NCBI GenBank assembly: GCA_003168335.1 | Contig: PMSM01000005.1 | Span: 186,001-250,000 of the forward strand | Length of the DNA: 64,000 bases | Reading direction: 5' to 3' | From: Blastocatellia bacterium | GTDB lineage: Bacteria > Acidobacteriota > Blastocatellia > Pyrinomonadales > Pyrinomonadaceae | Shown: piece by piece, positions 1 through 64,000 of the stretch | Layout: each line of letters opens with the position of its first letter | Numbering within the stretch: position 1 is the first letter of the stretch | Made by a program: the position numbers and the translations under genes | Notes under the pieces: model-generated | Database searches by the model: none | The model's input: the letters and a program-made list of their open reading frames with translations, nothing else | What the model was told of the DNA's origin: nothing

Positions 1-1472
1 CTAATTCCTGGGAGACAATCATCGGCCTCGAAGTCCACGCGCAACTTAACACTGGGTCAAAAATCTTTTGCGGTTGCGCGACGCGTTTTGGCGACGAACC
101 GAACTCGAATACCTGCCCGGTGTGCCTCGGCTTGCCGGGCGCGCTGCCGGTGCTCAACTGGCGCGCGGTTGAGTTGGGAGCACGGGCCGCGCTCGCCCTG
201 GGACTTAACATCAACCATCGTTCGATCTTTTCGCGTAAGAATTATTTCTATCCCGACTTGCCGAAGGGTTATCAAATCTCGCAATACGATCAGCCGTTTT
301 CAGCCAATGGTGTGCTGGAAATCATGACCGCCGATCGCGATGAAGCGGGCCACGCGCATGACTGGCATCCGATGACTGTGAATGTTACGCGCCTGCATCT
401 GGAAGAGGACGCCGGCAAGAATGTCCATGAAGGCTTGCCCGAAGTCGATCGCTATTCTTACATCGATCTGAATCGCGCCGGCACGCCGCTGGCAGAGATA
501 GTTACTGAACCTGACTTCCGTTCTTCCTGGCAAGCTTACGATTACGTCAATCACGTGCGCCGCGCTTTGCTGTGGGTGGGCGCTTCGGAAGCCGACATGG
601 AAAAAGGGAACCTGCGTTGCGAGGCTAATGTTTCCGTGCGCCGTGTCGGCGATCCAACATTGGGCACCAAGGTCGAGTTAAAGAACTTGAACTCAGTTCG
701 TTTCATGCAGCGCGCGATCGAATTTGAAGTCGAGCGGCACATCAGGACACTTGAATCCGGAGGGCGTCTGGTCCAGGAAACGCTTCTGTGGGATGAAAAG
801 CTGGCTGAGACGCGGCCGATGCGTTCCAAGGAAGAAGCGCATGACTATCGTTACTTTCCGGAACCGGATCTGCCGCCGCTGATCGTACCGGATGAATTCA
901 TCGAGCAAACGCGCGCGGCTATGCCGGAACTACCGGGGCCGCGAGCCAGGCGTTTCAGCGAGTCCTATGGTTTGTCATTCGCCGACGCCTCGCAACTGAC
1001 TGCTGAACGCTCGTTGGCTGACTATTACGAAAGCGCGGTCGAGGCCAGCGGCAACGCGCGGGCCACGGCTAACTGGATTCGCTCGGAGTTGTCGCGCGAG
1101 TTGGAGAACGCAGGTCTTACGGCGGCAAAATCTCCGGTTCCGGCGACGGAACTCGGAGCGCTGGTGCGCATGATCGACGAAGGGAAGATCAGCGGCAAGC
1201 AGGGCAAGGACGTTCTGGTCGAGATGTTCCGGAGCGGCAAGTCCGCCGGGGCCGTGGTCGAGGAACGCGGTCTGGTTCAAGTCAGCGACACCGGCGAAAT
1301 CGATCGGGTGATAGACCTTGTGATCGCCGCCAGCCCAAACCAACTGGAGCAATATCGGGCAGGTAAAGAAACGCTGTTCGGATTCTTCGTGGGCCAGGTC
1401 ATGAAGGCTTCGAAAGGGAAGGCAAATCCGAAAGTTGTGAACGAGCGGCTGCGGGAGAAGCTGAAGTCGTGA
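1..1472 (+). CDS. gatB: Asp-tRNA(Asn)/Glu-tRNA(Gln) amidotransferase subunit B (5' end outside window)
   Basis: GatB is the tRNA-binding, kinase-like subunit of the GatCAB complex, which converts misacylated Glu-tRNA(Gln) or Asp-tRNA(Asn) to the correct aminoacyl-tRNA. The frame is open from the first complete codon (position 3). It reads the family's N-terminal signature (WETIIGLEVHAQL), a Cys cluster (FCGC then CPVCLGLPGALPV), RCEANVSVR and KVELKNLNSVRF. The last 150 or so residues form the helical YqeY-like tail that contacts the tRNA elbow. About 490 residues are visible, close to full length, so only a few N-terminal codons are missing. It ends TGA at 1470-1472. No gatA or gatC is visible. 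Confidence 0.97.
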   Translation, partial: NSWETIIGLEVHAQLNTGSKIFCGCATRFGDEPNSNTCPVCLGLPGALPVLNWRAVELGARAALALGLNINHRSIFSRKNYFYPDLPKGYQISQYDQPFSANGVLEIMTADRDEAGHAHDWHPMTVNVTRLHLEEDAGKNVHEGLPEVDRYSYIDLNRAGTPLAEIVTEPDFRSSWQAYDYVNHVRRALLWVGASEADMEKGNLRCEANVSVRRVGDPTLGTKVELKNLNSVRFMQRAIEFEVERHIRTLESGGRLVQETLLWDEKLAETRPMRSKEEAHDYRYFPEPDLPPLIVPDEFIEQTRAAMPELPGPRARRFSESYGLSFADASQLTAERSLADYYESAVEASGNARATANWIRSELSRELENAGLTAAKSPVPATELGALVRMIDEGKISGKQGKDVLVEMFRSGKSAGAVVEERGLVQVSDTGEIDRVIDLVIAASPNQLEQYRAGKETLFGFFVGQVMKASKGKANPKVVNERLREKLKS

Positions 1473-1574
1473 CGCTGGGGAGCGCGGACGTCCGGGGTTC
1501 CTGCGGAGGCGGCCCGCGTGGGTGCTCGACTCATCCGCATTGAGCGAGCAGCACGAATGTCTCGCTCGAATTTA

Positions 1575-1745
1575 ACGCGGCTCTGCCGCCTGATGTGCGG
1601 TAAGGCTTCGCCTTACCCGATACTGCCTCCCTTTTGATTTCCGCTCGTTCCTTCGAGGCGCAGCCTCGAAGGAACGAGCCGTAAAGAATTAAGACGTAGC
1701 CGGAAAGGCAGAGCCTTTCCGCACATCAAGCGGCGAAGCCGCATA
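1575..1745. repeat. Nested palindromic repeat cluster
   Basis: The spacer after gatB is a composite of hairpins. The core is a perfect 17-bp inverted repeat, 1643-1659 against 1663-1679, with a 3-nt loop. It is flanked by smaller hairpins built on aaggcttcgcctt (about 1601-1613) and aaaggcagagccttt (about 1701-1715). The outermost arms (about 1578-1600 and 1716-1739) are also near-perfect reverse complements (cggctctgccgcctgatgtg against its complement with two or three changes). The whole block is therefore one large imperfect palindrome made of smaller ones, as in REP/BIME-type elements. A partial copy of the agcgcggacgtccg family lies just before it at 1477-1494. Confidence 0.8.
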
Positions 1746-1750
1746 CCCAA

Positions 1751-2470
1751 ATGAATCTCAACGCCAAAAACGCAATCGTTACCGGCGGCACCAAAGGGAT
1801 TGGACGCGCCATCGCCGAGGCCCTCTTGAGCGAGGGGATTTCTGTATGCATCGCCGCGCGAAAGCAAGTCGAGGTAGACAAAGCGATCAATGAACTGAGC
1901 AAGAGTGGCCGAGGGCGCGCAATTGGGTTTGTCTGCGACGTGCGCAACTACGAACAGGTGAAGGCCCTGATCGATTACACGGTTAAGGAACTCGGCGGTC
2001 TGGATATTCTTGTCAACAACGCCGGCATCGGTATTTTCGAAACCGTGGAGGAGACTTCGCCGGAGGATTTTCGCTCCGTGCTGGAAACAAATCTGTTCGG
2101 CGTCTTCTACTGCTGCCACGAAGCAATCCCGGAAATGCGACGACGCGGCGGTGGCTACATCATCAACATCTCTTCGCTGGCCGGCGCGAATCCCCATCCG
2201 CGCATGGCCGCTTACAACGCTTCCAAATTCGGCCTGAATGGTTTCAGCGAAGCGCTCATGCAGGAAGTGCGCCACGACAACATCAAAGTGAGTTACATCA
2301 TGCCCGGCTCAGTGAATACGGAGTTTGGCGGCGACACGTCCAGCGATGAAAAGAGCTGGCAGCTAACTCCGCAAGACATCGCGCGCGTGGTTATGGATCT
2401 GCTTCATCACGACGATCGCGCCTTGCCCAGCCGGGTTGAGATTCGTCCGAGCAAGCCACCGAAGAAATAA
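1751..2470 (+). CDS. SDR family NAD(P)-dependent oxidoreductase
   Basis: This is a classical short-chain dehydrogenase/reductase of 239 residues, a usual length for the family. The Rossmann glycine motif TGGTKGIG is at residues 11-18, NNAG at 89-92, a catalytic serine in INISSLAG near 141, and the Tyr/Lys pair YNASK at 155-159. The motif spacing is FabG-like, but the substrate cannot be read from the sequence. The start is ATG 1751. The stop overlaps the next gene by one base (TAATG), so the two are probably translationally coupled. No partner enzyme of a defined pathway is adjacent, so a general ketoacyl or carbonyl reductase role is only inferred. Confidence 0.93.
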   Translation: MNLNAKNAIVTGGTKGIGRAIAEALLSEGISVCIAARKQVEVDKAINELSKSGRGRAIGFVCDVRNYEQVKALIDYTVKELGGLDILVNNAGIGIFETVEETSPEDFRSVLETNLFGVFYCCHEAIPEMRRRGGGYIINISSLAGANPHPRMAAYNASKFGLNGFSEALMQEVRHDNIKVSYIMPGSVNTEFGGDTSSDEKSWQLTPQDIARVVMDLLHHDDRALPSRVEIRPSKPPKK

Positions 2471-3468
2471 TGCATAAAAGCCTTTTCCTTACAGTTGCCT
2501 TTTGTCTGTTTGCGGTCAGCGTGGGCCTTGCTCAGACTACGCAGCCAAACTTGTCACCGGAGGTATTGCAATCCAATGAGCTGAATTCCGAGGTGCTGAA
2601 GCTCTACAATGCAGGCCAGTATGATGAAGCTTTGCCGCTGGCAAAGCGCGCCCTCGAATTGCGCGAGAAAGTGCTCGGATCCAGCCATGAGACTCTCATT
2701 CCACTTCTGATTAACCTCGGTGAGATTTACAGAGCGAAGAAGAAACCCGGCGAGGCCAAGTCATACTTGGAACGCTCTCTTGAAATCGGTAAGAAAGTGT
2801 TTGGTCCGGAAGACGTGCGTATCACTCGCGCTCTGGACAGGCTGGCCTTCGTAATCTACGAACAGCGAAACGAGAAAGACGGGGAGAGTCTGTTGGCGCT
2901 CTCTCTGAGAATCAAAGAGAAAGCCCTCGGACCTGATAATCCCGAGGTGGCCCACACAGCTTTTAACCTGGGCGAGATGTATCGCCTTCACCGCGACTAC
3001 CCGAAAGCTGAGCCGCTCTATCAACAGGCGATTCGTATTAGGGAAAAGAGCGCCGGCAAGGACAATCCGGAGTTGGTCCAAGCGTTGCAAGGTTACGTCA
3101 CAGTTCTCTTTGCCCAAAACAAAACCGCAGAGGGCGGGCAGGTTCAAAAGCGAATTGCTGAACTGCTCGGAGAAAGCGGCACGATCCAGGCCGGTATATT
3201 GAATGGCAGAGCGGTAAAACTGGTGCAACCATCCTATCCACAAGCGGCGAGACGAGCTCACGCTTCTGGTCTGGTGCAGGTGCGAGTTGTGATCGACGAA
3301 AATGGAAGGGTGATTCAAGCAAGGGCTGTAAACGCCGGCAGCCTTGACTCCGCTTTGGTAGCAGTATCGGAAGAGGCCGCGAGCCGTTCCTTGTTCACCC
3401 CGACTCTCGTATCCGGTAAGCCGGTCAAAGTAAATGGAATTATTATTTATAATTTCGTCGCTCAATAA
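2470..3468 (+). CDS. Secreted TPR protein with C-terminal TonB domain
   Basis: The product has 332 residues. It starts with a Sec signal peptide (MHKSLFLTVAFCLFAVSVGLAQ). Residues about 38-230 carry kinesin-light-chain-style 42-residue TPR repeats (for example ALPLAKRALELREKVLG and AEPLYQQAIRIREKSAG). Residues about 240-332 form a TonB C-terminal domain (VKLVQPSYPQAARRAHASG, then VQVRVVIDENGRVIQA). It has no N-terminal anchor or proline-rich spanner as in true TonB, so it is probably a periplasmic scaffold rather than an energy transducer. Its start overlaps the SDR stop by one base, and dtd follows 24 bp later, so SDR, this gene and dtd are likely one transcript. Confidence 0.88.
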   Translation: MHKSLFLTVAFCLFAVSVGLAQTTQPNLSPEVLQSNELNSEVLKLYNAGQYDEALPLAKRALELREKVLGSSHETLIPLLINLGEIYRAKKKPGEAKSYLERSLEIGKKVFGPEDVRITRALDRLAFVIYEQRNEKDGESLLALSLRIKEKALGPDNPEVAHTAFNLGEMYRLHRDYPKAEPLYQQAIRIREKSAGKDNPELVQALQGYVTVLFAQNKTAEGGQVQKRIAELLGESGTIQAGILNGRAVKLVQPSYPQAARRAHASGLVQVRVVIDENGRVIQARAVNAGSLDSALVAVSEEAASRSLFTPTLVSGKPVKVNGIIIYNFVAQ

Positions 3469-3492
3469 ACAGCCGGGCCCGGGCGTCAAGAA

Positions 3493-3942
3493 ATGCGAGC
3501 TGTAGTTCAACGCGTCACCCGCGCCAAGGTCACAGTGAATGACAAACCAGTCGGCGAGATTGGCAACGGTCTCGTCGTTCTTCTGGGTATTGCCCGCGAT
3601 GACACGAAACTTGATGCGGCTTATCTCGCTGAGAAGATCGTGGCGCTGCGGATCTTTGATGATGAAGAAGGCAAGATGAATCTCTCTCTCAAGGATGTTA
3701 ACGGAGGGGCACTGATCGTTTCGCAGTTTACTTTGTACGGCGATGTCCGGCGTGGATTGCGGCCTTCGTGGATCGATGCGGCCGCGCCGGAAGTCGCCGA
3801 GCCTTTGTATGATTTCTTTGTCAGACAAACGCGCACGATGATAAGCCCCGTAGCCACCGGCAGCTTTCGCGCGATGATGCAGGTTGAGCTGATTAACGAT
3901 GGGCCAGTGACGATCCTGTTGGACAGCAAAAGGTTATTTTGA
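3493..3942 (+). CDS. dtd: D-aminoacyl-tRNA deacylase
   Basis: DTD hydrolyses D-aminoacyl-tRNAs (and Gly-tRNA(Ala)) and so proofreads chirality in the cytoplasm. The product has 149 residues, the standard length. It opens [15 protein letters not shown] and contains the SQFTLYGD motif near residue 78 and the Gly-cisPro motif NDGPVT near 136-141, which forms the cross-subunit active site. The preceding loop reads TGSFRAMM where most family members have FGAxM, a small deviation. The start is ATG 3493, 24 bp after the TPR-TonB stop. After it, at 3996-4020, lies a copy of the accgggagcggtagcgaccggg palindromic family. Confidence 0.96.
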
Positions 3943-4084
3943 CTTTGCGCCTTAGCGCCTGGGCGTGAGACAGTTTCGCGAAAGGCACGTGCTACAGAAC
4001 CGGGAGCGGTAGCGACCGGGTGCACTCATCAAGGACACTACGACGTGAACACGAGACTCAGATGATCCGAGGAGGATATCGTAA

Positions 4085-4750
4085 GTGAAAAGGTCAGACA
4101 TGAAACTCTTAATTGCGCTGATGTGCTTAACTCTTGCTTTCAGCGCCTGTAATGACAAGAACTCAAACACCCAGAATTCCAACGCGAACGCACCGAAAGA
4201 CTCAAACGTTAAAGCCGGCGTGAAGCCCCAGCCGGACGCACAGGTCGCCGTGATCGAAACCGCGGACTATGGCCGCATCGTGATCGAGCTGTATCCGAAC
4301 GTCGCGCCGCAGATGGTCGATCGTTTCAAGAAACTAATCAACGAGCACTTCTATGACAGCACGGCAATTCATCGTGTGGACGTGCAGTTGGGAATTATTC
4401 AGGGCGGCGATCCGAACACCAAGGGCAGCAACGTCGCCACGTATGGCATGGGGGGGTCGCCTTATCCAAACGTGCCGGCGGAGTTCAGTGATATTCCTTA
4501 CGAACGCGGCACGTTAGGCGCCGCGCGCACGAACGACATCAACGGGGCGAATTGTCAGTGGTTCATCACGCTGAAAAAACAACCGGCCTTCGACAAGAAA
4601 TACACGGTGTTTGGCCGCGTGATCGACGGCATCAAGAACGCCGAAGTCATTATGGGCGCGCCGACGGTGCAGGGAACTCCCAGACCTTCCGACAAAGTCG
4701 TGATTAAGAGTGTGACGTTACAGCCGCGAGCGAACTTTCCGGCAGGTTAG
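4085..4750 (+). CDS. Lipoprotein peptidyl-prolyl cis-trans isomerase (cyclophilin)
   Basis: This is a cyclophilin-type prolyl isomerase exported as a lipoprotein. The signal peptide MKLLIALMCLTLAFSAC ends in a lipobox (FSAC), followed by an Asn/Ser-rich tether. The cyclophilin domain (about residues 55-215) shows IVIELYPNVAPQMVDRFKKL, an AIHRV segment, IIQGGDPNTKGSN and the ANCQWFIT equivalent of SQFFI. The start chosen is GTG 4085, because GAGGAGG at 4069-4075 sits 9 nt upstream. An in-frame ATG at 4100 would start the signal peptide more compactly but is 24 nt from the site. It probably folds periplasmic or envelope proteins. Confidence 0.92.
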   Translation: MKRSDMKLLIALMCLTLAFSACNDKNSNTQNSNANAPKDSNVKAGVKPQPDAQVAVIETADYGRIVIELYPNVAPQMVDRFKKLINEHFYDSTAIHRVDVQLGIIQGGDPNTKGSNVATYGMGGSPYPNVPAEFSDIPYERGTLGAARTNDINGANCQWFITLKKQPAFDKKYTVFGRVIDGIKNAEVIMGAPTVQGTPRPSDKVVIKSVTLQPRANFPAG

Positions 4751-4766
4751 CAATTTCTCTGTGGAC

Positions 4767-4813
4767 CTCCGTGTCCTCTGTGGTTATTTCTGGTTACCAC
4801 AGAGGGCACGGAG
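4767..4813. terminator. Inverted repeat between convergent genes
   Basis: Arms of 18 bp (4767-4784 and 4796-4813, ctccgtgtcctctgtggt and its near-perfect complement) flank an 11-nt AT-rich loop. They lie between the cyclophilin stop and the convergent DUF6335 gene. The position fits a bidirectional terminator, although no clear U-tract follows. It may instead be a dispersed repeat. Confidence 0.5.
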
Positions 4814-4819
4814 AATTCT

Positions 4820-5215
4820 TCAGATCGTATCGTCGGACGCTTTTGACTTTTCTTCCAGTTCGTATCGGTCGCGGTCGCGCCGCTCAATCTTATCGAAATC
4901 CAGTTCCTCGTTGTCTTCAAAGTTGATGCCCATGGCGTGAGCGTTCTCTTCAACCATCGATTGATCGGGCGTGGGACTGTCTCCCGCGAACGTTTCCGAA
5001 CCGCTTTCGTTCACATCTTCCCAGGCAGCGTCGATGTCGCCGCCCGCGTCCTTTGGTGAGGCGGCCGTGTTGTTGTGCAGACGCTGCGCGAGTAACTCGG
5101 GGTCTTTGGGCGCGTGCGCGATCTCTTCTTCCATGAACTCTTCAATTTCCGGATCGGGAACGTAATCAGGATCGTTGGCGAGATATTCAAATGATTCCGG
5201 TGTTTTCTTTGGCAT
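4820..5215 (-). CDS. DUF6335 family protein
   Basis: This is an acidic 131-residue soluble protein with no signal peptide or membrane segment. The central part (GGDIDAAWEDVNESGSETF then GDSPTPDQSMVEENAHAMGI) and the Asp/Arg-rich tail (FDKIERRDRDRYELEEKS) match my recollection of DUF6335, a family of unknown function common in cyanobacteria and Acidobacteriota. The N-terminus (EEFMEEEIAHAPKDPELLAQRL) adds a charged helical stretch. The start is ATG at 5215 with AAAGG about 6 nt upstream. It is monocistronic and convergent with the cyclophilin gene. No function can be assigned. Confidence 0.82.
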   Translation of the reverse strand: MPKKTPESFEYLANDPDYVPDPEIEEFMEEEIAHAPKDPELLAQRLHNNTAASPKDAGGDIDAAWEDVNESGSETFAGDSPTPDQSMVEENAHAMGINFEDNEELDFDKIERRDRDRYELEEKSKASDDTI

Positions 5216-5570
5216 GATGACCTTTCATTCAATCAACGAGTTTGTCCCGAACGCGCCTGGGGCAAAGCGTCGAGCGGGAATTATTCCAGTCAAATCGCAG
5301 GGGAAGATTTTCTGACTCGGACTATAACAAATGAACCGGAGCACCGGCAAAGGTCTAAGCAGCAAGCTGCCAGCTGCCAGCTTGCGCGGGAACGAGCTGG
5401 CAGAGCCCGTGCCACTTTGCTTAAACTGACCAACCCGCGGCACAAGGTTGCTTGACGATTGTAAACCACGCTCTTACACTTGAATTTGAAATTAACCGGA
5501 AACGTCAGGTGTTCATCAGAGAAGCTTTGCAGCTTCCTTTGCCTTTTTGCGCGCAGGACGCGCGCATTCC
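5216..5570. promoter_or_regulatory. Divergent intergenic region with probable acnA promoter
   Basis: A sigma-70-like promoter facing acnA is visible: TTGACG at 5452-5457, a 17-nt spacer, and TACACT at 5475-5480, giving an untranslated leader of roughly 85 nt. Upstream, around 5361-5385, there is a small inverted repeat built on gcaagctg/cagcttgc, of the dispersed palindromic type. No iron-responsive element or riboswitch could be recognised in the leader. Confidence 0.6.
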
Positions 5571-8480
5571 ATGACTATGCCACATAATCTTTTTAATTCA
5601 CTTCAATCTTTCACCCCAACAGCCGGCAAAACCGGGCAGTTTTATTCGTTGCCCCAGCTCGAGAAAGAAGGTGTCGGACCAATCTCCAGGCTTCCCGTCA
5701 GCATTCGGATCGTCCTGGAATCGGTCCTGCGCAATTTTGACGGTGAGAAGATCACCGAGGACGACGTCCGCAGCGTCGCGAACTGGCGGCCCAACGGCGA
5801 TCGGACGGAAGAAGTCCCGTTCGTCGTCGCGCGCGTCCTGCTTCAGGATTTCACCGGCGTGCCCTTGTTGGTTGATCTGGCCGCGATGCGATCGGCCGTG
5901 GTGCGCCTGAATAAGAATCCCGGGGTGATCGAACCACTGGTGCCAGTCGATCTCGTCATCGATCATTCGGTGCAGGTTGATTTCGCCAGCACCAGCGATG
6001 CCTTCACCAAAAACATGGAGATGGAGTTTCGCCGCAACAATTCTCGCTATCAGTTTCTGAAGTGGGGCATGCAGGCCTTCGATGGCTTTGGTGTGATTCC
6101 GCCAGGCATTGGCATCTGCCATCAGGTCAATCTTGAATTCCTCGGCAAATGCGTTTGGGAGAAAAACGGTCTTTACTATCCTGACTCGCTCGTAGGGACC
6201 GACTCGCACACCACGATGATCAATGGACTCGGCATTGTCGGCTGGGGCGTGGGCGGTATCGAAGCCGAAGCCGCGATGCTGGGCCAGCCGGTTTACTTCC
6301 TGACGCCCGACGTTGTCGGCGTGCACCTGAGTGGCAAGTTGAACGAAGGCGTGACTGCGACCGATCTGGTCCTCGCCGTGACCGAGATGCTGCGCAAAGC
6401 AAAGGTGGTCGGCAAGTTTGTTGAGTTCCACGGCGAAGGCGCCGCGTCGCTGTCGGTAACCGATCGCGCGACCATCGCGAATATGTCGCCTGAGTACGGC
6501 GCGACGATGGGTTACTTTCCGCCGGACGAAGCAACTTGTCTGTATCTGAAGGCGACCGGGCGATCTCCTGAACATGTCGACGAAGTAAGAAACTATTTCA
6601 AAGCTCAGGGCATGTTCGGCATTCCGCGCCAGGGCGAATGCGACTACAGCATCGTGCTCGAACTGGATCTGGGAACGATCGTCCCCAGCGTTGCCGGTCC
6701 AAAGCGGCCGCAGGATCGGATCGCGCTGCCTGATTTGAAGGCCCAATTTCTTAACTTGCTGCAGAAGCCGGTTGCCGAAGGCGGCTATGGAAAGTCGAGC
6801 GAAGACATTGCGGTTCGTTATTCAGCGGACATCGGTGCGAGCGAGCACGGCCTGGCGGTGATTGTCGGCGGCGGTGAGCAGCACTCCGCATCGGTTCCAG
6901 TCGCCGTCGTCGACGACGTCACGCGCCGGGACACTAGCGTCTGGAGCGAGACCGAGATGATGAACAATCGCCCCACGCCCGATCGCGTGGCCGAGGTCCT
7001 GCCCGAAGAGTTTCCGAAAGCGCACGTCGATCTGGGTCATGGAGATGTCTTGATCGCCGCGATTACTTCCTGCACCAACACTTCAAATCCGAGCGTGATG
7101 CTGGCCGCCGGGTTGCTCGCGAAGAAGGCGGTCGAGCGTGGCTTGAAAGTACGGCCGACGGTCAAAACTTCACTCGCGCCCGGCTCGCGCGTGGTTACTG
7201 AATATCTGGATAAGACCGGCTTACAGCCTTATCTAAACAAGCTGGGCTTTAATCTTGTCGGTTACGGATGCACAACTTGCATCGGGAACTCGGGTCCGCT
7301 CGATCCGAGTATTGAAGACCTCGTCGGCGAGCACGATCTGATCGCCGCCAGCGTGCTTTCCGGCAACCGCAATTTTGAAGCGCGCGTGCACCAGAGTATC
7401 AAAGCGAATTTTCTGATGAGCCCGCCGTTGGTCGTAGCCTTCGCGCTCGCCGGCCGTGTCGATAGAGACCTTTCACAGGAGCCGTTGGGACAAAGCCCCA
7501 ACGGTGAAGATGTTTTTCTGCGCGACGTCTGGCCGACCATGGAAGAGGTGGGCAGTTTGATGCAGGCTGCGTTCGACCCGGAAACTTATCGGACGCTTTA
7601 CAGTAATTTCGTCGAACACAATCCGATGTGGAACGAGATACCTACCAGCACGGGTTTGACCTATCAATGGGACTGGGAATCGACTTACATTCAGGAGCCG
7701 CCTTTCTTCGAAGGCTTTGGCGCCGAAGTCGGCAAGATGGAAGACCTGCACCAGGCGCGGCCGCTGGCTATCTTTGGTGATTCAGTCACAACGGATCACA
7801 TCAGCCCCGCCGGCGCGATCAAAGCCACGTCGCCCGCGGGAGTTTATTTGCAAGAGCGCGGTGTCGTGGCGGCGGACTTTAACAGCTACGGATCGCGGCG
7901 CGGCAATCACCAGGTGATGATGCGTGGCACGTTCGCGAACGTGAGGATCAAGAATTTGATGGTCCCGGGTACGGAAGGCGGCGTCACTATTTACAGGTCA
8001 AACCCGCAATCGGAATTCGAGCGTATGAGCATCTATGACGCGGCGATGAAGTATCAAGGCGAAGGCACGCCGCTGGTCGTGCTGGCGGGACAAGAATACG
8101 GAACGGGTTCGTCACGTGACTGGGCAGCCAAGGGGACGCTTCTGCTTGGTGTCAAAGCCGTGGTGGCCCAGAGCTTCGAACGCATACACCGCAGCAACCT
8201 GGTCGGCATGGGCGTGCTGCCATGTCAGTTCAAGGAAGGTATGAACGCGGCTTCATTGAATCTTGATGGCACTGAGACGTTCGACATCACCGGCTTGGAA
8301 AACGTCGAAGTGCAGCCGCGCCAGGACGTGACGCTCACCATCCATCGCGCGGACGGCGAGACTGAACAGGTGCTTTTGACCTTACGCATCGACACACCGA
8401 TTGAAATCGACTACTACCTGCACGGGGGCATCCTGCCTTATGTGTTGCGGCAATTGTTGGCGGGCACGACGGGGTTTTGA
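5571..8480 (+). CDS. acnA: Aconitate hydratase A
   Basis: Aconitase isomerises citrate to isocitrate in the TCA cycle with a [4Fe-4S] cluster. The 969-residue product is the AcnA/IRP type. The three cluster cysteines are visible: SCTNTSNP near residue 500 and [10 protein letters not shown] near 566-569. Other family motifs include [22 protein letters not shown] and, in the swivel domain, [16 protein letters not shown] with the substrate-binding serine and arginine. The start is taken as ATG 5571. An upstream TTG at 5547 adds only eight residues, and an ATG at 5577 is also possible. It stands alone behind its own promoter. Confidence 0.97.
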
Positions 8481-8553
8481 TGCTTATTCACAGACAAGAA
8501 CGAGGCTTAGGCGGCAACTGGGCTAGTCGAGAGATAAAGGGTAAAATGGCGTT

Positions 8554-8655
8554 ATGATTTCTCAAGAAGAATTCTTAAAGAAGTACAACATCAAAGAAAG
8601 TGATTTACTGATCCAGTTTGTGAGTCGTGCAAAGCAACAGCAATTTAACTCCTGA
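8554..8655 (+). other. Short orphan ORF, possible gene remnant
   Basis: A 33-codon ORF encodes MISQEEFLKKYNIKESDLL and a short charged tail. The opening resembles the N-terminus of several longer cytoplasmic proteins (a RelA/SpoT-type start is one weak possibility), but nothing follows it. It abuts the DUF5996 fragment at 8658, so it may be the 5' stump of a deleted gene at a deletion junction. Coding status is unproven. Confidence 0.25.
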
Positions 8656-8657
8656 CC

Positions 8658-8759
8658 TTACCTCTCGATCGCCTTCCGGTCCCATTTCGCCAGATTCGCC
8701 CCCGCCTCATAAGTACTCTGCAGAAAATCCATCAGCGCAGTTTCCGGTGAAGGGGACTG
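8658..8759 (-). pseudogene. 3'-terminal fragment of a second DUF5996 gene
   Basis: Read on the minus strand, this encodes QSPSPETALMDFLQSTYEAG and then ANLAKWDRKAIER before a stop. It matches the last 33 residues of the intact DUF5996 gene at 9955-10842 with two conservative changes (Asn for Asp, Ile for Leu). At DNA level there are clearly more differences, mostly silent. The similarity stops abruptly on the 5' side, where a palindromic spacer begins. It is therefore the tail of a once functional paralogue that has lost the rest. Confidence 0.8.
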
Positions 8760-8774
8760 AGCGCCAAAGGCGCG

Positions 8775-9015
8775 AAATGCAAAAGCCTGGGGCAGCGCCC
8801 CAGGTTGCGTTGTCGTTAATTTGATGGAGCGCTGAAGGCGCGGAATATGTCGCCCCTTCAGGGCTCAATTGAATTCTAAGGTGGACGGGATCCAGGGGCG
8901 TTGCCCCTGGCTATTACATTTCACGCTTTCAGCGTGAAGAATGATTCGCGCCTGCGGCGCTCAGTGCGGACGGGACGTCCGCGCTCCCGGCAACCCGGTC
9001 GCTACGCGACGATCC
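8775..9015. repeat. Palindromic repeat cluster
   Basis: Several hairpins occur in series: cctggggcagcgccccagg (about 8785-8804), a gcgctgaaggcgc-type element (about 8828-8840), and a composite at about 8893-8940. The composite consists of ccaggggcgttgcccctgg, the linker ctattacattt and a cacgctttcagcgtga hairpin. It is repeated with the same order and linker at 13021-13068. Half copies follow of the gcggacgggacgtccgcgct family (8965-8990) and the acccggtcgctac family (8993-9006). No gene is visible here. Confidence 0.75.
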
Positions 9016-9048
9016 TTGCGCGACTTCTCGTCCAGCCACCGCCCCAAC

Positions 9049-9915
9049 TCACGACTCACTCTCCAACAGTTCTCTGTCTATCTGTAATTCCTGCAAGCGT
9101 TCTTTGCTGACGCTCGGGTATTTCAAATTGAGCGACTTTAGTTTTGAGATGATGATGTCGGCGACCGCGGCGTGCGTGAACCATTTGTGATCGGCGGGAA
9201 TCACGTACCAGGGCGCCCACTTCGTGCTGGTGTGATTGAACACCTCTTCGAAGGCCTTGTGATAGTCATCCCAGTGGGCCCGCTCTTTCACGTCGCTCAA
9301 GGAAAACTTCCAGTTCTTTTCCGGAATGTCCAGACGCGCCAGGAAACGCCGGCGTTGCTCTTCCCGAGAGACGTTGAGAAAAAACTTGAGTAATTCGACG
9401 CCGTTACCGACCAGGTAGCGCTCGAAGTCGTTGATCTGTTTGAAGCGTTGTTCCCAGATATCTTTCTTCACTGTTTTGGGCGGCAACTTTTCCATGTTCA
9501 AAAACTCAGGATGGACACGCACCACCAGCAGCTCTTCATAATATGAGCGATTGAAAATGCCTATGCGCCCGCGTTCGGGGGCGGCCTTGTGATAACGCCA
9601 GAGATAATCGTGATCCAGTTCTTCAGCCGAAGGCTGCTTGAAAGAGAAAACCTGGGTGCCCTGCGGATTGATGCCGGACATCACGTGCTTGATCGTGCCG
9701 TCCTTGCCGGCGGCATCCAGCGCCTGAAAAATGATCAGTAAGGCGTAAGTGTCCTGAGCGTAGAGCACGTCCTGGTACTTGGCGAGACGGCCGGAATCCG
9801 TTTCCAACTTTTCCCGTGCTTCATTTTTGTTATGGAAGTTTCCCGTGTAGGCCGGATCAAAATCCTTCAGCCGAACCTTTTTTCCCGGCGGCACAATCAG
9901 CGCATCGTGTTTCAT
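9049..9915 (-). CDS. ppk2: PPK2 family polyphosphate kinase
   Basis: PPK2 enzymes move phosphate between polyphosphate and nucleotides. The 288-residue protein has the Walker A-like QALDAAGKDGTIKHV at about 64-78, a lid region rich in basic residues, and the Walker B-like GRIGIFNRSYYEELLVVRVH at about 116-135. Asn replaces the Asp found in some subgroups, which is usual in this clade. The N-terminus (MKHDALIVPPGKKVRLKDFD) and length fit the nucleotide phosphotransferase subgroup often annotated as polyphosphate:AMP/ADP phosphotransferase. The direction and nucleotide preference cannot be told from sequence. The start is ATG at 9915. The gene lies 39 bp downstream of the DUF5996 gene on the same strand. 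Confidence 0.95.
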   Translation of the reverse strand: MKHDALIVPPGKKVRLKDFDPAYTGNFHNKNEAREKLETDSGRLAKYQDVLYAQDTYALLIIFQALDAAGKDGTIKHVMSGINPQGTQVFSFKQPSAEELDHDYLWRYHKAAPERGRIGIFNRSYYEELLVVRVHPEFLNMEKLPPKTVKKDIWEQRFKQINDFERYLVGNGVELLKFFLNVSREEQRRRFLARLDIPEKNWKFSLSDVKERAHWDDYHKAFEEVFNHTSTKWAPWYVIPADHKWFTHAAVADIIISKLKSLNLKYPSVSKERLQELQIDRELLESES

Positions 9916-9954
9916 GGTTTAGTGTTCCCTGGCAAATAAGACAAAGTATATTAG

Positions 9955-10842
9955 CTACCGCTCCAACGCCTTCCGATCCCATTTCGCTAAATCAGCGCCG
10001 GCCTCGTATGTGCTCTGCAGAAAATCCATCAGCGCAGTTTCCGGTGAAGGGGATTGACGCACCGCATCATAGGGCAAAAGGAATTCTTTCATATCTTTGC
10101 TATAGAAAGCAGCGCGCGGTTCGATTAGTGATTCGGAAAGACCGGCGGGCTCGGGCGCGGTGTAGGAATAGAACGCGGCTTCCACGCCGTTGCCGCCGGG
10201 CCAGAATCCATGACTGATGCATTCGTGCGAGTAAGCCTCTGCCGTGACGGCGTCGGCGCCTTCGCGGGGCGGCGCCGGGCGGCCGCTGAAACGCGTGACC
10301 GCGTGATCGAAACTGCCCCACCAGAAATGCACCGGGCTGCACTTACCGATGAACCGCGCGCGAAACTCCTTGAACACTTCGTCGATGTTCACCAGCACGC
10401 GCCAGTATTGATTGGCGTACTCGGCGTCGTATGACGCGTGGGTTTCGTCTTCATCGAAGCGAATCGGATTTGGGACCTCGACGGGCATCGGCCAAATGTC
10501 GACGTCGATGTCCATGCCCTCCAGAGTGGCCATTACCCGTTCGTAGAAATCGGCGACCGGTTCCGGACGCAACTCGAGAATCTTGGTCGCGCCGTCGCTG
10601 CAATCGATCACTAATTTGTGATCGACAAAGTCGAACTCAATTTCAAAGACGCGATCCTGGTAAGGCATGGCCGAAGTTGTCAGGCCGCGCGCCGAAATGT
10701 AAAGCGTTGAGTTCCACCAATGGTTGACCAGAGGCGTCTGTGCCAGCCGGATCTTACCGACGATCTGCGTCCACATGTGCAGCGTGGCAAGAGTGTCTTG
10801 CCATTCTTCCAGGACCAGAGCGGGCCAGGGATTGTTCGTCAT
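9955..10842 (-). CDS. DUF5996 family protein
   Basis: This soluble 295-residue protein belongs to DUF5996, a family of unknown function. It is recognised by the opening WPALVLEEWQDTLATLHMWT, VNHWWNSTLYISARGLTTSA and EIEFDFVDHKLVI, a HFWWGSFDHAVTRFSGRPAP block, and the C-terminal tail PETALMDFLQSTYEAGADLA. The start is ATG 10842; a TTG at 10851 would add three residues. The start lies inside a 28-bp tandem duplication (10828-10855 and 10856-10883). A 3'-terminal fragment of a second family member lies 1.2 kb away at 8658-8759. PPK2 follows on the same strand, possibly cotranscribed. Confidence 0.88.
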   Translation of the reverse strand: MTNNPWPALVLEEWQDTLATLHMWTQIVGKIRLAQTPLVNHWWNSTLYISARGLTTSAMPYQDRVFEIEFDFVDHKLVIDCSDGATKILELRPEPVADFYERVMATLEGMDIDVDIWPMPVEVPNPIRFDEDETHASYDAEYANQYWRVLVNIDEVFKEFRARFIGKCSPVHFWWGSFDHAVTRFSGRPAPPREGADAVTAEAYSHECISHGFWPGGNGVEAAFYSYTAPEPAGLSESLIEPRAAFYSKDMKEFLLPYDAVRQSPSPETALMDFLQSTYEAGADLAKWDRKALER

Positions 10843-10883
10843 GCTTTGCAAACATAGGATCGTTGGTCATGATTTGCAAACAT
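10828..10883. repeat. 28-bp tandem duplication over the DUF5996 start
   Basis: Read on the minus strand, two consecutive 28-nt units each begin atgtttgcaaa(t/g)catga and differ at about five positions. The copy at 10828-10855 contains the true start codon. The copy at 10856-10883 carries a second, out-of-frame ATG in the leader, which could produce a competing short upstream ORF. Confidence 0.75.
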
Positions 10884-10934
10884 GTCGCGAAGATCCAGGG
10901 TTCAAACCGGTGCGGTTATGAGGCGTCGTTCAGC

Positions 10935-11148
10935 TGGGAGCGCGGACGTCTCGTCCGCACTGAGCGCGAAGCGCGAAAGATCATGTCACCAGAGTCAGCA
11001 TGTGGATCCTCCCCTCTCCCTGTTGGGAGAGGGGTTGGGGGCGAGGGACTGAGACGCGCCAGGCCCCCACTCCAACCCTCCCCATTGGGGGAGGGAGAAA
11101 GACCTTCGCGCCTGCAGCGCGGTGCGGACGAGACGTCCGCGCTCCCAG
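10935..11148. repeat. Long-armed inverted repeat element upstream of the aldehyde dehydrogenase
   Basis: The outer arms are ctgggagcgcggacgtctcg at 10934-10953 (extending to about 10960) and its reverse complement ending ccgcgctcccag at 11148. The interior holds a second pair of palindromic words (cctctccctgttgggagagg around 11015-11036, and a ccccattgggggaggg block around 11081-11098). The block is stop-free in at least one frame, so the ORF of the downstream gene can be read back through it. The real gene starts at 11277. Confidence 0.75.
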
Positions 11149-11276
11149 TATTAACTAGCCTCACAGCTCGAATGGAAGCACTACCTATTGACTACCTCCT
11201 TAGACTTTCCCGATCAGTCGGTGATAGATTCAAATCACTCTATAAAACCAAATTTAGATCAAGGAAGCGATTAACC

Positions 11277-12782
11277 ATGTCATCACCACAACCAACTCAA
11301 ACCACGCCGCGCCGTTACCAACTTTTCATTGACGGACAATTCGTTGACGCTGAGTCGGGCAAGACTTTCAAGACGCCGAATCCAGCGACGGGCGAGACCT
11401 TCGCTGAAGTTGCGGAAGCCGATCAGGCCGACGTTGATAAAGCCGTTGCTGCTGCGCGTAAAGCATTTGAAGGCAAATGGTCAAAGATCAGCGCACGCGA
11501 GCGTGGGCGAATGATCTACAAACTCTCGCAGTTGATCGAGGCCCACTCGGGTGAACTGGCAGAGTTGGAAACGACGGACAACGGCAAGCCGATTCGCGAG
11601 TCTACTTACATAGACCTGCCCGGTGTCGTCGAAAACTTTGAGTACTTCGCCGGCTGGTCTACGAAGATCGAAGGCGAGACGATTCCGGTTCCGGGGCAGA
11701 TGTTCAATTACACTTTGCGCGAGCCGGTCGGCGTTTGCGGCCAGATTATTCCGTGGAATTTTCCCTTGTTGATGGCGGCGTGGAAACTCGCGCCGGCACT
11801 CGCGGCGGGAAACACGATCGTGCTGAAGCCGGCGGAGCAAACTCCGGTAACGGCGCTCGAGTTGGCAAAGTTGATTCAGGAAGCAGGTTTCCCCGAAGGA
11901 GTCGTCAACATCATTCCCGGTTACGGCGAAACTGCGGGTGCGGCGCTCGCTGCGCACAAGGGCATCGACAAGATCGCGTTCACCGGCTCGACCGAAGTCG
12001 GCAAACTGATTGCGAAGGCCGCGGCCGAAAACCTGACGAAGGTCAGCCTGGAACTTGGCGGCAAAGCGCCAAACGTGATCTTCGCTGATGCGGACATGGA
12101 TCAAGCCGTCAGCGGCGCGATGATGGGAATCTTTTTCAACCAGGGCCAGGTGTGCTGTGCCGGCTCGCGGGTGTTTGTCGAAGAGTCGGTCAAGGAAGAA
12201 TTCCTCGGGAGATTCAAAGAGAAGGCCGACCAGATCAAAGTCGGCGATCCGATGAACAAAGAGACGCTGATGGGGCCGCAGGTTTCGCAGGAGCAACTGA
12301 ACCGGATTAAGAGTTACGTCAGCATTGCTCGTGATGAAGGCGCCACTGTCTTGACAGGCGGCGCGCAACCGAAACTTGAAGGCGCATTTCAGAATGGCTA
12401 CTTCTTTCAACCGACTATTTTCAGTGACGTCGAGAATTCGATGCGAGTGGCCCAGGAAGAAATTTTTGGACCAGTGTCGTGCGCGATTACTTTCAAGGAT
12501 GACGACGACCTGCTGCGCCAGGCCAACGACACCATGTATGGATTGTCCGCCGGCATCTGGACGCGCGACATTACGCGCGCGCATCGCTTCGCCAAAGCGG
12601 TGAAGGCCGGCGTCGTTTGGATCAATACCTACAACATGTTCAATGCTGCTTCGCCGTTTGGCGGGTACAAACAGTCAGGTTATGGACGCGAGATGGGCAA
12701 GCACGCGCTCGAACTTTATACCCAGGTGAAGAGCGTTTGGGTCGATCTCTCAGGCAAGCCGATTGGCTGGTTTGGGAAGTAA
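11277..12782 (+). CDS. NAD(P)-dependent aldehyde dehydrogenase
   Basis: The product is a 501-residue ALDH superfamily enzyme oxidising an aldehyde to a carboxylate. Motifs in order are: IIPWNFPLLMAAWKLAPALA (substrate and cofactor channel), FTGSTEVGKLI (NAD-binding loop), LELGGKAPNVIF (general-base Glu), FNQGQVCCAGSRVFVEE (catalytic Cys), EEIFGPV, and the C-terminal FGGYKQSGYGREMG. It resembles class 1/2 betaine or retinal-type ALDHs, and the substrate is unknown. The start is ATG 11277 with AAGGAAG about 9 nt upstream. The frame runs open to 10740 only because the upstream palindromic element lacks stops. A possible -10 (tataaa, about 11241) precedes it. Confidence 0.95.
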   Translation: MSSPQPTQTTPRRYQLFIDGQFVDAESGKTFKTPNPATGETFAEVAEADQADVDKAVAAARKAFEGKWSKISARERGRMIYKLSQLIEAHSGELAELETTDNGKPIRESTYIDLPGVVENFEYFAGWSTKIEGETIPVPGQMFNYTLREPVGVCGQIIPWNFPLLMAAWKLAPALAAGNTIVLKPAEQTPVTALELAKLIQEAGFPEGVVNIIPGYGETAGAALAAHKGIDKIAFTGSTEVGKLIAKAAAENLTKVSLELGGKAPNVIFADADMDQAVSGAMMGIFFNQGQVCCAGSRVFVEESVKEEFLGRFKEKADQIKVGDPMNKETLMGPQVSQEQLNRIKSYVSIARDEGATVLTGGAQPKLEGAFQNGYFFQPTIFSDVENSMRVAQEEIFGPVSCAITFKDDDDLLRQANDTMYGLSAGIWTRDITRAHRFAKAVKAGVVWINTYNMFNAASPFGGYKQSGYGREMGKHALELYTQVKSVWVDLSGKPIGWFGK

Positions 12783-13149
12783 ACTCGTTAGTGATCTTAA
12801 TTAGACAGCGAGTGATCAGGATGAAATCAGTGTCACCTCACGTGAAGCGTGGTCGGTTTGTCCGACGCTGAAAGTGTCAAAGTTAATAGCCGGGGGCAAA
12901 GCGCGAAGCGCGACGCCCCCGGATCACATTCCTCCCGAAATGCAACCCGACCCTGAAGGGGTCGCATAACCAAACATGCTAGGCGACCCTTACAGGGTCG
13001 GAATTCCTTAACGGTCCTGGACCGGGGGCGTTGCCCCCGGCTATTACATGTCACGCCTTCGGCGTGAAATCCCGCCTTCGGCGTGAAATCCCGCCTCTCA
13101 CTTTCCAATGACCGCTGGTAGTAATTCCCCTAACCTCAGCCAATTTCCT
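12783..13149. repeat. Palindromic repeat cluster
   Basis: This 367-bp gene-free spacer is a series of hairpins: ccgggggcaaagcg to cgcccccgg (12890-12922), cgaccctgaaggggtcg (12947-12963) and cgacccttacagggtcg (12984-13000). Then comes a composite of accgggggcgttgcccccgg, ctattacatg and tcacgccttcggcgtga (13021-13068), followed by a tandem partial copy of its last hairpin (13071-13093). The composite matches that at 8893-8940 in order and linker. No coding sequence is visible. Confidence 0.8.
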
Positions 13150-16100
13150 TCAGAAGATGAACCGCGCTTGCAGCTGGAACATCCGCGGCGGGTCGATGTT
13201 GGCAAACGCCGGGATTGCGTTCGTGGCCGTACCCACACCACTTACGAACGAACCAAAGTCCGTATTTGGCGTCGCCGTGTTGCCGTAGATCGTCTGCCCG
13301 CGGCCGAGCATATTGGCGTGATTGAAGATATTGAAGCCCTCCAACCTGAGCAGGACTGCCACGCGCTCTGACAGCTTGATGCGATTCTCAACGAAGATCG
13401 AAACATCCTGCGTCGGGGTGCCGCGGAACGCCGACTTACTGACGACCGCTCCGTTTATGACGGGTCGGTCGTTGTTCGCTCCATCGCCGTTGTTGTCGAC
13501 GCCGGTCGTGGCGTTGAACGGACGCGCCGACGCGAGCTGTGTCAGGGTGCCAACCGTGAAGTTGTATGGCAGACGGTAGCTGAACGTGATGACTACGCGA
13601 TGACGCTGATCGAGCACGCTCGGTCCGCGTTCGGTCTCGTCGAGCCGGGACATGATGCTCTCGTTCGGGTTGATGCCATTGCCGTCGGGTTCGGTGGTGT
13701 TAGTCGCCTTGGAAAACGTGTAGCTAAGCGCGGCGTACATCTTTGCATTGCCGCGGTAGCTGACCTGGGTTTGCAGGCCGTTGTAATCTGCAACGCCGAG
13801 GTTCATCAACACGTTGATCTGCCGAACGCCACTGGCGACCGGCAAAATCGGGCGGGTAAGATTAGCCGCAGCGACTGACCTGATGGGATCTGTGGGCGAT
13901 GTGCGGTTGTAAGCCGAAGGAGCGTTCAGATCGACTGTGCGAGCGAGGCCGGTCCAGTGCTGATGCACGTAGTCTGACCCGACAAAAAAGCCCTTCACGA
14001 ATTCGCGCTCGGCACCGATGGACATTACCTGGCTGCGTGGGTTCACGAACTTGTCAGGGTAAAACGGCAGCAGGTCGAAGTTCAGCCCGTATTTGGCGAA
14101 CTGGGCCTTGTAGAAATCACGCCGGCCCGCCTGAATAGTAATGTCGCGGGCAGGAATTTCCGCAGCTGGCAGCGTCCTCGGATCAACGTTAACTGGGAGG
14201 CACGATCCCATCAGGCACGTCGGAAAACCAATGGACGAGGCACCTGTCGGGTTGGCGGTGTACGTGCTCAATCCATCCAAGCCGTTCACCAGGTAGCTGG
14301 CCACCAAATTTGATTGAATCTGCGTGTAATACATACCGTAGCCGCCGCGGATGACCAGGCGCGAATCGCCCCCCGGATTCCAGGCGAAGCCGAGGCGTGG
14401 CGCGAAGTCATTCCTGGCGTCGGTCAAGGTCTGGCGATCATAACGCAGACCAAGATCGACCGTCAGGTTGCTGCGCAAGCGAATGTGGTCCTGCACAAAC
14501 CCGGCATTGAGCCACTGCTTCAGATTGTAGCTGCTGATCCCGAAGTCGATTGGCTGCGTGTAACTCTGCACGTCGGCCAGTGTTAATTGACCGAAGGGCA
14601 AAGTCGTCGTGTTCTTGAACGTGAATGTGCCGAGGATCGCCGTGCCGGGCTCGCTGCCCGTGCCGCCTGAGGTGTGATGCACCAGACTGGCACCGAACCG
14701 AACGTTGTGCTTGCCATGCGACCACGACAGCGTGTCCGAGAACTGGAACTGGTGACCAAAGAGGTTGGAGGCCCGCGACTGTCCTATCGTGAATGGCACG
14801 GTACCGCCGCGTGTATAGGTAGTTGATAGCGTCTGCGCTTCCCAAAGCGTGACCGGATCGCCATTCAGATAAGAAAATCGCGCCTCGTTGAGAAGATTTG
14901 GGTTGATGACCCAGGTGTGGTTGACCTGAGCCGTCCATGATCGCCGCGCGTAGCGCCGCGCAACGCTTGGTGCGCTCGTGCCGCTGACGGCGTCCTGAGG
15001 GTTGTCGTCGTCAAAGCGATCGACGTTCATTCGCACCATCAACGTCTGGTTCGATGTGAGCTTGTGGTCCAGCCGTCCGTCGAAAAGAAATTGGCGGTAG
15101 TGACCCGTGTAGGCGAGGTTGCCATCCGCCGGCAACACGAAGGCCGGCAGCGCGCTCGAGAGGAACGTCGTTCGATTCTGTCGCGTGTAGTCAGCCGTGA
15201 CAAAGAAGAACGTCTTGTCCTTCACGATCGGTCCGCCGATCGAGCCGGAGACCTGCGAGAGCGCATCCGGAATATCCACCGGGTTGATGGCGGCGAGCGT
15301 GGTGGGGGTGACGCAAGTCGGCACGGACGGCGGGCAGAAATTCCTGGTCGAGAACGTCTTTGCCTGCAGGCCACCGGGACGGCTCAGGAACAGTCCTTCA
15401 CCGTGGAGGGTGTTTGTGCCGGACTTGGTGACGATGTTCAGCGCGGGGCCCGCGGTCCAGCCGAACTCGGATGAAAACGCGTTCGAGAGCACCGTCATTT
15501 CCTGGATGGCGCCGAGCGGTATGGTAGCGATCATCGTCTGACGGCCCCATGCCTCATCGTTGTTCGCGCCGTCGAGTGTGGTGGTGGTCGTACGGCGTGA
15601 ACCCGCGCCGGTGACGAAGTACGTCTGGTTGACGAACAGATCCCCCGTGCCCTTCGCCTGCCGGAACGCCGAATTCAGGAGCGGTACTGTCGACGCCTTG
15701 CGGCCGAGAATTGGCGTCTCGTCGATTTGCGCGGTGTCGAGCCGGCGGCCGATCTGCGGGTCCGCGCGCACGCCTTCGGTGGTGCCGTAGACAGTGACTT
15801 CGCTCTGGCCGCCGCTGGCAACGAGTTTGACCTTCACAGTCGCGGTTTCACCGGCACGGAGCGCGAGATTGTTGACGTCCTCAGCGGTAAAACCGCTCAT
15901 GGTGACGGTGATCTTGTACTCGCCAGTCAGAGAGAGAGCCGCGATCGTCGCAGAGCCTTCGTCTCCGGAGACTGCCGCACGCGCGGCGCCGGTCGCGGTG
16001 TTCACCACCGAGACCTGCGCGCCCTTCACCACGGCACCGTTTTGATCGACTACAGTAACGATCATCGACGCTGTGTTCGGAGACTGCGCGGCGACCGGTA

Positions 16101-16164
16101 TTGCAATGAAGGCAAGAAGCACAATCAGAAGCAGAGGCAAGGGGAATCGATTCTTGGTTGTCAC
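13150..16164 (-). CDS. TonB-dependent receptor, Oar-like, with carboxypeptidase-regulatory N-terminal domain
   Basis: This 1004-residue outer-membrane protein starts with a signal peptide (VTTKNRFPLPLLLIVLLAFI then IPVAAQ). Next come an Ig-like carboxypeptidase-regulatory domain (ASMIVTVVDQNGAVVKGAQV then GEYKITVTMSGF), a plug domain and a long beta-barrel. A GKHNVRFGASL-type strand, repeated DLGLRYDRQT strands and the C-terminal aromatic ending MFQLQARFIF are typical of the Oar-like group expanded in Acidobacteriota. Such receptors are thought to import oligosaccharides or peptides. The start is GTG 16164 with GAGGTG 6-8 nt upstream, in preference to the longer ORF from 16305. The DUF1080-type gene upstream on the same strand hints at a carbohydrate substrate, but only weakly. 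Confidence 0.92.
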   Translation of the reverse strand: MTTKNRFPLPLLLIVLLAFIAIPVAAQSPNTASMIVTVVDQNGAVVKGAQVSVVNTATGAARAAVSGDEGSATIAALSLTGEYKITVTMSGFTAEDVNNLALRAGETATVKVKLVASGGQSEVTVYGTTEGVRADPQIGRRLDTAQIDETPILGRKASTVPLLNSAFRQAKGTGDLFVNQTYFVTGAGSRRTTTTTLDGANNDEAWGRQTMIATIPLGAIQEMTVLSNAFSSEFGWTAGPALNIVTKSGTNTLHGEGLFLSRPGGLQAKTFSTRNFCPPSVPTCVTPTTLAAINPVDIPDALSQVSGSIGGPIVKDKTFFFVTADYTRQNRTTFLSSALPAFVLPADGNLAYTGHYRQFLFDGRLDHKLTSNQTLMVRMNVDRFDDDNPQDAVSGTSAPSVARRYARRSWTAQVNHTWVINPNLLNEARFSYLNGDPVTLWEAQTLSTTYTRGGTVPFTIGQSRASNLFGHQFQFSDTLSWSHGKHNVRFGASLVHHTSGGTGSEPGTAILGTFTFKNTTTLPFGQLTLADVQSYTQPIDFGISSYNLKQWLNAGFVQDHIRLRSNLTVDLGLRYDRQTLTDARNDFAPRLGFAWNPGGDSRLVIRGGYGMYYTQIQSNLVASYLVNGLDGLSTYTANPTGASSIGFPTCLMGSCLPVNVDPRTLPAAEIPARDITIQAGRRDFYKAQFAKYGLNFDLLPFYPDKFVNPRSQVMSIGAEREFVKGFFVGSDYVHQHWTGLARTVDLNAPSAYNRTSPTDPIRSVAAANLTRPILPVASGVRQINVLMNLGVADYNGLQTQVSYRGNAKMYAALSYTFSKATNTTEPDGNGINPNESIMSRLDETERGPSVLDQRHRVVITFSYRLPYNFTVGTLTQLASARPFNATTGVDNNGDGANNDRPVINGAVVSKSAFRGTPTQDVSIFVENRIKLSERVAVLLRLEGFNIFNHANMLGRGQTIYGNTATPNTDFGSFVSGVGTATNAIPAFANIDPPRMFQLQARFIF

Positions 16165-16371
16165 TTTGAACACCTCGTCGTTTTTGAAGTAGCTCGCATC
16201 ATCGGTTCCAGCCCAGAGGCCGATCGGTCTGGGATTGGCGCGATAGATGATCGCTCGGGCCTTCCGAAACCATTGATAGTACGAGTGGGCGAGAGTTACT
16301 ACCAAGGCTCGTAATACAAGCGATCAATCCGAGCCGGGCGTTCACGGTGCGTTTGAATGTTTTAGTGAGTG

Positions 16372-16437
16372 TTTAGCGGCGGGCTACTGCCCGCCGCTTT
16401 TTCTGAGTAGCAAAAGGGCGGGCGGTAGCCCGCCTCT
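16372..16437. repeat. Inverted repeat, gcgggctactgcccgc family
   Basis: Two successive hairpins built on ggcgggctactgcccgcc and gggcgggcggtagcccgcc lie between the receptor and the DUF1080-type gene. The first is followed by gctttttctgag and so could also act as a terminator. The two halves are reverse-complement related, forming one larger imperfect palindrome. Confidence 0.65.
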
Positions 16438-16443
16438 AAACAT

Positions 16444-17189
16444 TTATCGAGCGGGAGTCACCGTGTAATCATCAAAGTAGCTGACGCTGTCCGTCTTTGA
16501 CCAGACTCCGACTTTCCCCGACACCGGTTCCGCCAGCGTGTAATCCAGCAAATGCTTTCCATTCAAAGACGCTTGCAGGTTCGTTCCATGAACTGAGATT
16601 TGCAGGGTCTGCCACTGGTTCCGGGCCAGCGGAACATTCTCTGCCCCACGCTTAACGAACTTGCGCACGCCCTTATTGAACGTCCAGAGCACGACGTTGT
16701 CTTCCATGCCGTTGAAGCGCACGGTGAGATAGTCGCCGTTGGGTTTTAAGTTGAACAGAATTCCGGCGCACTGATCGAGCTGACCAGCGACAATCTTGAA
16801 GCGAAGGCTGATTTCGCCGTCCTGAAAATCGGGGATGTCTTTCGCTACGGCATAGGGAAAGTACGCCCAGGCCTTCACGTTGTCGATGAACTCTTCGTTG
16901 CGCGAGCCATAAATCGCGCGAACCTCTCAGCCAGACTGCCCGCGGGCTGCCCGCGCAACCACGATCTTCCATCAACTCCGAGAACTCTCTTTCCACCCTC
17001 GTCGACAATGGTCCAGTTGCCGACAACGGCAAGAAATTTTGTGGGCTCGCGGCCAGCGCGTTCGCGCGATAAGTCGACCCGGATAGTTCCCGCCGAGGCC
17101 GCTCCGCCTTTGCTGATTCGTTGGGCGGTCGCGGGAATGGCAAGTGTGAGTACTAGAAGCAGTACAGTTGAGCATCCTCGAAAACGCAT
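16444..17189 (-). pseudogene. Frameshifted secreted DUF1080/GH16-like (3-keto-disaccharide hydrolase fold) gene
   Basis: Two overlapping frames together encode one protein of about 248 residues. The 5' part (from 17189) has a signal peptide (MRFRGCSTVLLLVLTLAIPATAQ) and LAVVGNWTIVDEGGKRVLGV. The 3' part (to 16444) has AIYGSRNEEFIDNVKAWAYF, ISLRFKIVAGQLDQCAGILF and a jelly-roll ending DSVSYFDDYTV. The frames join at about 16921-16929, where adding one base to the ctctc stretch restores SLAE(K)VRAIYGSRN. The fold matches the DUF1080 family of secreted beta-sandwich proteins linked to sugar metabolism. The single missing base is either a recent mutation or a sequencing error, since both halves are otherwise well preserved. 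Confidence 0.75.
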
Positions 17190-17224
17190 ATATATCTCCT
17201 GACTAAATTGATTCTTCCAACCTT

Positions 17225-17284
17225 TGTGGCACAGACTTCAGTCTGTGATTGCGACGTGAGAATCACAGACTAAAGTCTGTGGCA
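17225..17284. repeat. Inverted repeat, cacagacttcagtctgtg family
   Basis: Arms tgtggcacagacttcagtct (from 17225) and agactaaagtctgtggca (to 17284) form a long imperfect palindrome. Each arm contains its own small hairpin. It sits between the DUF1080-type gene and the ABC permease gene. Confidence 0.7.
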
Positions 17285-17299
17285 CTAAAGCACTTGCCG

Positions 17300-18619
17300 C
17301 TAACCTGCGCGGTTCTTGATCCACCACAAAATGATCGTCATCAGCGGCCACAGTCCATAGAAAAGCCACGATGCGCCACGGGCTCTAACTGCCAGAGGGT
17401 AACCGCTAAAGACATTTTCCTCTGCCCGCGCCGGCGGATTGATCGCGGCTAATTTGTAAATTTGTTCGAGCACGACTTGTTCTATCGTCGAGCGCTCCAT
17501 GGCCTTTTGGCCATTCATCTCGTACCAGATCTCTCCATAGTGATCTTCCGGCTTTTCAAAGAGTCCGGTGCTGCTTTTCGCCGCATAATCAACGTCCAGC
17601 CGGGGCAGAACTCGCCGCAGCTTTCGCAGCACGTTCTGTTCGTAATCAGTGAGCCGCGGATCTTCAGGCGAGAGCACCACGGTGATCTTTAGCGGTTGTT
17701 GAATCTGGCCCAACGTTGCTTCGTCAGCGCGGGAAAAAGAGTTGCGCCGGTTCTCGCTCGCGTCCCAACTCGCACGCACGCGGTTCGTGCCAACCATCAC
17801 GACGCCAAGGATCAGCGCCAGCGACACGGTCCCCAGTAAACGAAATCGCCAGGTACGGCCAGTGTGCAACCAGATGCCGGCCAGCGCGAAACCGGCGACA
17901 CTGATCGCCAGCATCGCCACTAAAATATTTAGTCGCAGTAGTCCGTGTTCGAAGAACCGCAGCGTGGCGGTGGGTGTGTACGCGGCCAACTGCTGCAGAA
18001 AGCCGCCGCGGCCGGCCGCCACAAAATCGAGCGCCCAGGTCCCTACTGTGAAACCAAGTGTCACGATCGCGGCGCTGGCTGCGTTCTCGGCAAGCGCTGC
18101 TGCCGCCACGGCGATGCCGGCACTCAACATCGCGCGCAGCAAATGGCCGAAGAGGAGGTTCAACGTCTCCGGTGCATACAGATGGCCGCCGTAAAATTTC
18201 CATAACACGATCGCCAGCAGACCGGGTAGCAGCGTCACGATCCAACCACCGAGAAGTACCAGTGCCTTAGCCGTGACTTTCGTGGCGAGACTGCCCGGAA
18301 GTTGCAGCATCAACTTCAATGCCCCGCTCTGCTTCTCAGCGGCGATCGTCCGGATTGCGACGAAGGGAAACAGAAACATCGCGGCCAGGTCGTAGGCCCC
18401 GAACGTGGGAACCAGTATTCCATCCAAAGGCGTCAAGCCTTGTGCCAGCGCCGCGGGTCCGCCGCCGGCTCCGCTCGCTTCGGCGTACAGGCCCACGGCG
18501 GTGATGAAACCATGGCCGACCAGGGGTCCGATCATCAAGAGCAAAAGCCAGTACGAGCGCGAGGCGAATAACTCGCGCCATTCCTTGGCCAGTAGCTGAG
18601 TGAGACTATGTGAGCGCAA
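17300..18619 (-). CDS. ABC-2 type transporter permease with extracytoplasmic domain
   Basis: The 439-residue membrane protein begins MRSHSLTQLLAKEWRELFAS, a typical ABC-2 cytoplasmic N-terminus. About six transmembrane segments follow in residues 20-270 (for example YWLLLLMIGPLVGHGFITAV and LLGTVSLALILGVVMVG). Residues about 290-400 form a soluble domain (ITVVLSPEDPRLTDYEQNVL) resembling the GldG/DUF4350-like extracytoplasmic domain of gliding-type ABC exporters. A last transmembrane helix closes the protein (WLFYGLWPLMTIILWWIKNR). Its start overlaps the end of the ATPase gene by 14 bp. The substrate is unknown; bacteriocin, lipid or gliding-like roles are all possible. Confidence 0.87.
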   Translation of the reverse strand: MRSHSLTQLLAKEWRELFASRSYWLLLLMIGPLVGHGFITAVGLYAEASGAGGGPAALAQGLTPLDGILVPTFGAYDLAAMFLFPFVAIRTIAAEKQSGALKLMLQLPGSLATKVTAKALVLLGGWIVTLLPGLLAIVLWKFYGGHLYAPETLNLLFGHLLRAMLSAGIAVAAAALAENAASAAIVTLGFTVGTWALDFVAAGRGGFLQQLAAYTPTATLRFFEHGLLRLNILVAMLAISVAGFALAGIWLHTGRTWRFRLLGTVSLALILGVVMVGTNRVRASWDASENRRNSFSRADEATLGQIQQPLKITVVLSPEDPRLTDYEQNVLRKLRRVLPRLDVDYAAKSSTGLFEKPEDHYGEIWYEMNGQKAMERSTIEQVVLEQIYKLAAINPPARAEENVFSGYPLAVRARGASWLFYGLWPLMTIILWWIKNRAG

Positions 18620-19313
18620 GAAAAATCTCCTCGACTCCGCCGGCGGAGAGCTTGGCTTGCGCGCGCAGCTCTTCGATGCTTCCTTCGCCCACGACTTTGC
18701 CGGCGCTTAACATCACCAGTCGATCACAAACGCGGCCGGCATCGACGAGTTGATGAATCGAGAGCATCAGCGTCCGACCTTTTGTGGTGTGATTTTTCAG
18801 CAAGGCCATGACGTCACGCGTTTGTCTTAGATCGAGCCCGTCAAATGGCTCATCAAGCATCAGCAACTCGTGCGGAGTTAATAATCCAAGGGCCAGAAGC
18901 AGGCGCTTGCGCTCCCCTTTGGATAGCGAGTACATCCGCGCCTTCATGATCTCATCGAGACGCAACGGCTGAACTAGATTGGACAGCGTCGTCTTCGAGG
19001 GCCGGTAAAGCCTGGCAAAAAAGTGCAGCGCCCAACCAACTGTCTGCTCCGCCCACGGCAGGATTGCGTCTGGTAAATAGAAGAGCGCTTCTTTGCGATG
19101 GGCCGGCGGCAGGATCCTGTCGCCCGACTTCAACGTGCCCGCGTCTGTGGGCATCAATCCGGCGAGACATTCGAAGAGCGTGGTCTTCCCGGCGCCGTTT
19201 GGTCCGATCAATCCCAGCACTTCGCCGCGGCGCACAGAGAAACTTACGTCGCTCAGCACGCAACGCTTCTTGAAGCGCTTGGTCACGCCTTTAACTGTTA
19301 AGAGTTCGCTCAC
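18606..19313 (-). CDS. ABC transporter ATP-binding protein
   Basis: The 235-residue nucleotide-binding subunit pairs with the permease encoded just downstream. Walker A is GPNGAGKTTL near 37-46, the signature SKGERKRLLLALGLL lies near 128-142, and Walker B LLMLDEPFDGLDLR follows near 148-161. A switch histidine lies in LSIHQLVDAG. The signature reads LSKGE rather than LSGGQ, common in ABC-2 exporters of the CcmA type. The start is ATG 19313. The 14-bp overlap with the permease start implies coupling. The upstream region carries a 28-bp perfect inverted repeat (19398-19470). Confidence 0.94.
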   Translation of the reverse strand: MSELLTVKGVTKRFKKRCVLSDVSFSVRRGEVLGLIGPNGAGKTTLFECLAGLMPTDAGTLKSGDRILPPAHRKEALFYLPDAILPWAEQTVGWALHFFARLYRPSKTTLSNLVQPLRLDEIMKARMYSLSKGERKRLLLALGLLTPHELLMLDEPFDGLDLRQTRDVMALLKNHTTKGRTLMLSIHQLVDAGRVCDRLVMLSAGKVVGEGSIEELRAQAKLSAGGVEEIFLALT

Positions 19314-19397
19314 GTCGACAATTGAAAGATGACAGGATACCGCACAGTTGGTTTCCCGGCATCCCCGTCACCCGTTCGGTTGAAGGAACCAGGAATC

Positions 19398-19470
19398 GTG
19401 TCAGCAGCCCGACCGTCAGGGAGGGCTCCTGTCAGCACGATGCCCTCCCTGACGGTCGGGCTGCTGACAC
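19398..19470. repeat. Perfect 28-bp inverted repeat, cagcccgaccgtcagggagg family
   Basis: The arms 19398-19425 and 19443-19470 are exact reverse complements, separated by 17 bp. Single-arm relatives of the same family occur at about 30555-30579 and 63445-63467. It lies between the divergent ABC ATPase and GDT1-type genes. No transposase is nearby. Confidence 0.85.
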
Positions 19471-19600
19471 CGAGAGAATTGCAGAGCGTATAGTTCGACA
19501 GTCTCTACTACCAGCCTCCGTAGCGCCACAAACAGCCCTTATTTGCCAAGTCGAGTTTGGCATCTTAGAATGCGGCGACGTCTGCGTCGTTTGGAAAAAC

Positions 19601-20188
19601 GTGATTCTGATCCTCTTCACTGCTTTCGGAGCGGTCTTTGTCGCTGAGATTGTCGGCGACAAGCTGCTCTACACGACGGGCGTGCTGGCCGCGCGTTACC
19701 GCACCCTGCCTATCATGCTGGGCATGGCGGCCGCTTTTATGGCCAAGATGGGAGTGGCTGTGATCGTCGGCGATGCGATCGCACATTTGCCGCGGCCGCT
19801 GGTTGCCGGGATCACTGCGATTAGTTTTCTGGGCGTGGCTTTCGCATTGTGGCGGAAATCAGATCGGCCCCGCGAGCACAAAGAAAAACACCGCGCGTCA
19901 AAGGCGGCCGCGGTTTCGTTCGCCGCGATTTTCTTGTCGGAATGGGGAGACGTTGGTCAGATTACCGCGGCCACACTCGCCGCGAAGTATCATATGGCCC
20001 TGGTGGTGTGGGTTGGCGCCGTGGGTGCCATGGTGACCAAAGGTGTGCTGGCGACGTTTCTTGGTGCGGGCATTCGCCGGTGGATTCAGGATCGGGTTGC
20101 TCCCCAGGTCGTGCGCTACGTGGCAGTCAGTTTGTTGTTGGTTTTAGGAGCGCTCTCCGTGCTGGAGATTTTGTTTGAGAAAAACTGA
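19601..20188 (+). CDS. TMEM165/GDT1 family transporter
   Basis: The protein has 195 residues and six predicted transmembrane helices in two related halves, the hallmark of the GDT1 (UPF0016) family of Mn2+/Ca2+ exporters. Each half carries the acidic signature: FVAEIVGDKLLYTTGVLAAR near residue 12 and FLSEWGDVGQITAATLAAKY near residue 115. The first reads E-x-x-G-D rather than the usual E-x-G-D-K-T, and the second has Val after Asp. This may be a divergent subfamily. The start is taken as GTG 19601. The open frame runs back to 19322, but only through the palindromic element. Cation specificity is inferred from the family. Confidence 0.82.
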   Translation: MILILFTAFGAVFVAEIVGDKLLYTTGVLAARYRTLPIMLGMAAAFMAKMGVAVIVGDAIAHLPRPLVAGITAISFLGVAFALWRKSDRPREHKEKHRASKAAAVSFAAIFLSEWGDVGQITAATLAAKYHMALVVWVGAVGAMVTKGVLATFLGAGIRRWIQDRVAPQVVRYVAVSLLLVLGALSVLEILFEKN

Positions 20189-20236
20189 GTGGCGATTGCT
20201 CTGTAAAAAGTCTCGCTGAAGGAGCGGCAGCAATCC

Positions 20237-20308
20237 GATCCACTAAGCCACACGAAACAGCACGAAACACTACCCTCGTTCGAGTTGTTTCGTGTGAGTT
20301 CGTGGATC
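20237..20308. repeat. Inverted repeat upstream of the MFS gene
   Basis: Imperfect arms of about 24 bp (20237-20260 and 20284-20308), sharing gatccac and cacacgaaaca words with a mismatched centre, flank a 23-bp loop. It may terminate the GDT1 transcript. It also overlaps the extreme upstream TTG (20285) of the MFS reading frame, which argues for a later MFS start. Confidence 0.55.
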
Positions 20309-20335
20309 GCTGAGTTCGGAAATCGAGTCAACATC

Positions 20336-21529
20336 TTGAAGGTCTCAAAACAGGAACGAAAAAACGCCTTTCGGTTCATCGTCTGCCTCGGCTTTGTCAG
20401 TCTGTTCGCGGATATGACTTACGAAGGCGCGCACAGCATCATGGGTCCGTTCCTGAAAGACCTCGGCGCCAGCGCGACGCAGGTGGGAATCATCGCGGGA
20501 CTGGGCGAGATGATCGCGGCCAGTCTTCGTTACTTCTCCGGACGCCTGGCAGATAAGACGCGCGCTTATTGGACGATCACAACGCTCGGCTACTTTTTGA
20601 ATCTGGTCGTTGTGCCCGGACTGGCGTACGCGGGAAACTGGCAAGTAGCAGCGCTGCTGATAATCCTGGAGCGCACCGGCAAGAGTTTGCGCGGCCCCGC
20701 GCGCGATGTCCTGCTTTCCGAAGCCACCGAAGTCGTCGGTCATGGAAAGGGATTCGGCCTGCATGCCGCAATGGATCAGATTGGCGCGGTGCTGGGTCCG
20801 TTACTCGTGGCTTACTCCGTAGCTCGAACTCATCATTTCGGACCAGCGTTCCTGTGGCTCGGAGTGCCGGCGGTGGGAGCTTTCATCGCGCTGATTTTCG
20901 CGCGCGCGGCGCGGCCAAACAAAGGTACGCCGCCGCCTCCGCCCAGAGAAGAGGATCTTCCCAGGGTGTATTGGATTTATGTGGCGGCAGCAGGGCTTCT
21001 GGCTCTCGGCTTTGTCGATTTTGCTTTGCTCGCTTATCACTTTCAGGAGAGTTCGCTCGTGAAGCCCGAAGTGATCCCGCTGCTTTACGCCGGGGCGATG
21101 GGTATGAATGGCTTGACGGCGCTCGTGTTCGGCAGGCTGTTCGATCGGTTTGGGATTCAAATCATCGTGCTGGGAATTCTGGTTTCGCTGTTCGCTTTGC
21201 CATTTGGTTTTCTCGGTGGGCCAACGGGAGTTTATGTCAGTGTCGCTTGTTGGGCGACCGGCATGGGCGCGCAGGATGCGACGTTGCGATCGGGCATCTC
21301 GCAAGTCGTATCGATGAACAAACGTGGTTCGGCGTTTGGCAAATTCTATGGGGTTCAAGGCGTGCTGTGGTTTCTGGGAAGCGCCACGATGGGCGTGCTG
21401 TATGATTACTCGCTGATGGCTGTGGTGATTTTCGGCGTCGTGGCGCAATTGGCGGCAGCCGTGTTGTTTATTTCGTTGCGGCGGGGCCGCTCGATCAAAT
21501 CAAGAGCTGGCGTCCGTCGGGGCCTATAG
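20336..21529 (+). CDS. MFS transporter
   Basis: This major facilitator superfamily protein of about 397 residues has 12 predicted transmembrane helices. The loop between helices 2 and 3 reads GRLADKTRAYW, the MFS motif A equivalent, and GRLFDRFGIQ is the counterpart in the second half. A Pro-rich cytoplasmic loop (PNKGTPPPPPREEDLPR) separates the halves. TGKSLRGPARDVLLSEATE resembles the segment seen in DHA-type and unknown-substrate Acidobacteriota MFS proteins. The start is uncertain: TTG 20336 (LKVSKQERKN) is chosen because the upstream TTG 20285 lies in a hairpin. No substrate can be proposed. Confidence 0.88.
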   Translation: MKVSKQERKNAFRFIVCLGFVSLFADMTYEGAHSIMGPFLKDLGASATQVGIIAGLGEMIAASLRYFSGRLADKTRAYWTITTLGYFLNLVVVPGLAYAGNWQVAALLIILERTGKSLRGPARDVLLSEATEVVGHGKGFGLHAAMDQIGAVLGPLLVAYSVARTHHFGPAFLWLGVPAVGAFIALIFARAARPNKGTPPPPPREEDLPRVYWIYVAAAGLLALGFVDFALLAYHFQESSLVKPEVIPLLYAGAMGMNGLTALVFGRLFDRFGIQIIVLGILVSLFALPFGFLGGPTGVYVSVACWATGMGAQDATLRSGISQVVSMNKRGSAFGKFYGVQGVLWFLGSATMGVLYDYSLMAVVIFGVVAQLAAAVLFISLRRGRSIKSRAGVRRGL

Positions 21530-21532
21530 CGA

Positions 21533-21629
21533 TGAGGTCAGTACCGGGAGCGACCGGGTCTCAATCCACGTGACGGTCGAGTTTGCCAGGAAAATCACCT
21601 GGTCGCTAGCGCTCCCGGTACTGACCTCA
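21533..21629. repeat. Inverted repeat, agtaccgggagcg family (left of blaI/M56)
   Basis: The 20-bp perfect arms (21533-21552 and 21610-21629) read tgaggtcagtaccgggagcg and its complement. The centre carries the gaccgggtctcaa word of the same family. A longer copy lies on the other side of the M56/BlaI pair at 23125-23221, and a half copy at 3996-4020. Confidence 0.82.
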
Positions 21630-21636
21630 CTGAGGA

Positions 21637-22635
21637 TCAAGAAAGAAATGCGACCGCGCGTTCGATCATTGAGTGGACCGTGACCAGAACCTGGGGTTTG
21701 CTTGCCACGGCGACCGCGAGTGTGAGTAGCAAGCCCAGCGACGCAGCCGGCAGGATGCGAGCAAGCGTGGGATTGGGGGCGCGGCGCGGGCAACCATCGG
21801 AAGCGATCTCCAATAAGCTTCGGACGCGTGCTTTGACCCCGCGGGTTTCTTCAATGCCCACCAGAAACGCCGCCATCGGAACTGCGGCCCGGGCCCCTAC
21901 CGGAACCATCTTCGCGATCTTGACCAGCGCCGAAGCCAGATTAAGGGCCGTCTCGGCGTTTTGTTGCGCGGCGTGTTCGTCGGCGGCGCATTCCGCGGCT
22001 TCAGCCCACGCGCGATCCAGGGATCGCCCGCAGGGTACGATCATGACGTCAAAGCAGGCGCGCAGCAGCGACCGCCTGAAGTTGTCATGAGCGGAAAGGT
22101 GTCCGCCTTCATGCGCGATGGCCGCCGCCAACTCTTCCTGACTGAGTGTTTCCAGAACGCGCTCGGCAATGAACAGCCGCGGCCTGAATGTGCCCACGAC
22201 TGCGATTATCGGAAATGAATTAGCGATGCGAAACGTAGGTATGGTAGTGCCGCCAAACTTTATCTGGATCGCGTTGGAGAGCCACTCTCGCAGCAGCGAT
22301 CGCGTTGCGAACCAGGAGCGCGCGCCCCGCCACAAGGCCAGCGTAACGCCGATCGCGGACAGGATCGCCAGGGCCGCCAGCTTCTTGCTGACAATTTCTG
22401 TCTCGTAGGGCTCGTACACCACATAGGAGGGCACCAGAAACAGCGCAATCGAAATCAAAGCCAGCGCCGGCGGGCCGACGCGCATAAGGAAAAGAATCTC
22501 CGTGCGAGTGCGAGCTGAGCGGGTTTGTAAAGGTTTCTCGATGAAGCGCCAGCAGGCGGCGGCCGCCACCGACGCCAGCGCGTTGATGGCAAGCAGCGAT
22601 GCCAGTACCAGAGAGATTCCCAGCAGTTCGTACAT
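21637..22635 (-). CDS. M56 (BlaR1-like) family membrane metallopeptidase
   Basis: The protein has 332 residues. Transmembrane helices occur at the N-terminus (LLGISLVLASLLAINALASV), near residue 60, and at the C-terminus (ILPAASLGLLLTLAVAVA). A zinc peptidase core reads LAAAIAHEGGHLSAHDNFRR, an HExxH-type motif, with ECAADEHAAQ supplying the third ligand. M56 peptidases such as BlaR1 sense a signal at the membrane and cleave the partner BlaI repressor. The BlaI-family gene ends 2 bp before this start, so the pair is coupled. No penicillin-binding sensor domain is attached, so the signal is unknown. Confidence 0.9.
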   Translation of the reverse strand: MYELLGISLVLASLLAINALASVAAAACWRFIEKPLQTRSARTRTEILFLMRVGPPALALISIALFLVPSYVVYEPYETEIVSKKLAALAILSAIGVTLALWRGARSWFATRSLLREWLSNAIQIKFGGTTIPTFRIANSFPIIAVVGTFRPRLFIAERVLETLSQEELAAAIAHEGGHLSAHDNFRRSLLRACFDVMIVPCGRSLDRAWAEAAECAADEHAAQQNAETALNLASALVKIAKMVPVGARAAVPMAAFLVGIEETRGVKARVRSLLEIASDGCPRRAPNPTLARILPAASLGLLLTLAVAVASKPQVLVTVHSMIERAVAFLS

Positions 22636-22637
22636 GA

Positions 22638-23084
22638 CTAATCCGCCTTACGCCGTAGCTCTCGCCTCTTTTCTTTGATCAAACGATCCAGCTCGTCCAG
22701 CAATTCACGATCAGTCTCGCTGACGGTATCGACGATACAGGCCAGTACGGGCTGAATTCCTTCGGCGCCGCCGCCCAGCAAGCCGTCGATGACATCCTCG
22801 CGAATGCCGTGCTCGAATTCTTCACGAGTCACTGCGGGCGAATAAAAAAATGCGCGCCCATCTTTGCGCCGGTCGAGGAGCTGTTTCCGGAACAGCCGAT
22901 CGAGCGTGGTCATCAGCGTCGTATATGCGATGCGTTCCTCGAAGGCGACATAGATCTCGCGCACGCTGACTTCGCCGCGGCGCCAGGATTCTTCCAGCAC
23001 CTGGCGCTCGAGTTTTCCGAGCGCCAGCGAAGCAACTTCACTCGGCCGGCGAAACCCGCGTAAGAGAAATCGAGGAGCTTTCAT
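22638..23084 (-). CDS. BlaI/MecI/CopY family transcriptional repressor
   Basis: The winged-helix repressor has about 148 residues. LALGKLERQVLEESWRRGEV and SVREIYVAFEERIAYTTLMT form the DNA-binding HTH with the usual YTTV(L)-type recognition helix. LDRLFRKQLLDRRKDGRAFF is the wing. The C-terminal half is the dimerisation region and contains no obvious extra domain. It presumably represses itself and the M56 peptidase gene 2 bp downstream and is inactivated by proteolysis. The start is uncertain: ATG 23084 (MKAPRF) is used, with ATG 23096 and 23123 also in frame. No clear TACA-N-TGTA operator was seen. Confidence 0.9.
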   Translation of the reverse strand: MKAPRFLLRGFRRPSEVASLALGKLERQVLEESWRRGEVSVREIYVAFEERIAYTTLMTTLDRLFRKQLLDRRKDGRAFFYSPAVTREEFEHGIREDVIDGLLGGGAEGIQPVLACIVDTVSETDRELLDELDRLIKEKRRELRRKAD

Positions 23085-23124
23085 GATGGGGAGCATTCTC
23101 GTTGGGAACGGGGATGATGTCAAC

Positions 23125-23221
23125 GGTCAGTACCGGGAGCGGTAGCGACCGGGTCTCAACTCTTCGCAAAGTCCGAATTCGCCAGAGCGCGACCCGGTCG
23201 CTACCGCTCCCGGTACTAACC
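23125..23221. repeat. Inverted repeat, agtaccgggagcggtagcga family (right of blaI/M56)
   Basis: The 30-bp arms (23125-23154 and 23192-23221) differ at one position. They flank a 37-bp loop. Together with 21533-21629 this brackets the blaI/M56 pair with two copies of one family. Confidence 0.85.
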
Positions 23222-23248
23222 TCATTCTGGCGGAGCAGGGCTTGGAAT

Positions 23249-24097
23249 CTAACCTACGAATTCAATATCAACCGCGTGCGGAATGATGCCGCGCTCGTGG
23301 CCTTCCGTCAGCAATCGGCGCACGGCTGCGCGGCCGCGCTCGCCGTAATCGAGCGTCAAGTCGTTGACCCACATGGCGACAAAGCGATCCGCGAGCGCCG
23401 GATCCATGTCGCGCGCGAACTGCATCGCATATGCCAAAGCGTCTTCGCGATTGGCGAGCGAGTATTGAATGCTCTCTTTCAGTAAAGCCGAAACCTCCCG
23501 AATTGTGTCGGGGCCGAGATCGCGCTTAATCGCATTGCCACCCATCGGCAGCGGCAGGCCGTCGGTGTGCTGGTGCCACCACTCGCCGAGATCGAGGACC
23601 TTATGCAAACCCAGACTTTGATAGAAGAGTTGCCCCTCGTGAATCAGCAGGCCTGCGTCACACTTTCCCGACGTCACGGCTTCGATGATTTGATCAAAGG
23701 GTATGACTTCATACTTGAAATCCGGATTGTAGATACTGAGCGCGAGGAAAGCGCTGGTGAGCGTGCCGGGAACGGCGATCTTCACTTTCGAGAGCTCGGA
23801 CGGAGCCAGGTCTTCGTTTGCTACCACGATGGGGCCGTAGTTGTCCCCAATCGAAGCGCCGTGCGGCAGCAGCGCATACTTGTCAGCGACATAAGCGTAC
23901 GCATGGAAGCTAATCGCAGTAACGTCATACGTTCCTTTGCGCGCTTCTTCATTCAGCGTCTGAATGTCCTGAAGGGTGTGCTCGAAATCCAGATTGCCGG
24001 TCTCGATCTTATTCGTCGCCAGCGCATAGAACATGAACGCGTCGTCGGAATCAGGCGAGTGCGCAACCGATATTGTTTGTTTGGTTGTCTCTGTCAT
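23249..24097 (-). CDS. mqnD: 1,4-dihydroxy-6-naphthoate synthase (menaquinone, futalosine pathway)
   Basis: MqnD converts cyclic dehypoxanthine futalosine to 1,4-dihydroxy-6-naphthoate. The 282-residue protein has a periplasmic-binding-protein-like fold. Family landmarks are [40 protein letters not shown] followed by [25 protein letters not shown], and a C-terminal [14 protein letters not shown] stretch. MqnA is a relative, but the DAFMFYAL and FHAY motifs favour MqnD. It is the last gene of the minus-strand menaquinone cluster, 64 bp after mqnE. mqnA, mqnB and mqnC are not in the window. The start is ATG 24097. Confidence 0.9.
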
Positions 24098-24161
24098 ATC
24101 TCAAACACAAAAATGCAGCGGCATGGCGGGAGCAGATGACCGCTGATTGGTTAACTCTGAT

Positions 24162-25274
24162 TTATGCGACCGTGGCCGCCCTTTCTACTCGATTGTAAAC
24201 GGTATCGCGCTCGACAGCCTCAAAACCAGCTTCTTCTATTAATCCGACCAGCTCCGGTCTGGTCATCTTCACTTCATTATTAGTTTCAACTGAATAGCTT
24301 TCGGTTAGTTCGCCGCCCTGGGTGATCGTGCCGTCGACGTCGTTCGCGCCGAAATGCAGAGCCACCTGCGCCAGCCGCTTGCCGAGCATCACCCAGTACG
24401 CTTTGACGTGCGCGAAATTGTCGAGCATCAAGCGCGACACGGCCATCGTCTTTAGCGAATCGACACCCGAAGGCCCGGGCAAATGCGCCATCTGGGTGTC
24501 GGGAGGATAGAACGCCAGCGGAATGAAACACTGAAAACCGCCGGACTTGTCCTGTTGCTCACGCAGGCGAACCAGATGATCTACGCGGTCTTCGATCGAT
24601 TCGATATGGCCGTAAAGCATGGTCGCGTTTGTTTTCAAACCAGCGGCGTGGACCTTACCAGACAGCTCCAGCCAACGCTCCGCATCGCACTTGTGCGCGC
24701 AGATCATGGAGCGCGTCGGCTCGCGAAAAATCTCAGCGCCGCCGCCCGGACACGAATCCAAACCGGCGTCGATCAGCTGTTGGATCATGTCTTCGTCCTT
24801 CATCTTGTAGAAGTGAACGAAGTGATCCAGCTCGACCATCGTGAACGCCTTCAAATGAAGCTGTGGATACTGCTGCTTCAAAGCCGAAAGCAGATCGGTG
24901 AAATAGCTGAACGGCAGCTTTGTGTTCAAACCGCCGGTGATGTGCAGTTCCGTAGCGCCTTCCGACACCGCCTGGCCCGCGATGCGCAGCGAGTCGTCGA
25001 TGTTGTGCGTGTAGGCGTCGGGCTGGCGCGGCGTGCGAAAGAAACCGCAGAATTTGCAATCGACATAACAGACATTCGTTGGATTGAAATGGCGATTGAC
25101 GTTGTAGTAAGTCGTGCGCCCGTGCTTTTGCCGGCGGACCGTGTCGGCGAGTTTGCCCAGCGCGTTCAAATCATCCGTGCCGAAAAGGGTCACGCCGTCT
25201 GCGAACGCGAGACGCTCGCCACTATCGATCTTGGCGGCGATTTCGTTAAGTCTTGGGTTGGGTGAAAAACTCAT
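24162..25274 (-). CDS. mqnE: Aminodeoxyfutalosine synthase (radical SAM)
   Basis: MqnE joins chorismate-derived 3-[(1-carboxyvinyl)oxy]benzoate to SAM-derived adenosine, giving 6-amino-6-deoxyfutalosine. The 370-residue protein has the radical-SAM cluster motif CYVDCKFC near residues 68-75. Family signatures include [53 protein letters not shown] and [16 protein letters not shown]. MqnC shares the first motif, but the [10 protein letters not shown] and TMLYGHIE segments are of the MqnE type. The UbiA-family gene ends 9 bp upstream, which suggests cotranscription. The start is ATG 25274. Confidence 0.92.
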
Positions 25275-25282
25275 AATGGAAC

Positions 25283-26152
25283 CTAGGTTCGCAAAAAGAC
25301 AGCGCCGCCAAAAGTAACCAGCAAAATAATGCTCACAAAAGCATTAGTCGTAAAAAACGCTGCGTTGAGCCTGCTCAAATCATCAGCGCGCACCAGCGTG
25401 TGCTGGTAAATAAGCAGAGCTCCGGTTGCGACCAGCCCGGCGACGGCCAGAGTTCCCAAATTCGCCGTGAAGTATAACGCAACCAGCGCCGCGAACGCGC
25501 CCGCGTGCAGCAGGCGTGAAATCCACAACGACCGCGAAATCCCGAAACTCGCGGGAATTGAATGCAAACCCTCGCGCCGATCGAAATCATAATCCTGACA
25601 AGCATAAAGCACATCGAAACCCGCGGTCCAAAGCATCACGACCAGCGACAACAAGAGCGGGATGGGACTATCGAGGGAACCACGAACTGCAATCCATGCT
25701 CCTGTCGGAGCAATTGCCAGGCACCAACCCAGGACCAGATGTGACAGCAACGTCCAACGTTTGGTGTACGAGTAAAGCGCGATGCTGGCCAGCGCCACGG
25801 GCGAAAGGACTAGCGTCAGGCGATTGAGCATCGCGGCAGCGAATAGAAAAAGCGCGGCTCCGAACATCGTGAATACCAAAACGAAGCCGACTGACAAGGC
25901 GCCGGCGGGAATCGCGCGCATTTTCGTGCGCGGATTTCGCGCGTCGTAATCCTTGTCGGCGACGCGGTTGAAAGCCATCGCTGTCGATCGCGCGCCGACC
26001 ATTGCCAAAGTGATCCAGAGAACCTGCGTCGCTGTGGGGAGGCCGTGCGCCGCCAGCACCGCGCCGAGAAAGGCAAACGGCAGCGCGAAAAGCGTGTGCT
26101 CGATCTTGATCATCTCGAGCGTCGTGCCGATGTTCCGCGTGATCGTTAACAT
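25283..26152 (-). CDS. mqnP: UbiA-family prenyltransferase (MqnP-like)
   Basis: This integral membrane prenyltransferase has 289 residues and eight or nine transmembrane helices. The first aspartate-rich motif is [17 protein letters not shown] near residue 61-77 and the second is [20 protein letters not shown] near 183-202. Both match the 4-hydroxybenzoate/MqnP branch, which prenylates 1,4-dihydroxy-6-naphthoate in futalosine-pathway organisms. Clustering with mqnE, mqnD and ubiX supports the menaquinone role over ubiquinone. The start is ATG 26152. Confidence 0.9.
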
Positions 26153-26169
26153 GGTCCGAGACTGAAAAA

Positions 26170-26430
26170 CTATTCTCGTCCTGACAGTCCCAGAGTAGTA
26201 ACTTTCCCGGTCGTCCAGCTATTTTGAGGTCTCTGAAATGCGAATGCATACCAGAAAACTACAATCATCAGCCACTCAAGAGGCCTACCGTCCTTGACCG
26301 AGTGCCATAACGCCTGAAAGAAACGCTCGCCAGACGCCATTTTGGAAAGGACGCCGACTAAGAGTACGAGGGTCACTCCACCCGCGAATACCAAATGAAC
26401 CTTGAGTTGTCTCAGCTTGTCTTCGGTCAT
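26170..26430 (-). CDS. Small two-helix membrane protein in the menaquinone cluster
   Basis: The 86-residue protein has two predicted transmembrane segments: [20 protein letters not shown] and [16 protein letters not shown] short polar loop separates them, and the tail is charged ([14 protein letters not shown]). I do not recognise the family. It lies between ubiX and mqnP, separated from each by only tens of bases, so it is probably cotranscribed. The start is ATG 26430 with GAGGAGGACAAC 5-8 nt upstream, a strong ribosome-binding site that supports real translation. Confidence 0.7.
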
Positions 26431-26472
26431 GTTGTCCTCCTCGTGATGAACGGAACACTCGATAGTCTGAAC

Positions 26473-27105
26473 TTAATCTGCTCGCTCCGGCTCGCGGTTA
26501 TGTGATTCACCCTGCCATCGGGTCGCCGTCGAGTGCGGAACCCCGAACTGATCGAGAATGCGGAACACCAGATGATCCACCAGCGCTTCGATGGTTTGCG
26601 GTCGATGATAGAAGCCCGGGCTGGCCGGTAGAATCTGCGCGCCGGCGCGCGCCAGCTTCAATAGATTCTCCAGATGAATCGCGTTGTAGGGACTTTCGCG
26701 CGGCACGATAACCAGCTTGCGACCTTCTTTCAGGGTTACATCAGCGGCCCGATGAATCAGGTTTGTCCCCGCCCCCGAAGCGATGGCGCCCAGTGTTCCC
26801 ATCGAACAGGGAACAATCATCATGCCGGCTTGCGGATGCGAGCCCGAAGAAGGCGTGGCGGCCATGTTATCGAGCCGATGCCACCGAACCATCTTGGCAT
26901 CCGTCGCCAACCCAATCCATTCGTTGATCGTTTTCTCGCCGGCCTCGCGCAGGTCAAAGCCCAGCTCGACCATGGCGACTGTTTTCGCGGCCTCCGAAAC
27001 AATCAGATTAATGCGCTCAACCACGCCGCTGGCTGCCAGGTGGATCAGCGTGCGGTGCGCGTAGATCGCACCAGAGGCTCCGGTGATGGCGACGGTCAGT
27101 TCCAC
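26473..27105 (-). CDS. ubiX: UbiX family flavin prenyltransferase
   Basis: UbiX attaches dimethylallyl phosphate to FMN, making the prenyl-FMN cofactor of UbiD-type decarboxylases. The 210-residue protein has LTVAITGASGAIYAHRTL at the N-terminus, MMIVPCSMGTLGAIASGAGT in the middle, and KLVIVPRESPYNAIHLENLL, followed by PASPGFYHRP. All are hallmark segments, and GASG and PRE residues bind FMN and phosphate. In the futalosine pathway a UbiD-like MqnL decarboxylates the prenylated product, which fits this gene leading the mqn cluster. No ubiD homologue is in the window. Confidence 0.94.
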   Translation of the reverse strand: MELTVAITGASGAIYAHRTLIHLAASGVVERINLIVSEAAKTVAMVELGFDLREAGEKTINEWIGLATDAKMVRWHRLDNMAATPSSGSHPQAGMMIVPCSMGTLGAIASGAGTNLIHRAADVTLKEGRKLVIVPRESPYNAIHLENLLKLARAGAQILPASPGFYHRPQTIEALVDHLVFRILDQFGVPHSTATRWQGESHNREPERAD

Positions 27106-27344
27106 AACGCAACAGGATGACTAGGCCGCTGATCTTACGTTCCTTGACCGTCATTCGCAAATTGAAAGGTGGGACGCCGCGCTTCGATGCTAAAATTGGT
27201 TCTGGCTGTCCGAACAATACACAGAGGTCAACTGCTCTTCGGTGCTTATTTGACGCTCTTATCACCGCGACCAGAATGAGAAAATCACAAACTAAGCGAT
27301 CGCCGGCCAGGAAGGCGGACCGCAAACGCAGAAGCAGCGGCAGG

Positions 27345-28376
27345 ATGAGCCAGTTCGCCCAATCGCTCTTGAGCGAATGGAAGAGACTTGATCTGCCGAT
27401 GAACGACGCGACGGTGGTGGTCGCTGTTTCGGGCGGGGCAGACTCGGTGGCATTGCTGCTGGCGCTGGATGAGTTACTCAACTCCAAAAGGCTCGAGCTC
27501 GAGTTTCTGATCGCCCATCTCAATCATCGCCTCCGCGGGAAGGCCAGCGTCGCGGACGCGCTCTGGGTCACTTCTCTGGCAAGGCAACTCGGTCACAGCG
27601 TCGCAATCGGAAGTGTTGACGTAAAGAGGCGAGCGGCAAAGACCGGCGACAATCTGGAACAAGCCGCCCGGCGAGCGCGCTATGAATTTCTGGCGAAGAA
27701 GGCCGGAGCCAGGCGCGCAAAAGTTGTCCTTACTGCGCACACGATGGACGATCAAGCTGAAACAGTCTTGCTGAATCTCTTACGCGGAAGCGGCGCCAGT
27801 GGCCTCGGCGGAGTTGATCCGGTGCGGCCACTTAGTTCTGAAAGTGAGACGCTGCTGGCTCGGCCGCTGCTCTCCTGGGCCCGGCGGCGGGACACGGAAA
27901 GCTTTTGCCAACTGCGCGGCGTCGATTTTCTCAACGACGAAATGAACCTCGATGAAAAGTTCGCGCGCGTGCGTGTGCGTCGCCAACTCCTGCCGCTGAT
28001 GCAGACCTTCAATCCGAAGTTGGTGGAAGGCTTAGCGCGGACAGCAGAACTTTTGCGAGAGGACAGCATGGCCCTTGATCAAGGGGCGTCAAGGCTGCTT
28101 GAACTCTCGATCGAAGCAGACTCCGGATCTATCGATCGGCAGAAGACCGGGACGCTGCTACGATTCGATCTGCTTTCCCTGGCGCCGCCGGCGTTGCGTC
28201 GTCGCGCGTTACGGCTCTGGATTGGGCGGTGCCGTGGCGATCTGAAAAGGCTCGAGCGGGTACACATCTTCGCGCTCGAGAGGCTCCTGCTCGGGGATCG
28301 GGGCGGACGGGTGATTGAGTTGCCGGGCGGCGCCCGGGTCGCTCGGAAACTCGGACTGCTTCAATACATCGCCTGA
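27345..28376 (+). CDS. tilS: tRNA(Ile)-lysidine synthase
   Basis: TilS adds lysine to C34 of tRNA(Ile) with anticodon CAU so that it reads AUA. The PP-loop ATP pyrophosphatase motif VAVSGGADSVALLLAL is near residues 24-39. Further signatures are LIAHLNHRLRGKAS, EQAARRARYEFL and LTAHTMDDQAETVLLNLLRG. The protein has about 343 residues. It contains the N-terminal catalytic domain and a short substrate-binding part but not the long C-terminal domain of E. coli TilS, as in many bacteria. The start is taken as ATG 27345, which places the loop at the usual distance; ATG 27276 and 27117 are in frame upstream. It is divergent from ubiX. Confidence 0.92.
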   Translation: MSQFAQSLLSEWKRLDLPMNDATVVVAVSGGADSVALLLALDELLNSKRLELEFLIAHLNHRLRGKASVADALWVTSLARQLGHSVAIGSVDVKRRAAKTGDNLEQAARRARYEFLAKKAGARRAKVVLTAHTMDDQAETVLLNLLRGSGASGLGGVDPVRPLSSESETLLARPLLSWARRRDTESFCQLRGVDFLNDEMNLDEKFARVRVRRQLLPLMQTFNPKLVEGLARTAELLREDSMALDQGASRLLELSIEADSGSIDRQKTGTLLRFDLLSLAPPALRRRALRLWIGRCRGDLKRLERVHIFALERLLLGDRGGRVIELPGGARVARKLGLLQYIA

Positions 28377-28613
28377 TGGCATTGGCGTTGATAAGATGTG
28401 AACCTAACGCGAATGTTGGGCGTATTATCCCGAAGCCACGCCGTTGCGATACGGGGAACGAGGCACCTGGACGTCGCACAAGGGCATCTCAGGAAGGCTG
28501 TTAACGAAGGTAGCAGTGAGATTGAGGAAAAGGGAAAGGCCGGGCAAATGCGAACCGGCTCTTACCAGAACGGCCGATTTGAGGTATGATCGGCCACGGA
28601 GGAAGTGAATACT

Positions 28614-30545
28614 TTGAGTTCTACTGCAAGACAAATCATTTTCTGGCTGCTGATAATTGCCGGCGCGTTATTAATCTATAAGCTCGTCAATCCGAGCAGC
28701 AAGAACACACAAAACATCGACCTGGTCCAGCTCCATCAGAAAATCAAGAACGGCGAGTTGAAACAGTTGACGATTAGGGCGACCGAAGCTGTCGCCGCTG
28801 ATCGGGCTACGACTTTCGAGTATCACGTTCCGCTCGCGAATGAAACGACCAAGGCTGAGGTGTTGAAGGAAGCGAGCGAGGTGGTCAACGGCAAGCCGCT
28901 GGTCGACAACGTTCAGGATGAGCCGAGTTCCAGTTATTGGCCAATCGCGTTGTATTACGCGCTGCCATTCCTGCTGATCTTCGGCTTCTGGATTTTCATG
29001 CTGCGACAGATGCAATCGGGAGGCAATAAGGCGCTCTCGTTTGGGAAGTCGCGCGCGAAACTTCTCAGCAATCAGCAGAAGCGGGTGACGTTCAAAGACG
29101 TCGCCGGCGTCGAGGAAGCCAAAGAAGAGCTGCAAGAGATTATTGAATTCCTGAAAGAGCCGCAAAAGTTTCAGAAGCTGGGCGGCCGCATTCCGAAGGG
29201 CGTCCTGATGATGGGCCCGCCGGGAACAGGGAAGACCTTGTTGGCGCGCGCGATCGCGGGAGAAGCTAACGTCCCTTTCTTCTCGATTTCGGGTTCCGAT
29301 TTCGTCGAGATGTTCGTCGGCGTCGGCGCTTCACGCGTGCGCGATTTGTTCGAACAGGGCAAGAAGAACGCGCCCTGCATCATCTTCATCGATGAGATTG
29401 ACGCCGTGGGCCGTCATCGCGGCGCGGGCCTGGGCGGCGGCCACGATGAGCGCGAACAGACTTTGAATCAGTTGCTGGTTGAGATGGACGGTTTTGAATC
29501 GAACGATGGCGTGATCCTGATCGCCTCGACGAACAGACCTGATGTTTTGGATCCGGCCTTGCTTCGCCCCGGGCGATTCGATCGGCGTGTCGTCGTATCA
29601 CGGCCCGATGTGCGCGGGCGCGAAGGCATTCTGAAAGTTCACACGCGCAAGATTCCGCTGGGTGAAGACGTGGACATCAGCGTGCTTGCGCGCGGCACGC
29701 CGGGCTTTACCGGCGCGGACCTGGCGAACCTCGTCAACGAAGCAGCACTCAATGCGGCGCGCTACAACAAGAAAGTTGTGGCGATGCATGATTTTGAGTT
29801 GGCCAAAGACAAGGTCCTGATGGGCGCTGAGCGCAAGAGCATGGTCATCTCAAACGAAGAGAAACGCGTGACCGCTTATCACGAAGCGGGTCACACGCTC
29901 GTGGGTTTGAAAGTTCCGAACGCCGATCCGGTGCACAAGGTCACGATCATTCCCCGCGGCATGGCGCTCGGCGTGACCCAGCAATTGCCGGAAGGCGATC
30001 GGCACAACTACACGCAGGAATACCTGCTGGGACAGATTTCAATCCTGATGGGTGGCCGCATTGCGGAAGAGACGTTCCTCGGCGGCATTACGACTGGCGC
30101 CTCGAACGACATCGAACGCGCGACCGAGTTGGCGCGGGCCATGGTTTGCGAGTACGGCATGTCCGAACTTGGGCCGCTGACCTTTGGCAAAAAGGAAGAG
30201 CAGATCTTCCTGGGCCGGGAAATCGCCCAGCATCGCGACTTTTCCGAGGAGACTTCGATTCGGATAGATTCCGAAGTGCGCAAGATTGTGACTGAACAAT
30301 ACGAGCGCGCCCGCAAGATCCTCGAAGAGAATCGCGACACGATGGTGCGACTTGCCGAGGCCCTGCTGGAGCATGAGTCGCTGGATAGCGTGCAGATTCG
30401 TCGCATCGTGGCGGGCTTGACGATCGATGAGGCAGAATCGTCAACGGCCAATTCGGAAGAGCCACCGCAGTTGACAGAACCGGCTGTGCGTCCGCTCAAG
30501 CCAATCCTGCCGCCGATTACCGGCAGCAATCCGGCCCCGGCGTGA
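28614..30545 (+). CDS. ftsH: ATP-dependent zinc metalloprotease FtsH
   Basis: FtsH is a membrane-anchored AAA+ protease that degrades damaged membrane proteins and regulatory proteins. The 643-residue product has two transmembrane helices ([20 protein letters not shown] and [20 protein letters not shown]) around a periplasmic domain. It has Walker A GPPGTGKT at about 201-208, Walker [12 protein letters not shown], the second region of homology RPGRFDRRV, and the zinc site HEAGH near 423-427. The start TTG 28614 is preferred because GGAGGA (28598-28603) lies 10 nt upstream. The GTG at 28605 is too close to that site. It follows tilS at a 237-bp distance. A strong terminator follows. Confidence 0.97.
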
Positions 30546-30599
30546 GATGGGGCAGTAGCCCGACCGTGAGGGAGGGCGCATTTTCCATTCGTAAGAAAA

Positions 30600-30629
30600 A
30601 AAAGGCGAGAGTTTCGACTCTCGCCTTTT
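30600..30629. terminator. Bidirectional Rho-independent terminator with UUCG loop
   Basis: A 13-bp perfect stem (aaaaggcgagagt/actctcgcctttt) closes a TTCG tetraloop. It is followed by T-rich sequence on the plus strand and preceded by an A-tract, which becomes a U-tract on the minus strand. It lies between the convergent ftsH and VWA genes and should terminate both. Confidence 0.88.
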
Positions 30630-30675
30630 CTGTTTGGTAAAGCCGAATCGCACCCAAGCGTTAAGTCCGAAGTTT

Positions 30676-31368
30676 CTATTGAATCGGAATTGCGAGTTCA
30701 GCCAGTAAGCTCTGCAGATCCTGGCGATCAGACTTCGGAAATACTACCCGACCCCCGGTCTCCTTCGTGATGTCCTTGAGAAGCTCGACAGCTTTGGAGC
30801 GCTTACTCGGGCGAGTGAAACCACCTTCAGAGCTCAGTTGCTGTACCAATCCGATGGCGTAGACGTGGATTTTCAACTCACTTAACTTTTGCAGCAGCTG
30901 TTTCTGACGCACGACGCTGGTTCTTTCTTCGCCGTCGGTAATCAGAATAATCACTCGAGCGGAAAAATCCGGACCGCCGGCCTTTTCGCCGAGCCGGTCG
31001 GCAATCAGCTGGATCGCGTCAAGCAGAGTCGTCTGCCCTCCTTCAACATAAAGGTTGTCGATGGTGTGCTTCAGGAGTTGCTCGTCCTGGGTCTGCTCGA
31101 TTCGCGGTGTTACCACTGCTCCCGCTCCCCTAACCTGGCCCGCCGAAGCAAAATCAAATAATGAAACGGGTCCATGATCGTGGATTTGTTGGGCGACAGC
31201 TTTGCCAATTCCCGTGACCATATCGAACTGCGATCTCATTGAACCGGTGTTGTCCAGCAATATCGCATACGCGATCTTCTTCTTGTCCTGCGCACTGCAC
31301 AGAGCAGAGAGTGATAGAAGCAACAGAAAAGTCGGTAGGGTGCGGAAAAGTTTCGATAGGATATTCAT
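30676..31368 (-). CDS. Secreted VWA domain protein
   Basis: The product is a 230-residue exported protein. It has a signal peptide ([20 protein letters not shown] then SALCSAQ) followed directly by a von Willebrand A domain. The MIDAS motif is intact: [17 protein letters not shown] (D-x-T-G-S), with a later threonine in [11 protein letters not shown] and aspartate in [15 protein letters not shown]. It belongs to the Acidobacteriota VWFA-related group. The start is ATG 31368, which makes the signal peptide N-terminal; longer in-frame starts (31506) overlap the divergent DAO promoter region. Its ligand is unknown. Confidence 0.87.
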
Positions 31369-31465
31369 TGTTTCGCCGCCGGTCTGGAGTATCATACGCC
31401 TCGATTGGCGCCTCTTCCAGGTGTTTTGGATATCCTCTGAGAACTTTGAACCACGCGCAGGAACC

Positions 31466-32719
31466 ATGACTGAAACAGCAGACGTCGTCATCATCGGCAG
31501 CGGCATCGTTGGGTCGAGTGTCGCCTATCATCTTGCGCAAGGCGGTTGCACGAACGTTCTGGTGATTGAGCGCGAGGCGCATCAGGGCAAAGGCTCGACC
31601 GGAAAGAGCATGGGCGGCGTGCGGGCACAGTTTTCGACGCCCGTGAATATTCAGATGTCGCGGTATTCGATTGACTTCTTTTCGCGCTTTGATGAAGTAG
31701 TGGGCCACCCGGCAGACTATCGCGCGCACGGTTATCTTTTCTGTGCTACGAACGAGAAACATCTGGCTTACTTGAAGGCCAACCGAATACGGCAGATGGC
31801 ATTTGGTGTGACAAACGTCGAATGGGTTTCGCCCGCAGAGATTTCAGCGATGGTGCCGCAGCTTCGCACCAACGATATTCTGGGTGGAACGTTTTGCCCG
31901 ACCGACGGCTTCGTCGATCCGCACAGTGTGATGATGGGTTTTATGCTGAACGCGCGCGAGCGCGGCGCGCGCTTATGGCTGGATACGCAGGTCACCGGGA
32001 TTCAAGTCGATGCCGGGAGCGCGGACGTCTCGTCCGCATTACGCGGCCCGAGGTCCGACTCGAAACGAAGTGCGGACGAGACGTCCGCGCTCCCGGCATT
32101 AGAGGCTCGCCGCATTGCAGGGGTCATGACCTCTCGCGGTCTTGTCTCAACTCGCGTCGTGGTCAACGCCGCCGGTGCGTGGGCGGCTGAAGTCGCAAAG
32201 ATGGCCGGCGCCGAATTACCCGTAGAGCCTTTGCGGCGTCAATTGGTTCCCACCGAACCATTCGATCAATTGCCACAGCGCTTTCCGATGGTGATCGACA
32301 TGTCCACCGGCTTTCATTTTCGCCGCGAAGGGAAGGGAATTCTCCTGGCCTGGAATGATCCGGAAGAGACGGCGGGCTTCAAGACTGAATTTGATCCAAC
32401 CTTCGTGGAGAAAATCCTGACGCATGCAGCCTCGCGCGTACCGTGCCTGGCCGAAGCCGGGGTGAATCCTCGGCGCGCCTGGGCCGGACTCTATGAAATG
32501 ACTCCCGATCATCATGCAATCATCGGACAGTCACCGAATGTGAAAGGCTTGTACTTCGTGAACGGCTTCAGCGGCCATGGGGTAATGCATTCGCCCGCTT
32601 CGGGCCGCATCACGGCGGACTTGATTCTCCGCGGCCACTCTGATTTGATCGACACGTCACAACTCGGCGTCGAAAGATTTGCGGAAGGTCGATTCCTCGA
32701 GGAGACGGCTATCCTCTAA
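31466..32719 (+). CDS. FAD-dependent oxidoreductase (DAO family) with in-frame palindromic insertion
   Basis: The 417-residue enzyme belongs to the D-amino-acid oxidase/sarcosine oxidase family. FAD is bound by [20 protein letters not shown] at residues 5-24. [20 protein letters not shown] is a family block, and the C-terminal FAD region reads [20 protein letters not shown] and [18 protein letters not shown]. The substrate is unknown, with sarcosine, glycine or proline derivatives as typical options. A 28-bp perfect inverted repeat (32011-32038 and 32071-32098) of the gcggacgtctcgtccgc family sits in frame. It adds about 30 residues (near 182-211) in a loop before the rest of the FAD domain. 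A remnant of a paralogue's 3' end lies at 33862. The start is ATG 31466. Confidence 0.9.
32011..32098. repeat. Palindromic element inside the DAO oxidase gene
   Basis: Two exact 28-bp inverted arms, each starting tgccgggagcgcggacgtct or its complement, are separated by 32 bp. The element is stop-free in the gene's frame and encodes [20 protein letters not shown] and then [10 protein letters not shown]. Relatives sit at 10935-11148, 8965-8990 and, inside murI, at 44827-44851. Confidence 0.92.
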
Positions 32720-32925
32720 AGCGAATCTAACCCAATCTTGAGATGCGAAAACCGACTGGCAGTATTTTTGAGGGCAAATGCAGCCCAGTTACATTTCACC
32801 TTCGCCCGGCATCGTGCTTCAAACAGGAATCGATTATTTGCTAATGGTTGATTTTTCTTATTTCGGAATAGACATCGTGCCAAGATCCTTAAGCTGATGA
32901 GCGAACTTGATCACCGGAGGAACTG

Positions 32926-33855
32926 ATGAAAAGACACTCTTTCGTTTTGCTGGCGCTGACCCTCTTGGCTGCGTTCGCTCCATCTGTCTCAGCGGCTGAC
33001 GAGGCGAAGATTCAATCGTCGCTCATTGTTTCTACGGAGTGGGTGGCGAAACATCTCAACGATGACTCACTCGTGCTGCTGCAGGTGGGCGAAAAGAATG
33101 AATATCTGGCGGGCCACATCGCCGGCGCGCAGTTCATCACGCCAGCGGATATTTCAACTCCGCGCGGCACGGGGCTGACGCTGGAGTTGCCCTCGGTCGA
33201 ACAATTGAAAGCAACCTTCGAGAAGCTGGGCATCACGGACAAATCTCGCATCGTCGTTTATTTCGGCAAAGACTGGGTGACGCCCACGGCGCGCGTCTTC
33301 ATGACGCTCGACTATCTGGGACTTGGTGATCGAGCTTCGATTCTCGATGGCGGATTGCCGGCGTGGCGCGCCGAAGGCCGGGCGGTGACTGCGGAGCTGC
33401 GCGAACCCAAACGAGGCAGTTTTACGCCGCGACCAAACACGAAGCTGGTGGTCGATGCCGCGTGGGTCAGCGCGAATCTGAATAAACCCGGCGTGGCGAT
33501 TCTCGACGCGCGGGCAGCGAAGTTCTACACCGGCGCGGAAGCCGGACAGATGCCCCGCGCCGGTCATATCCCCAGCGCCAGGAACATTCCATTCTCAAGC
33601 GTGGTCGAAGACAGCACCAACAAGTTCAAGAGTGTCGCAGCACTGCGGGGACTCTTCGGCGCAGCCGGCGTGAAGCAGAGCGATACCGTCGCGACCTATT
33701 GCCACATCGGACAACAGGCAAGCCTGCTCTACTTTGTGGCGCGCTATCTGGGTTACGAAGCGCATCTGTATGACGGCTCGTTTGAAGACTGGAGCCATCG
33801 CCCGGAATTGCCGGTGGAAAAATCAGAAGCGACGAAGACTCCTGTTAAGCGCTAG
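32926..33855 (+). CDS. Exported two-domain sulfurtransferase (rhodanese)
   Basis: Rhodaneses transfer sulfane sulfur from thiosulfate or 3-mercaptopyruvate to acceptors such as cyanide. The 309-residue protein has a signal peptide (HSFVLLALTLLAAFAPSVSA) and two rhodanese domains, at about residues 30-150 and 170-300. The second holds the catalytic cysteine in ATYCHIGQQASLLYF, where CHIGQQA takes the place of the CRxGxR-type loop. The first domain is non-catalytic (no Cys in the equivalent loop), as is usual. The start is ATG 32926 with GGAGGAAC 5 nt upstream. It probably works in the periplasm. Confidence 0.93.
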   Translation: MKRHSFVLLALTLLAAFAPSVSAADEAKIQSSLIVSTEWVAKHLNDDSLVLLQVGEKNEYLAGHIAGAQFITPADISTPRGTGLTLELPSVEQLKATFEKLGITDKSRIVVYFGKDWVTPTARVFMTLDYLGLGDRASILDGGLPAWRAEGRAVTAELREPKRGSFTPRPNTKLVVDAAWVSANLNKPGVAILDARAAKFYTGAEAGQMPRAGHIPSARNIPFSSVVEDSTNKFKSVAALRGLFGAAGVKQSDTVATYCHIGQQASLLYFVARYLGYEAHLYDGSFEDWSHRPELPVEKSEATKTPVKR

Positions 33856-33861
33856 AAAACG

Positions 33862-33966
33862 ATGCCGGATCTAGTTCTCCAAGTGCATCCCGATCTCGCC
33901 CACGACTCGCACTTGAGCGTCGAGCGATTTAGAGAAGGGAAGTTGCTGGAAGAGGCGTCTGTGTAA
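33862..33966 (+). pseudogene. 3'-terminal remnant of a second DAO-family oxidase
   Basis: A 34-codon ORF ends HDSHLSVERFREGKLLEEAS followed by a final Val. It aligns with the last residues of the intact oxidase at 31466-32719 ([20 protein letters not shown]) and with the preceding [20 protein letters not shown]. Nothing of the FAD domain remains. It appears to be the tail of a deleted paralogue, now placed just after the rhodanese gene. Confidence 0.72.
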
Positions 33967-33978
33967 TAGCTTGGCCCC

Positions 33979-35592
33979 CTATTCTAGATTTCCCGTGCGC
34001 GTCACATTCTTTTCGCAGTCTGGCGAAATGTGCCAAGCGCCTTTGGTGTTTCCGCTCAAGTCATTGTCCTCAAAGACACCACCGCCACCTGCGGCGATAA
34101 CGATCGCTTGATACCCATTTTTTGAAATTTTGTTACGGCGCAATCTAACATTGCTATCGTCTCGCACTTGTACACCCGCACTCTGGTTGGCGACGATCTC
34201 ATTGTCTTCCAGCGTTCCTTGGCCCTTTTCGTGCACAAAGACGCCGCTTTGCTTTCCATCGTGAATTCGATTGCGACGCAGAGTGGCATTGCCGCCAGTA
34301 TTGATTCGCACACCTGTGTTGGCGTTGGCGAAAACGTCATTGTCTTCCAGAGTTCCGAGGCCGTTTTTGTATACATGTACACCGCTGGACTTTCCATCAT
34401 AAATACGATTGTGACGAAGGGTGGGATTGCCGCCCGTCATGATGGAGACTCCGGCATTCTCGTTAGCAAAGATAGCGTTGTCCTCGAACGTCCCCTGGCC
34501 GTTATCGTAAACAAGGACACCGCTCTCCTTTCCATCGTGTATGCGGTTTCGGCGCAATCGCGGGTCTGCCCCTCCATGGATGCCGACACACGTGTAGCTC
34601 TCGCTGGTGATGTCACACCCTTCCAAGTCGAGACGTCCCTGCGCAATATCGACGGCAAACCAATCTCCTGCTCCAACCTGCTGCAGAGTGAGATTTGCAA
34701 TTCGTCCCATGTTTGCCTTGAATCGGACAACGTTTTCCCCCTTTGCCTCGATTACCACTTCGCCAAGCTCCCCATCGCCGATAATCTCAACAGGTTTATC
34801 AATCGTGACGCCTTCTCGATACAGGCCTGGCCGCATCAGAATTCTATCGCCGGGCTTCGCGGCCGCTAGCGCGGCCGTCAGTGTTGGATGATCTCCACGA
34901 TGAAGCGCATCCACAATGATAGTAGGTGGTTCGGTCTTTGCTACAGGCCCGCGCGTCGCTTCAACGGATTGGGTTTTAGATTCAAGTTGCTGAGGACTCT
35001 CTGCGGAGGCTCGTCCTTTACGCGCTGTGCTCGTCTTCCCGCGCCGAGTCTTGCCGCGCACTTTGGTAGGTTTGCGCGGCTGCTCGCGTTCAAGTGCTCC
35101 GATAATCTGCGCGCCCATTTTCGCGAGCATCTTTCCTACTTCAGGCGACGTGATAGGTTCGAAGCGCAGTTCACGCAAATCTGCATACTGACGTTCCGCG
35201 ATGATCATCGCTAACGGATCGGACTTACGCTTTTCGTCATCGTGAAGGATCGGGCAGTTGACATAATAGACGGGCAGAATCAGGTCGTTCCGTTTAAGAG
35301 TCTTTTCCCGCTTGAGAAAGCGTTCCAGTTCCGCGCGACAAGCGGGACTCTTGAAAAAACCAGGCGTAACGATCGGAATGAGAAACGTAACACCATCCAG
35401 CGAATCTTCAATGCGCTCTTTCCATTGCTGTCCCCACTGGATGTCGTTGCGATCCTGGAATATCTCGAACTTCTCGCCAGTCTGTATGCGCACCTCGCCG
35501 CTGAGACGCTTGGCAACCTCGCTTAGGCGTCCGCGCTCGTGCGCATCGTCGTCACGAACATAGCTCAGGAAACCAATTGGATGCTGACTCAT
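33979..35592 (-). CDS. TIR domain protein with right-handed parallel beta-helix
   Basis: The product has 537 residues in three parts. Residues 1-170 form a TIR domain of the TIR_2 type: IGFLSYVRDDDAHERGRLSE, FEIFQDRNDIQWGQQWKERI and FLIPIVTPGFFKSPACRAEL, with Glu88 in the position of the NADase catalytic Glu. Residues about 170-215 are a basic, low-complexity linker (RGKTRRGKTSTARKGRAS). Residues about 215-537 are a right-handed beta-helix with three near-identical units of about 46 residues (for example RRNRIHDGKESGVLVYDNGQ, repeated as RHNRIYDGKSSGVHVYKNGL). The helix resembles FBXO11/NosD or pectate-lyase-like binding domains. No signal peptide is seen, so it acts in the cytoplasm. The gene is monocistronic. 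A NAD-degrading effector triggered by a polysaccharide- or protein-binding helix is a hypothesis, not shown. Confidence 0.87.
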   Translation of the reverse strand: MSQHPIGFLSYVRDDDAHERGRLSEVAKRLSGEVRIQTGEKFEIFQDRNDIQWGQQWKERIEDSLDGVTFLIPIVTPGFFKSPACRAELERFLKREKTLKRNDLILPVYYVNCPILHDDEKRKSDPLAMIIAERQYADLRELRFEPITSPEVGKMLAKMGAQIIGALEREQPRKPTKVRGKTRRGKTSTARKGRASAESPQQLESKTQSVEATRGPVAKTEPPTIIVDALHRGDHPTLTAALAAAKPGDRILMRPGLYREGVTIDKPVEIIGDGELGEVVIEAKGENVVRFKANMGRIANLTLQQVGAGDWFAVDIAQGRLDLEGCDITSESYTCVGIHGGADPRLRRNRIHDGKESGVLVYDNGQGTFEDNAIFANENAGVSIMTGGNPTLRHNRIYDGKSSGVHVYKNGLGTLEDNDVFANANTGVRINTGGNATLRRNRIHDGKQSGVFVHEKGQGTLEDNEIVANQSAGVQVRDDSNVRLRRNKISKNGYQAIVIAAGGGGVFEDNDLSGNTKGAWHISPDCEKNVTRTGNLE

Positions 35593-35838
35593 ATGAAATC
35601 CGGCACTGGAGGTCGCAAAGGCTATCTGATCTTCAAGTGCGCGTCAACAATCTTAGGCGACATTTGCGCAAGACACCTTAAGACTAACAACGACGGAGAG
35701 TCACGGGAGACACCATCTATGCCTTGCAATGTGTTTGGGCCTGCAGGCTCGCTGCGGCTTGCGCCTGAGCGCGAAGTGCGACAATATTTCTCGCCGCTGA
35801 TCGCGTCAGTACAAATCTCTGATAACAAGTGAGGTCCA

Positions 35839-36573
35839 ATGGAACGCAGAACCACAAGCTGGTTTAGTCCCAATTTGCAGATGGAAATGCCGCTGGTGGC
35901 TTACGGCCAGGCGGGCCAGACGCTTTTGATGCTGCCCACCGCGGCCGCGGATTATCTGGAATACGAGAGATTTTATCTCGTCGATGCCATCAAGCCGTTT
36001 ATTGAGCAGGGACTCATCCGCGCTTATTCAATCAACAGCGTCAATCGCTACAGCCTGCTTAACGAACAGATGCCGCCGAAACTGAAAGCGGAACTGCTGA
36101 CGCGCTACGATCGCTACATCACGGATGAAGTGTTGCCGTTGATTCGGAACGAGTGTGGCGAAGAGGCGCGGCCGATTACGACGGGCGCCAGTCTGGGCGC
36201 GTTTCTTTCAGCGAACGAATACTTCAAGCATCCGGATTTGTTTCGCGGCGTGATCGCCCTGAGCGGCAGCTATGATATTCGTTCATACCTGGAGGGCTAT
36301 TACGATGACAATGTCTTTTTCAATAACCCGGTCGATTATCTCGCGGGTTTGAACGACGATCATTTCCTGCCGATCCTGCGGAAGGCTGATTCGATCTACA
36401 TTATTTCGGGCCAGGGCGACTATGAAGATCCGAAGAAGAGCCAGCAACTCTCAGACATTCTGAAAGGCAAAGGGATTCCGCACACCCTCGATTTGTGGGG
36501 AGCGGACGTGAATCACGACTGGCCGTGGTGGCGGAAGATGCTGCCGCATGTTTTGGGGAAGATAGTTGGGTAG
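35839..36573 (+). CDS. Esterase family alpha/beta hydrolase
   Basis: This 244-residue soluble hydrolase resembles the putative esterase (esterase D/PF00756) family. The nucleophile elbow is TTGASLGAFLSANEYFKHPD with Ser118. FRGVIALSGSYDIRSYL follows it. The acid is probably in GQGDYED and the catalytic His in ADVNHDWPWW near residue 228. There is no signal peptide, so it is cytoplasmic. The substrate is unknown. The start is ATG 35839 with GAGG about 8 nt upstream. It is flanked by the divergent TIR gene and the convergent Uma2 gene. Confidence 0.86.
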   Translation: MERRTTSWFSPNLQMEMPLVAYGQAGQTLLMLPTAAADYLEYERFYLVDAIKPFIEQGLIRAYSINSVNRYSLLNEQMPPKLKAELLTRYDRYITDEVLPLIRNECGEEARPITTGASLGAFLSANEYFKHPDLFRGVIALSGSYDIRSYLEGYYDDNVFFNNPVDYLAGLNDDHFLPILRKADSIYIISGQGDYEDPKKSQQLSDILKGKGIPHTLDLWGADVNHDWPWWRKMLPHVLGKIVG

Positions 36574-36661
36574 GTTAACAATGCGTAGAGAATACGATTT
36601 CAGCCACGGGGAAAGAGGCAAACACTTCGGCAAGCGGTTGCGCATCCCGTATGGCTCACTA

Positions 36662-37327
36662 CTACTGCGCCTTCAGCCACTCCTCAAAAGCCAACACGAT
36701 ATCGTATTGATCTTCTTTCGGGCTGCGGGCGAGGAATTCAGTGAGCACCGCGCTGGTGAGTATGGGCAAGGCCTGGCTCGCGTCCGACAAAACATATTGC
36801 TCATCCCGCAGTTGATAGATGGTCAGCGAGTCGCCGTCGTAGCGCCAGACTTCAGGAACACCGAAGGCTGCGTAGATTGGAAGCTTGGAGATCGATTCGT
36901 GATGGATGTCGATCTCGACCACAACGTCGGGGGGCGGATCAGTATTAAAGTCAATTTGGTCCTTCGTGCCAACAGCGTCGGCCGTCTGAATGTAGAAACA
37001 GGCGTCGGGCTCCGCCCCTTTCTGTTCGCTTTGCTTCTTGAGTGTCGCCGACCCGTAAAACAGAACCTTAATGCGCTGTCGAATGCTTAATAGATCGACT
37101 AAGCGCTCGATCAATTTCGCAACGTGTTCGTGTTTGGATGAGGGTGACATGACTTGTAAAGTTCCTTCGTCGTAACAAATCCGCAGACTGCTGGCTTCCC
37201 CAACCGACTCGAGTAATTCTTCATACTCGTTCCAACTAACATCGTGCTGGATAAGCACAGTGTCAGCGGGCATACGGTCGATCATCTCGACGATGGCTTC
37301 GGCTTGACTGATTATTTGGGTGCTCAT
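36662..37327 (-). CDS. Uma2 family (DUF820) PD-(D/E)XK endonuclease-fold protein
   Basis: This is a 221-residue Uma2-type protein, a restriction endonuclease-like fold abundant in cyanobacteria and Acidobacteriota but of unknown function. Fold landmarks are HDVSWNEYEELLESVGEASS, LQVMSPSSKHEHVAKLIERL, KKQSEQKGAEPDACFYIQTA and DPPPDVVVEIDIHHESISKL, which supply the PD...ExD/ExK-like acidic cluster. The C-terminus reads GVPEVWRYDGDSLTIYQL. The start is ATG 37327 (MSTQIIS); the open frame extends to 37384 through a small aaactttcagtttgt-type hairpin. Whether it cuts DNA cannot be told. Confidence 0.88.
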   Translation of the reverse strand: MSTQIISQAEAIVEMIDRMPADTVLIQHDVSWNEYEELLESVGEASSLRICYDEGTLQVMSPSSKHEHVAKLIERLVDLLSIRQRIKVLFYGSATLKKQSEQKGAEPDACFYIQTADAVGTKDQIDFNTDPPPDVVVEIDIHHESISKLPIYAAFGVPEVWRYDGDSLTIYQLRDEQYVLSDASQALPILTSAVLTEFLARSPKEDQYDIVLAFEEWLKAQ

Positions 37328-37400
37328 TTTGATTGTTGACCTGCTCGCATGAACAAAACGACAAACTGAAAGTTTGTCGGACATCCTTCATCCGCCATCC

Positions 37401-39974
37401 CTATCCCGGCGGTCCGTCGTCGCCCTTCTTACCTTTCTTCTTTGCTGGTTCAGCTTCCCGCGGGCGAGTCTGTGCCGGCGTCGCCACCTGAGCCGCGGGC
37501 TTGGTTTCTTTCGGAGTCTCCGTATTCGTGCGCGGCTCTGCCGGTGCATCGGTCTTTGCCGGTGGCAGCGTACTGTCCTCCAACCGAGGCGTCGTAATCG
37601 TATTCGCGTCCGTTTTCTCGTCGGTCTTTGTGTCGTCGGCGTCAGTCGACATCTGCGCGCGTTCGAGCTGAAGTTCACGCTGGCGCTGCTTGTACATCTC
37701 TTTCATGTCTTCAGGCATCGTCGGCGCCTTCGGAAAATCTTCCTTCGGCTTGTCCTTCAAAAAGTCGCGCATGAAGTCGATAAAGTAAGGCATCGCGCCG
37801 GCTGCGCCGGTCATTTCGTTGCCCAGCGGTTTCTTTCTTCCCGGATAACCCATCCAGACTCCGGTCACGTAAGTTGGCGTGTAGCCGAGAAACCAAACGT
37901 CAGTGTGATCGTTGACGGTACCGGTCTTGCCGGCGAGCGGCACCCCGAGGACCTGCGCCCCCGACCCAGTGCCGCCCTGGATGACGCCGCGCATCATCGA
38001 CACCATCGTCAGCGCTACGTACTCGCTGAAGACCTTGTAAGTCGTCTTTTCCCACTCTTCCATCACCGCGCCATCGCGATCCAGCACGCGGCGAATCATG
38101 TGCGGCTCGACGCGAATGCCTTTATTCGGAAAGACGGAATAGGCCGAGACCATCTGATCAAGCGGTACTTCGGTGGCGCCGAGCGCGGACGAAAGGTAAG
38201 GCGCCATTGGCACTTTGATCCCAAAGCGTCGCACCATCTGCGCCCCGGTTTGAATGCCGACGGTCTGTAGCAGGTGCACTGCGGGAATGTTCATCGAGTG
38301 CGCCAGAGCCGTCTTTAGGGGCATGTCGGCGCAACCGAGTGACCCATCATAGTTGTGCGGCTTCCAATCTGGATTGGTGCGATCGACGATGGGCGCGCCA
38401 CTAACGGTTGTATCCGGAGTCATGCCCCACTCAATCGCCGCGCTGTAGATGAAAGGTTTGAAGGCGGAGCCGGTTTGCCGGTATGCCTGGAATGCATTGT
38501 TGAATTTGTTCGTAAGAAAGTCGTACCCGCCGATCATGGTCATGATCTCGCCGGTCTTCGCATTCAAAGTCATCATCGCGCCCTGCACGGCGGGAATCTG
38601 GACCAACTCGACCTTCAGATGATGGGCCTTCTTGTCGAATTCCTTGATTTCGAACTCAGCCAGATAGCCGGGTTTGAATTCGGTGCCCGGCGAGCGTTTG
38701 CCCCAGCCCATGTCGGGGCCACTGACAGTCGCCGTGTAGTTTCCGAAGCGAACAGTCGCTTCGTTCTTGCCATGGTCAACCTTGGTCACGAGGCCCATCA
38801 AATAACGCCCCGGTGCGTACTCGTTGCGGTACCAATCAGGATACTTGTAGCTGTTCAACTCCTGCGCCGTGGGCACGCCATTATTGGCAGACGTGGGGAT
38901 CGCTTCATACGAAGAGCGCCAACCGCCGTGCCCTTTGTCATAGCGCCGCAAACCGGCGCGCACCACTTCATAAGCTTTCTTTTGCGCGGCGACATTAATG
39001 GTCGAGTAAACGGCGAGGCCGGTTTGGGCCACGCGCGTGGTGTACTTCTCTTCCAGATCACCCCGGATGTACTCGACCGGATAATCGAACGCGGGAGAGA
39101 GGGCCTGCGGTGGCTGATAGTATGCCGTGTCGGCGAGCTGGACTGGTTTCGCTTTCGCGGCATCAACATCTGATTGATTGGCAAAGCCGGTCTTGGCCAT
39201 TAGATCCAGGACCAGGTCGCGTCGCTCTTTCGCCTTTGTCGGATTCAAAATCGGCGAGTATTCAGTCGGCGCTTTCGGAACACCGGCCAGCAACGCCGCC
39301 TCTTCCAGAGTCAAGTCCTTCGCCTGCTTGCCAAAGTAAGTTTCGGCGCCGGCTTCAACGCCGTACGCGTTCGCTCCCAAAAAAATATGGTTCGCGTACA
39401 ACTCCATGATCTGGTTCTTGGTGTAGTAGCGCTCGATTTGCAGCGCCAGCACCCACTCGTTCATCTTGCGCTTCAGAGTTTGTTCTTTTGTGAGGAACAA
39501 GTTCTTCGCGAGCTGCTGGGTCAGCGTCGAGCCGCCTTCGACTTTGTCGCTGGTGAGGTTCTTCCAGGTCGCGCCCACGATGCGAATCGGATCAATGCCG
39601 ATATGATCGTAGAAGCGCGCGTCCTCAACCGCGAGGATGGCATTCTTCATTATGAGCGGAATTTCGTCGTACTTGAGCGGGATGCGTTTTTCCAGCGCGA
39701 ACTCGCCGATCACGGTCTGGCCATCGTCGGCATAGATGCGCGTGACCACGCTGGGCCGGTACGTCGCCAGAGCGGCAACCTCGCTGGCTGCCTGCGAATA
39801 GTTGAGCTGGTACGCGGCGATGATGCCGGTCAGTCCGCCGGCGGCCAGCGCCAGCAGCAGCACCGCGGGGAACCAAAACCGGCGCAGGATATGCTTGCGC
39901 TCGTTGGGCGGCGCGCTGACGATTGCCTGCGGCGTATATGATTTCAAACGCGAACCTGGAGGTTTAGCAGCCAT
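37401..39974 (-). CDS. Penicillin-binding protein 1A (bifunctional transglycosylase/transpeptidase)
   Basis: The class A PBP polymerises and cross-links peptidoglycan. The 857-residue protein has one N-terminal transmembrane helix (WFPAVLLLALAAGGLTGIIA). The GT51 transglycosylase has the catalytic Glu in ILAVEDARFYDHIGIDPIRI and the GGSTLTQQLAKNLFL motif. The transpeptidase motifs are GSAFKPF (SxxK), HSMN (SxN) and AGKTGT (KTG). After about residue 760 the tail is long, charged and low in complexity (Lys, Pro, Thr rich). It is followed by a repeat-bearing spacer. The start is ATG 39974. Confidence 0.95.
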   Translation of the reverse strand: MAAKPPGSRLKSYTPQAIVSAPPNERKHILRRFWFPAVLLLALAAGGLTGIIAAYQLNYSQAASEVAALATYRPSVVTRIYADDGQTVIGEFALEKRIPLKYDEIPLIMKNAILAVEDARFYDHIGIDPIRIVGATWKNLTSDKVEGGSTLTQQLAKNLFLTKEQTLKRKMNEWVLALQIERYYTKNQIMELYANHIFLGANAYGVEAGAETYFGKQAKDLTLEEAALLAGVPKAPTEYSPILNPTKAKERRDLVLDLMAKTGFANQSDVDAAKAKPVQLADTAYYQPPQALSPAFDYPVEYIRGDLEEKYTTRVAQTGLAVYSTINVAAQKKAYEVVRAGLRRYDKGHGGWRSSYEAIPTSANNGVPTAQELNSYKYPDWYRNEYAPGRYLMGLVTKVDHGKNEATVRFGNYTATVSGPDMGWGKRSPGTEFKPGYLAEFEIKEFDKKAHHLKVELVQIPAVQGAMMTLNAKTGEIMTMIGGYDFLTNKFNNAFQAYRQTGSAFKPFIYSAAIEWGMTPDTTVSGAPIVDRTNPDWKPHNYDGSLGCADMPLKTALAHSMNIPAVHLLQTVGIQTGAQMVRRFGIKVPMAPYLSSALGATEVPLDQMVSAYSVFPNKGIRVEPHMIRRVLDRDGAVMEEWEKTTYKVFSEYVALTMVSMMRGVIQGGTGSGAQVLGVPLAGKTGTVNDHTDVWFLGYTPTYVTGVWMGYPGRKKPLGNEMTGAAGAMPYFIDFMRDFLKDKPKEDFPKAPTMPEDMKEMYKQRQRELQLERAQMSTDADDTKTDEKTDANTITTPRLEDSTLPPAKTDAPAEPRTNTETPKETKPAAQVATPAQTRPREAEPAKKKGKKGDDGPPG

Positions 39975-40418
39975 AATAATCCAACCTTTTTAGAATAACG
40001 TTGCCTCAAGTCGCGGATTTCGGGCAACGTGGGTTCCCACAGTCACCCTGTCTGCCGATTTGAGGCGAGGAGATTATAGCGTAGCTGCGGCCGAACCTCG
40101 ATGCGGGAATCGAAGTCAGTACCAAGCGCGTTAGCGGGGAAGTCAGCGTCAATGAGCCGCGTAGCGGCGGCATATTGGTAGCCCCGGGCGTAAGCCCGGG
40201 GTTACGTCACGCAATTGATCCCGAGCCCGCTTTAGCGGGCAACAGATTTAATTAGCAACTACTCTAAGGCCAGCAGAAGCTTTTTCGGTTGCAACAGAAG
40301 ATTGATGGAGAAGCCCGCGCCGGCATCTCCCATGGGCTGGGTGACAGTCTTCGCTATGCGGACTAAATCGCTTGGTGGCCTTCTTGACAGCACATCCGAT
40401 TCAGTCAATGATCCGCCC
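39975..40418. repeat. Intergenic region with ccccgggcgtaagcccgggg hairpin
   Basis: The 444-bp gap upstream of PBP1A holds a perfect hairpin, tagccccgggcgtaagcccg (40179-40203 in full), of the family also found at 46344-46365 and 46484-46508. A smaller gcccgctttagcgggc hairpin follows (40225-40240). The open frame preceding the antitoxin start (40302-40418) is not convincing as coding sequence. Confidence 0.7.
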
Positions 40419-40646
40419 ATGAGCCTTGCAACCATTCGCAGCGAGATTGAAAAACTCGAGCCCGCTGAAAGGGCCTCGTTGATAGATTTGCTCTGGGACA
40501 GCATCGACGACGACTGCATTCACGAAATCGAGGCCAAGTGGGCAGCCGAATCCGAGGATCGGATTGATGCATTTGAACGAGGCGAATTAGCTGCCGTCGA
40601 TGGGCCATCAGCACTCGAAGAACTCCGCTCGTCGTTGAAGAAATGA
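40419..40646 (+). CDS. Addiction module antitoxin (PF09720-like)
   Basis: The 75-residue protein matches the putative addiction module component family: LEPAERASLIDLLWDSIDDD followed by EAKWAAESEDRIDAFERGEL and a VDGPSALEELRSSL tail. It would neutralise the ParE/RelE-like toxin encoded next, whose start overlaps its stop by 4 bp (ATGA). The start is ATG 40419. A longer open frame from 40302 exists but lacks family features. Confidence 0.83.
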   Translation: MSLATIRSEIEKLEPAERASLIDLLWDSIDDDCIHEIEAKWAAESEDRIDAFERGELAAVDGPSALEELRSSLKK

Positions 40647-40825
40647 CGAAGTACAGATTTACTTCCGCTGCGCTTTTCGAACTAAAGGAAGGCGCCCTTT
40701 ACTACGAGCAGAAAGAGAACGGCCTCGGCATTATTTTTCTTGATGAGATTGATGCCACAGTCGAACGAATCCTGCGTTTTCCGCATTGCATCCGATGCCA
40801 GTTCGGACCGCATGCCGGTCTTTAG
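40643..40825 (+). pseudogene. Truncated ParE/RelE-like toxin
   Basis: The 60-residue ORF opens like a type II toxin: YRFTSAALFELKEGALYYEQ followed by LGIIFLDEIDATVERILRFP. Family members run to about 95 residues and end in a conserved RR..FPY.I.Y block. Here the frame diverges after RFPHCIRCQ and stops, and no downstream frame restores the missing part. The toxin is probably inactive, while the overlapping antitoxin gene is intact. Confidence 0.65.
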
Positions 40826-41068
40826 TAGCCCTGCATTAATCGAGCCTACCGACGACCGCGCTGGCGCCCGTTGCACTACCAGACTGGTAACAACACATAA
40901 TAAGCGTAATGTTCTTGGGAATTTGCTCGACAGGGCACAGTTAGCCATGATAAAAGACACGTGGCTTTTCACAAGCGAGTTGTGAGTCTCAAACCTTCGC
41001 CTCCCAACTCCGATTTGGCTCCAAACCTTTTTTCGTAACTGTTAACGCAGACAATCAAAGGAGACCCA

Positions 41069-41431
41069 ATGGCCACAATGTCGCCGCTAATCCGTCCGTT
41101 CAAGGTTTCGGTCAGCATCGAACACGGCAAAGTTATGGTGTCCCCGGACCCCGCTGAGGTTGACGAAGGCACGTCCGTGGAATGGAGGTTCGAAGTAAAC
41201 CCGGGTCTTCCTTCTCTGACAATTGAGATTTATTTCTCAGGTGCATCTCCAACTGGCTGGATGAGTGAGCGAGCGATTTATTCAGAGTCTCACTCTCCAA
41301 ATCCGATTATCGGGGCGGTAGCGCAGCAGCCCGGTGATTACAAGTACGGTGTGAAGGCTAGCAATCACGAAACGAATGAAGTCATCGCCGATGATGACCC
41401 TTACCTAATAGTTCGGTCCCGGGGCTATTGA
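41069..41431 (+). CDS. Hypothetical 120-residue beta-rich protein, partner of the patatin gene
   Basis: I do not recognise a named family. The protein has no signal peptide or membrane helix. Its pattern of alternating hydrophobic strands (VSVSIEHGKVMVSPDPAEVD, SVEWRFEVNPGLPSLTIEIY, YKYGVKASNHETNEVIADDD) suggests a small Ig-like beta-sandwich. The start ATG 41069 has AAGGAG 5 nt upstream. The patatin gene starts 10 bp after its stop, so the two form an operon, and the protein may be its sensor or inhibitor. Base composition is lower in G+C than in flanking core genes. Confidence 0.7.
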   Translation: MATMSPLIRPFKVSVSIEHGKVMVSPDPAEVDEGTSVEWRFEVNPGLPSLTIEIYFSGASPTGWMSERAIYSESHSPNPIIGAVAQQPGDYKYGVKASNHETNEVIADDDPYLIVRSRGY

Positions 41432-41441
41432 AGGCACTGGA

Positions 41442-42929
41442 ATGTTCGCCATTGAAGTCCTGACAGTTTCCAAGCAGTTGCGCAAGCCGCTTCAGCTGGC
41501 TATGGATTCCCTCAATGGCCTGCAAGGTGAATTTCATTTCGCGTTTCCGCCAGGTGAATTGCTAGTTCAAGCGGAGCTGGTTAAGCGAGAGAGGTACTCG
41601 ACGACAGAAATCTTTGCCTGGCTCCGCACGTACCGTGATGACGCTAAGGGCTATCGCCCCCATTTGATCTTAGTAGTTGATGGGTTTCTGTCTTCGCCGG
41701 GCTTGGAAAATCTTTTTGGCTCGCATGAGGCGGCCGATGGGCTGGCAACTTTCACGACGCACGACAGCGGTCGATTTGTTCATGATCAGGTTCGGTACAT
41801 CCGATACTATCTCGTAAGATACAGTCTCAGTTTTCTGGCACCCGAGATTAAGAGTCACGCGGAAGCCAAGGCCTGCTTCTTTGACCGCAAGATGAGTAAG
41901 AAAGATTTGCGGCTCAGTATAGAGTCCGGCGGTATTTGTGACGCTTGCCGCTCACAGCTCACGCCGCTTTGGACGCCCACGATCAAAGATGCGATTGAGG
42001 ATATGGCAAAGCTGATTGCTGGCGATTATCCCTATGCTTTAGTAATGAAAGGTGGCGGTGTAAAAGGGTTGGCTTTTGCTGGCGCAATGCTGGAGCTCGA
42101 AGTTCACTTCACATTTGATGTTTTTGCCGGAACTTCCGCGGGATCCATTGCTGCTCTCTTATTCGCCGCAAAATATTCACCGAAGGAATTAGAGGCAGAA
42201 CTCTCCGCGCTCGATTTTCGGCGATTCAAAGATGCATCTTGGCCCAAAGCTCTATTGAATTTCGTTCGTAAGCGAGGACTCTATCCGGGTGACGCATTGA
42301 CTGAATGGATCGGTGCACGGCTCAAGAAAAAACTGTCATCCACTGCTGACGTTAGAATGGCGGATTTGCCCGCACGCGCAATCATCTATGCTTCTTCTCC
42401 GGCACTCGGCCTCTTGACCTTTGATAGCACTGGAGATCGTCGAGAGACATTAGCTGCTTTCGCCGCAAGATGTAGTGCCTCAATACCCTATTACTTCCTG
42501 CGCCAATCCGTAGATGGACAGAGTGTGTATGATGGCGGGTTGCGGGAGAACTTTCCATTTGAACAGTTTCTTCAGTCAAACAAAGGCAAGCCAACCGTTG
42601 GTCTTTATCTAATCACACCAACTAAAAGTTCCCGGTTTGTCGTTTCAGATCTAATAAACGTCGCAGCAAGTGGTGATGATCCAAACACGATTCGGACACA
42701 CGCAGACAAGATCGTGCCGATTGATCCGAGACCCATCAAAACGACAGACTTTGATTTATCGGACGACGACAAACAACTGCTGATTTCGGCGGGACGGTCG
42801 GCGGCTCAGCGCTTTCTCCTAAGTCGTAAGGTCGAGGGTGGCCCTAACGAAGTTAATGTACAAGAATCAGAAGCCAGGACAGAACAGCTGAGGGCTCAGG
42901 TCGCAAAACAGCGGCGACGCCGCTTATGA
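41442..42929 (+). CDS. Patatin-like phospholipase with extra N-terminal domain
   Basis: The product has 495 residues. The C-terminal half is a patatin hydrolase: oxyanion-loop GGGVKG at 204-209, nucleophile GTSAG with Ser232, and the catalytic Asp in YDGGL at 364. Such enzymes hydrolyse membrane phospholipids. Residues 1-190 form a separate domain of unrecognised family with an HLILVVDGFLSSPGL strand and a Cys pattern (CFFDRK at 145-150, ICDAC at 165-169), which could bind zinc. No signal peptide is seen. It is coupled to the 120-residue gene upstream. The architecture (regulatory domain fused to patatin, small partner, accessory region) recalls CBASS-type effectors, but no nucleotidyltransferase is present. 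Confidence 0.85.
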   Translation: MFAIEVLTVSKQLRKPLQLAMDSLNGLQGEFHFAFPPGELLVQAELVKRERYSTTEIFAWLRTYRDDAKGYRPHLILVVDGFLSSPGLENLFGSHEAADGLATFTTHDSGRFVHDQVRYIRYYLVRYSLSFLAPEIKSHAEAKACFFDRKMSKKDLRLSIESGGICDACRSQLTPLWTPTIKDAIEDMAKLIAGDYPYALVMKGGGVKGLAFAGAMLELEVHFTFDVFAGTSAGSIAALLFAAKYSPKELEAELSALDFRRFKDASWPKALLNFVRKRGLYPGDALTEWIGARLKKKLSSTADVRMADLPARAIIYASSPALGLLTFDSTGDRRETLAAFAARCSASIPYYFLRQSVDGQSVYDGGLRENFPFEQFLQSNKGKPTVGLYLITPTKSSRFVVSDLINVAASGDDPNTIRTHADKIVPIDPRPIKTTDFDLSDDDKQLLISAGRSAAQRFLLSRKVEGGPNEVNVQESEARTEQLRAQVAKQRRRRL

Positions 42930-43133
42930 AGTCGTTTAGGCAACCTGACATCGTGCTACGGCCTCGATACTCTAATCTGCTCCTCAAAAGCAAGCGGCCA
43001 AAAGTGGCGTGAAAGGCGAGACCGTGATAAAAAAACCGCTACGGAAGGCTAATGAAGAGCGTCACGTAGTGAATCTAATGCTGTGCGACGAGATGGTATT
43101 GGCAAGTTTTAGGATACTCATGAAAGGATGCTG

Positions 43134-43898
43134 ATGGACTGGAACCCACAGATACACGGGCAGTTGTTGCGACAGGCCCGAAGCCGCAACGGACTGACGC
43201 GGCAATCACTAGCGGAGGAACTTCATGTCACGCCTCTAAGTATCTTTAATTGGGAGACCGGCAAGAATAAACCCCAAGCTAATTCAATAAAGGCGCTAAT
43301 CGAAAAATTTGGCGCAGAAGCGTTTGATCCAGATAGATCAATAATCGAAGATGAAGGTCCTTCGGCGCTTTCAACTTGGTTAGCAGCCAAGCGTGCCGAC
43401 AAAAAGTGGAGCCGCAAAGAACTTGCACAACAAGCTGGCGTCACGGAGATGACGATTTGGAATATCGAATCTGGTCGTACTCTAAATCCACAACAAAGCA
43501 CTATCGAGAGCTTGGAATCTGCTCTGGGGGAACCGATACCCGAAGACATCGGTGTGGAACTATCGGAACAGGCTGATTTGAAGGTAGAAGGATTAGGTGC
43601 ATTTACGAATTTTGACCCGCATGATGAAGATAACTTGCCCAGCGTCGCAGGTGTGTATGTCTTGTATGACGTAAGCGACCGTCCCATTTACGTGGGCCGA
43701 GCACAAGACATCGGAAAGCGCATAAGAGATGGTCATACTGGCCATTGGGATAAATTTTGGTATCGTTCCCCAATTGTGCATTCGGGCGCTTTTGTGAGAG
43801 TGGACGACGAACTCTTGCGGTCTCAAATTGAAACAGTAATGATTAAGTTTATGAAATCAACAGCAGTAATCAATAAAAGCGGCGTAGAACGCGGCTAG
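43134..43898 (+). CDS. Double XRE-type HTH protein fused to a GIY-YIG nuclease domain
   Basis: The protein has about 254 residues. Two Cro/C1-type HTH domains come first: LRQARSRNGLTRQSLAEELH followed by VTPLSIFNWETGKNKP, and WSRKELAQQAGVTEMTIWNI. From about residue 170 a GIY-YIG-like domain follows: SVAGVYVLYDVSDRPIYVGR (GVY...YVG), an Arg in GKRIRDGH, Glu in LLRSQIETVMIKF (about 235) and Asn in VINKSG (about 249). The catalytic set looks complete. The start ATG 43134 is preferred over 43128 because AAAGGA lies 5 nt upstream. It is monocistronic, with degenerate ssrA-promoter-like sequence before it (42944-42970) and ssrA after it. Confidence 0.84.
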   Translation: MDWNPQIHGQLLRQARSRNGLTRQSLAEELHVTPLSIFNWETGKNKPQANSIKALIEKFGAEAFDPDRSIIEDEGPSALSTWLAAKRADKKWSRKELAQQAGVTEMTIWNIESGRTLNPQQSTIESLESALGEPIPEDIGVELSEQADLKVEGLGAFTNFDPHDEDNLPSVAGVYVLYDVSDRPIYVGRAQDIGKRIRDGHTGHWDKFWYRSPIVHSGAFVRVDDELLRSQIETVMIKFMKSTAVINKSGVERG

Positions 43899-43924
43899 TA
43901 GTTTTTCGCCAACCTCGCCCAACC

Positions 43925-43952
43925 TGACATCCCACCCCACATCCTCTATACT
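43925..43952 (+). promoter_or_regulatory. ssrA promoter
   Basis: CTGACA (43925-43930), a 17-nt spacer and TATACT (43948-43953) form a near-consensus sigma-70 promoter about 15 nt before the tmRNA 5' end. A degraded copy with a 15-nt spacer (CTGACA at 42944, GATACT at about 42965) lies 1 kb upstream. Confidence 0.82.
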
Positions 43953-43968
43953 CAATCCGCTCGCAAAT

Positions 43969-44361
43969 GGGGGCGACAGGCTTCGACAGGAGCCCTAACG
44001 TCCGTCGCGATGCATGCCGGGCTACCTTATGCAGCTCGTTAACAAGCGTAGGGAAAAAACAATTGCCAACTCTAACGAGTTAGCTCTCGCGGCCTAAACA
44101 GCTAGCGAGCGTCTCCGCCGCAAGTTGCTCATGCGCGCGGATGGAGATGTCACTTTAGATGAGCTGGCCTGCTGTTTCGGTCCGTGACAGTGGGCGAGAC
44201 CAAGTCGGACTAGCTCGTGTTGAGGTCTTGCTACTTCACTGACTCAGCGTCGGGCAAAACTTGTCCGGTCGAAAGGCCGGACGAAAAGAGAAGTAGATAA
44301 GCATGTAGAGTCCTTCGGCGTTGGCTTTTGGATCCGGGTTCAATTCCCGGCGCCTCCACCA
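43969..44361 (+). ncRNA. ssrA: Transfer-messenger RNA (tmRNA)
   Basis: tmRNA rescues stalled ribosomes with SmpB. The 5' end GGGGGCGACAGGCTTCGACAG pairs with the 3' acceptor strand CGCCTCC before the encoded CCA (44351-44361), and GGTTCAATTCC is the T-arm. The tag ORF is at 44065-44097 and encodes A-N-S-N-E-L-A-L-A-A followed by TAA, a canonical ending in ALAA. The length of 393 nt is typical. The gene is driven by the promoter just upstream. Confidence 0.96.
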
Positions 44362-44470
44362 AATTCTGGATTTCGAATTGGGGATTTCGAATTGCGAATT
44401 TGAAATCCGAAACCCGCAACACCAGAGGCTTGAATTCAATTCGAAATTCGCAATCCGAAATCCGAAATTC
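44362..44470. repeat. AT-rich direct/inverted word repeat between ssrA and murI
   Basis: The stretch is built from repeated short words: ggatttcgaattg, gaattgcgaatttg, aattcgaaattcgcaa and tccgaaatccgaaattc. They occur directly and as reverse complements, so the segment can fold on itself. It starts directly after the tmRNA CCA. It runs into the murI 5' end and appears to provide its start region. Confidence 0.7.
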
Positions 44471-45404
44471 TCAGCCAATCGGCATCTTCGACAGCGGCGT
44501 CGGTGGACTGACCGTCTATCGCGCGCTGCACGAACATCTGCCTAACGAGCGCTTTGTCTATCTGGGGGACACGGCGCGCGTTCCATACGGAACGAAATCG
44601 CTGGCGACGGTAGAACGTTATGCGGTCGAGAACGCTCAGTTCCTGGCGGCGCGCGGAATCAAACTTCTCGTGGTAGCCTGCAACACCGCTTCGGCGTTGG
44701 CGCTGCCGGCAATTCGCCAATCGCTGAACATCGATGTCGTCGGCGTAATCGGTCCGGGCGCGCGCGCGGCGGTATCGGAGTCGCCTGACGAGGCTCACCA
44801 GACAGATCGAGTTATTCCGGACGAGATGCGGACGAGACGTCCGCGCTCCCAGCGGCGAATTGGAGTGGTCGCGACTGAATCAACGGTGCAGAGCGGCGCG
44901 TACACGAAAGCCATCGAGAAAGTCGATCCGGACGCGATCGTGATCGAGCGTGCCTGTCCTTTGTTTGTGCCGCTGGCCGAGGAGGGCTGGGGGAACGAAG
45001 ACGTCGCGCGAACGGTAGCCGAAGCCTATCTCAAAGATTTCCGTTCGAGCATCGACACGCTGGTTCTGGGTTGTACTCATTATCCGATTTTGAAGCAAGT
45101 GATTCAGGGTTGTGTGGGCGAGCAGGTTCAGCTAATCGATTCGGGCGAGGCCACGGCAGTCGAGGTGAAGGCGCTGCTGGAAGAGAGGGGCCTGGCCGGA
45201 TCAACTTCGGGGACCGGTGCGCTCGAACGCCAACTGTGCGATGATTTGGACCACTTTTATGTGACTGACGCGGCGGAACGTTTCGCCAGAGTCGCCGAGA
45301 GATTTTTGGGAAGCAAGCCCGCTCGATTGGAAGCGGTTGAGGTTTGGGGACACGATGAGCTTCGAACGGAGCGCCCGCATCCTGCGGGCGGATCGCAGGC
45401 TTAG
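44430..45404 (+). CDS. murI: Glutamate racemase with in-frame repeat insertion
   Basis: MurI makes D-glutamate for peptidoglycan. Family motifs are PIGIFDSGVGGLTVYRAL, VYLGDTARVPYGTKS, the first catalytic Cys in VACNTASALALP and the second in LGCTHYPIL. A palindromic-repeat fragment (44827-44851, gcggacgagacgtccgcgct word) is in frame between GPGARAA and IGVVATESTV and adds about 20 residues near 125-145. The start is unclear. TTG 44430 is the only sensible in-frame codon near the conserved start, and it lies in the AT-rich repeat, so the first 15 or so residues are repeat-encoded. Other frames reach back into the tmRNA and are unlikely. Confidence 0.9.
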   Translation: MNSIRNSQSEIRNSQPIGIFDSGVGGLTVYRALHEHLPNERFVYLGDTARVPYGTKSLATVERYAVENAQFLAARGIKLLVVACNTASALALPAIRQSLNIDVVGVIGPGARAAVSESPDEAHQTDRVIPDEMRTRRPRSQRRIGVVATESTVQSGAYTKAIEKVDPDAIVIERACPLFVPLAEEGWGNEDVARTVAEAYLKDFRSSIDTLVLGCTHYPILKQVIQGCVGEQVQLIDSGEATAVEVKALLEERGLAGSTSGTGALERQLCDDLDHFYVTDAAERFARVAERFLGSKPARLEAVEVWGHDELRTERPHPAGGSQA

Positions 45405-45461
45405 CGGGGTCCCCGGCGCGGCAACCGCGCTGGGGTGCCTGGCAGCTTGCCGTAAAGGATT

Positions 45462-46199
45462 ATGAGCTTCATACGCACTGACGATCGCACGGCCGACGAG
45501 TTGCGCCAGGTTCGCATCACGCCAGGCTTTGTGCCCAACGCCGAAGGCTCGGCACTGATCGAAATGGGCAACACTCGCGTTATCTGCTGTGCTTCCGTCG
45601 AGGACAAATTGCCGCCGCATCTGCGCGGCCAGCGCAGCGAAGGCTGGGTCACGGCAGAATACGCAATGCTGCCCCGGTCTACTGAAACACGGACTTCACG
45701 TGAGACAGGTCGCGGTGGTCCGTCGGGCCGGACGCACGAGATTCAACGCCTGATTGGTCGCAGCCTCCGCGCGATTTCAAATCGCAGGGTGCTGGGCGAC
45801 CGCACGATTACTTTGGATTGTGACGTGCTGCAAGCTGACGGGGGCACCCGCACCGCCGCGATCACCGGCGCTTATGTCGCCTTCGCGATTGCGTGCAAGC
45901 GCCTCATGAAAGACCGCCGGATCACGAAGTCGCCGATTATCAACGAGGTGGCGGCCGTGAGTGTCGGCATCGTTGATGGCACGCCGCTGCTTGATCTGAA
46001 ATACGACGAGGACTCGTGCGCCCAGGTTGACATGAACATCGTCTGCGCCGGCGATGGTCGCTTCATCGAAGTACAAGGCACCGCCGAGGGGGCGCCCTTC
46101 ACGCGCGAGGAGATGGATAATTTGCTGGAGCTGGGAAAGAAAGGCATTGAGCAGCTGGTCCGGCTGCAGCGGCAGGCGATTGAAGCAGCTGAATTGTAA
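45462..46199 (+). CDS. rph: Ribonuclease PH
   Basis: RNase PH trims tRNA 3' ends by phosphorolysis. The 245-residue protein shows [20 protein letters not shown], the phosphate-binding [20 protein letters not shown]-like region ([20 protein letters not shown]), [20 protein letters not shown] and [20 protein letters not shown]. This is the full-length single-domain form. It follows murI at 57 bp and is probably cotranscribed. The usual partner rdgB (XTP pyrophosphatase) is not behind it. Confidence 0.96.
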
Positions 46200-46329
46200 T
46201 TCAGGGTATTTGGTTGGCCGGCTGTTGCAGTTTCCTGGATGTTCCCTGCAGAGCAAGTCCGTGAGATCTTTTGTTTTCTTGAAAGACTCTTCTGACTTTA
46301 GAGGAAGCGCTCTACCAGCCTGCAAAGCC

Positions 46330-46530
46330 GGCGGTATATCATTAGCCCGGGGCGTAAGCCCGGGGGAACGATCAGCGAAAAGATTTTAGAGCCCCGCAAG
46401 GGGCAAAAGAAAATTCACGTCGCATATGGCTTTCAATCCAATTTCTGTCGCCCGCTTTGGGGGCTCGATGTCGGGAGTGGCGTTCGAACCCCGGGCTTAC
46501 GCCCGGGGCTACTAATATACCGCCCGCTAT
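46330..46530. repeat. Composite palindromic element, gcccggggcgtaagcccggg family
   Basis: The 535-bp gap between rph and the next gene is without a convincing gene. Outer arms ggtatatcattagcccgggg (from 46332) and ccccgggcttacgcccgggg (46487-46506) continuing into ctactaatatacc form a long imperfect inverted repeat. It encloses a gccccgcaaggggc hairpin (46391-46404). The arm is shared with 40179-40203. Confidence 0.78.
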
Positions 46531-46734
46531 AGCCGGCTGGTTGAGCCTTTCCCCTATTGATGGCGGACCCCCTGGCTGCGAAAGGTTCTACGCAGAAGAG
46601 CAGAGGTCGCCGAAGACCGCGCAAAGAAGAGCTAAGGCTTGGTACCTCCGGTTGAGACAACAAGGCCCGCCGGGCCAGCATCTGACAACGATGAAAAGCC
46701 GCGCGCCCGCAGGGCAATTAAAAGGAGTTTGACA

Positions 46735-47262
46735 GTGCGATTAGCAATCACCTTTTTGGGACTCTTCTTCCTGGCGGCAGTTAGTCCATCGGCAACGCAC
46801 CTGCGCGCGCAGGTGCAGGAACACAGTTACTCAAGCGCGAAGGTCAACTATGTCGTCGATTTCCCGTCGGCTACCTGGCGTTTAATCGATGAGCCGGACG
46901 AGATTCACCAGCACGCGGAGTTTGTCTATGGTGACCGCAATGACGGCTACCTGCGGATTCGGAAGGAAGTCCTCGAGGAAGGATTGACTGTCGATGAGTT
47001 TGCCCGCCGCGATCAGGACCAAAAGGAGCGTTTTCGACCTGGATACGTCGATGGCAAAGGAGAGCCGTTCACGGGGCGGTTGGCGGGCAGAACCATTTCT
47101 TATGAGTTCACTCAGGCCGGCAAACCCATGGCCGGACGTAGTTATTATCTCCAGGGCGACAGCCACACCGTCTATGTGTTGCGCTTCACGGGCATGCGCG
47201 ACAAGCTTCTGCGCATTCGCAATCAGACGGACCTGATCGCTCGCAGTTTCAGGTTGAAGTAG
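46735..47262 (+). CDS. Secreted protein of unknown function
   Basis: The product is an exported 175-residue protein with a signal peptide (RLAITFLGLFFLAAVSPSAT) ending near AQVQ. The mature part (YVVDFPSATWRLIDEPDEIH, YLRIRKEVLEEGLTVDEFAR, GRLAGRTISYEFTQAGKPMA) has the strand-helix-strand layout of PsbP/Mog1-like or DUF1795-like proteins. I cannot name a family. A distant structural relative may be the gene at 58215-58742. The start is GTG 46735 with AAAGGAG 7-8 nt upstream. Confidence 0.75.
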   Translation: MRLAITFLGLFFLAAVSPSATHLRAQVQEHSYSSAKVNYVVDFPSATWRLIDEPDEIHQHAEFVYGDRNDGYLRIRKEVLEEGLTVDEFARRDQDQKERFRPGYVDGKGEPFTGRLAGRTISYEFTQAGKPMAGRSYYLQGDSHTVYVLRFTGMRDKLLRIRNQTDLIARSFRLK

Positions 47263-47570
47263 GTCGGTTCGCGGGGAGCATTGTCGCCGCACACCAAAGC
47301 GGTGTTGTTTCCCGGGAAGTTCCCAAGCTCTCATTTTCTTGTTTTGTCTCCCTGCATTATTTTTCCGCGTAACTTTTCGCCCGTCTCCCGTAATACACAC
47401 TAGAACTCCCCAGTTCGCGAACTGCACTTTAAATGACCGGCCGACGAGTTGCCGGCCGTAGTAAACCGCCCTGATCTAAACACGAGTTGGATCGCGGGGT
47501 TGGTCCGAAGACCCTTTCAAGCAAGCTCTCCCTATCTGAAGTTCACCTGCCGAGAACCGAGGAGGTTGCG

Positions 47571-48782
47571 ATGAAAAGATGTGATGTGTGCGGTGGAGAA
47601 TTCAAAGACAAGTTTAGCTTTTGCCCGGTCGACGGGAGGCCGCTCAGCGAGGTCGTTGCCCGCGGCCATGAATTCAAGCTGACGATGGTCAGTAACCTGG
47701 GACTAATCCAACGTTTGGCGATCGAACTTGAGTTTGTCCTGGATCAAGTAAGAAAATCCTGGCCGTCCTTCAGGCGCAATCCGATCGCCTTTACGGGAAA
47801 CCAACTAAGGGAACTCAAGAAACTATTGAGACAAACCCTGGCGCGTCCCCATGTGCTATCCGGGTCGCTGTCTGCGCTGCTGATTGTATCCGCGATAATC
47901 CTGAGCGTGCTTCTGCTCGAAAAGCATTCAACCAGAACCGCCGGGCCAATCGCCGACAGCGACGAACTTACGCGAACGGTCGAGGTTGATTTGCGAACTG
48001 AAGCAAAGCCGGCCAATGATGCGGGAGTAGGCGCCGGTGAGAAAGGGCGCGTGGGTTTTGGAAAAGGTAAGGGGGAAGGATCGGGGCCGGAGCCTGCGCG
48101 CTCTCAAGGCGGAGGCGGAGGCGGTGATCATAACCAGTCCCAACAGTCGCAGGGACGAGTGCCGGTTGCATCATTAGTTCCGGCGCCAATCTCAACGACG
48201 ATGGCGCGCCTCCCACAGGCGTTGCCAGACGCAGGCATCGATATTGATCCGGCGCTCTGGGGGAATCTTTCGCTTACTTCTTACGGCGATCCGCGATCCA
48301 AATCAACCACACCTTCAAATGGCTCAGGCGATGGTGGTGGTGTCGGCAGCGGTAATGGCACAGGCATTGGCCAGGGAGACGGGCAGGGATTCGGCCCTGG
48401 CAGAAAGGGCAACATAGGCGGTAACGATAAGGGGCCCGGTTGTTGCGGCGAAGGCGGATCGCGCGGCAAGAATCCGAATCCCGATCCCGATCGGGTTTAT
48501 CCTGGTTCCGACGTAACCGAACGCGCGCGCGTTCTTTCAAAGCCGGAGCCCCAGTACACAGAAGAAGCCAGACGAGCTGACATCACGGGGACGGTGATTT
48601 TACGGGCGGTGTTTTCGAAAACCGGCGAGGTCACCAGCATTCGCGCGCTGCAACCTTTGGGAGGCGGTCTGACAGAGAAGGCGATTGCCGCCGCGCGACA
48701 GATTCGGTTTGTGCCCGCGAGGCGAAACGGTCAGGCTGTCTCGATGTACATGCAGTTGGAGTACAACTTCAATCTGTATTGA
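47571..48782 (+). CDS. Zinc-ribbon, single-TM protein with Gly-rich spanner and TonB C-terminal domain
   Basis: The product has 403 residues. A zinc ribbon comes first (MKRCDVCGGEFKDKFSFCPV), then a charged cytoplasmic stretch and one transmembrane helix (LSGSLSALLIVSAIILSVLL, about 105-125). A long Gly/Ser/Gln-rich periplasmic linker (about 150-300) follows, then a TonB C-terminal domain (KPEPQYTEEARRADITGTVI followed by LRAVFSKTGEVTSIRALQPL). It is a membrane-anchored TonB-like transducer with an unusual cytoplasmic sensor-like ribbon in place of the short TonB N-terminus. The start is ATG 47571 with GAGGAGG 7 nt upstream. It may couple to receptors like 13150-16164, but no exbB or exbD is nearby. 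Confidence 0.87.
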   Translation: MKRCDVCGGEFKDKFSFCPVDGRPLSEVVARGHEFKLTMVSNLGLIQRLAIELEFVLDQVRKSWPSFRRNPIAFTGNQLRELKKLLRQTLARPHVLSGSLSALLIVSAIILSVLLLEKHSTRTAGPIADSDELTRTVEVDLRTEAKPANDAGVGAGEKGRVGFGKGKGEGSGPEPARSQGGGGGGDHNQSQQSQGRVPVASLVPAPISTTMARLPQALPDAGIDIDPALWGNLSLTSYGDPRSKSTTPSNGSGDGGGVGSGNGTGIGQGDGQGFGPGRKGNIGGNDKGPGCCGEGGSRGKNPNPDPDRVYPGSDVTERARVLSKPEPQYTEEARRADITGTVILRAVFSKTGEVTSIRALQPLGGGLTEKAIAAARQIRFVPARRNGQAVSMYMQLEYNFNLY

Positions 48783-48793
48783 GAAGGATCTAC

Positions 48794-48924
48794 TTTGGAG
48801 TGCGGTAACTTGTTACCGCTTTTAAGGGCCGCGACTTGTCGCAACCAGGTAGAAGCCGTAGTCGCGAGCCTCGCGGCAACAATCCGCCGCTTGCTAAAGC
48901 GCTGACAAGTCAGCGCACTCCAAA
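48794..48924. repeat. Inverted repeat, tttggagtgcggcgacttgt family (copy 1)
   Basis: The outer arms tttggagtgcggtaacttgt (from 48794) and gctgacaagtcagcgcactc followed by caaa (to 48924) match the element at 51714-51797. The interior is longer here and carries extra gacttgtcgc words. It occupies the 357-bp gap before the VIT/VWA gene, which otherwise shows nothing coding. Confidence 0.78.
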
Positions 48925-49139
48925 CTTTGCCGCGCTGCAGCCATCGCCTGGAAGAATCGCGGCATCAATGTAGTTAACACTTGCAAGGTCTCCCCTCTCT
49001 ACACGTTCTACCCTCGGAATTAATCGGGAACCAGAGACTGAGGTTGGGTCTCTAAGCCGGTAGAACAATGAATTTCCTGCGGCTTCCCAGATGCTTGCAA
49101 GCGCCCTGGAGCGGTCGCGAATTCGAAGCGGAGGAGACG

Positions 49140-51695
49140 ATGCGTAGAACTTTCTTTCTGAAATCCCTCTTGGTAATTTCAGCTTTGGTGGCTGCGGTTT
49201 TTTGCGTGAGCGCCTTAAGAAGTTCAGGCGGACTCGTCTCTGCACAAAGCGGCATAACCCAGGGCGCCCTTCAGGTCGTCGATCCAAACGGCAAACCAAA
49301 AGCGCTGTGCCCGCTCAAGCACACGGATGTGAAAGCTGAGATTAGCGGCTTTCTTTCGCGCGTAGTCATCACGCAGGAGTTTGAAAATCCGTTCAAAGAA
49401 AAAATCGAAGCGGTGTACACGTTCCCACTGCCCCAGAACGCCGCAGTTGATGATATGACGATGATTGTCGGCGATCGCACGGTGCGCGGAAAGATTCTTC
49501 GCCGCGAAGAAGCCGAGGCCGTCTATGAAGCTGCGAAGTCAAACGGGCAAACGGCCAGCCTGCTCAATCAGGAACGCCCAAACATTTTTACGCAATCGGT
49601 GGCCAACATCCTTCCGGGCGAACAAATCAAGATCACCATCAGTTATGTCGAGACCCTGAAATATGAAGCGGGTTCGTATGAATTTGTTTTTCCGATGGTG
49701 GTGGGGCCACGCTACGTTCCCGGCGCGGCGACGGGCGCCCAGGGAAATGGTTTCGCGCCTGATACCGATCGGGTGCCGGATGCTTCGCGCGTCACGCCTC
49801 AGCCAGTGCCGGAAGGCATGCGCGTCGGTCACGATATTTCGCTGGACGTTACGCTCGACGCGGGCGTGCCGATCGATCTAATAAGCTCAAATACTCACGA
49901 TATTAACCTCGAACGTCCTGATGATCGCCGCGCGCGGGTGAGCCTGAAAGACGAGGCCACGATTCCCAACAAAGACTTTGTGCTGCGCTATGACGTGGCC
50001 GGGAAGAAGATTGAAGATGCTGTGCTGACCCACTCTTCCGGCACCGGCGGCTTCTTTACCTTGATTCTGCAACCACCCGAGCGAGTTACCGCCGAAGACG
50101 TCACGCCGAAGGAATTGGTTTTCGTCCTCGACACCTCCGGCTCGATGTCGGGTTTTCCGATCGAGAAAGCCAAAGAGACGATGAAGCTGGCGCTCGACAA
50201 TCTTTATCCGTACGACACCTTCAACCTGATCACATTTTCCGGCGACGAGCACATCCTGTTTCCCGAGCCGGTGCCGGCTACTAAGGAAAACCTGCAAAAA
50301 GCGCAGGCGTTTCTCGAATCACGGCAGGGTGGCGGCGGCACGGAAATGATGAAGGCCATCAAGGCTTCGATGGATCCGTCCGACGCGCAGAACCATGTGC
50401 GCATCGTCTGCTTCATGACTGACGGCTATGTCGGTAACGACATGGAGATTATCGGCGAAGTGCAGAAGCATCCCAACGCGCGCGTGTTCGCCTTTGGAAT
50501 TGGCGGCAGCGTGAATCGTTTCCTGCTCGACGGGATGGCCAGATACGGCCGCGGTGAAGTCGAGTATGTCGCGCTCGACGATGATGGCTCAGCGGCAGCC
50601 CGGCGTTTTTACGAGCGCGTGCGTAGTCCGCTGCTGACTGATATCTCGGTCGATTGGAATGGATTGCCGGTGGCTGACGTCTATCCCAAAACCGTGCCCG
50701 ATCTTTTCAGTGCAAAGCCGGTGATTCTTACCGGGCGTTACACGGGGAGCGGTCGCGGGACCATTCGTCTGAAGGGCAAGATGGCGGGCCGCGATTTCGT
50801 TCGCGAGATTCCGGTCGACTTTTCCACTTCACAGCAACACGACGTGCTGGCGACGCTTTGGGCGCGCACGCGCGTCGATGATCTGATGAGTAAGGATTTC
50901 AAAGGTGCACAACAGGGCAACATGCAGGACGAAGTGAAGCAGGCGATCACACAACTTGGGCTCGACTATCGCCTGATGACTCAGTTCACCTCGTTTGTGG
51001 CGGTGGAAGAAATGATCGTGACCGACGGCGGTCAGCCGCGGCGGATTGATGTGCCGGTGGAAGTGCCGGAAGGTGTGAATCGGGCGGGGGTGTTTGGGCA
51101 GGAAAGCGATAGGCCGATCAATGGAGCCAGCTATGGACAAAACGTGTCGAGCTTTTACCTGGCTAAGCCAGGCACGCTTCCAGCGCCCGCGCAGACAGTG
51201 ACCGTCACCAACTCGCAGACCAGCTCAGGTAAGACAAAGCGCGCCGGGGGTAGCGGACGCGGTGCTGGGCAAAGCAGCAGCAGCGCCGGCATGGCATCGA
51301 CCGCGCCTCCGTCTCCGAGTTCGGCTACCGGCGCCTTTTCGATTGATGGCTCAAGAGAAGCGGATGCCTTGAAAGTTCTGACGCCGGAAGAGCAGAAGCG
51401 TGCGCAGTTACAGTCGAAGTTTCATCCGTCGGTTGTCGCTGTGGTCGACCGCCTGAAAGACAGCAAGCTCTGTCCTGGTGCGGATGAAGCCAAGTTCATT
51501 CACAACGGCAAAGCCGAAATTCAAATCTGGTTGACTGACAAATCAGACGAGACAATGGCCAAGCTTAAGGAACTCGGCTTTGAAGTCGTGCTCGACCCGA
51601 AGACTGCGAAACTTGTGATCGGTCGACTGCCGATTGAGAAGCTGGCGGCGCTGGCCGAGTTGAAAGCGGTTCGTTTTGTGGCTCCGCAAATGTAG
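49140..51695 (+). CDS. Exported VIT and VWA domain protein
   Basis: The secreted protein has 851 residues. The signal peptide (RRTFFLKSLLVISALVAAVF) is followed by a VIT domain (CPLKHTDVKAEISGFLSRVV, then TFPLPQNAAVDDMTMIVGDR). Next comes a VWA domain with an intact MIDAS (LVFVLDTSGSMSGFPIEKAK and later IVCFMTDGYVGNDMEII). The C-terminal domain of about 90 residues (HPSVVAVVDRLKDSKLCPGA) after a Ser/Pro/Gly linker is not recognised. This VIT-VWA layout (inter-alpha-trypsin-inhibitor-like) is common in Acidobacteriota and related groups. The start is ATG 49140 with GGAGGAG 3-9 nt upstream, giving a proper signal peptide; the longer open frame to 49068 is not used. Confidence 0.9.
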   Translation: MRRTFFLKSLLVISALVAAVFCVSALRSSGGLVSAQSGITQGALQVVDPNGKPKALCPLKHTDVKAEISGFLSRVVITQEFENPFKEKIEAVYTFPLPQNAAVDDMTMIVGDRTVRGKILRREEAEAVYEAAKSNGQTASLLNQERPNIFTQSVANILPGEQIKITISYVETLKYEAGSYEFVFPMVVGPRYVPGAATGAQGNGFAPDTDRVPDASRVTPQPVPEGMRVGHDISLDVTLDAGVPIDLISSNTHDINLERPDDRRARVSLKDEATIPNKDFVLRYDVAGKKIEDAVLTHSSGTGGFFTLILQPPERVTAEDVTPKELVFVLDTSGSMSGFPIEKAKETMKLALDNLYPYDTFNLITFSGDEHILFPEPVPATKENLQKAQAFLESRQGGGGTEMMKAIKASMDPSDAQNHVRIVCFMTDGYVGNDMEIIGEVQKHPNARVFAFGIGGSVNRFLLDGMARYGRGEVEYVALDDDGSAAARRFYERVRSPLLTDISVDWNGLPVADVYPKTVPDLFSAKPVILTGRYTGSGRGTIRLKGKMAGRDFVREIPVDFSTSQQHDVLATLWARTRVDDLMSKDFKGAQQGNMQDEVKQAITQLGLDYRLMTQFTSFVAVEEMIVTDGGQPRRIDVPVEVPEGVNRAGVFGQESDRPINGASYGQNVSSFYLAKPGTLPAPAQTVTVTNSQTSSGKTKRAGGSGRGAGQSSSSAGMASTAPPSPSSATGAFSIDGSREADALKVLTPEEQKRAQLQSKFHPSVVAVVDRLKDSKLCPGADEAKFIHNGKAEIQIWLTDKSDETMAKLKELGFEVVLDPKTAKLVIGRLPIEKLAALAELKAVRFVAPQM

Positions 51696-51713
51696 CGCAA
51701 GTTGTTGTCTTGT

Positions 51714-51797
51714 TTTGGAGTGCGGCGACTTGTCGCCGCTTTCAAGGGCGCGACTAGTCGCGCCAACCAAAGCGCTGACAAGTCAGTGCACTCCAAA
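51714..51797. repeat. Inverted repeat, tttggagtgcggcgacttgt family (copy 2)
   Basis: The arms 51714-51742 and 51769-51797 are imperfect reverse complements, and the left arm carries an internal gcgacttgtcgc hairpin. It is the compact version of the element at 48794-48924, and the two bracket the VIT/VWA gene. Confidence 0.83.
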
Positions 51798-51854
51798 TTA
51801 CTTGAGCGAAAGCGCAGTTTGTTCCGAGTCGATTGTCGATTAGGAAAAAACACC

Positions 51855-52367
51855 ATGGCCCGATTCAGAAATACACTCAATCACGTGCGCATCGCGGCCC
51901 CGTGCCCGGCTGACTGGGACCAGATGATTGGCAGCGAACGCGTGCGTTTCTGTGGCCAATGCAGTCTGAACGTTTATAACCTTTCCGGCATGACCAGATC
52001 AGACGCCGAGTCCCTGATCGCCGGAACCGAAGGAAGACTCTGCGTCAGATTTTATCGGCGCTTTGACGGATCGATCATAACGAAGGATTGTCCGGTTGGA
52101 CTGCGAGCGATCCGCCGCCGGGTGTCGTACGTCGCGAAGGCGATCAGTTCTATAGTGCTCGGGTTATTTGCCGGCCTGGGTGTCCACGACGCTTTCGCAA
52201 GCATCATTCCATTCGCCCCACAGAGGACAATGGGCGTTATGGCAGCGCCTATGGATCCGCGATTAATTCCGGCCCCGGAGCAGAAGCCTGTACTCACGAT
52301 GGGCAAAATGCTGGCGAAGCCGATTCGCAATCGTCCTGCCTCAGGTCAAGGCAGAAACGGTGGGTGA
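51855..52367 (+). CDS. Conserved hypothetical protein with Cys motif and TM helix
   Basis: The 170-residue protein has an N-terminal domain with AAPCPADWDQMIGSERVRFC followed by GQCSLNVYNLSGMTRSDAES, giving a C-x2-C pair plus other cysteines, and ends the domain in RLCVRFYRRFDGSIITKDCP. One transmembrane helix follows (AISSIVLGLFAGLGVHDAFA), then a Pro/Met-rich tail. I have seen this layout as a conserved unnamed protein in Acidobacteriota and Planctomycetes. It may bind a metal or a cluster. The start is ATG 51855. Confidence 0.75.
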   Translation: MARFRNTLNHVRIAAPCPADWDQMIGSERVRFCGQCSLNVYNLSGMTRSDAESLIAGTEGRLCVRFYRRFDGSIITKDCPVGLRAIRRRVSYVAKAISSIVLGLFAGLGVHDAFASIIPFAPQRTMGVMAAPMDPRLIPAPEQKPVLTMGKMLAKPIRNRPASGQGRNGG

Positions 52368-52372
52368 TCGTA

Positions 52373-52445
52373 GGATGTAAGGCAAACTGTTGCGTTCCGA
52401 TTGTTCCGACGAACGATCCGCAAGCTGATAGCTTGCGTTACATCC
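52373..52445. repeat. Inverted repeat, ggatgtaacgcaagct family
   Basis: The outer arm ggatgtaaggcaaact (from 52373) is nearly complementary to agcttgcgttacatcc (to 52445). The inner hairpin cgcaagctgatagcttgcg is at 52419-52437. It lies in the 133-bp gap before the SET gene. Confidence 0.65.
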
Positions 52446-52500
52446 AACTGGGCGCTTCCCACCATCTTCTTGCTACAATGAACCCGCCTGCACATCGCCA

Positions 52501-52926
52501 ATGACGCTGAAACTTGCACCCGGGCTCTCGATCCAAAAATCACCGATCAACGGCAAAGGCTGTTTTGCGACAGTCTATTTTCCACACCGGCGCAAGATAG
52601 CTGAATACACCGGCGAGCGCATTCCGGATCTTGAAGCTCAACGCCGCGCCCATCGCGCCAAGCTGCGCATCTGCGATGTTGACGGCGCCTGGAGCATCGA
52701 CGGCAGTCGCGGCGGCAACGGCACGCATTACATCAACCATTCCTGCGAGCCGAACGCCTACGTCCGCACCATCTTTGGCCACGTAGTGTTCTTCGCTTTG
52801 CGCGATATCGATCCCGGCGAAGAGATCACGGTCGATTACGAACAGACGCTGCATCCTGATTCGAAGCGCTGTTACTGTGGAGCAAAGAGTTGTCGGGGAA
52901 GAATTAACAGGATTCCTGGTGTGTAA
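52501..52926 (+). CDS. SET domain protein-lysine methyltransferase
   Basis: This compact 141-residue SET protein is related to bacterial SET methyltransferases of unknown targets. It shows the SAM/substrate core: PINGKGCFATVYFPHRRKIA, GGNGTHYINHSCEPNAYVRT (the NHSC pseudoknot motif), FFALRDIDPGEEITVDY (the ELTxDY-type Tyr), and a post-SET Cys cluster RCYCGAKSCRG. The whole catalytic set is present. It probably methylates a ribosomal or nucleoid protein, but the target is unknown. The start is ATG 52501, just after aacccgcctgcacatcgcca. Confidence 0.92.
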   Translation: MTLKLAPGLSIQKSPINGKGCFATVYFPHRRKIAEYTGERIPDLEAQRRAHRAKLRICDVDGAWSIDGSRGGNGTHYINHSCEPNAYVRTIFGHVVFFALRDIDPGEEITVDYEQTLHPDSKRCYCGAKSCRGRINRIPGV

Positions 52927-52962
52927 GGACCAGTGAGCGGTGAGCGACCGCCGTTTGGGTTT

Positions 52963-55002
52963 CTATAGTCTTGGCAGCGCAAAACTAAACTTTGATCCGC
53001 GTCCCACTTCCGACTCGACTGCGACCGAGCCGCCGTGTTGCTCGATAACTTCCTTCACGAACGCCAGGCCGAGACCGGTTGACTCTTCGTCTTTCTCTTG
53101 TCCGTCGCGCGCCACGCGATAAAACTTTTCCCAGATGCGATCGATTGATTCCGCCGGCACGCCATAACCGCGGTCTTCGACGACCACGCGCACGGCGTCG
53201 GCTTCAAGCACCGTGGACACCGTCACCGAGGTGCGTTCCTGGCTATACTTGATGGCGTTCTCCAAAAGCCTTGTGAGCACCTGAGTAATCAGGCTCTTGT
53301 CCGCGGCCACCGGAGGAATGTGGCTATTGGGCTGTTCGATAAGTCGAATGCGCTTCTTCTTGGCGAGCGGCTGCACCGTGCTAATGACTTCGCGCACAAC
53401 TTCGTCGAGACGCAAAGCGATCTTCGTAACCTCTTTTTTGTCGCCACGCTGAAGCTGAGTCACGGAGAGGAAGGTATCGATCATCCGCGACATGCGCTGA
53501 GATTCGTTCGTGATGATCTGCAGAAATTCGCGCGATTCTTCGGGAATCTTGTCGTCAAGAACCAGCAGCTCGGCGAAACCATTGATGCTCGTGAGCGGAG
53601 TTCGTAGTTCGTGCGACATCAGCGAGATCATGTCGCTCTTCAACTGTTCGAACTCTTTCATCAGGGTCACGTCGCGAATGCGAATGGCAAAGCACAGCGG
53701 GCTGCCGCCGGCTCCATTCCCATTTGAGCCATGCCCATTTGAACCGTTGCCGTTACGGTCGGTGGCGAGGGCGATCCGCAACTCCAGAGTTTGATTGCGA
53801 TCGGGAAACTTCAACTCTCGCTCGTAAGGCTCGCCCGATTGCAACACCCGGCGGACAGCAATCGATGGCTCGTCGAAGACGCCCGAGCGAAAGCGATCCA
53901 ACAAGCCGAATAGATCTATTTGTTGCGCTTCACCCTCGTTCAGGCGGGCGGCCCCGAGCATTGCCGGATTGACGAAGCCAAGCGTGCCGTCGAGATATGC
54001 GATCGCATAACCGTCAGCAGCCTCGGACAGCACCTGGGCGCCAAAGCGGTTCTCAGTTAAAACGCCGCTGATGACATCAAAGGCGTGCAGACGATGACTG
54101 GAGGTTCGCGCCGACACGAAAGCCGGCAGCTTGCCATCCAGCTTTCTCTTGCGTGCTTCCTCGCGCTGAAGATTGCGGGCAACCTGGCCGCCGACGGCTG
54201 CCAGCAGCCTCCGATCGCTCTGATCAAAACTCTCGCGCAAACGCAAGAGCAATGCTCCCACAGTTCGTCCCTCGTGGCGCAAAGGCAGCGCCACACTTTC
54301 TAAAGAATCGATCTGTCCGGCCGGAGCCAGGGTAATCTCGCTGGTCTCGACGGCCTGATCACAAAGTTGAATTAAGCGGCGCCAGACAGTATTGCGTCCC
54401 GGCTCGAGCGCGCCACTTGGATTGGTTCGCAGGCGTGCGCATGGAACCAGGGCGCTAAGATCATCCAGTTCGAGGACAACAGCCTCTTCGAGCGGGAGAA
54501 TCGTTTGCAAGAGCTTGAGACCGCTGGTTAGGCGACTCTGCGCCAGACTTGCCTCTCCGGTGTCCGTTCTCGCCGACGTATCGTTGACGTGATCAGTGAG
54601 CTGCGTGTCGATTAACCACAGCCGATTAAGTTGCACCAGAAAAACGGCGCCAATTGCGCCCAGCGCCATGGGCGCGAACAGGATGTCGATCTTGAGATAC
54701 CGGGATGTAATCAAGCTGGCAGCGGCAGTTGCAAGAAAACCCATTCCCAGAATCAAGAACGAACGACGCGCGCCGGCGCGACTGACGAAAAACCCAGCGC
54801 TGGTGCTGATGGCGACGATGAGCAGTAGGCCCAGCCATGGCTGCGGAGATTGGAGCGGCGCGTCGCCGCGAGTAACGTTGACTACGAACGCTGCCTGCAG
54901 GGAATCGATTAGACCGGCACGCCATATCGCACAGGTAGCTGCACCTGCCAGAAAGGCCAGGCCCAACGAGACAATGAGCGATTTCAACGTAAATGTTTTC
55001 AA
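52963..55002 (-). CDS. Membrane sensor histidine kinase (GAF, PAS, HisKA, HATPase)
   Basis: The 679-residue hybrid-less kinase has four N-terminal transmembrane helices (for example LGLLLIVAISTSAGFFVSRA). A GAF-type domain follows (about 160-290, SVALPLRHEGRTVGALLLRL), then a PAS-like domain (about 315-440). The HisKA domain has the phospho-acceptor His in MISLMSHELRTPLTSINGFA. The HATPase domain has an N box (VLTRLLENAIKYSQ), a G1-type box (VEDRGYGVPAESIDRIWEKF) and a G2-type box (STGLGLAFVKEVIEQHGG). A Gly/Asn-rich insertion (DRNGNGSNGHGSNGNGAGGS) lies between PAS and HisKA. No response regulator is adjacent, so its partner is elsewhere. The start is ATG 55002. Confidence 0.93.
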   Translation of the reverse strand: MKTFTLKSLIVSLGLAFLAGAATCAIWRAGLIDSLQAAFVVNVTRGDAPLQSPQPWLGLLLIVAISTSAGFFVSRAGARRSFLILGMGFLATAAASLITSRYLKIDILFAPMALGAIGAVFLVQLNRLWLIDTQLTDHVNDTSARTDTGEASLAQSRLTSGLKLLQTILPLEEAVVLELDDLSALVPCARLRTNPSGALEPGRNTVWRRLIQLCDQAVETSEITLAPAGQIDSLESVALPLRHEGRTVGALLLRLRESFDQSDRRLLAAVGGQVARNLQREEARKRKLDGKLPAFVSARTSSHRLHAFDVISGVLTENRFGAQVLSEAADGYAIAYLDGTLGFVNPAMLGAARLNEGEAQQIDLFGLLDRFRSGVFDEPSIAVRRVLQSGEPYERELKFPDRNQTLELRIALATDRNGNGSNGHGSNGNGAGGSPLCFAIRIRDVTLMKEFEQLKSDMISLMSHELRTPLTSINGFAELLVLDDKIPEESREFLQIITNESQRMSRMIDTFLSVTQLQRGDKKEVTKIALRLDEVVREVISTVQPLAKKKRIRLIEQPNSHIPPVAADKSLITQVLTRLLENAIKYSQERTSVTVSTVLEADAVRVVVEDRGYGVPAESIDRIWEKFYRVARDGQEKDEESTGLGLAFVKEVIEQHGGSVAVESEVGRGSKFSFALPRL

Positions 55003-55200
55003 GGCTTTTAGGAAATGTCGAGAGGTGGTGTGTCTCGTCTAACAGGGCGCTAGCGCGGGGAGCAAGGCCCGTAATGCCAACGAGATTATACACTGACACG
55101 TAGCGTTATGCGCAAGAAAAAGGCGTGAATTAGGGCAGTCTAGGGGGTTAGCGAAGAGAGCTTGTCGGTTTTAGAGGTGTTTTGGGGCTGGGTGTAGGCC

Positions 55201-56634
55201 TTAAGCCGGCAAAGAAAGGACCGCTCGCTCCAGGTCAGACTCTTCGCTCTCGGCGACCGTTCGCAAGTCCAGAAGCACACGATCGTCAACGATCCTGGAA
55301 ATGACGGGTGGCTCAGCGCAACGTAAAGTGACTTCAATTTGATTCGGACTGAGTGTCTTGTGAGCTATTGAAATGAGCATTGTGGGTAGCCGTGAGGTTG
55401 GGCCTGAGCCACCTCCCGCAGCCGATTCGCCCGCGACTGTATCAAGCTCAACGGCATCGGGTAATGTGTTTCGAAGCCGGTTGATCAGGTTCTCCGCGCG
55501 CTCCTTGATCTCTTGCGCCGATAGCGCAATGAAGCGGTGCGCCGGAACGTCGTCGCCGGAAACACCGCGAGCGTAGGCATCGAGGGTCGCTTCGAGAGCG
55601 GCGATACGGAGTTTGTCGGCCCGCAGCGCGCGATAGAGCGGGTGTCTTCGCATGCGTTCGATGATGTCTGAGCGACCGACCAGTAGGCCTGTCTGCGGCC
55701 CACCGACAAGTTTGTCACCGCTGAATGAAACCACGTCGGCGCCGGCTTCGATCGATCTACGAATGACCGGCTCGCCATCGATTCCATATTCACTGAAATC
55801 AAGCAAGGCGCCTGACCCCGCATCTTCGTAAAGCGCCAATCCAGCGTCGTGAGCAAGAGCAGCCAGATCTTTTAGCGTGGGTGTTTTCGTGAAGCCTACG
55901 ATGCGATAGTTCGACGGATGCACGCGCATGATCAGACGGGCGGTTTCGGAAATCGCCTTTCGATAGTCAGACAGGCGCGTCTGGTTGGTAGTTCCAACCT
56001 CAATCATCTGCGTGCCTGATTGAGCCATAACATCGGGGACGCGAAAGTCTCCTCCGATCTCGACCAACTCACCGCGCGACACAATCGTCTGGCCGTCCCG
56101 GGCCAGGGTGTTAAGAACCAATAGCGCGGCGGCGGCGCAGTTGTTGACGACCAGGGCAGCCTCGGCGCCCGTCAAGTCGGCCAGTAGATCTTCGGCGCGT
56201 GGGCCGCGTCGTCCCCGCTCCCCACTGACGATGTCGTATTCCAAATTGCAGTAACCGGCCGCCTGGCCGACAATCGCACGGCGCGCGGCGTCGGACAATG
56301 GCGCTCGTCCCAGGTTAGTGTGCAATACCACACCCGTCGCGTTGATGACGTGACGCAATCCGCTCGCGGTTTCAGCCAGATGCGCCGCGACGAGTCGCTT
56401 TTCGGCCTCGCGCATAAGGCTTGCTCGCGATCCACTGTCCGCGGATTCACTCTTTTTGGGATCCGACCCGCCGGCAAGGATTTCGCGACGCAGTTCATCG
56501 GTAATGCGGCGGGCGAGGAAACTCAAGCGACCGGCGCCTATCTGCGGTCGTAATGACTGGGCGGTCTCGGTCCGCAACAGGGAATCAACCGATGGTAGCG
56601 CTCTAAGCGACGAGTTTGTCTGAATTGTGGGCAT
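55201..56634 (-). CDS. selA: L-seryl-tRNA(Sec) selenium transferase
   Basis: SelA converts Ser-tRNA(Sec) to Sec-tRNA(Sec) with selenophosphate. The 477-residue PLP enzyme shows the N-terminal LPSVDSLLRTE, HVINATGVVLHTNLGRAPLS, NLEYDIVSGERGRRGPRAED, VNNCAAAALLVLNTL and the PLP-lysine loop VVSFSGDKLVGGPQTGLLVG (Lys near residue 305). The C-terminal domain is present and the length is standard. Its presence implies that this organism uses selenocysteine. selB, selC and selD are not in the window. The start is ATG 56634; a strong promoter at 56715 faces the other way. Confidence 0.95.
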   Translation of the reverse strand: MPTIQTNSSLRALPSVDSLLRTETAQSLRPQIGAGRLSFLARRITDELRREILAGGSDPKKSESADSGSRASLMREAEKRLVAAHLAETASGLRHVINATGVVLHTNLGRAPLSDAARRAIVGQAAGYCNLEYDIVSGERGRRGPRAEDLLADLTGAEAALVVNNCAAAALLVLNTLARDGQTIVSRGELVEIGGDFRVPDVMAQSGTQMIEVGTTNQTRLSDYRKAISETARLIMRVHPSNYRIVGFTKTPTLKDLAALAHDAGLALYEDAGSGALLDFSEYGIDGEPVIRRSIEAGADVVSFSGDKLVGGPQTGLLVGRSDIIERMRRHPLYRALRADKLRIAALEATLDAYARGVSGDDVPAHRFIALSAQEIKERAENLINRLRNTLPDAVELDTVAGESAAGGGSGPTSRLPTMLISIAHKTLSPNQIEVTLRCAEPPVISRIVDDRVLLDLRTVAESEESDLERAVLSLPA

Positions 56635-56714
56635 CTGCAGTTTCGGGTTACACCTCGGTAAGTGCCAGCAGAATATGCTGTTTTACCAGTTCGAGGCAAT
56701 CGCGAAAAACAATA

Positions 56715-56744
56715 TTGACACGCACCGAACTGAGCCCCTACACT
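56715..56744 (+). promoter_or_regulatory. Promoter facing the MXAN_5187-like gene
   Basis: TTGACA (56715-56720), an 18-nt spacer and TACACT (56739-56744) make a near-consensus sigma-70 promoter, about 50 bp before the TTG start of the next gene. Confidence 0.72.
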
Positions 56745-56794
56745 GAGATCACTGGTGGCGACCCTGCTTGCGCCGCCCGATTGGAGTTCCGCAC

Positions 56795-57430
56795 TTGTCC
56801 GTAAAAGATAATAAGTTATCCCGGCTGGCCAAAGAGCGTCGCGAGAAGAACAAGGTCGGAGCCTATGAAGAACCGACTATTGAGGACCGTCTGGTGCGGC
56901 TCGAAGAAGACATTCGTCGTCTGAAAATTGAGTTCGATGTCTATTTTAATGGTGGCACCAAACGCCCGCCTTATGACACCAGGATGCGCGTTGAATCGCA
57001 CCTGAAGCGGTTGGGTGACGACCGCACACTCAATTTCGCGCAGCGTTATCATTACAACTCACTTGCTACCAGATACGCTTCTTTCCGCGAGATGTGGCGG
57101 CGCACGTTGCAGGGCCGGGAAGAGGGGCGTGATTTGGGTGCGGCCGCGCGCGCCTCTAACCGGGGTGGTGCCGGGCCATTTACGCGTTCCGAATTTTCAT
57201 GCACGGACGTGCGCCACGACGTTCGGACCGTCAAAGGCGTCTACGATGCTCTGATAGACGCCAAGCGGAGCTGCGGAGAAGCGACGCGGGACCTTTCTTT
57301 TGCTAAATTTCATCGCCTGATTGTGGAGCGTACGGAAAACATGAAAGAGAAGATTGGGTCTGATCGAGTAACCTTTTCCGTTGATGTAGAAGGAGGTCAC
57401 GTTAGTTTCAAAGCGAAGGCGGACAGATAG
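56795..57430 (+). CDS. MXAN_5187-like coiled-coil protein
   Basis: This 211-residue soluble protein resembles what is annotated as an MXAN_5187 C-terminal domain protein in Myxococcota and Acidobacteriota. The central part matches (EEDIRRLKIEFDVYFNGGTK, HLKRLGDDRTLNFAQRYHYN and SLATRYASFREMWRRTLQGR), as does the C-terminal part (FAKFHRLIVERTENMKEKIG, then SVDVEGGHVSFKAKADR). The protein is charged and largely helical. Its function is unknown; association with gliding or signalling is only inferred from the family name. The start is TTG 56795 with GGAG 8-9 nt upstream, preferred to TTG 56768. Confidence 0.78.
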   Translation: MSVKDNKLSRLAKERREKNKVGAYEEPTIEDRLVRLEEDIRRLKIEFDVYFNGGTKRPPYDTRMRVESHLKRLGDDRTLNFAQRYHYNSLATRYASFREMWRRTLQGREEGRDLGAAARASNRGGAGPFTRSEFSCTDVRHDVRTVKGVYDALIDAKRSCGEATRDLSFAKFHRLIVERTENMKEKIGSDRVTFSVDVEGGHVSFKAKADR

Positions 57431-57524
57431 GAATGTCCGATGCACTTTGGTTTCTCGTGGAAGAATCTCGCGGAAAAAATAGCCGCGATTGAAGCGAGCC
57501 AATTCTCTACAGTTCGGTTAATGG

Positions 57525-57557
57525 AAAAGGCGATCTCGTTTACCGAGATCGCCTTTT
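57525..57557. terminator. Bidirectional Rho-independent terminator
   Basis: A 14-bp stem (aaaaggcgatctcg/cgagatcgcctttt) with a 5-nt loop, T-rich on the plus strand and A-rich upstream, lies between the convergent MXAN_5187-like and csp genes. It should stop transcription from both sides. Confidence 0.85.
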
Positions 57558-57627
57558 ACTTTTCGCGTCTTCCGGGCTCACGACCGGAAGCGGTCAGTGG
57601 CTTTGCTAAAAAGCAAGCCGGGGAGAC

Positions 57628-57834
57628 CTACGCCTTTGTCACTTTTTCGGCCTGTGGTCCTTTCGGGCCTTGCGTCACTTCAAACTCAACTTCCTGACCC
57701 TCATCGAGGGTTTTGAAGCCGTCACCTTGAATGGCGCTATAGTGGACGAAGATGTCCGAAGAGCCTGGCTGTTCAATAAAACCATAACCCTTCGAGTTGT
57801 TAAACCACTTGACCTTACCGGTTATTCTAGACAT
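57628..57834 (-). CDS. Cold shock protein (CspA family)
   Basis: The 68-residue single-stranded nucleic-acid-binding protein has an OB-fold. The RNP1 motif is [10 protein letters not shown] and RNP2 is [10 protein letters not shown], preceded by [10 protein letters not shown]. The length and sequence are typical. Translation starts at ATG 57834 with AGGAGG 6-7 nt upstream. A leader of perhaps 150 nt (57835-57990 on the minus strand) fits the long structured 5' UTRs of cold-shock mRNAs, though I could not identify a thermosensor fold. It acts as an RNA chaperone. Confidence 0.95.
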
Positions 57835-58214
57835 ACAAACGAATCCTCCTAACGATTCGGCAAAACGGGCACAAGTAACACAAACCGAAAGGTGGTGTGC
57901 TACTTCTCCTCCTACAAGTTAATGCTGTGAGCCGGACGCGCTTTCTAGTTGGGGCGCCATACGGAAACACACAACGAACAAAGCACACGCGATCCCGCTA
58001 GCGATCATCGTGCACATACTTCCAAGCAAAAACCTAAACTTCATTTGTCTTTTGGCGCTTGCAAATCGAAATGCAAAAGGCGGGTGTAGAGCCAACCCCA
58101 GCACTGATTGAAACGACGGCGAATCCTAAACGATGCGGTTTTGGCCTGTCAATACAAAAATTTGGGTCGCTGGGCCCGAGCCCCGATAGACCAAAACCCC
58201 CTAGCGGTCCCGAT
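57835..58214. other. Long csp leader and gene-poor spacer
   Basis: The 380-bp gap holds the probable csp leader, including AGGAGGAG at about 57908-57915, which has no nearby start codon. A possible small membrane peptide is at 57919-58044. The rest, down to the stop of the secreted gene at 58215, shows no feature I can support. Confidence 0.4.
57919..58044 (-). CDS. Possible small single-helix membrane peptide
   Basis: A 41-codon ORF reads MKFRFLLGSMCTMIASGIAC with one hydrophobic helix, then LFVVCFRMAPQLESASG. It lies within the csp leader, on the same strand. The start has no strong ribosome-binding site (aaagacaa at 6-9 nt) and the longer frame to 58104 looks non-coding. Coding status is doubtful. 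Confidence 0.3.
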   Translation of the reverse strand: MKFRFLLGSMCTMIASGIACALFVVCFRMAPQLESASGSQH

Positions 58215-58742
58215 TTACTTGATTTTCTTGATGCTGGCGATGAATTTCGCCGCCTCTGCAGCATGCTTTTCCGCGATTCCGGGGGCGGCGAAAGTCAAAA
58301 TAATTACGACTTTCTTGGCTGCGAGTACGTCCACGCTCCATTCAATTGTGATGCCGTTGACCTCGCCCGTCCCGCCTTGGCTGAAATGTGGCATGCCATT
58401 GTGAGTGTCTGCGGTACCTTTGTCCGTCGTCTTGACGTTCTTGACAGTCTTACTCAGTTCGTTGGCGAGATCCTTTACGGCGGCATCGAAGGTGTCCTCA
58501 TCGGGAACATAAAAGACCATCTGCAGACTGTCGTCCGCGCTAGACACAGTCACAACCTCCCCATCTGGTTTTGCTTTCCAGCCCTTTGGCAGTTCGAATT
58601 GGACGCCGGCTCCCTGGTGGCTGAAGAACCGGTTCTCCTGGGTAGCTGGTGCGCTTAATTTCGCAACGGGTTTCGCTGACGCGACGCCGACAAGCACTGA
58701 ACTCGTCAGCGCCAAACACAATCCGATCCTTAACTTCTTCAA
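58215..58742 (-). CDS. Secreted protein of unknown function
   Basis: The 175-residue exported protein has a signal peptide (KLRIGLCLALTSSVLVGVAS, cut near ASA). The mature domain (GVQFELPKGWKAKPDGEVVT, LQMVFYVPDEDTFDAAVKDL, GTGEVNGITIEWSVDVLAAK) has the pattern of PsbP/DUF1795-like small beta-alpha-beta proteins and ends in a helix (AAEAAKFIASIKKIK). It is similar in layout to the product at 46735-47262. I do not know its function. The S46 peptidase gene lies just upstream on the same strand (49 bp), so they may be cotranscribed. Confidence 0.75.
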   Translation of the reverse strand: MKKLRIGLCLALTSSVLVGVASAKPVAKLSAPATQENRFFSHQGAGVQFELPKGWKAKPDGEVVTVSSADDSLQMVFYVPDEDTFDAAVKDLANELSKTVKNVKTTDKGTADTHNGMPHFSQGGTGEVNGITIEWSVDVLAAKKVVIILTFAAPGIAEKHAAEAAKFIASIKKIK

Positions 58743-58791
58743 GGTTCCTTCCTCCGGGTTAGTTTAGCTGTTGATTATTCTGATCGAGTCA

Positions 58792-61008
58792 TCAAGCTGC
58801 GCGACGCATTGCGGCAGGCGCGTTCCTGATATCCAATTCTTTCAGTACGTAACCCGCGCCGCCAAACTTGTCGGCAATAAAGAGCACATAGCGAATGTCG
58901 ACCGAGATCGCGCGACCTTTCGCATCGTTATAAAAGAAATCGTTGCCGAGTCCTTCATAGTTGCCATCGAAGATGATGCCGACCTGCTCTCCACGTCCGT
59001 TCATGATCGGCGAGCCTGAATTGCCGCCAATGATGTCGGTGGTCGAAAGAAAGTCGACCGGCACGTCTTGCCCATCCGGCGTGGCATACGGACCAAAGTC
59101 ACGAGTGCGATAAAGCTGCTTGAGTTTTTCGGGCGCGTCGAAGGGCTCGTGGCCTGTGTCTTTCTCGATCACTCCCGAAAGCTTTGTGAACGGCTGATAA
59201 ATCGCGGCGTCGTGGGGAATGTAGCCCTTGACGTCGCCGTACGTGAAACGCAGCGTGCGGTTGGCGTCAGGATACGGTGTGCCGCCGCGCATTTCGCTCA
59301 TGCCGCGAACCAACAGTGGTCGTAAGCGGCCCACAATCCCGTTGAAAGCCCGCGTGTGTACAGCTACCTGGGCATTAAGCGTCGCGATTTCTCCGGCGAA
59401 ATCCAGCAGCGGCTCGTTCAATTGGTGCAACTGCCCCGTGGTCATGTCGAATAGCTTGGAAATTGATTCTGCCGTGCTCAGGTTCTTGCTTTCGGCTACG
59501 GCGCGGGCAAACTCTGCTTCGGCGCGAACGCGAGCGTCACCCTGCAGACTCCCAAAGCGTTTTTCGATCGGCTCAATCTTTTGGTCAGGCGGTAACTCGG
59601 CTGCTTTGCGCAGATAGAACGCGATCATCTCGCGGTCGAAACCTGGGATGCGCTCGGCGAAGATTTCTGCGAGCACCGCGCGCACGCGTTGGGCGCGCGC
59701 CGCCAGGATAGAACTTCTTTCCGGTTGCGGCTTCTCCTTGTCAGCGGCGGCTGAATTGATTAGCACGGCGACTTGGAACACATCGCTGAGCCCGGCCATT
59801 TGCTGGATCAAAGCGTCGCGGGGTTGAGTCTTTAGCAGTTCGTCGTAAGCCTTTTGCAACGAGGGCAACACGTCGGCATATTTTTTCTGCCGGTCCGGAC
59901 TCTCATTTATCCAACGAGTGAGAGCGGCTTCGTCCTTGTGTTTCTGATCGACAATTCCCACGCGGCGCATGGCGACGACCGAACCTTCGAAATCCTTCAA
60001 GGTGTTGGCAATGTCGAAAATTCTGCTCTGCAGCTTAATCTGAAGTGCGCGATCGTTCTTACCTGCCTCTTGCAGAACCTCGATCTGCTTGTTGAAGAGG
60101 TCAATCAGGAAAGGCATGAAGACGTCCTGGTTGTATCCAACAGAATAACTTTCCCGATAACGCCGCGTTGAGCCGGGATAACCCATGACCATGACAAAGT
60201 CATTTTCCTTCACGCCACCCATTGAAATCGAAAGGAATTTCTTGGGCTTGTAAGGCAAGTTGGTGGCTGAGTAATCAGCGGGCTTACCGTCCTTACCGAC
60301 GTAGACGCGCATAAATGTGAAATCGCCGCAGTGCCGTGGCCATTCAAAATTATCGGGGTCGCCCCCGAAGAAGCCAATGTTTTTGGGTGGCGCGTAGACG
60401 ATGCGGACATCGCGAAGCTCAAGATAAGTGAACAGGTAGTAGGCCAGGCCTTCATTGAGTGGTAGCACACTCGCAGTGATTCCCTCGGCCGGGTTTGCGC
60501 TGGCCGACTCGATCGCCTGTGCCTTGCCGGCAATCGCAGCATTACGCTCCGGCGGCGTCATCGCATCGGTGACTCCGCTTAAGACGTCTGCGGTAACGTC
60601 CTTCAATGTCTGAGTAATCTGAACCGTATAACCCCTGGCGGGCAATTCTTCGCCGCGGTTTTTCGCCAGATAGCCATTTGACGCGTAATCCTTCGACTGA
60701 TCAGAAGCAGATACGAGGGCCTCGAAAGCGACGTGATGGTTGGTCAGCAGTAATCCCTCAGGCGAGAGGAACTCGCCGGTGCCGCCATCAACGATCACGA
60801 CGGCGTCTTTGATGCTCGGACCATTCGGATTGTAAATATCGGTAATCGGAATCTTCAGGCCGCGTTGCTGTAGTTTTTTTAGCGGCAGCTGGTTGAGAGT
60901 GTCGGGCAGGAACATGCCCTCGTCACCCAGTACTGAGACCGGTACGAGGCTGACAAAAAGTAAAAATGACAGCAGCAGAGCGGCGGCACGCGCGTACGTC
61001 GAGGTCAT
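58792..61008 (-). CDS. S46 family dipeptidyl-peptidase
   Basis: This exported serine exopeptidase, related to DPP7 and DPP11 of Bacteroidota, releases N-terminal dipeptides. The 738-residue protein has a signal peptide (ALLLSFLLFVSLVPVSVLGD). The chymotrypsin-fold catalytic His lies in EGLLLTNHHVAFEAL, and the Ser in DIIGGNSGSPIMNGRGEQVG. A helical domain is inserted between them. The Gly/Ser region GNSGSP is the nucleophile motif. Subsite residues that set preference (hydrophobic or acidic P1) cannot be read reliably by eye. The M23 gene ends 114 bp upstream on the same strand. It probably feeds peptides to amino-acid catabolism. Confidence 0.93.
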   Translation of the reverse strand: MTSTYARAAALLLSFLLFVSLVPVSVLGDEGMFLPDTLNQLPLKKLQQRGLKIPITDIYNPNGPSIKDAVVIVDGGTGEFLSPEGLLLTNHHVAFEALVSASDQSKDYASNGYLAKNRGEELPARGYTVQITQTLKDVTADVLSGVTDAMTPPERNAAIAGKAQAIESASANPAEGITASVLPLNEGLAYYLFTYLELRDVRIVYAPPKNIGFFGGDPDNFEWPRHCGDFTFMRVYVGKDGKPADYSATNLPYKPKKFLSISMGGVKENDFVMVMGYPGSTRRYRESYSVGYNQDVFMPFLIDLFNKQIEVLQEAGKNDRALQIKLQSRIFDIANTLKDFEGSVVAMRRVGIVDQKHKDEAALTRWINESPDRQKKYADVLPSLQKAYDELLKTQPRDALIQQMAGLSDVFQVAVLINSAAADKEKPQPERSSILAARAQRVRAVLAEIFAERIPGFDREMIAFYLRKAAELPPDQKIEPIEKRFGSLQGDARVRAEAEFARAVAESKNLSTAESISKLFDMTTGQLHQLNEPLLDFAGEIATLNAQVAVHTRAFNGIVGRLRPLLVRGMSEMRGGTPYPDANRTLRFTYGDVKGYIPHDAAIYQPFTKLSGVIEKDTGHEPFDAPEKLKQLYRTRDFGPYATPDGQDVPVDFLSTTDIIGGNSGSPIMNGRGEQVGIIFDGNYEGLGNDFFYNDAKGRAISVDIRYVLFIADKFGGAGYVLKELDIRNAPAAMRRAA

Positions 61009-61122
61009 TGAATTCTTCCTTTGTCGTTAATCAGAATCGAAGAGGTAGGAATGGTACCAAAGGCCCTCGCAATCAAAAAGGGAAAGACGAGGTCGATTGA
61101 ACTCCAGCGAATGTGAACCTGC

Positions 61123-61989
61123 CTACTGCTTTTCCGCACCGGGAAGATACGGTCGTGGGTCGACGGGTTGATTGTTAATGCGTACTTCGTAATGCAGGTG
61201 CGGACCGGTGGATCGCCCCGTCGAGCCAACCAATCCGATTTTCTGTCCGCGCGTCACGGTCTGGCCGACGGTTACATCAATCTCTGAGAGGTGGCCATAA
61301 CGCGTCGACAAGCCGCTGCCGTGATCGACATACACAACGTTCCCATAGCCGCGTTGCCATCCCGCAATGATCACTCTACCGGTGGCCGCAACCTGAACAG
61401 GGGTGCCGTAAGCCGCATCGATGTCCTGACCTTCGTGGTATTCATAGCCACGGCCTCCGAATGGATTGCGACGCCCGCCCACTCCGCTTTCGAGTTTGCC
61501 CATCACCGGCCAAATCGAGGGCGTCATGCCGTGCAGCCGCAGGAAAGACTCGTACATACGCATTTCGCGCTCGAGTCTTGTGGTCTTTGACTCTAATGCC
61601 GCCAATGCTGCAGCGCTGTCAACCGGCCGGGCCGGGCCGCCCTGACCGTGCGCGGTCGTCTGAGCTTCATTTTGAACTCCTGGTACCTCGGCCGCCAGCT
61701 TTCGCGAAGTGTCTTCAACCGCATCCACGCGATTGTTCAAGTTTTGCAGCTCTTGTCGCTGCTTCTCATTCTCTGCGCGCAAGCGTTGATTCTCGTGCTC
61801 GATGCGCAAATGCGTCGCCTGCTGGGTCAGGCCGTAGAATCCATAGGCCAAGCCGCACATAACGGCGAACAGTCCCAGCGCGGACGCTTTTAGCCAGCGT
61901 TTGTGGACGCATATGCGACGGATATGGGCTCTGGAACGGGAAGTACGGGCGACGATAAAGGCATAAAAACGGTCGTCTCGGGTCATCAA
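61123..61989 (-). CDS. M23 family peptidoglycan metallopeptidase
   Basis: The 288-residue membrane-anchored protein has a short basic N-terminus, one transmembrane helix (ALGLFAVMCGLAYGFYGLTQ), and a coiled coil (LRIEHENQRLRAENEKQRQE). It ends in a LytM/M23 domain with the zinc-binding HEGQDID (H-x3-D) and HLHYEV (H-x-H), plus the VVYVDHGSGLSTRYGHLSEI core. It looks catalytically competent, unlike EnvC/NlpD-type regulators. It cleaves or regulates peptidoglycan in the periplasm. The start is ATG 61989. Confidence 0.93.
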   Translation of the reverse strand: MMTRDDRFYAFIVARTSRSRAHIRRICVHKRWLKASALGLFAVMCGLAYGFYGLTQQATHLRIEHENQRLRAENEKQRQELQNLNNRVDAVEDTSRKLAAEVPGVQNEAQTTAHGQGGPARPVDSAAALAALESKTTRLEREMRMYESFLRLHGMTPSIWPVMGKLESGVGGRRNPFGGRGYEYHEGQDIDAAYGTPVQVAATGRVIIAGWQRGYGNVVYVDHGSGLSTRYGHLSEIDVTVGQTVTRGQKIGLVGSTGRSTGPHLHYEVRINNQPVDPRPYLPGAEKQ

Positions 61990-62344
61990 TTCTGCTCCTG
62001 TCGATCAGTCCACGCGCGCTTGTAAATCAGGGGCTGCATGGCGACCGCGAAAGTAACAGTTGCCGACGACGGCGACTGATAGAACTAAAATTGCGAGGCC
62101 TTAAACTAAGAACCTGCCTGAAGACATCAAGAACCCTGCTTGAAGATTAGCAGCGGAGCGCATTAGCCGAATTCCCGGGTACTGCTAGGAATCAGCGCGA
62201 GCCATCCTGGATGCTGCTAGAGCGCGAACCCTATCACACGAAAGTTGAGAAGGCAAACGGGGAAAAGACACGCAGACGGAACTGCAGAAATAGAAATATT
62301 TAGTGCCTTGCGCGTTAGTCAGTATCGGAGGCGGGGTGTCGGAT
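61990..62344. other. Spacer without a recognised gene
   Basis: The 355-bp gap between the M23 gene and the small membrane protein gene shows no convincing ORF, hairpin or RNA. A short direct word repeat (cctgcctgaaga and cctgcttgaaga, about 62113-62143) and moderate A+T near 62260-62300 may mark the M23 promoter region on the minus strand. I see nothing else. Confidence 0.35.
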
Positions 62345-62560
62345 TTATGCTTCTTCAGCTTCGCGCTTACGCCGCGAGCGGTCGCGGACGATTGCCAGCA
62401 CGATCATTACCATCATCACCACGAAGACTACGACAATCGCGAACTTAACCAGCGCCAGCAGGAAGCCGACCAGAACGATTAGTTGTTTGAGCAAGGCTAC
62501 GATTAGAAGAATGAGTGCTAGTACGGCGCTGCCGCGACCGAATGCGTATAGGATTGCCAT
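62345..62560 (-). CDS. Small membrane protein
   Basis: A 71-residue, extremely hydrophobic protein has two closely spaced helices (VLALILLIVALLKQLIVLVG and FAIVVVFVVMMVMIVLAIVR) and a basic C-terminal tail (RDRSRRKREAEEA). I do not recognise the family. The start ATG 62560 has AGAGG at 8-12 nt, a plausible ribosome-binding site. It lies between the M23 and B-box genes on the same strand. Confidence 0.65.
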   Translation of the reverse strand: MAILYAFGRGSAVLALILLIVALLKQLIVLVGFLLALVKFAIVVVFVVMMVMIVLAIVRDRSRRKREAEEA

Positions 62561-62617
62561 GAGTGAATACCTCTTTATCTTTGAGAAACAGGTCTAATAA
62601 GTCCTAGATGACCTGTC

Positions 62618-63382
62618 CTACTTAAATCGTGCTGAGCGAAGTTGGCGCGGGCTCGCGTGGGTAGGGAAATCATCACTACCGAATCTTCCGGCTCCGGTTG
62701 GCCAACTCGCCACCACCGAAGGCGGAGGACTATTCGTATCGAACCCCCGTAATTCTTCCCGCCGCCGGCGGCGCTTCAAATAATCGAACAACATATATGC
62801 GCCCAGGATAACGAGAGCTACAGGCAACGTTCGGCGCACGGGAAACTGCATGCCGAGCAGGGTGTGCGCCAAAAAGATCAAACCCAGGGCGACCAGCGTC
62901 ACGCCCCATGCGACTGGATTGCCATAAAGCTGACGGGTAATCGCATCTTCTTCCGCGTCAGGCGCCAGGCCCGCGCGCATCAGTTGCGCTGTACGGCAGG
63001 CATCGATCGCTGCGAACAGCCAGGTGCCGATCACTCCAAGCACAAAGAAGGTGACCCCGTCGGTAACCACCGCCATCTGAAAAAAGCTGGCGAAGATGGC
63101 GAAGTGAACGATCGCTTTTGACGTCTGCCCGTTGTAAGCAGCGCCCAGCCCCGGGACAAAAAATGAAAGCAACGTAGCGATAAAGGGTGAAGTCTTGCGG
63201 CGGATGACCTGCGAGTCGGTGGTGCGCGAGTGTTGATAACGCAGCAGCTCGACGCCCGCGACGATGCAATCCTGGCAAAGCGGAAACCCGCGTATGCGAT
63301 GATCGCAAGCGGGGCAGAGCGGCCGTGCGCACTGGCTGCATTGCACAGCAGCCGGGTTCTTTGTGTGATAAGCGCAGTTCAT
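62618..63382 (-). CDS. B-box zinc-finger multi-TM protein
   Basis: The 254-residue protein starts with a B-box-type zinc finger (MNCAYHTKNPAAVQCSQCAR, then PLCPACDHRIRGFPLCQDC). Five or so transmembrane helices follow (for example FIATLLSFFVPGLGAAYNGQ and VALVILGAYMLFDYLKRRRR), including the FVPGLGAAYNGQ motif of TM2-like proteins. A Ser/Pro-rich cytoplasmic tail ends the protein. Such B-box/TM2 proteins are frequent in Acidobacteriota and are of unknown function. The start is ATG 63382. Confidence 0.8.
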   Translation of the reverse strand: MNCAYHTKNPAAVQCSQCARPLCPACDHRIRGFPLCQDCIVAGVELLRYQHSRTTDSQVIRRKTSPFIATLLSFFVPGLGAAYNGQTSKAIVHFAIFASFFQMAVVTDGVTFFVLGVIGTWLFAAIDACRTAQLMRAGLAPDAEEDAITRQLYGNPVAWGVTLVALGLIFLAHTLLGMQFPVRRTLPVALVILGAYMLFDYLKRRRRREELRGFDTNSPPPSVVASWPTGAGRFGSDDFPTHASPRQLRSARFK

Positions 63383-63444
63383 CGAATTAGATGCTCAGTG
63401 ATAACTTAAAACCTTCAGCTTGTCGCAGCCCCCTTCATCCCGAG

Positions 63445-63467
63445 CCCTGCCTGACGGTCGGGCTACT
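63445..63467. repeat. Half copy of the cagcccgaccgtcaggga family
   Basis: The segment ccctgcctgacggtcgggct (within 63445-63467) is a single arm related to the inverted repeat at 19398-19470. It sits between two genes and has no second arm. Confidence 0.6.
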
Positions 63468-63478
63468 GTCCGGCGGCC

Positions 63479-64000
63479 TCAACGGTTCTTCTGATCGGCG
63501 CTTCCAACCTTCGGTTTGCTTTGCGAGGCGTTATTCTTCGTGCCCGGCGCCGCGCTGTTTTGATTCGATGTATTCTGATTCTTGTTCGCATCATTTCCTT
63601 TTTCCGAGTCTTCACCGCCGCCCATCAGATCGTTAACGCTGCCGGCCAATTGCTTCACTCCGTTGGGCAGCGCCGAACTTCTGGAGGCGTTGCCGGCGGT
63701 CCGCTCAGCTAATTGCAGACTGGCATGATAGATTCCGCCAACGGAGCCGTCGGTCGAAACAGTATTCGTCAAGACGAATACTGATACCAGCAGCATCGTC
63801 GCTACTGAAGCGAGCTGAGGCGAAACGATCGGATCGAGAGCGCCGCGCAGCCACTCTACCAGACGAGACTTCAATGGTGCGCGAACTTCCTGCGGAAGAA
63901 CATTGCCAATTGTGCTTTGCAAGATGCGGGCTTCGAGGCCGGCGGGCACTGCCAACTCGTCCTGTTTGTAGGTATAACAAGCACCGATTGCCCGGACGAC
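63479..64000 (-). CDS. Single-TM protein, anti-sigma-factor-like (5' end outside window)
   Basis: The frame is open to the window edge, so the N-terminus is missing. About 173 codons are visible. They begin with a segment resembling the end of a small Cys/helical domain (AIGACYTYKQDELAVPAGLE) and an ARILQSTIGNVL helix. One transmembrane segment follows (SVATMLLVSVFVLTNTVS), then an Asn/Ser/Lys-rich low-complexity tail. The layout is that of anti-sigma factors with an N-terminal zinc domain, but the diagnostic part lies outside the window, so this is a guess from layout. Confidence 0.6.
   Translation of the reverse strand, partial: VVRAIGACYTYKQDELAVPAGLEARILQSTIGNVLPQEVRAPLKSRLVEWLRGALDPIVSPQLASVATMLLVSVFVLTNTVSTDGSVGGIYHASLQLAERTAGNASRSSALPNGVKQLAGSVNDLMGGGEDSEKGNDANKNQNTSNQNSAAPGTKNNASQSKPKVGSADQKNR

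Follow-up and report, generated by a model that had tools for sequence, protein, structure and literature searches.

A candidate HTH-directed GIY-YIG nuclease with Cro/C1-type DNA-binding domains, encoded upstream of ssrA in a Blastocatellia bacterium

What might a protein do that joins HTH domains of the XRE (Cro/C1) type to a GIY-YIG nuclease domain, and how did its gene come to lie between a patatin-type phospholipase gene and ssrA? Such a protein is encoded in the window, by which we mean the whole stretch of 64,000 nucleotides that was analyzed. Its features are as follows, with residues counted from the start at 43128.

43128 to 43898, + strand: HTH-GIY-YIG gene, a single ORF of 256 amino acids with two XRE HTH domains and a GIY-YIG domain
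43158 to 43316, + strand: HTH1, residues 11 to 63 (Pfam), found only in the window's protein
43377 to 43538, + strand: HTH2, residues 84 to 137, common to all five family members found
43650 to 43883, + strand: GIY-YIG domain, residues 175 to 252, with Tyr177, Tyr188, Gly190, Arg198, Glu235, and Asn249

The true start is likely the ATG at 43134, giving 254 amino acids and turning Glu235 into Glu233. The initial annotation had used this start, probably rightly, as a purine-rich GAAAGGA resembling a ribosome-binding site precedes it at good spacing (read by eye). A search for structured RNA upstream of the gene returned one Rfam match with an E value of 10, which was taken as chance.

The fusion of two Cro/C1 HTH domains to a GIY-YIG domain in one protein, as initially annotated, is borne out by Pfam, PHROG, hhalign, and Foldseek. 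Pfam HTH_3 matches the protein in two stretches (E value, 1.1e-17; bit score, 64.2 against a cut-off of 23). Residues 7 to 149 of the AlphaFold model consist of helices only, including a predicted helix directly after HTH2 (residues 139 to 149), and the reader is by both measures of the XRE type and not a winged helix. Pfam PF01541 stays below threshold at residues 175 to 207 (E value, 0.0027; bit score, 18.4 against 22.6), and the four relatives described below also score under this cut-off (19.5, 20.2, 15.3, and 18.0). Because all of these scores are below the curated cut-off, the GIY-YIG domain of the XRE-GIY-YIG family appears to be a divergent branch. PHROG_19235 spans residues 174 to 250 (E value, 6.9e-7), and an hhalign comparison of four family members with six UvrC-like stretches of the phylum gave 97.3% (E value, 1.8e-11), with the catalytic Glu of the family aligned to the UvrC-like Glu.

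Both AlphaFold models place the elements of the domain in the beta-beta-alpha-beta-alpha order of the GIY-YIG fold. Model confidence is moderate (mean pLDDT, 72.5 for the whole protein and 66.6 for the GIY-YIG domain alone) and lowest in the loop after Arg198 and at the C-terminal end with Asn249. Compared with known folds, the check proposed with the initial annotation, the predicted domain alone matched the UvrC GIY-YIG domain 1yd6 in Foldseek (E value, 2.2e-4), with R.Eco29kI further down (E value, 0.10). Also among the best solved matches was the N-terminal domain of the plant glutaredoxin 2lwf, which passages of PMC8263062 describe as a GIY-YIG-type domain. Viral proteins named GIY-YIG also match, the best named one with an E value of 4.6e-4. 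The GIY-YIG part is absent from the structural match list for the whole model, an absence that is uninformative because HTH chains fill that list. Tyr177, Tyr188, Gly190, Arg198, Glu235, and Asn249 are invariant in 5/5 aligned members, so that the catalytic Tyr, Gly, Arg, Glu, and Asn named at the outset were all found retained. A His also follows Arg198 in every member (H203 or H206 in the window protein, the register being unsure as the loop varies in length). Judged from these alignments and models, the GIY-YIG assignment is real.

Although UvrC and Cho share the GIY-YIG fold and provide the best profile and fold match, the window protein ends with this domain and has none of UvrC's other domains. 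A UvrC paralogue was ruled out, with no UvrB-binding, EndoV-like, HhH, or Cho domain present. Among the PADLOC models, weak matches of the GIY-YIG part were to the candidate defence proteins PDC-S14 (E value, 0.0011) and UzuA (0.0034), and the strong matches (RmrA and others, 1.1e-14 downwards) cover the HTH part only, none spanning the whole protein.

Four relatives of the window protein were found, with the following amino acid identities to it.

L026, Myxococcales: 48%
L027, Mesorhizobium qingshengii: 37%
L028, Fulvimarina: 36%
L002, plasmid of Methylobacterium bullatum: 34%

The family search suggested earlier thus recovered the pairing of HTH and GIY-YIG but not the double HTH: all four relatives have one HTH and a GIY-YIG domain in 192 to 200 amino acids (starts chosen by hand), with a longer Myxococcales N terminus formally possible, as that contig begins 147 bases before the chosen start. 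In the order listed, identity to the window's GIY-YIG domain is 55/93, 40/91, 41/91, and 37/91, and identity to its HTH2 is 24/51, 21/59, 20/59, and 17/55; the GIY-YIG part is the more conserved of the two. By Pfam cut-offs, the Myxococcales HTH passes HTH_3, that of Mesorhizobium just passes HTH_26, and those of Fulvimarina and Methylobacterium fall below.

Because all four relatives show a single HTH, HTH1 of the window protein looks like an addition. HTH1 and HTH2 are identical at 16 of 50 positions, and HTH1 aligns with the Myxococcales HTH (score, 66) about as it does with HTH2 (score, 64); from these sequences, a derivation of HTH1 from HTH2 is undecided. The top structural matches of HTH2 include the restriction-modification controller proteins C.BclI and C.AhdI (Z score, 10.3), tied with SinR, 434 Cro, and others. 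By analogy with the phage 434 repressor, three residues in the second turn-helix of HTH2 would face the bases. Lineages differ at the first two and agree at the third, Asn112, the triplet reading Glu-Met-Asn in the window protein, Phe-Val-Asn in Myxococcales, and Tyr-Thr-Asn or Tyr-Ala-Asn in the alphaproteobacteria. Such variation would fit changing targets.

The XRE-GIY-YIG family is rare in the genomes sampled. A protein search of the phylum detected it in 1 of 396 genomes, the window's own, and profile searches returned only the genome already known in the order of Mesorhizobium (1/397), the phylum of the Myxococcales genome (1/235), the genus Mesorhizobium (1/146), and the family of Fulvimarina (1/61). 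Within the window's own genus it was found in one of seven genomes and not in the six others, one of them 79% complete. A genome-wide scan with two short peptide patterns confirmed at least 3 of 264 stretches, a lower bound, and the profile search of viral contigs confirmed none of 87 stretches and none of 27. The family proteins found no relative in phage records and matched one plasmid record; weaker matches of the GIY-YIG part were obtained in 24 other plasmid records (E values up to 0.1) and one further record. This scattered distribution agrees with either horizontal spread or frequent loss. With the GIY-YIG domain alone, a search of the phylum matched 22 of 396 genomes at an E value of 1e-3, one being the window's own; 19 of the 21 others have open frames of 511 to 649 amino acids, which by their length look like UvrC.

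Several candidates were rejected as members: the two shorter hits of this search, one resembling the N-terminal part of UvrC and cut off by the end of its contig, the other a 328-amino-acid GIY-YIG protein of another kind (both by eye), as well as a viral contig (L003) and L032, which match through the HTH only. In 21 Klebsiella plasmid records, a gene is annotated as a GIY-YIG nuclease family protein; the one opened (L061 2216-3697) encodes 493 amino acids with GIY-YIG at 121 to 203 and no Pfam match before that domain.

The relatives lie in differing surroundings. In Mesorhizobium, the only case in which a family gene adjoins hsdR and hsdM, it sits between hsdR (HSDR_N, ResIII, EcoEI_R_C) and hsdM (HsdM_N) in a type I restriction operon, with stop and start codons that overlap; the operon was seen as far as the end of the contig, which falls within hsdM. 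In an Allochromatium plasmid operon, the hsdR of which has 72% DNA identity to that of Mesorhizobium over about 2.1 kb, hsdM follows hsdR immediately, with no HTH-GIY-YIG gene between them. On this one comparison, the Mesorhizobium gene would be an optional insert that keeps the coupling of the operon. The Methylobacterium plasmid gene is accompanied by umuD, a Y-family polymerase, an SOS-associated peptidase, a PD-(D/E)XK family protein, and small genes. The Fulvimarina and Myxococcales genes lie amid chromosomal-looking genes (by eye), the Myxococcales contig ending just upstream. A clear restriction locus is found in one of the five family contexts.

We propose, with a probability of roughly one half and on the strength of sequence, model, and analogy, that the window protein is a stand-alone, HTH-directed restriction-type DNA nuclease, most likely acting against invading DNA. 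Recognition of a particular sequence or mark on the DNA would fall to the XRE/Cro-type HTH domains, and cleavage near the bound site to the GIY-YIG domain at the C terminus; the relatives with a single HTH would have to act as dimers. The mode of action would be that of the wH-GIY-YIG type IV enzymes and of Odn of phage ICP1, with an XRE reader. The most likely target would be invading DNA, with the host's own DNA spared and the carrier benefiting in defence. Counted in favour of this reading are the catalytic residues kept in all five members, the better conservation of GIY-YIG than of HTH2, the UvrC-type matches, the placement between hsdR and hsdM, a HARE-HTH parallel on plasmid pDMC2 (below), the weak PDC-S14 and UzuA matches, and the sporadic presence in the genus. 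Counted against it are the strong PADLOC matches confined to the HTH part, the single restriction context among five, the moderate model confidence, and a G+C signal that is not clean. HTH-directed cutting, which the initial annotation had drawn from the double HTH, is in our assessment the best-supported reading, given relatives that keep both parts, the HARE-HTH parallel, and the wH-GIY-YIG precedent, but the double HTH does not define the family, since 4/4 relatives have one.

R.Eco29kI-type type II enzymes share the GIY-YIG catalytic residues (the fold match being weak), but have no separate XRE domain. They are accompanied by a methyltransferase. A scan of the window's non-overlapping ORFs of at least 100 amino acids found no [NDS]PP[YFWH], a motif that does not cover C5-methyltransferases. 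That no methyltransferase partner was seen with the one motif scanned, so that protection of the host has no explanation, counts against the restriction-type reading.

Other fusions offer close precedents. The wH-GIY-YIG fusions are proven restriction enzymes: in the account given in parts of PMC11037411, Ahi29725I and Apa233I, type IV enzymes, need Dam methylation and cut outside their site, Ahi29725I at 1 to 23 bases, and methyltransferase genes rarely adjoin them. Like the window protein they combine an HTH-class reader with GIY-YIG; compared by description, their reader is a winged helix sensing Gm6ATC (N6-methyladenine), in contrast to the one or two all-helical Cro/C1 domains here (PMC11037411, in part). 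Odn of ICP1 (Gp88) likewise directs a GIY-YIG-superfamily nuclease at a rival element by the DNA-binding domain of a replication protein: a RepA-like origin-binding domain is joined to T5orf172, and the rival's origin is cut, according to passages of PMC8263062. It differs from the window protein in being a phage gene with another DNA-binding domain, a T5orf172-branch nuclease, and a known target (PMC8263062, same passages). Parts of PMC7641849 predict EVE-GIY-YIG fusions to be modification-dependent enzymes, and parts of PMC9519451 report an E. coli defence system containing GIY-YIG. A Symbiobacterium thermophilum protein also has an N-terminal HTH-class module before GIY-YIG, but this is of the LuxR-type wHTH, and the protein is grouped with homing-endonuclease relatives (by description, in sections of PMC1564403).

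A parallel in layout is WP_012749578.1 of Solidesulfovibrio magneticus plasmid pDMC2, a protein of 250 amino acids known from sequence, in which an HTH precedes a GIY-YIG domain 34% identical to the window's, but HARE-HTH replaces the XRE HTH. With HARE-HTH preceding a similar GIY-YIG domain there, nuclease domains of this kind have been combined with more than one type of HTH reader. The pDMC2 nuclease has relatives in a Synechococcus phage gene (L063 2501-2995) noted as "integron gene cassette protein" and in a megaplasmid stretch of Methylorubrum extorquens AM1 without a listed gene (NC_012811.1, 809980-810258).

HTH-nuclease fusions are already known and form a class of simple, single-gene restriction systems; what would be new is an HTH-GIY-YIG nuclease type with a Cro/C1-type reader, expected to recognize plain sequence and not methylation. 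We found no description of an XRE-GIY-YIG fusion in the accessible portions of the open-licence literature, including PMC1564403, PMC10853773, PMC10688885, PMC9519451, PMC4420470, PMC8432527, PMC7641849, PMC8263062, and PMC11037411, and the readers named in those portions of PMC11037411, PMC7641849, and PMC1564403 do not include one of the Cro/C1 type. The legend of Figure 1 in PMC1564403, as far as accessible, lists HTH (unspecified) and wHTH among GIY-YIG partner domains, and an earlier sighting there is possible. If cutting proves true, a compact nuclease would be coupled to a DNA-binding fold whose rules of recognition have been studied very thoroughly, and one could learn by what means a host survives a sequence-directed nuclease of its own. 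The Mesorhizobium copy in the type I operon bears directly on an accessory role in restriction.

The surroundings of the gene in the window bear on its arrival and on the alternatives to a restriction-type nuclease.

40302 to 40825, + strand: toxin-antitoxin-like pair, Unstab_antitox and a short ParE-like ORF (below cut-off in Pfam), left edge of the variable stretch
41442 to 42929, + strand: patatin-type phospholipase, a neighbour and not a demonstrated partner
42941 to 42990, + strand: candidate for a decayed, incomplete second ssrA promoter, immediately following the patatin gene (suggestive)
43918 to 43968, + strand: intact ssrA promoter region
43969 to 44361, + strand: ssrA (tmRNA), right edge of the variable stretch

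Four genomes of the genus (the window's, G025, G1031, and G1029) carry different genes upstream of ssrA. In G1031, the antitoxin-like gene is 80% identical (59/74), DNA similarity stops within the toxin gene, and directly before ssrA lies a gene for one TIR-domain protein (TIR_2 E value, 1.1e-19; L052 10756-11931), in the place occupied in the window by a small ORF, the patatin gene, and the HTH-GIY-YIG gene. G025 and G1029 have other genes there. Two further stretches, L054 and L055, contained no tmRNA and were left out of the comparison. The stretch upstream of ssrA (40302 to 44000 in the window) is a candidate hotspot for defence-type genes, and this exchange site seems to have received defence-like genes at least twice. 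G+C content is 0.47 to 0.52 from about 40.2 to 44.4 kb, against 0.55 to 0.60 at 37.2 to 40.2 kb and mostly 0.53 to 0.63 to the right; because 36.0 to 37.5 kb also has 0.52 to 0.54, the low G+C is weak evidence of foreign origin. No functional tie of the HTH-GIY-YIG gene to ssrA was found, ssrA being the edge of the variable stretch. The ParE-like toxin ORF (40643-40825) seems broken, with 60 amino acids against 97 in G1031 (L052 10170-10463). The downstream side of ssrA varies too: ssrA and murI are separated in G1029 by roughly 3.5 kb that encode a large protein, Calx-beta-like by eye (L053 8310-11797).

The two promoter copies share 12 identical bases (CAACCTGACATC), 979 bases apart, followed by partial similarity. 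Their local alignment score of 53 was reached in none of 2,000 single-base shuffles, and the best of 1,956 other window stretches scored 42. The upstream copy can be recognized when aligned with four ssrA promoters; a short promoter profile has it as the best match outside ssrA (E value, 0.18 over the window), and two longer ssrA profiles miss it. A decayed copy at 42941 to 42990 is possible, and the similarity suggestive. If it is real, the patatin gene was formerly the direct neighbour of ssrA, in the position that the TIR gene has in G1031, and a second promoter copy arrived later together with the HTH-GIY-YIG gene.

This arrangement is what a selfish, free-standing homing-like endonuclease might leave behind, one that spreads its own gene by cutting near its lodging sites, here the ssrA promoter, and we consider this explanation unlikely, though ahead of the other alternatives. 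The gene sits between the possible decayed and the intact promoter copies, a 13-base near-repeat (12/13) flanks the Fulvimarina gene, and presence is sporadic (one genome in 146 of the Mesorhizobium genus and one in seven of the window's own). Mobility of such domains has also been considered before: sections of PMC1564403 (Dunin-Horkawicz et al.) describe an HsdR into which a GIY-YIG domain seems to have been inserted recently, and the authors of PMC4420470 entertain, in part of their text, the idea that a solitary GIY-YIG gene on a plasmid is left over from homing. However, the five members occupy five different contexts (by eye, one cut by a contig end) with no recognized shared insertion site, and Pfam found no NUMOD-type DNA-binding domains in the family at E values up to 1. 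The Fulvimarina repeat may be chance, the other three relatives have no flanking repeat, and a profile search gives the promoter copy a weak score.

A Cro/C1-type transcription regulator whose GIY-YIG would be a dimerization or ligand domain or rarely active, and which would control the Mesorhizobium restriction genes as C proteins do, strikes us as less likely again. The HTH domains resemble controller proteins, among others, HTH2 sharing the HTH fold of C.BclI, C.AhdI, and C.Esp1396I, and the Mesorhizobium gene lies inside a type I operon. To our knowledge, C proteins have no nuclease domain; the window protein has the extra GIY-YIG domain, and no restriction or modification genes were recognized beside its gene. 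It counts against this reading that C proteins are as a rule encoded ahead of, or opposite to, the genes that they control, and that a protein without a catalytic role would have no need of the catalytic residues retained in every member. A search for an operator-like inverted repeat close upstream of the window gene gave only one weak, distant pair.

Doubtful to a greater degree is an operator-directed nuclease, in which XRE domains captured from the repressors or controllers of mobile elements would guide cutting to the operators of incoming phages or plasmids, lineages retargeting it by swapping or adding HTH domains and keeping GIY-YIG.

Least probable is that the protein belongs to a defence module of several genes, together with the patatin protein and the small ORF preceding it: the genes are neighbours on one strand, the patatin protein matches CBASS-type lipases below cut-off, and the TIR protein in that place in G1031 shares a stretch of its N-terminal part (33% over 52 residues; E value, 2e-5 in a single comparison), but a 198-base gap separates patatin from the HTH-GIY-YIG gene, the possible decayed promoter copy within it suggests that the latter came in after patatin, and a patatin-like neighbour accompanies none of the four other members (by eye and annotation, the Myxococcales contig ending just upstream). 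A consensus scan found no promoter-like site in this gap. The initially annotated position, next to patatin upstream and ssrA downstream, is correct, but no link to patatin beyond adjacency was found.

The small ORF directly before patatin (41069-41431; 120 amino acids) looks like a beta-sandwich by eye; it has no Pfam, PADLOC, or NCBIfam match at E values up to 1 and one PHROG match (0.016). Within the phylum, the patatin N-terminal domain was found in 1 of 247 genomes, the window's own. It is found nearly whole (34.7% over 98%) in a Haliscomenobacter plasmid protein (L057 5986-7236), the other half of which has no Pfam match above cut-off. The patatin, TIR, and Haliscomenobacter proteins possibly represent one sensor with several effectors. 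Elsewhere in the window, a protein encoded at 33979-35592 (- strand) has a TIR-type-like beginning followed by parallel-beta-helix-like repeats (by eye).
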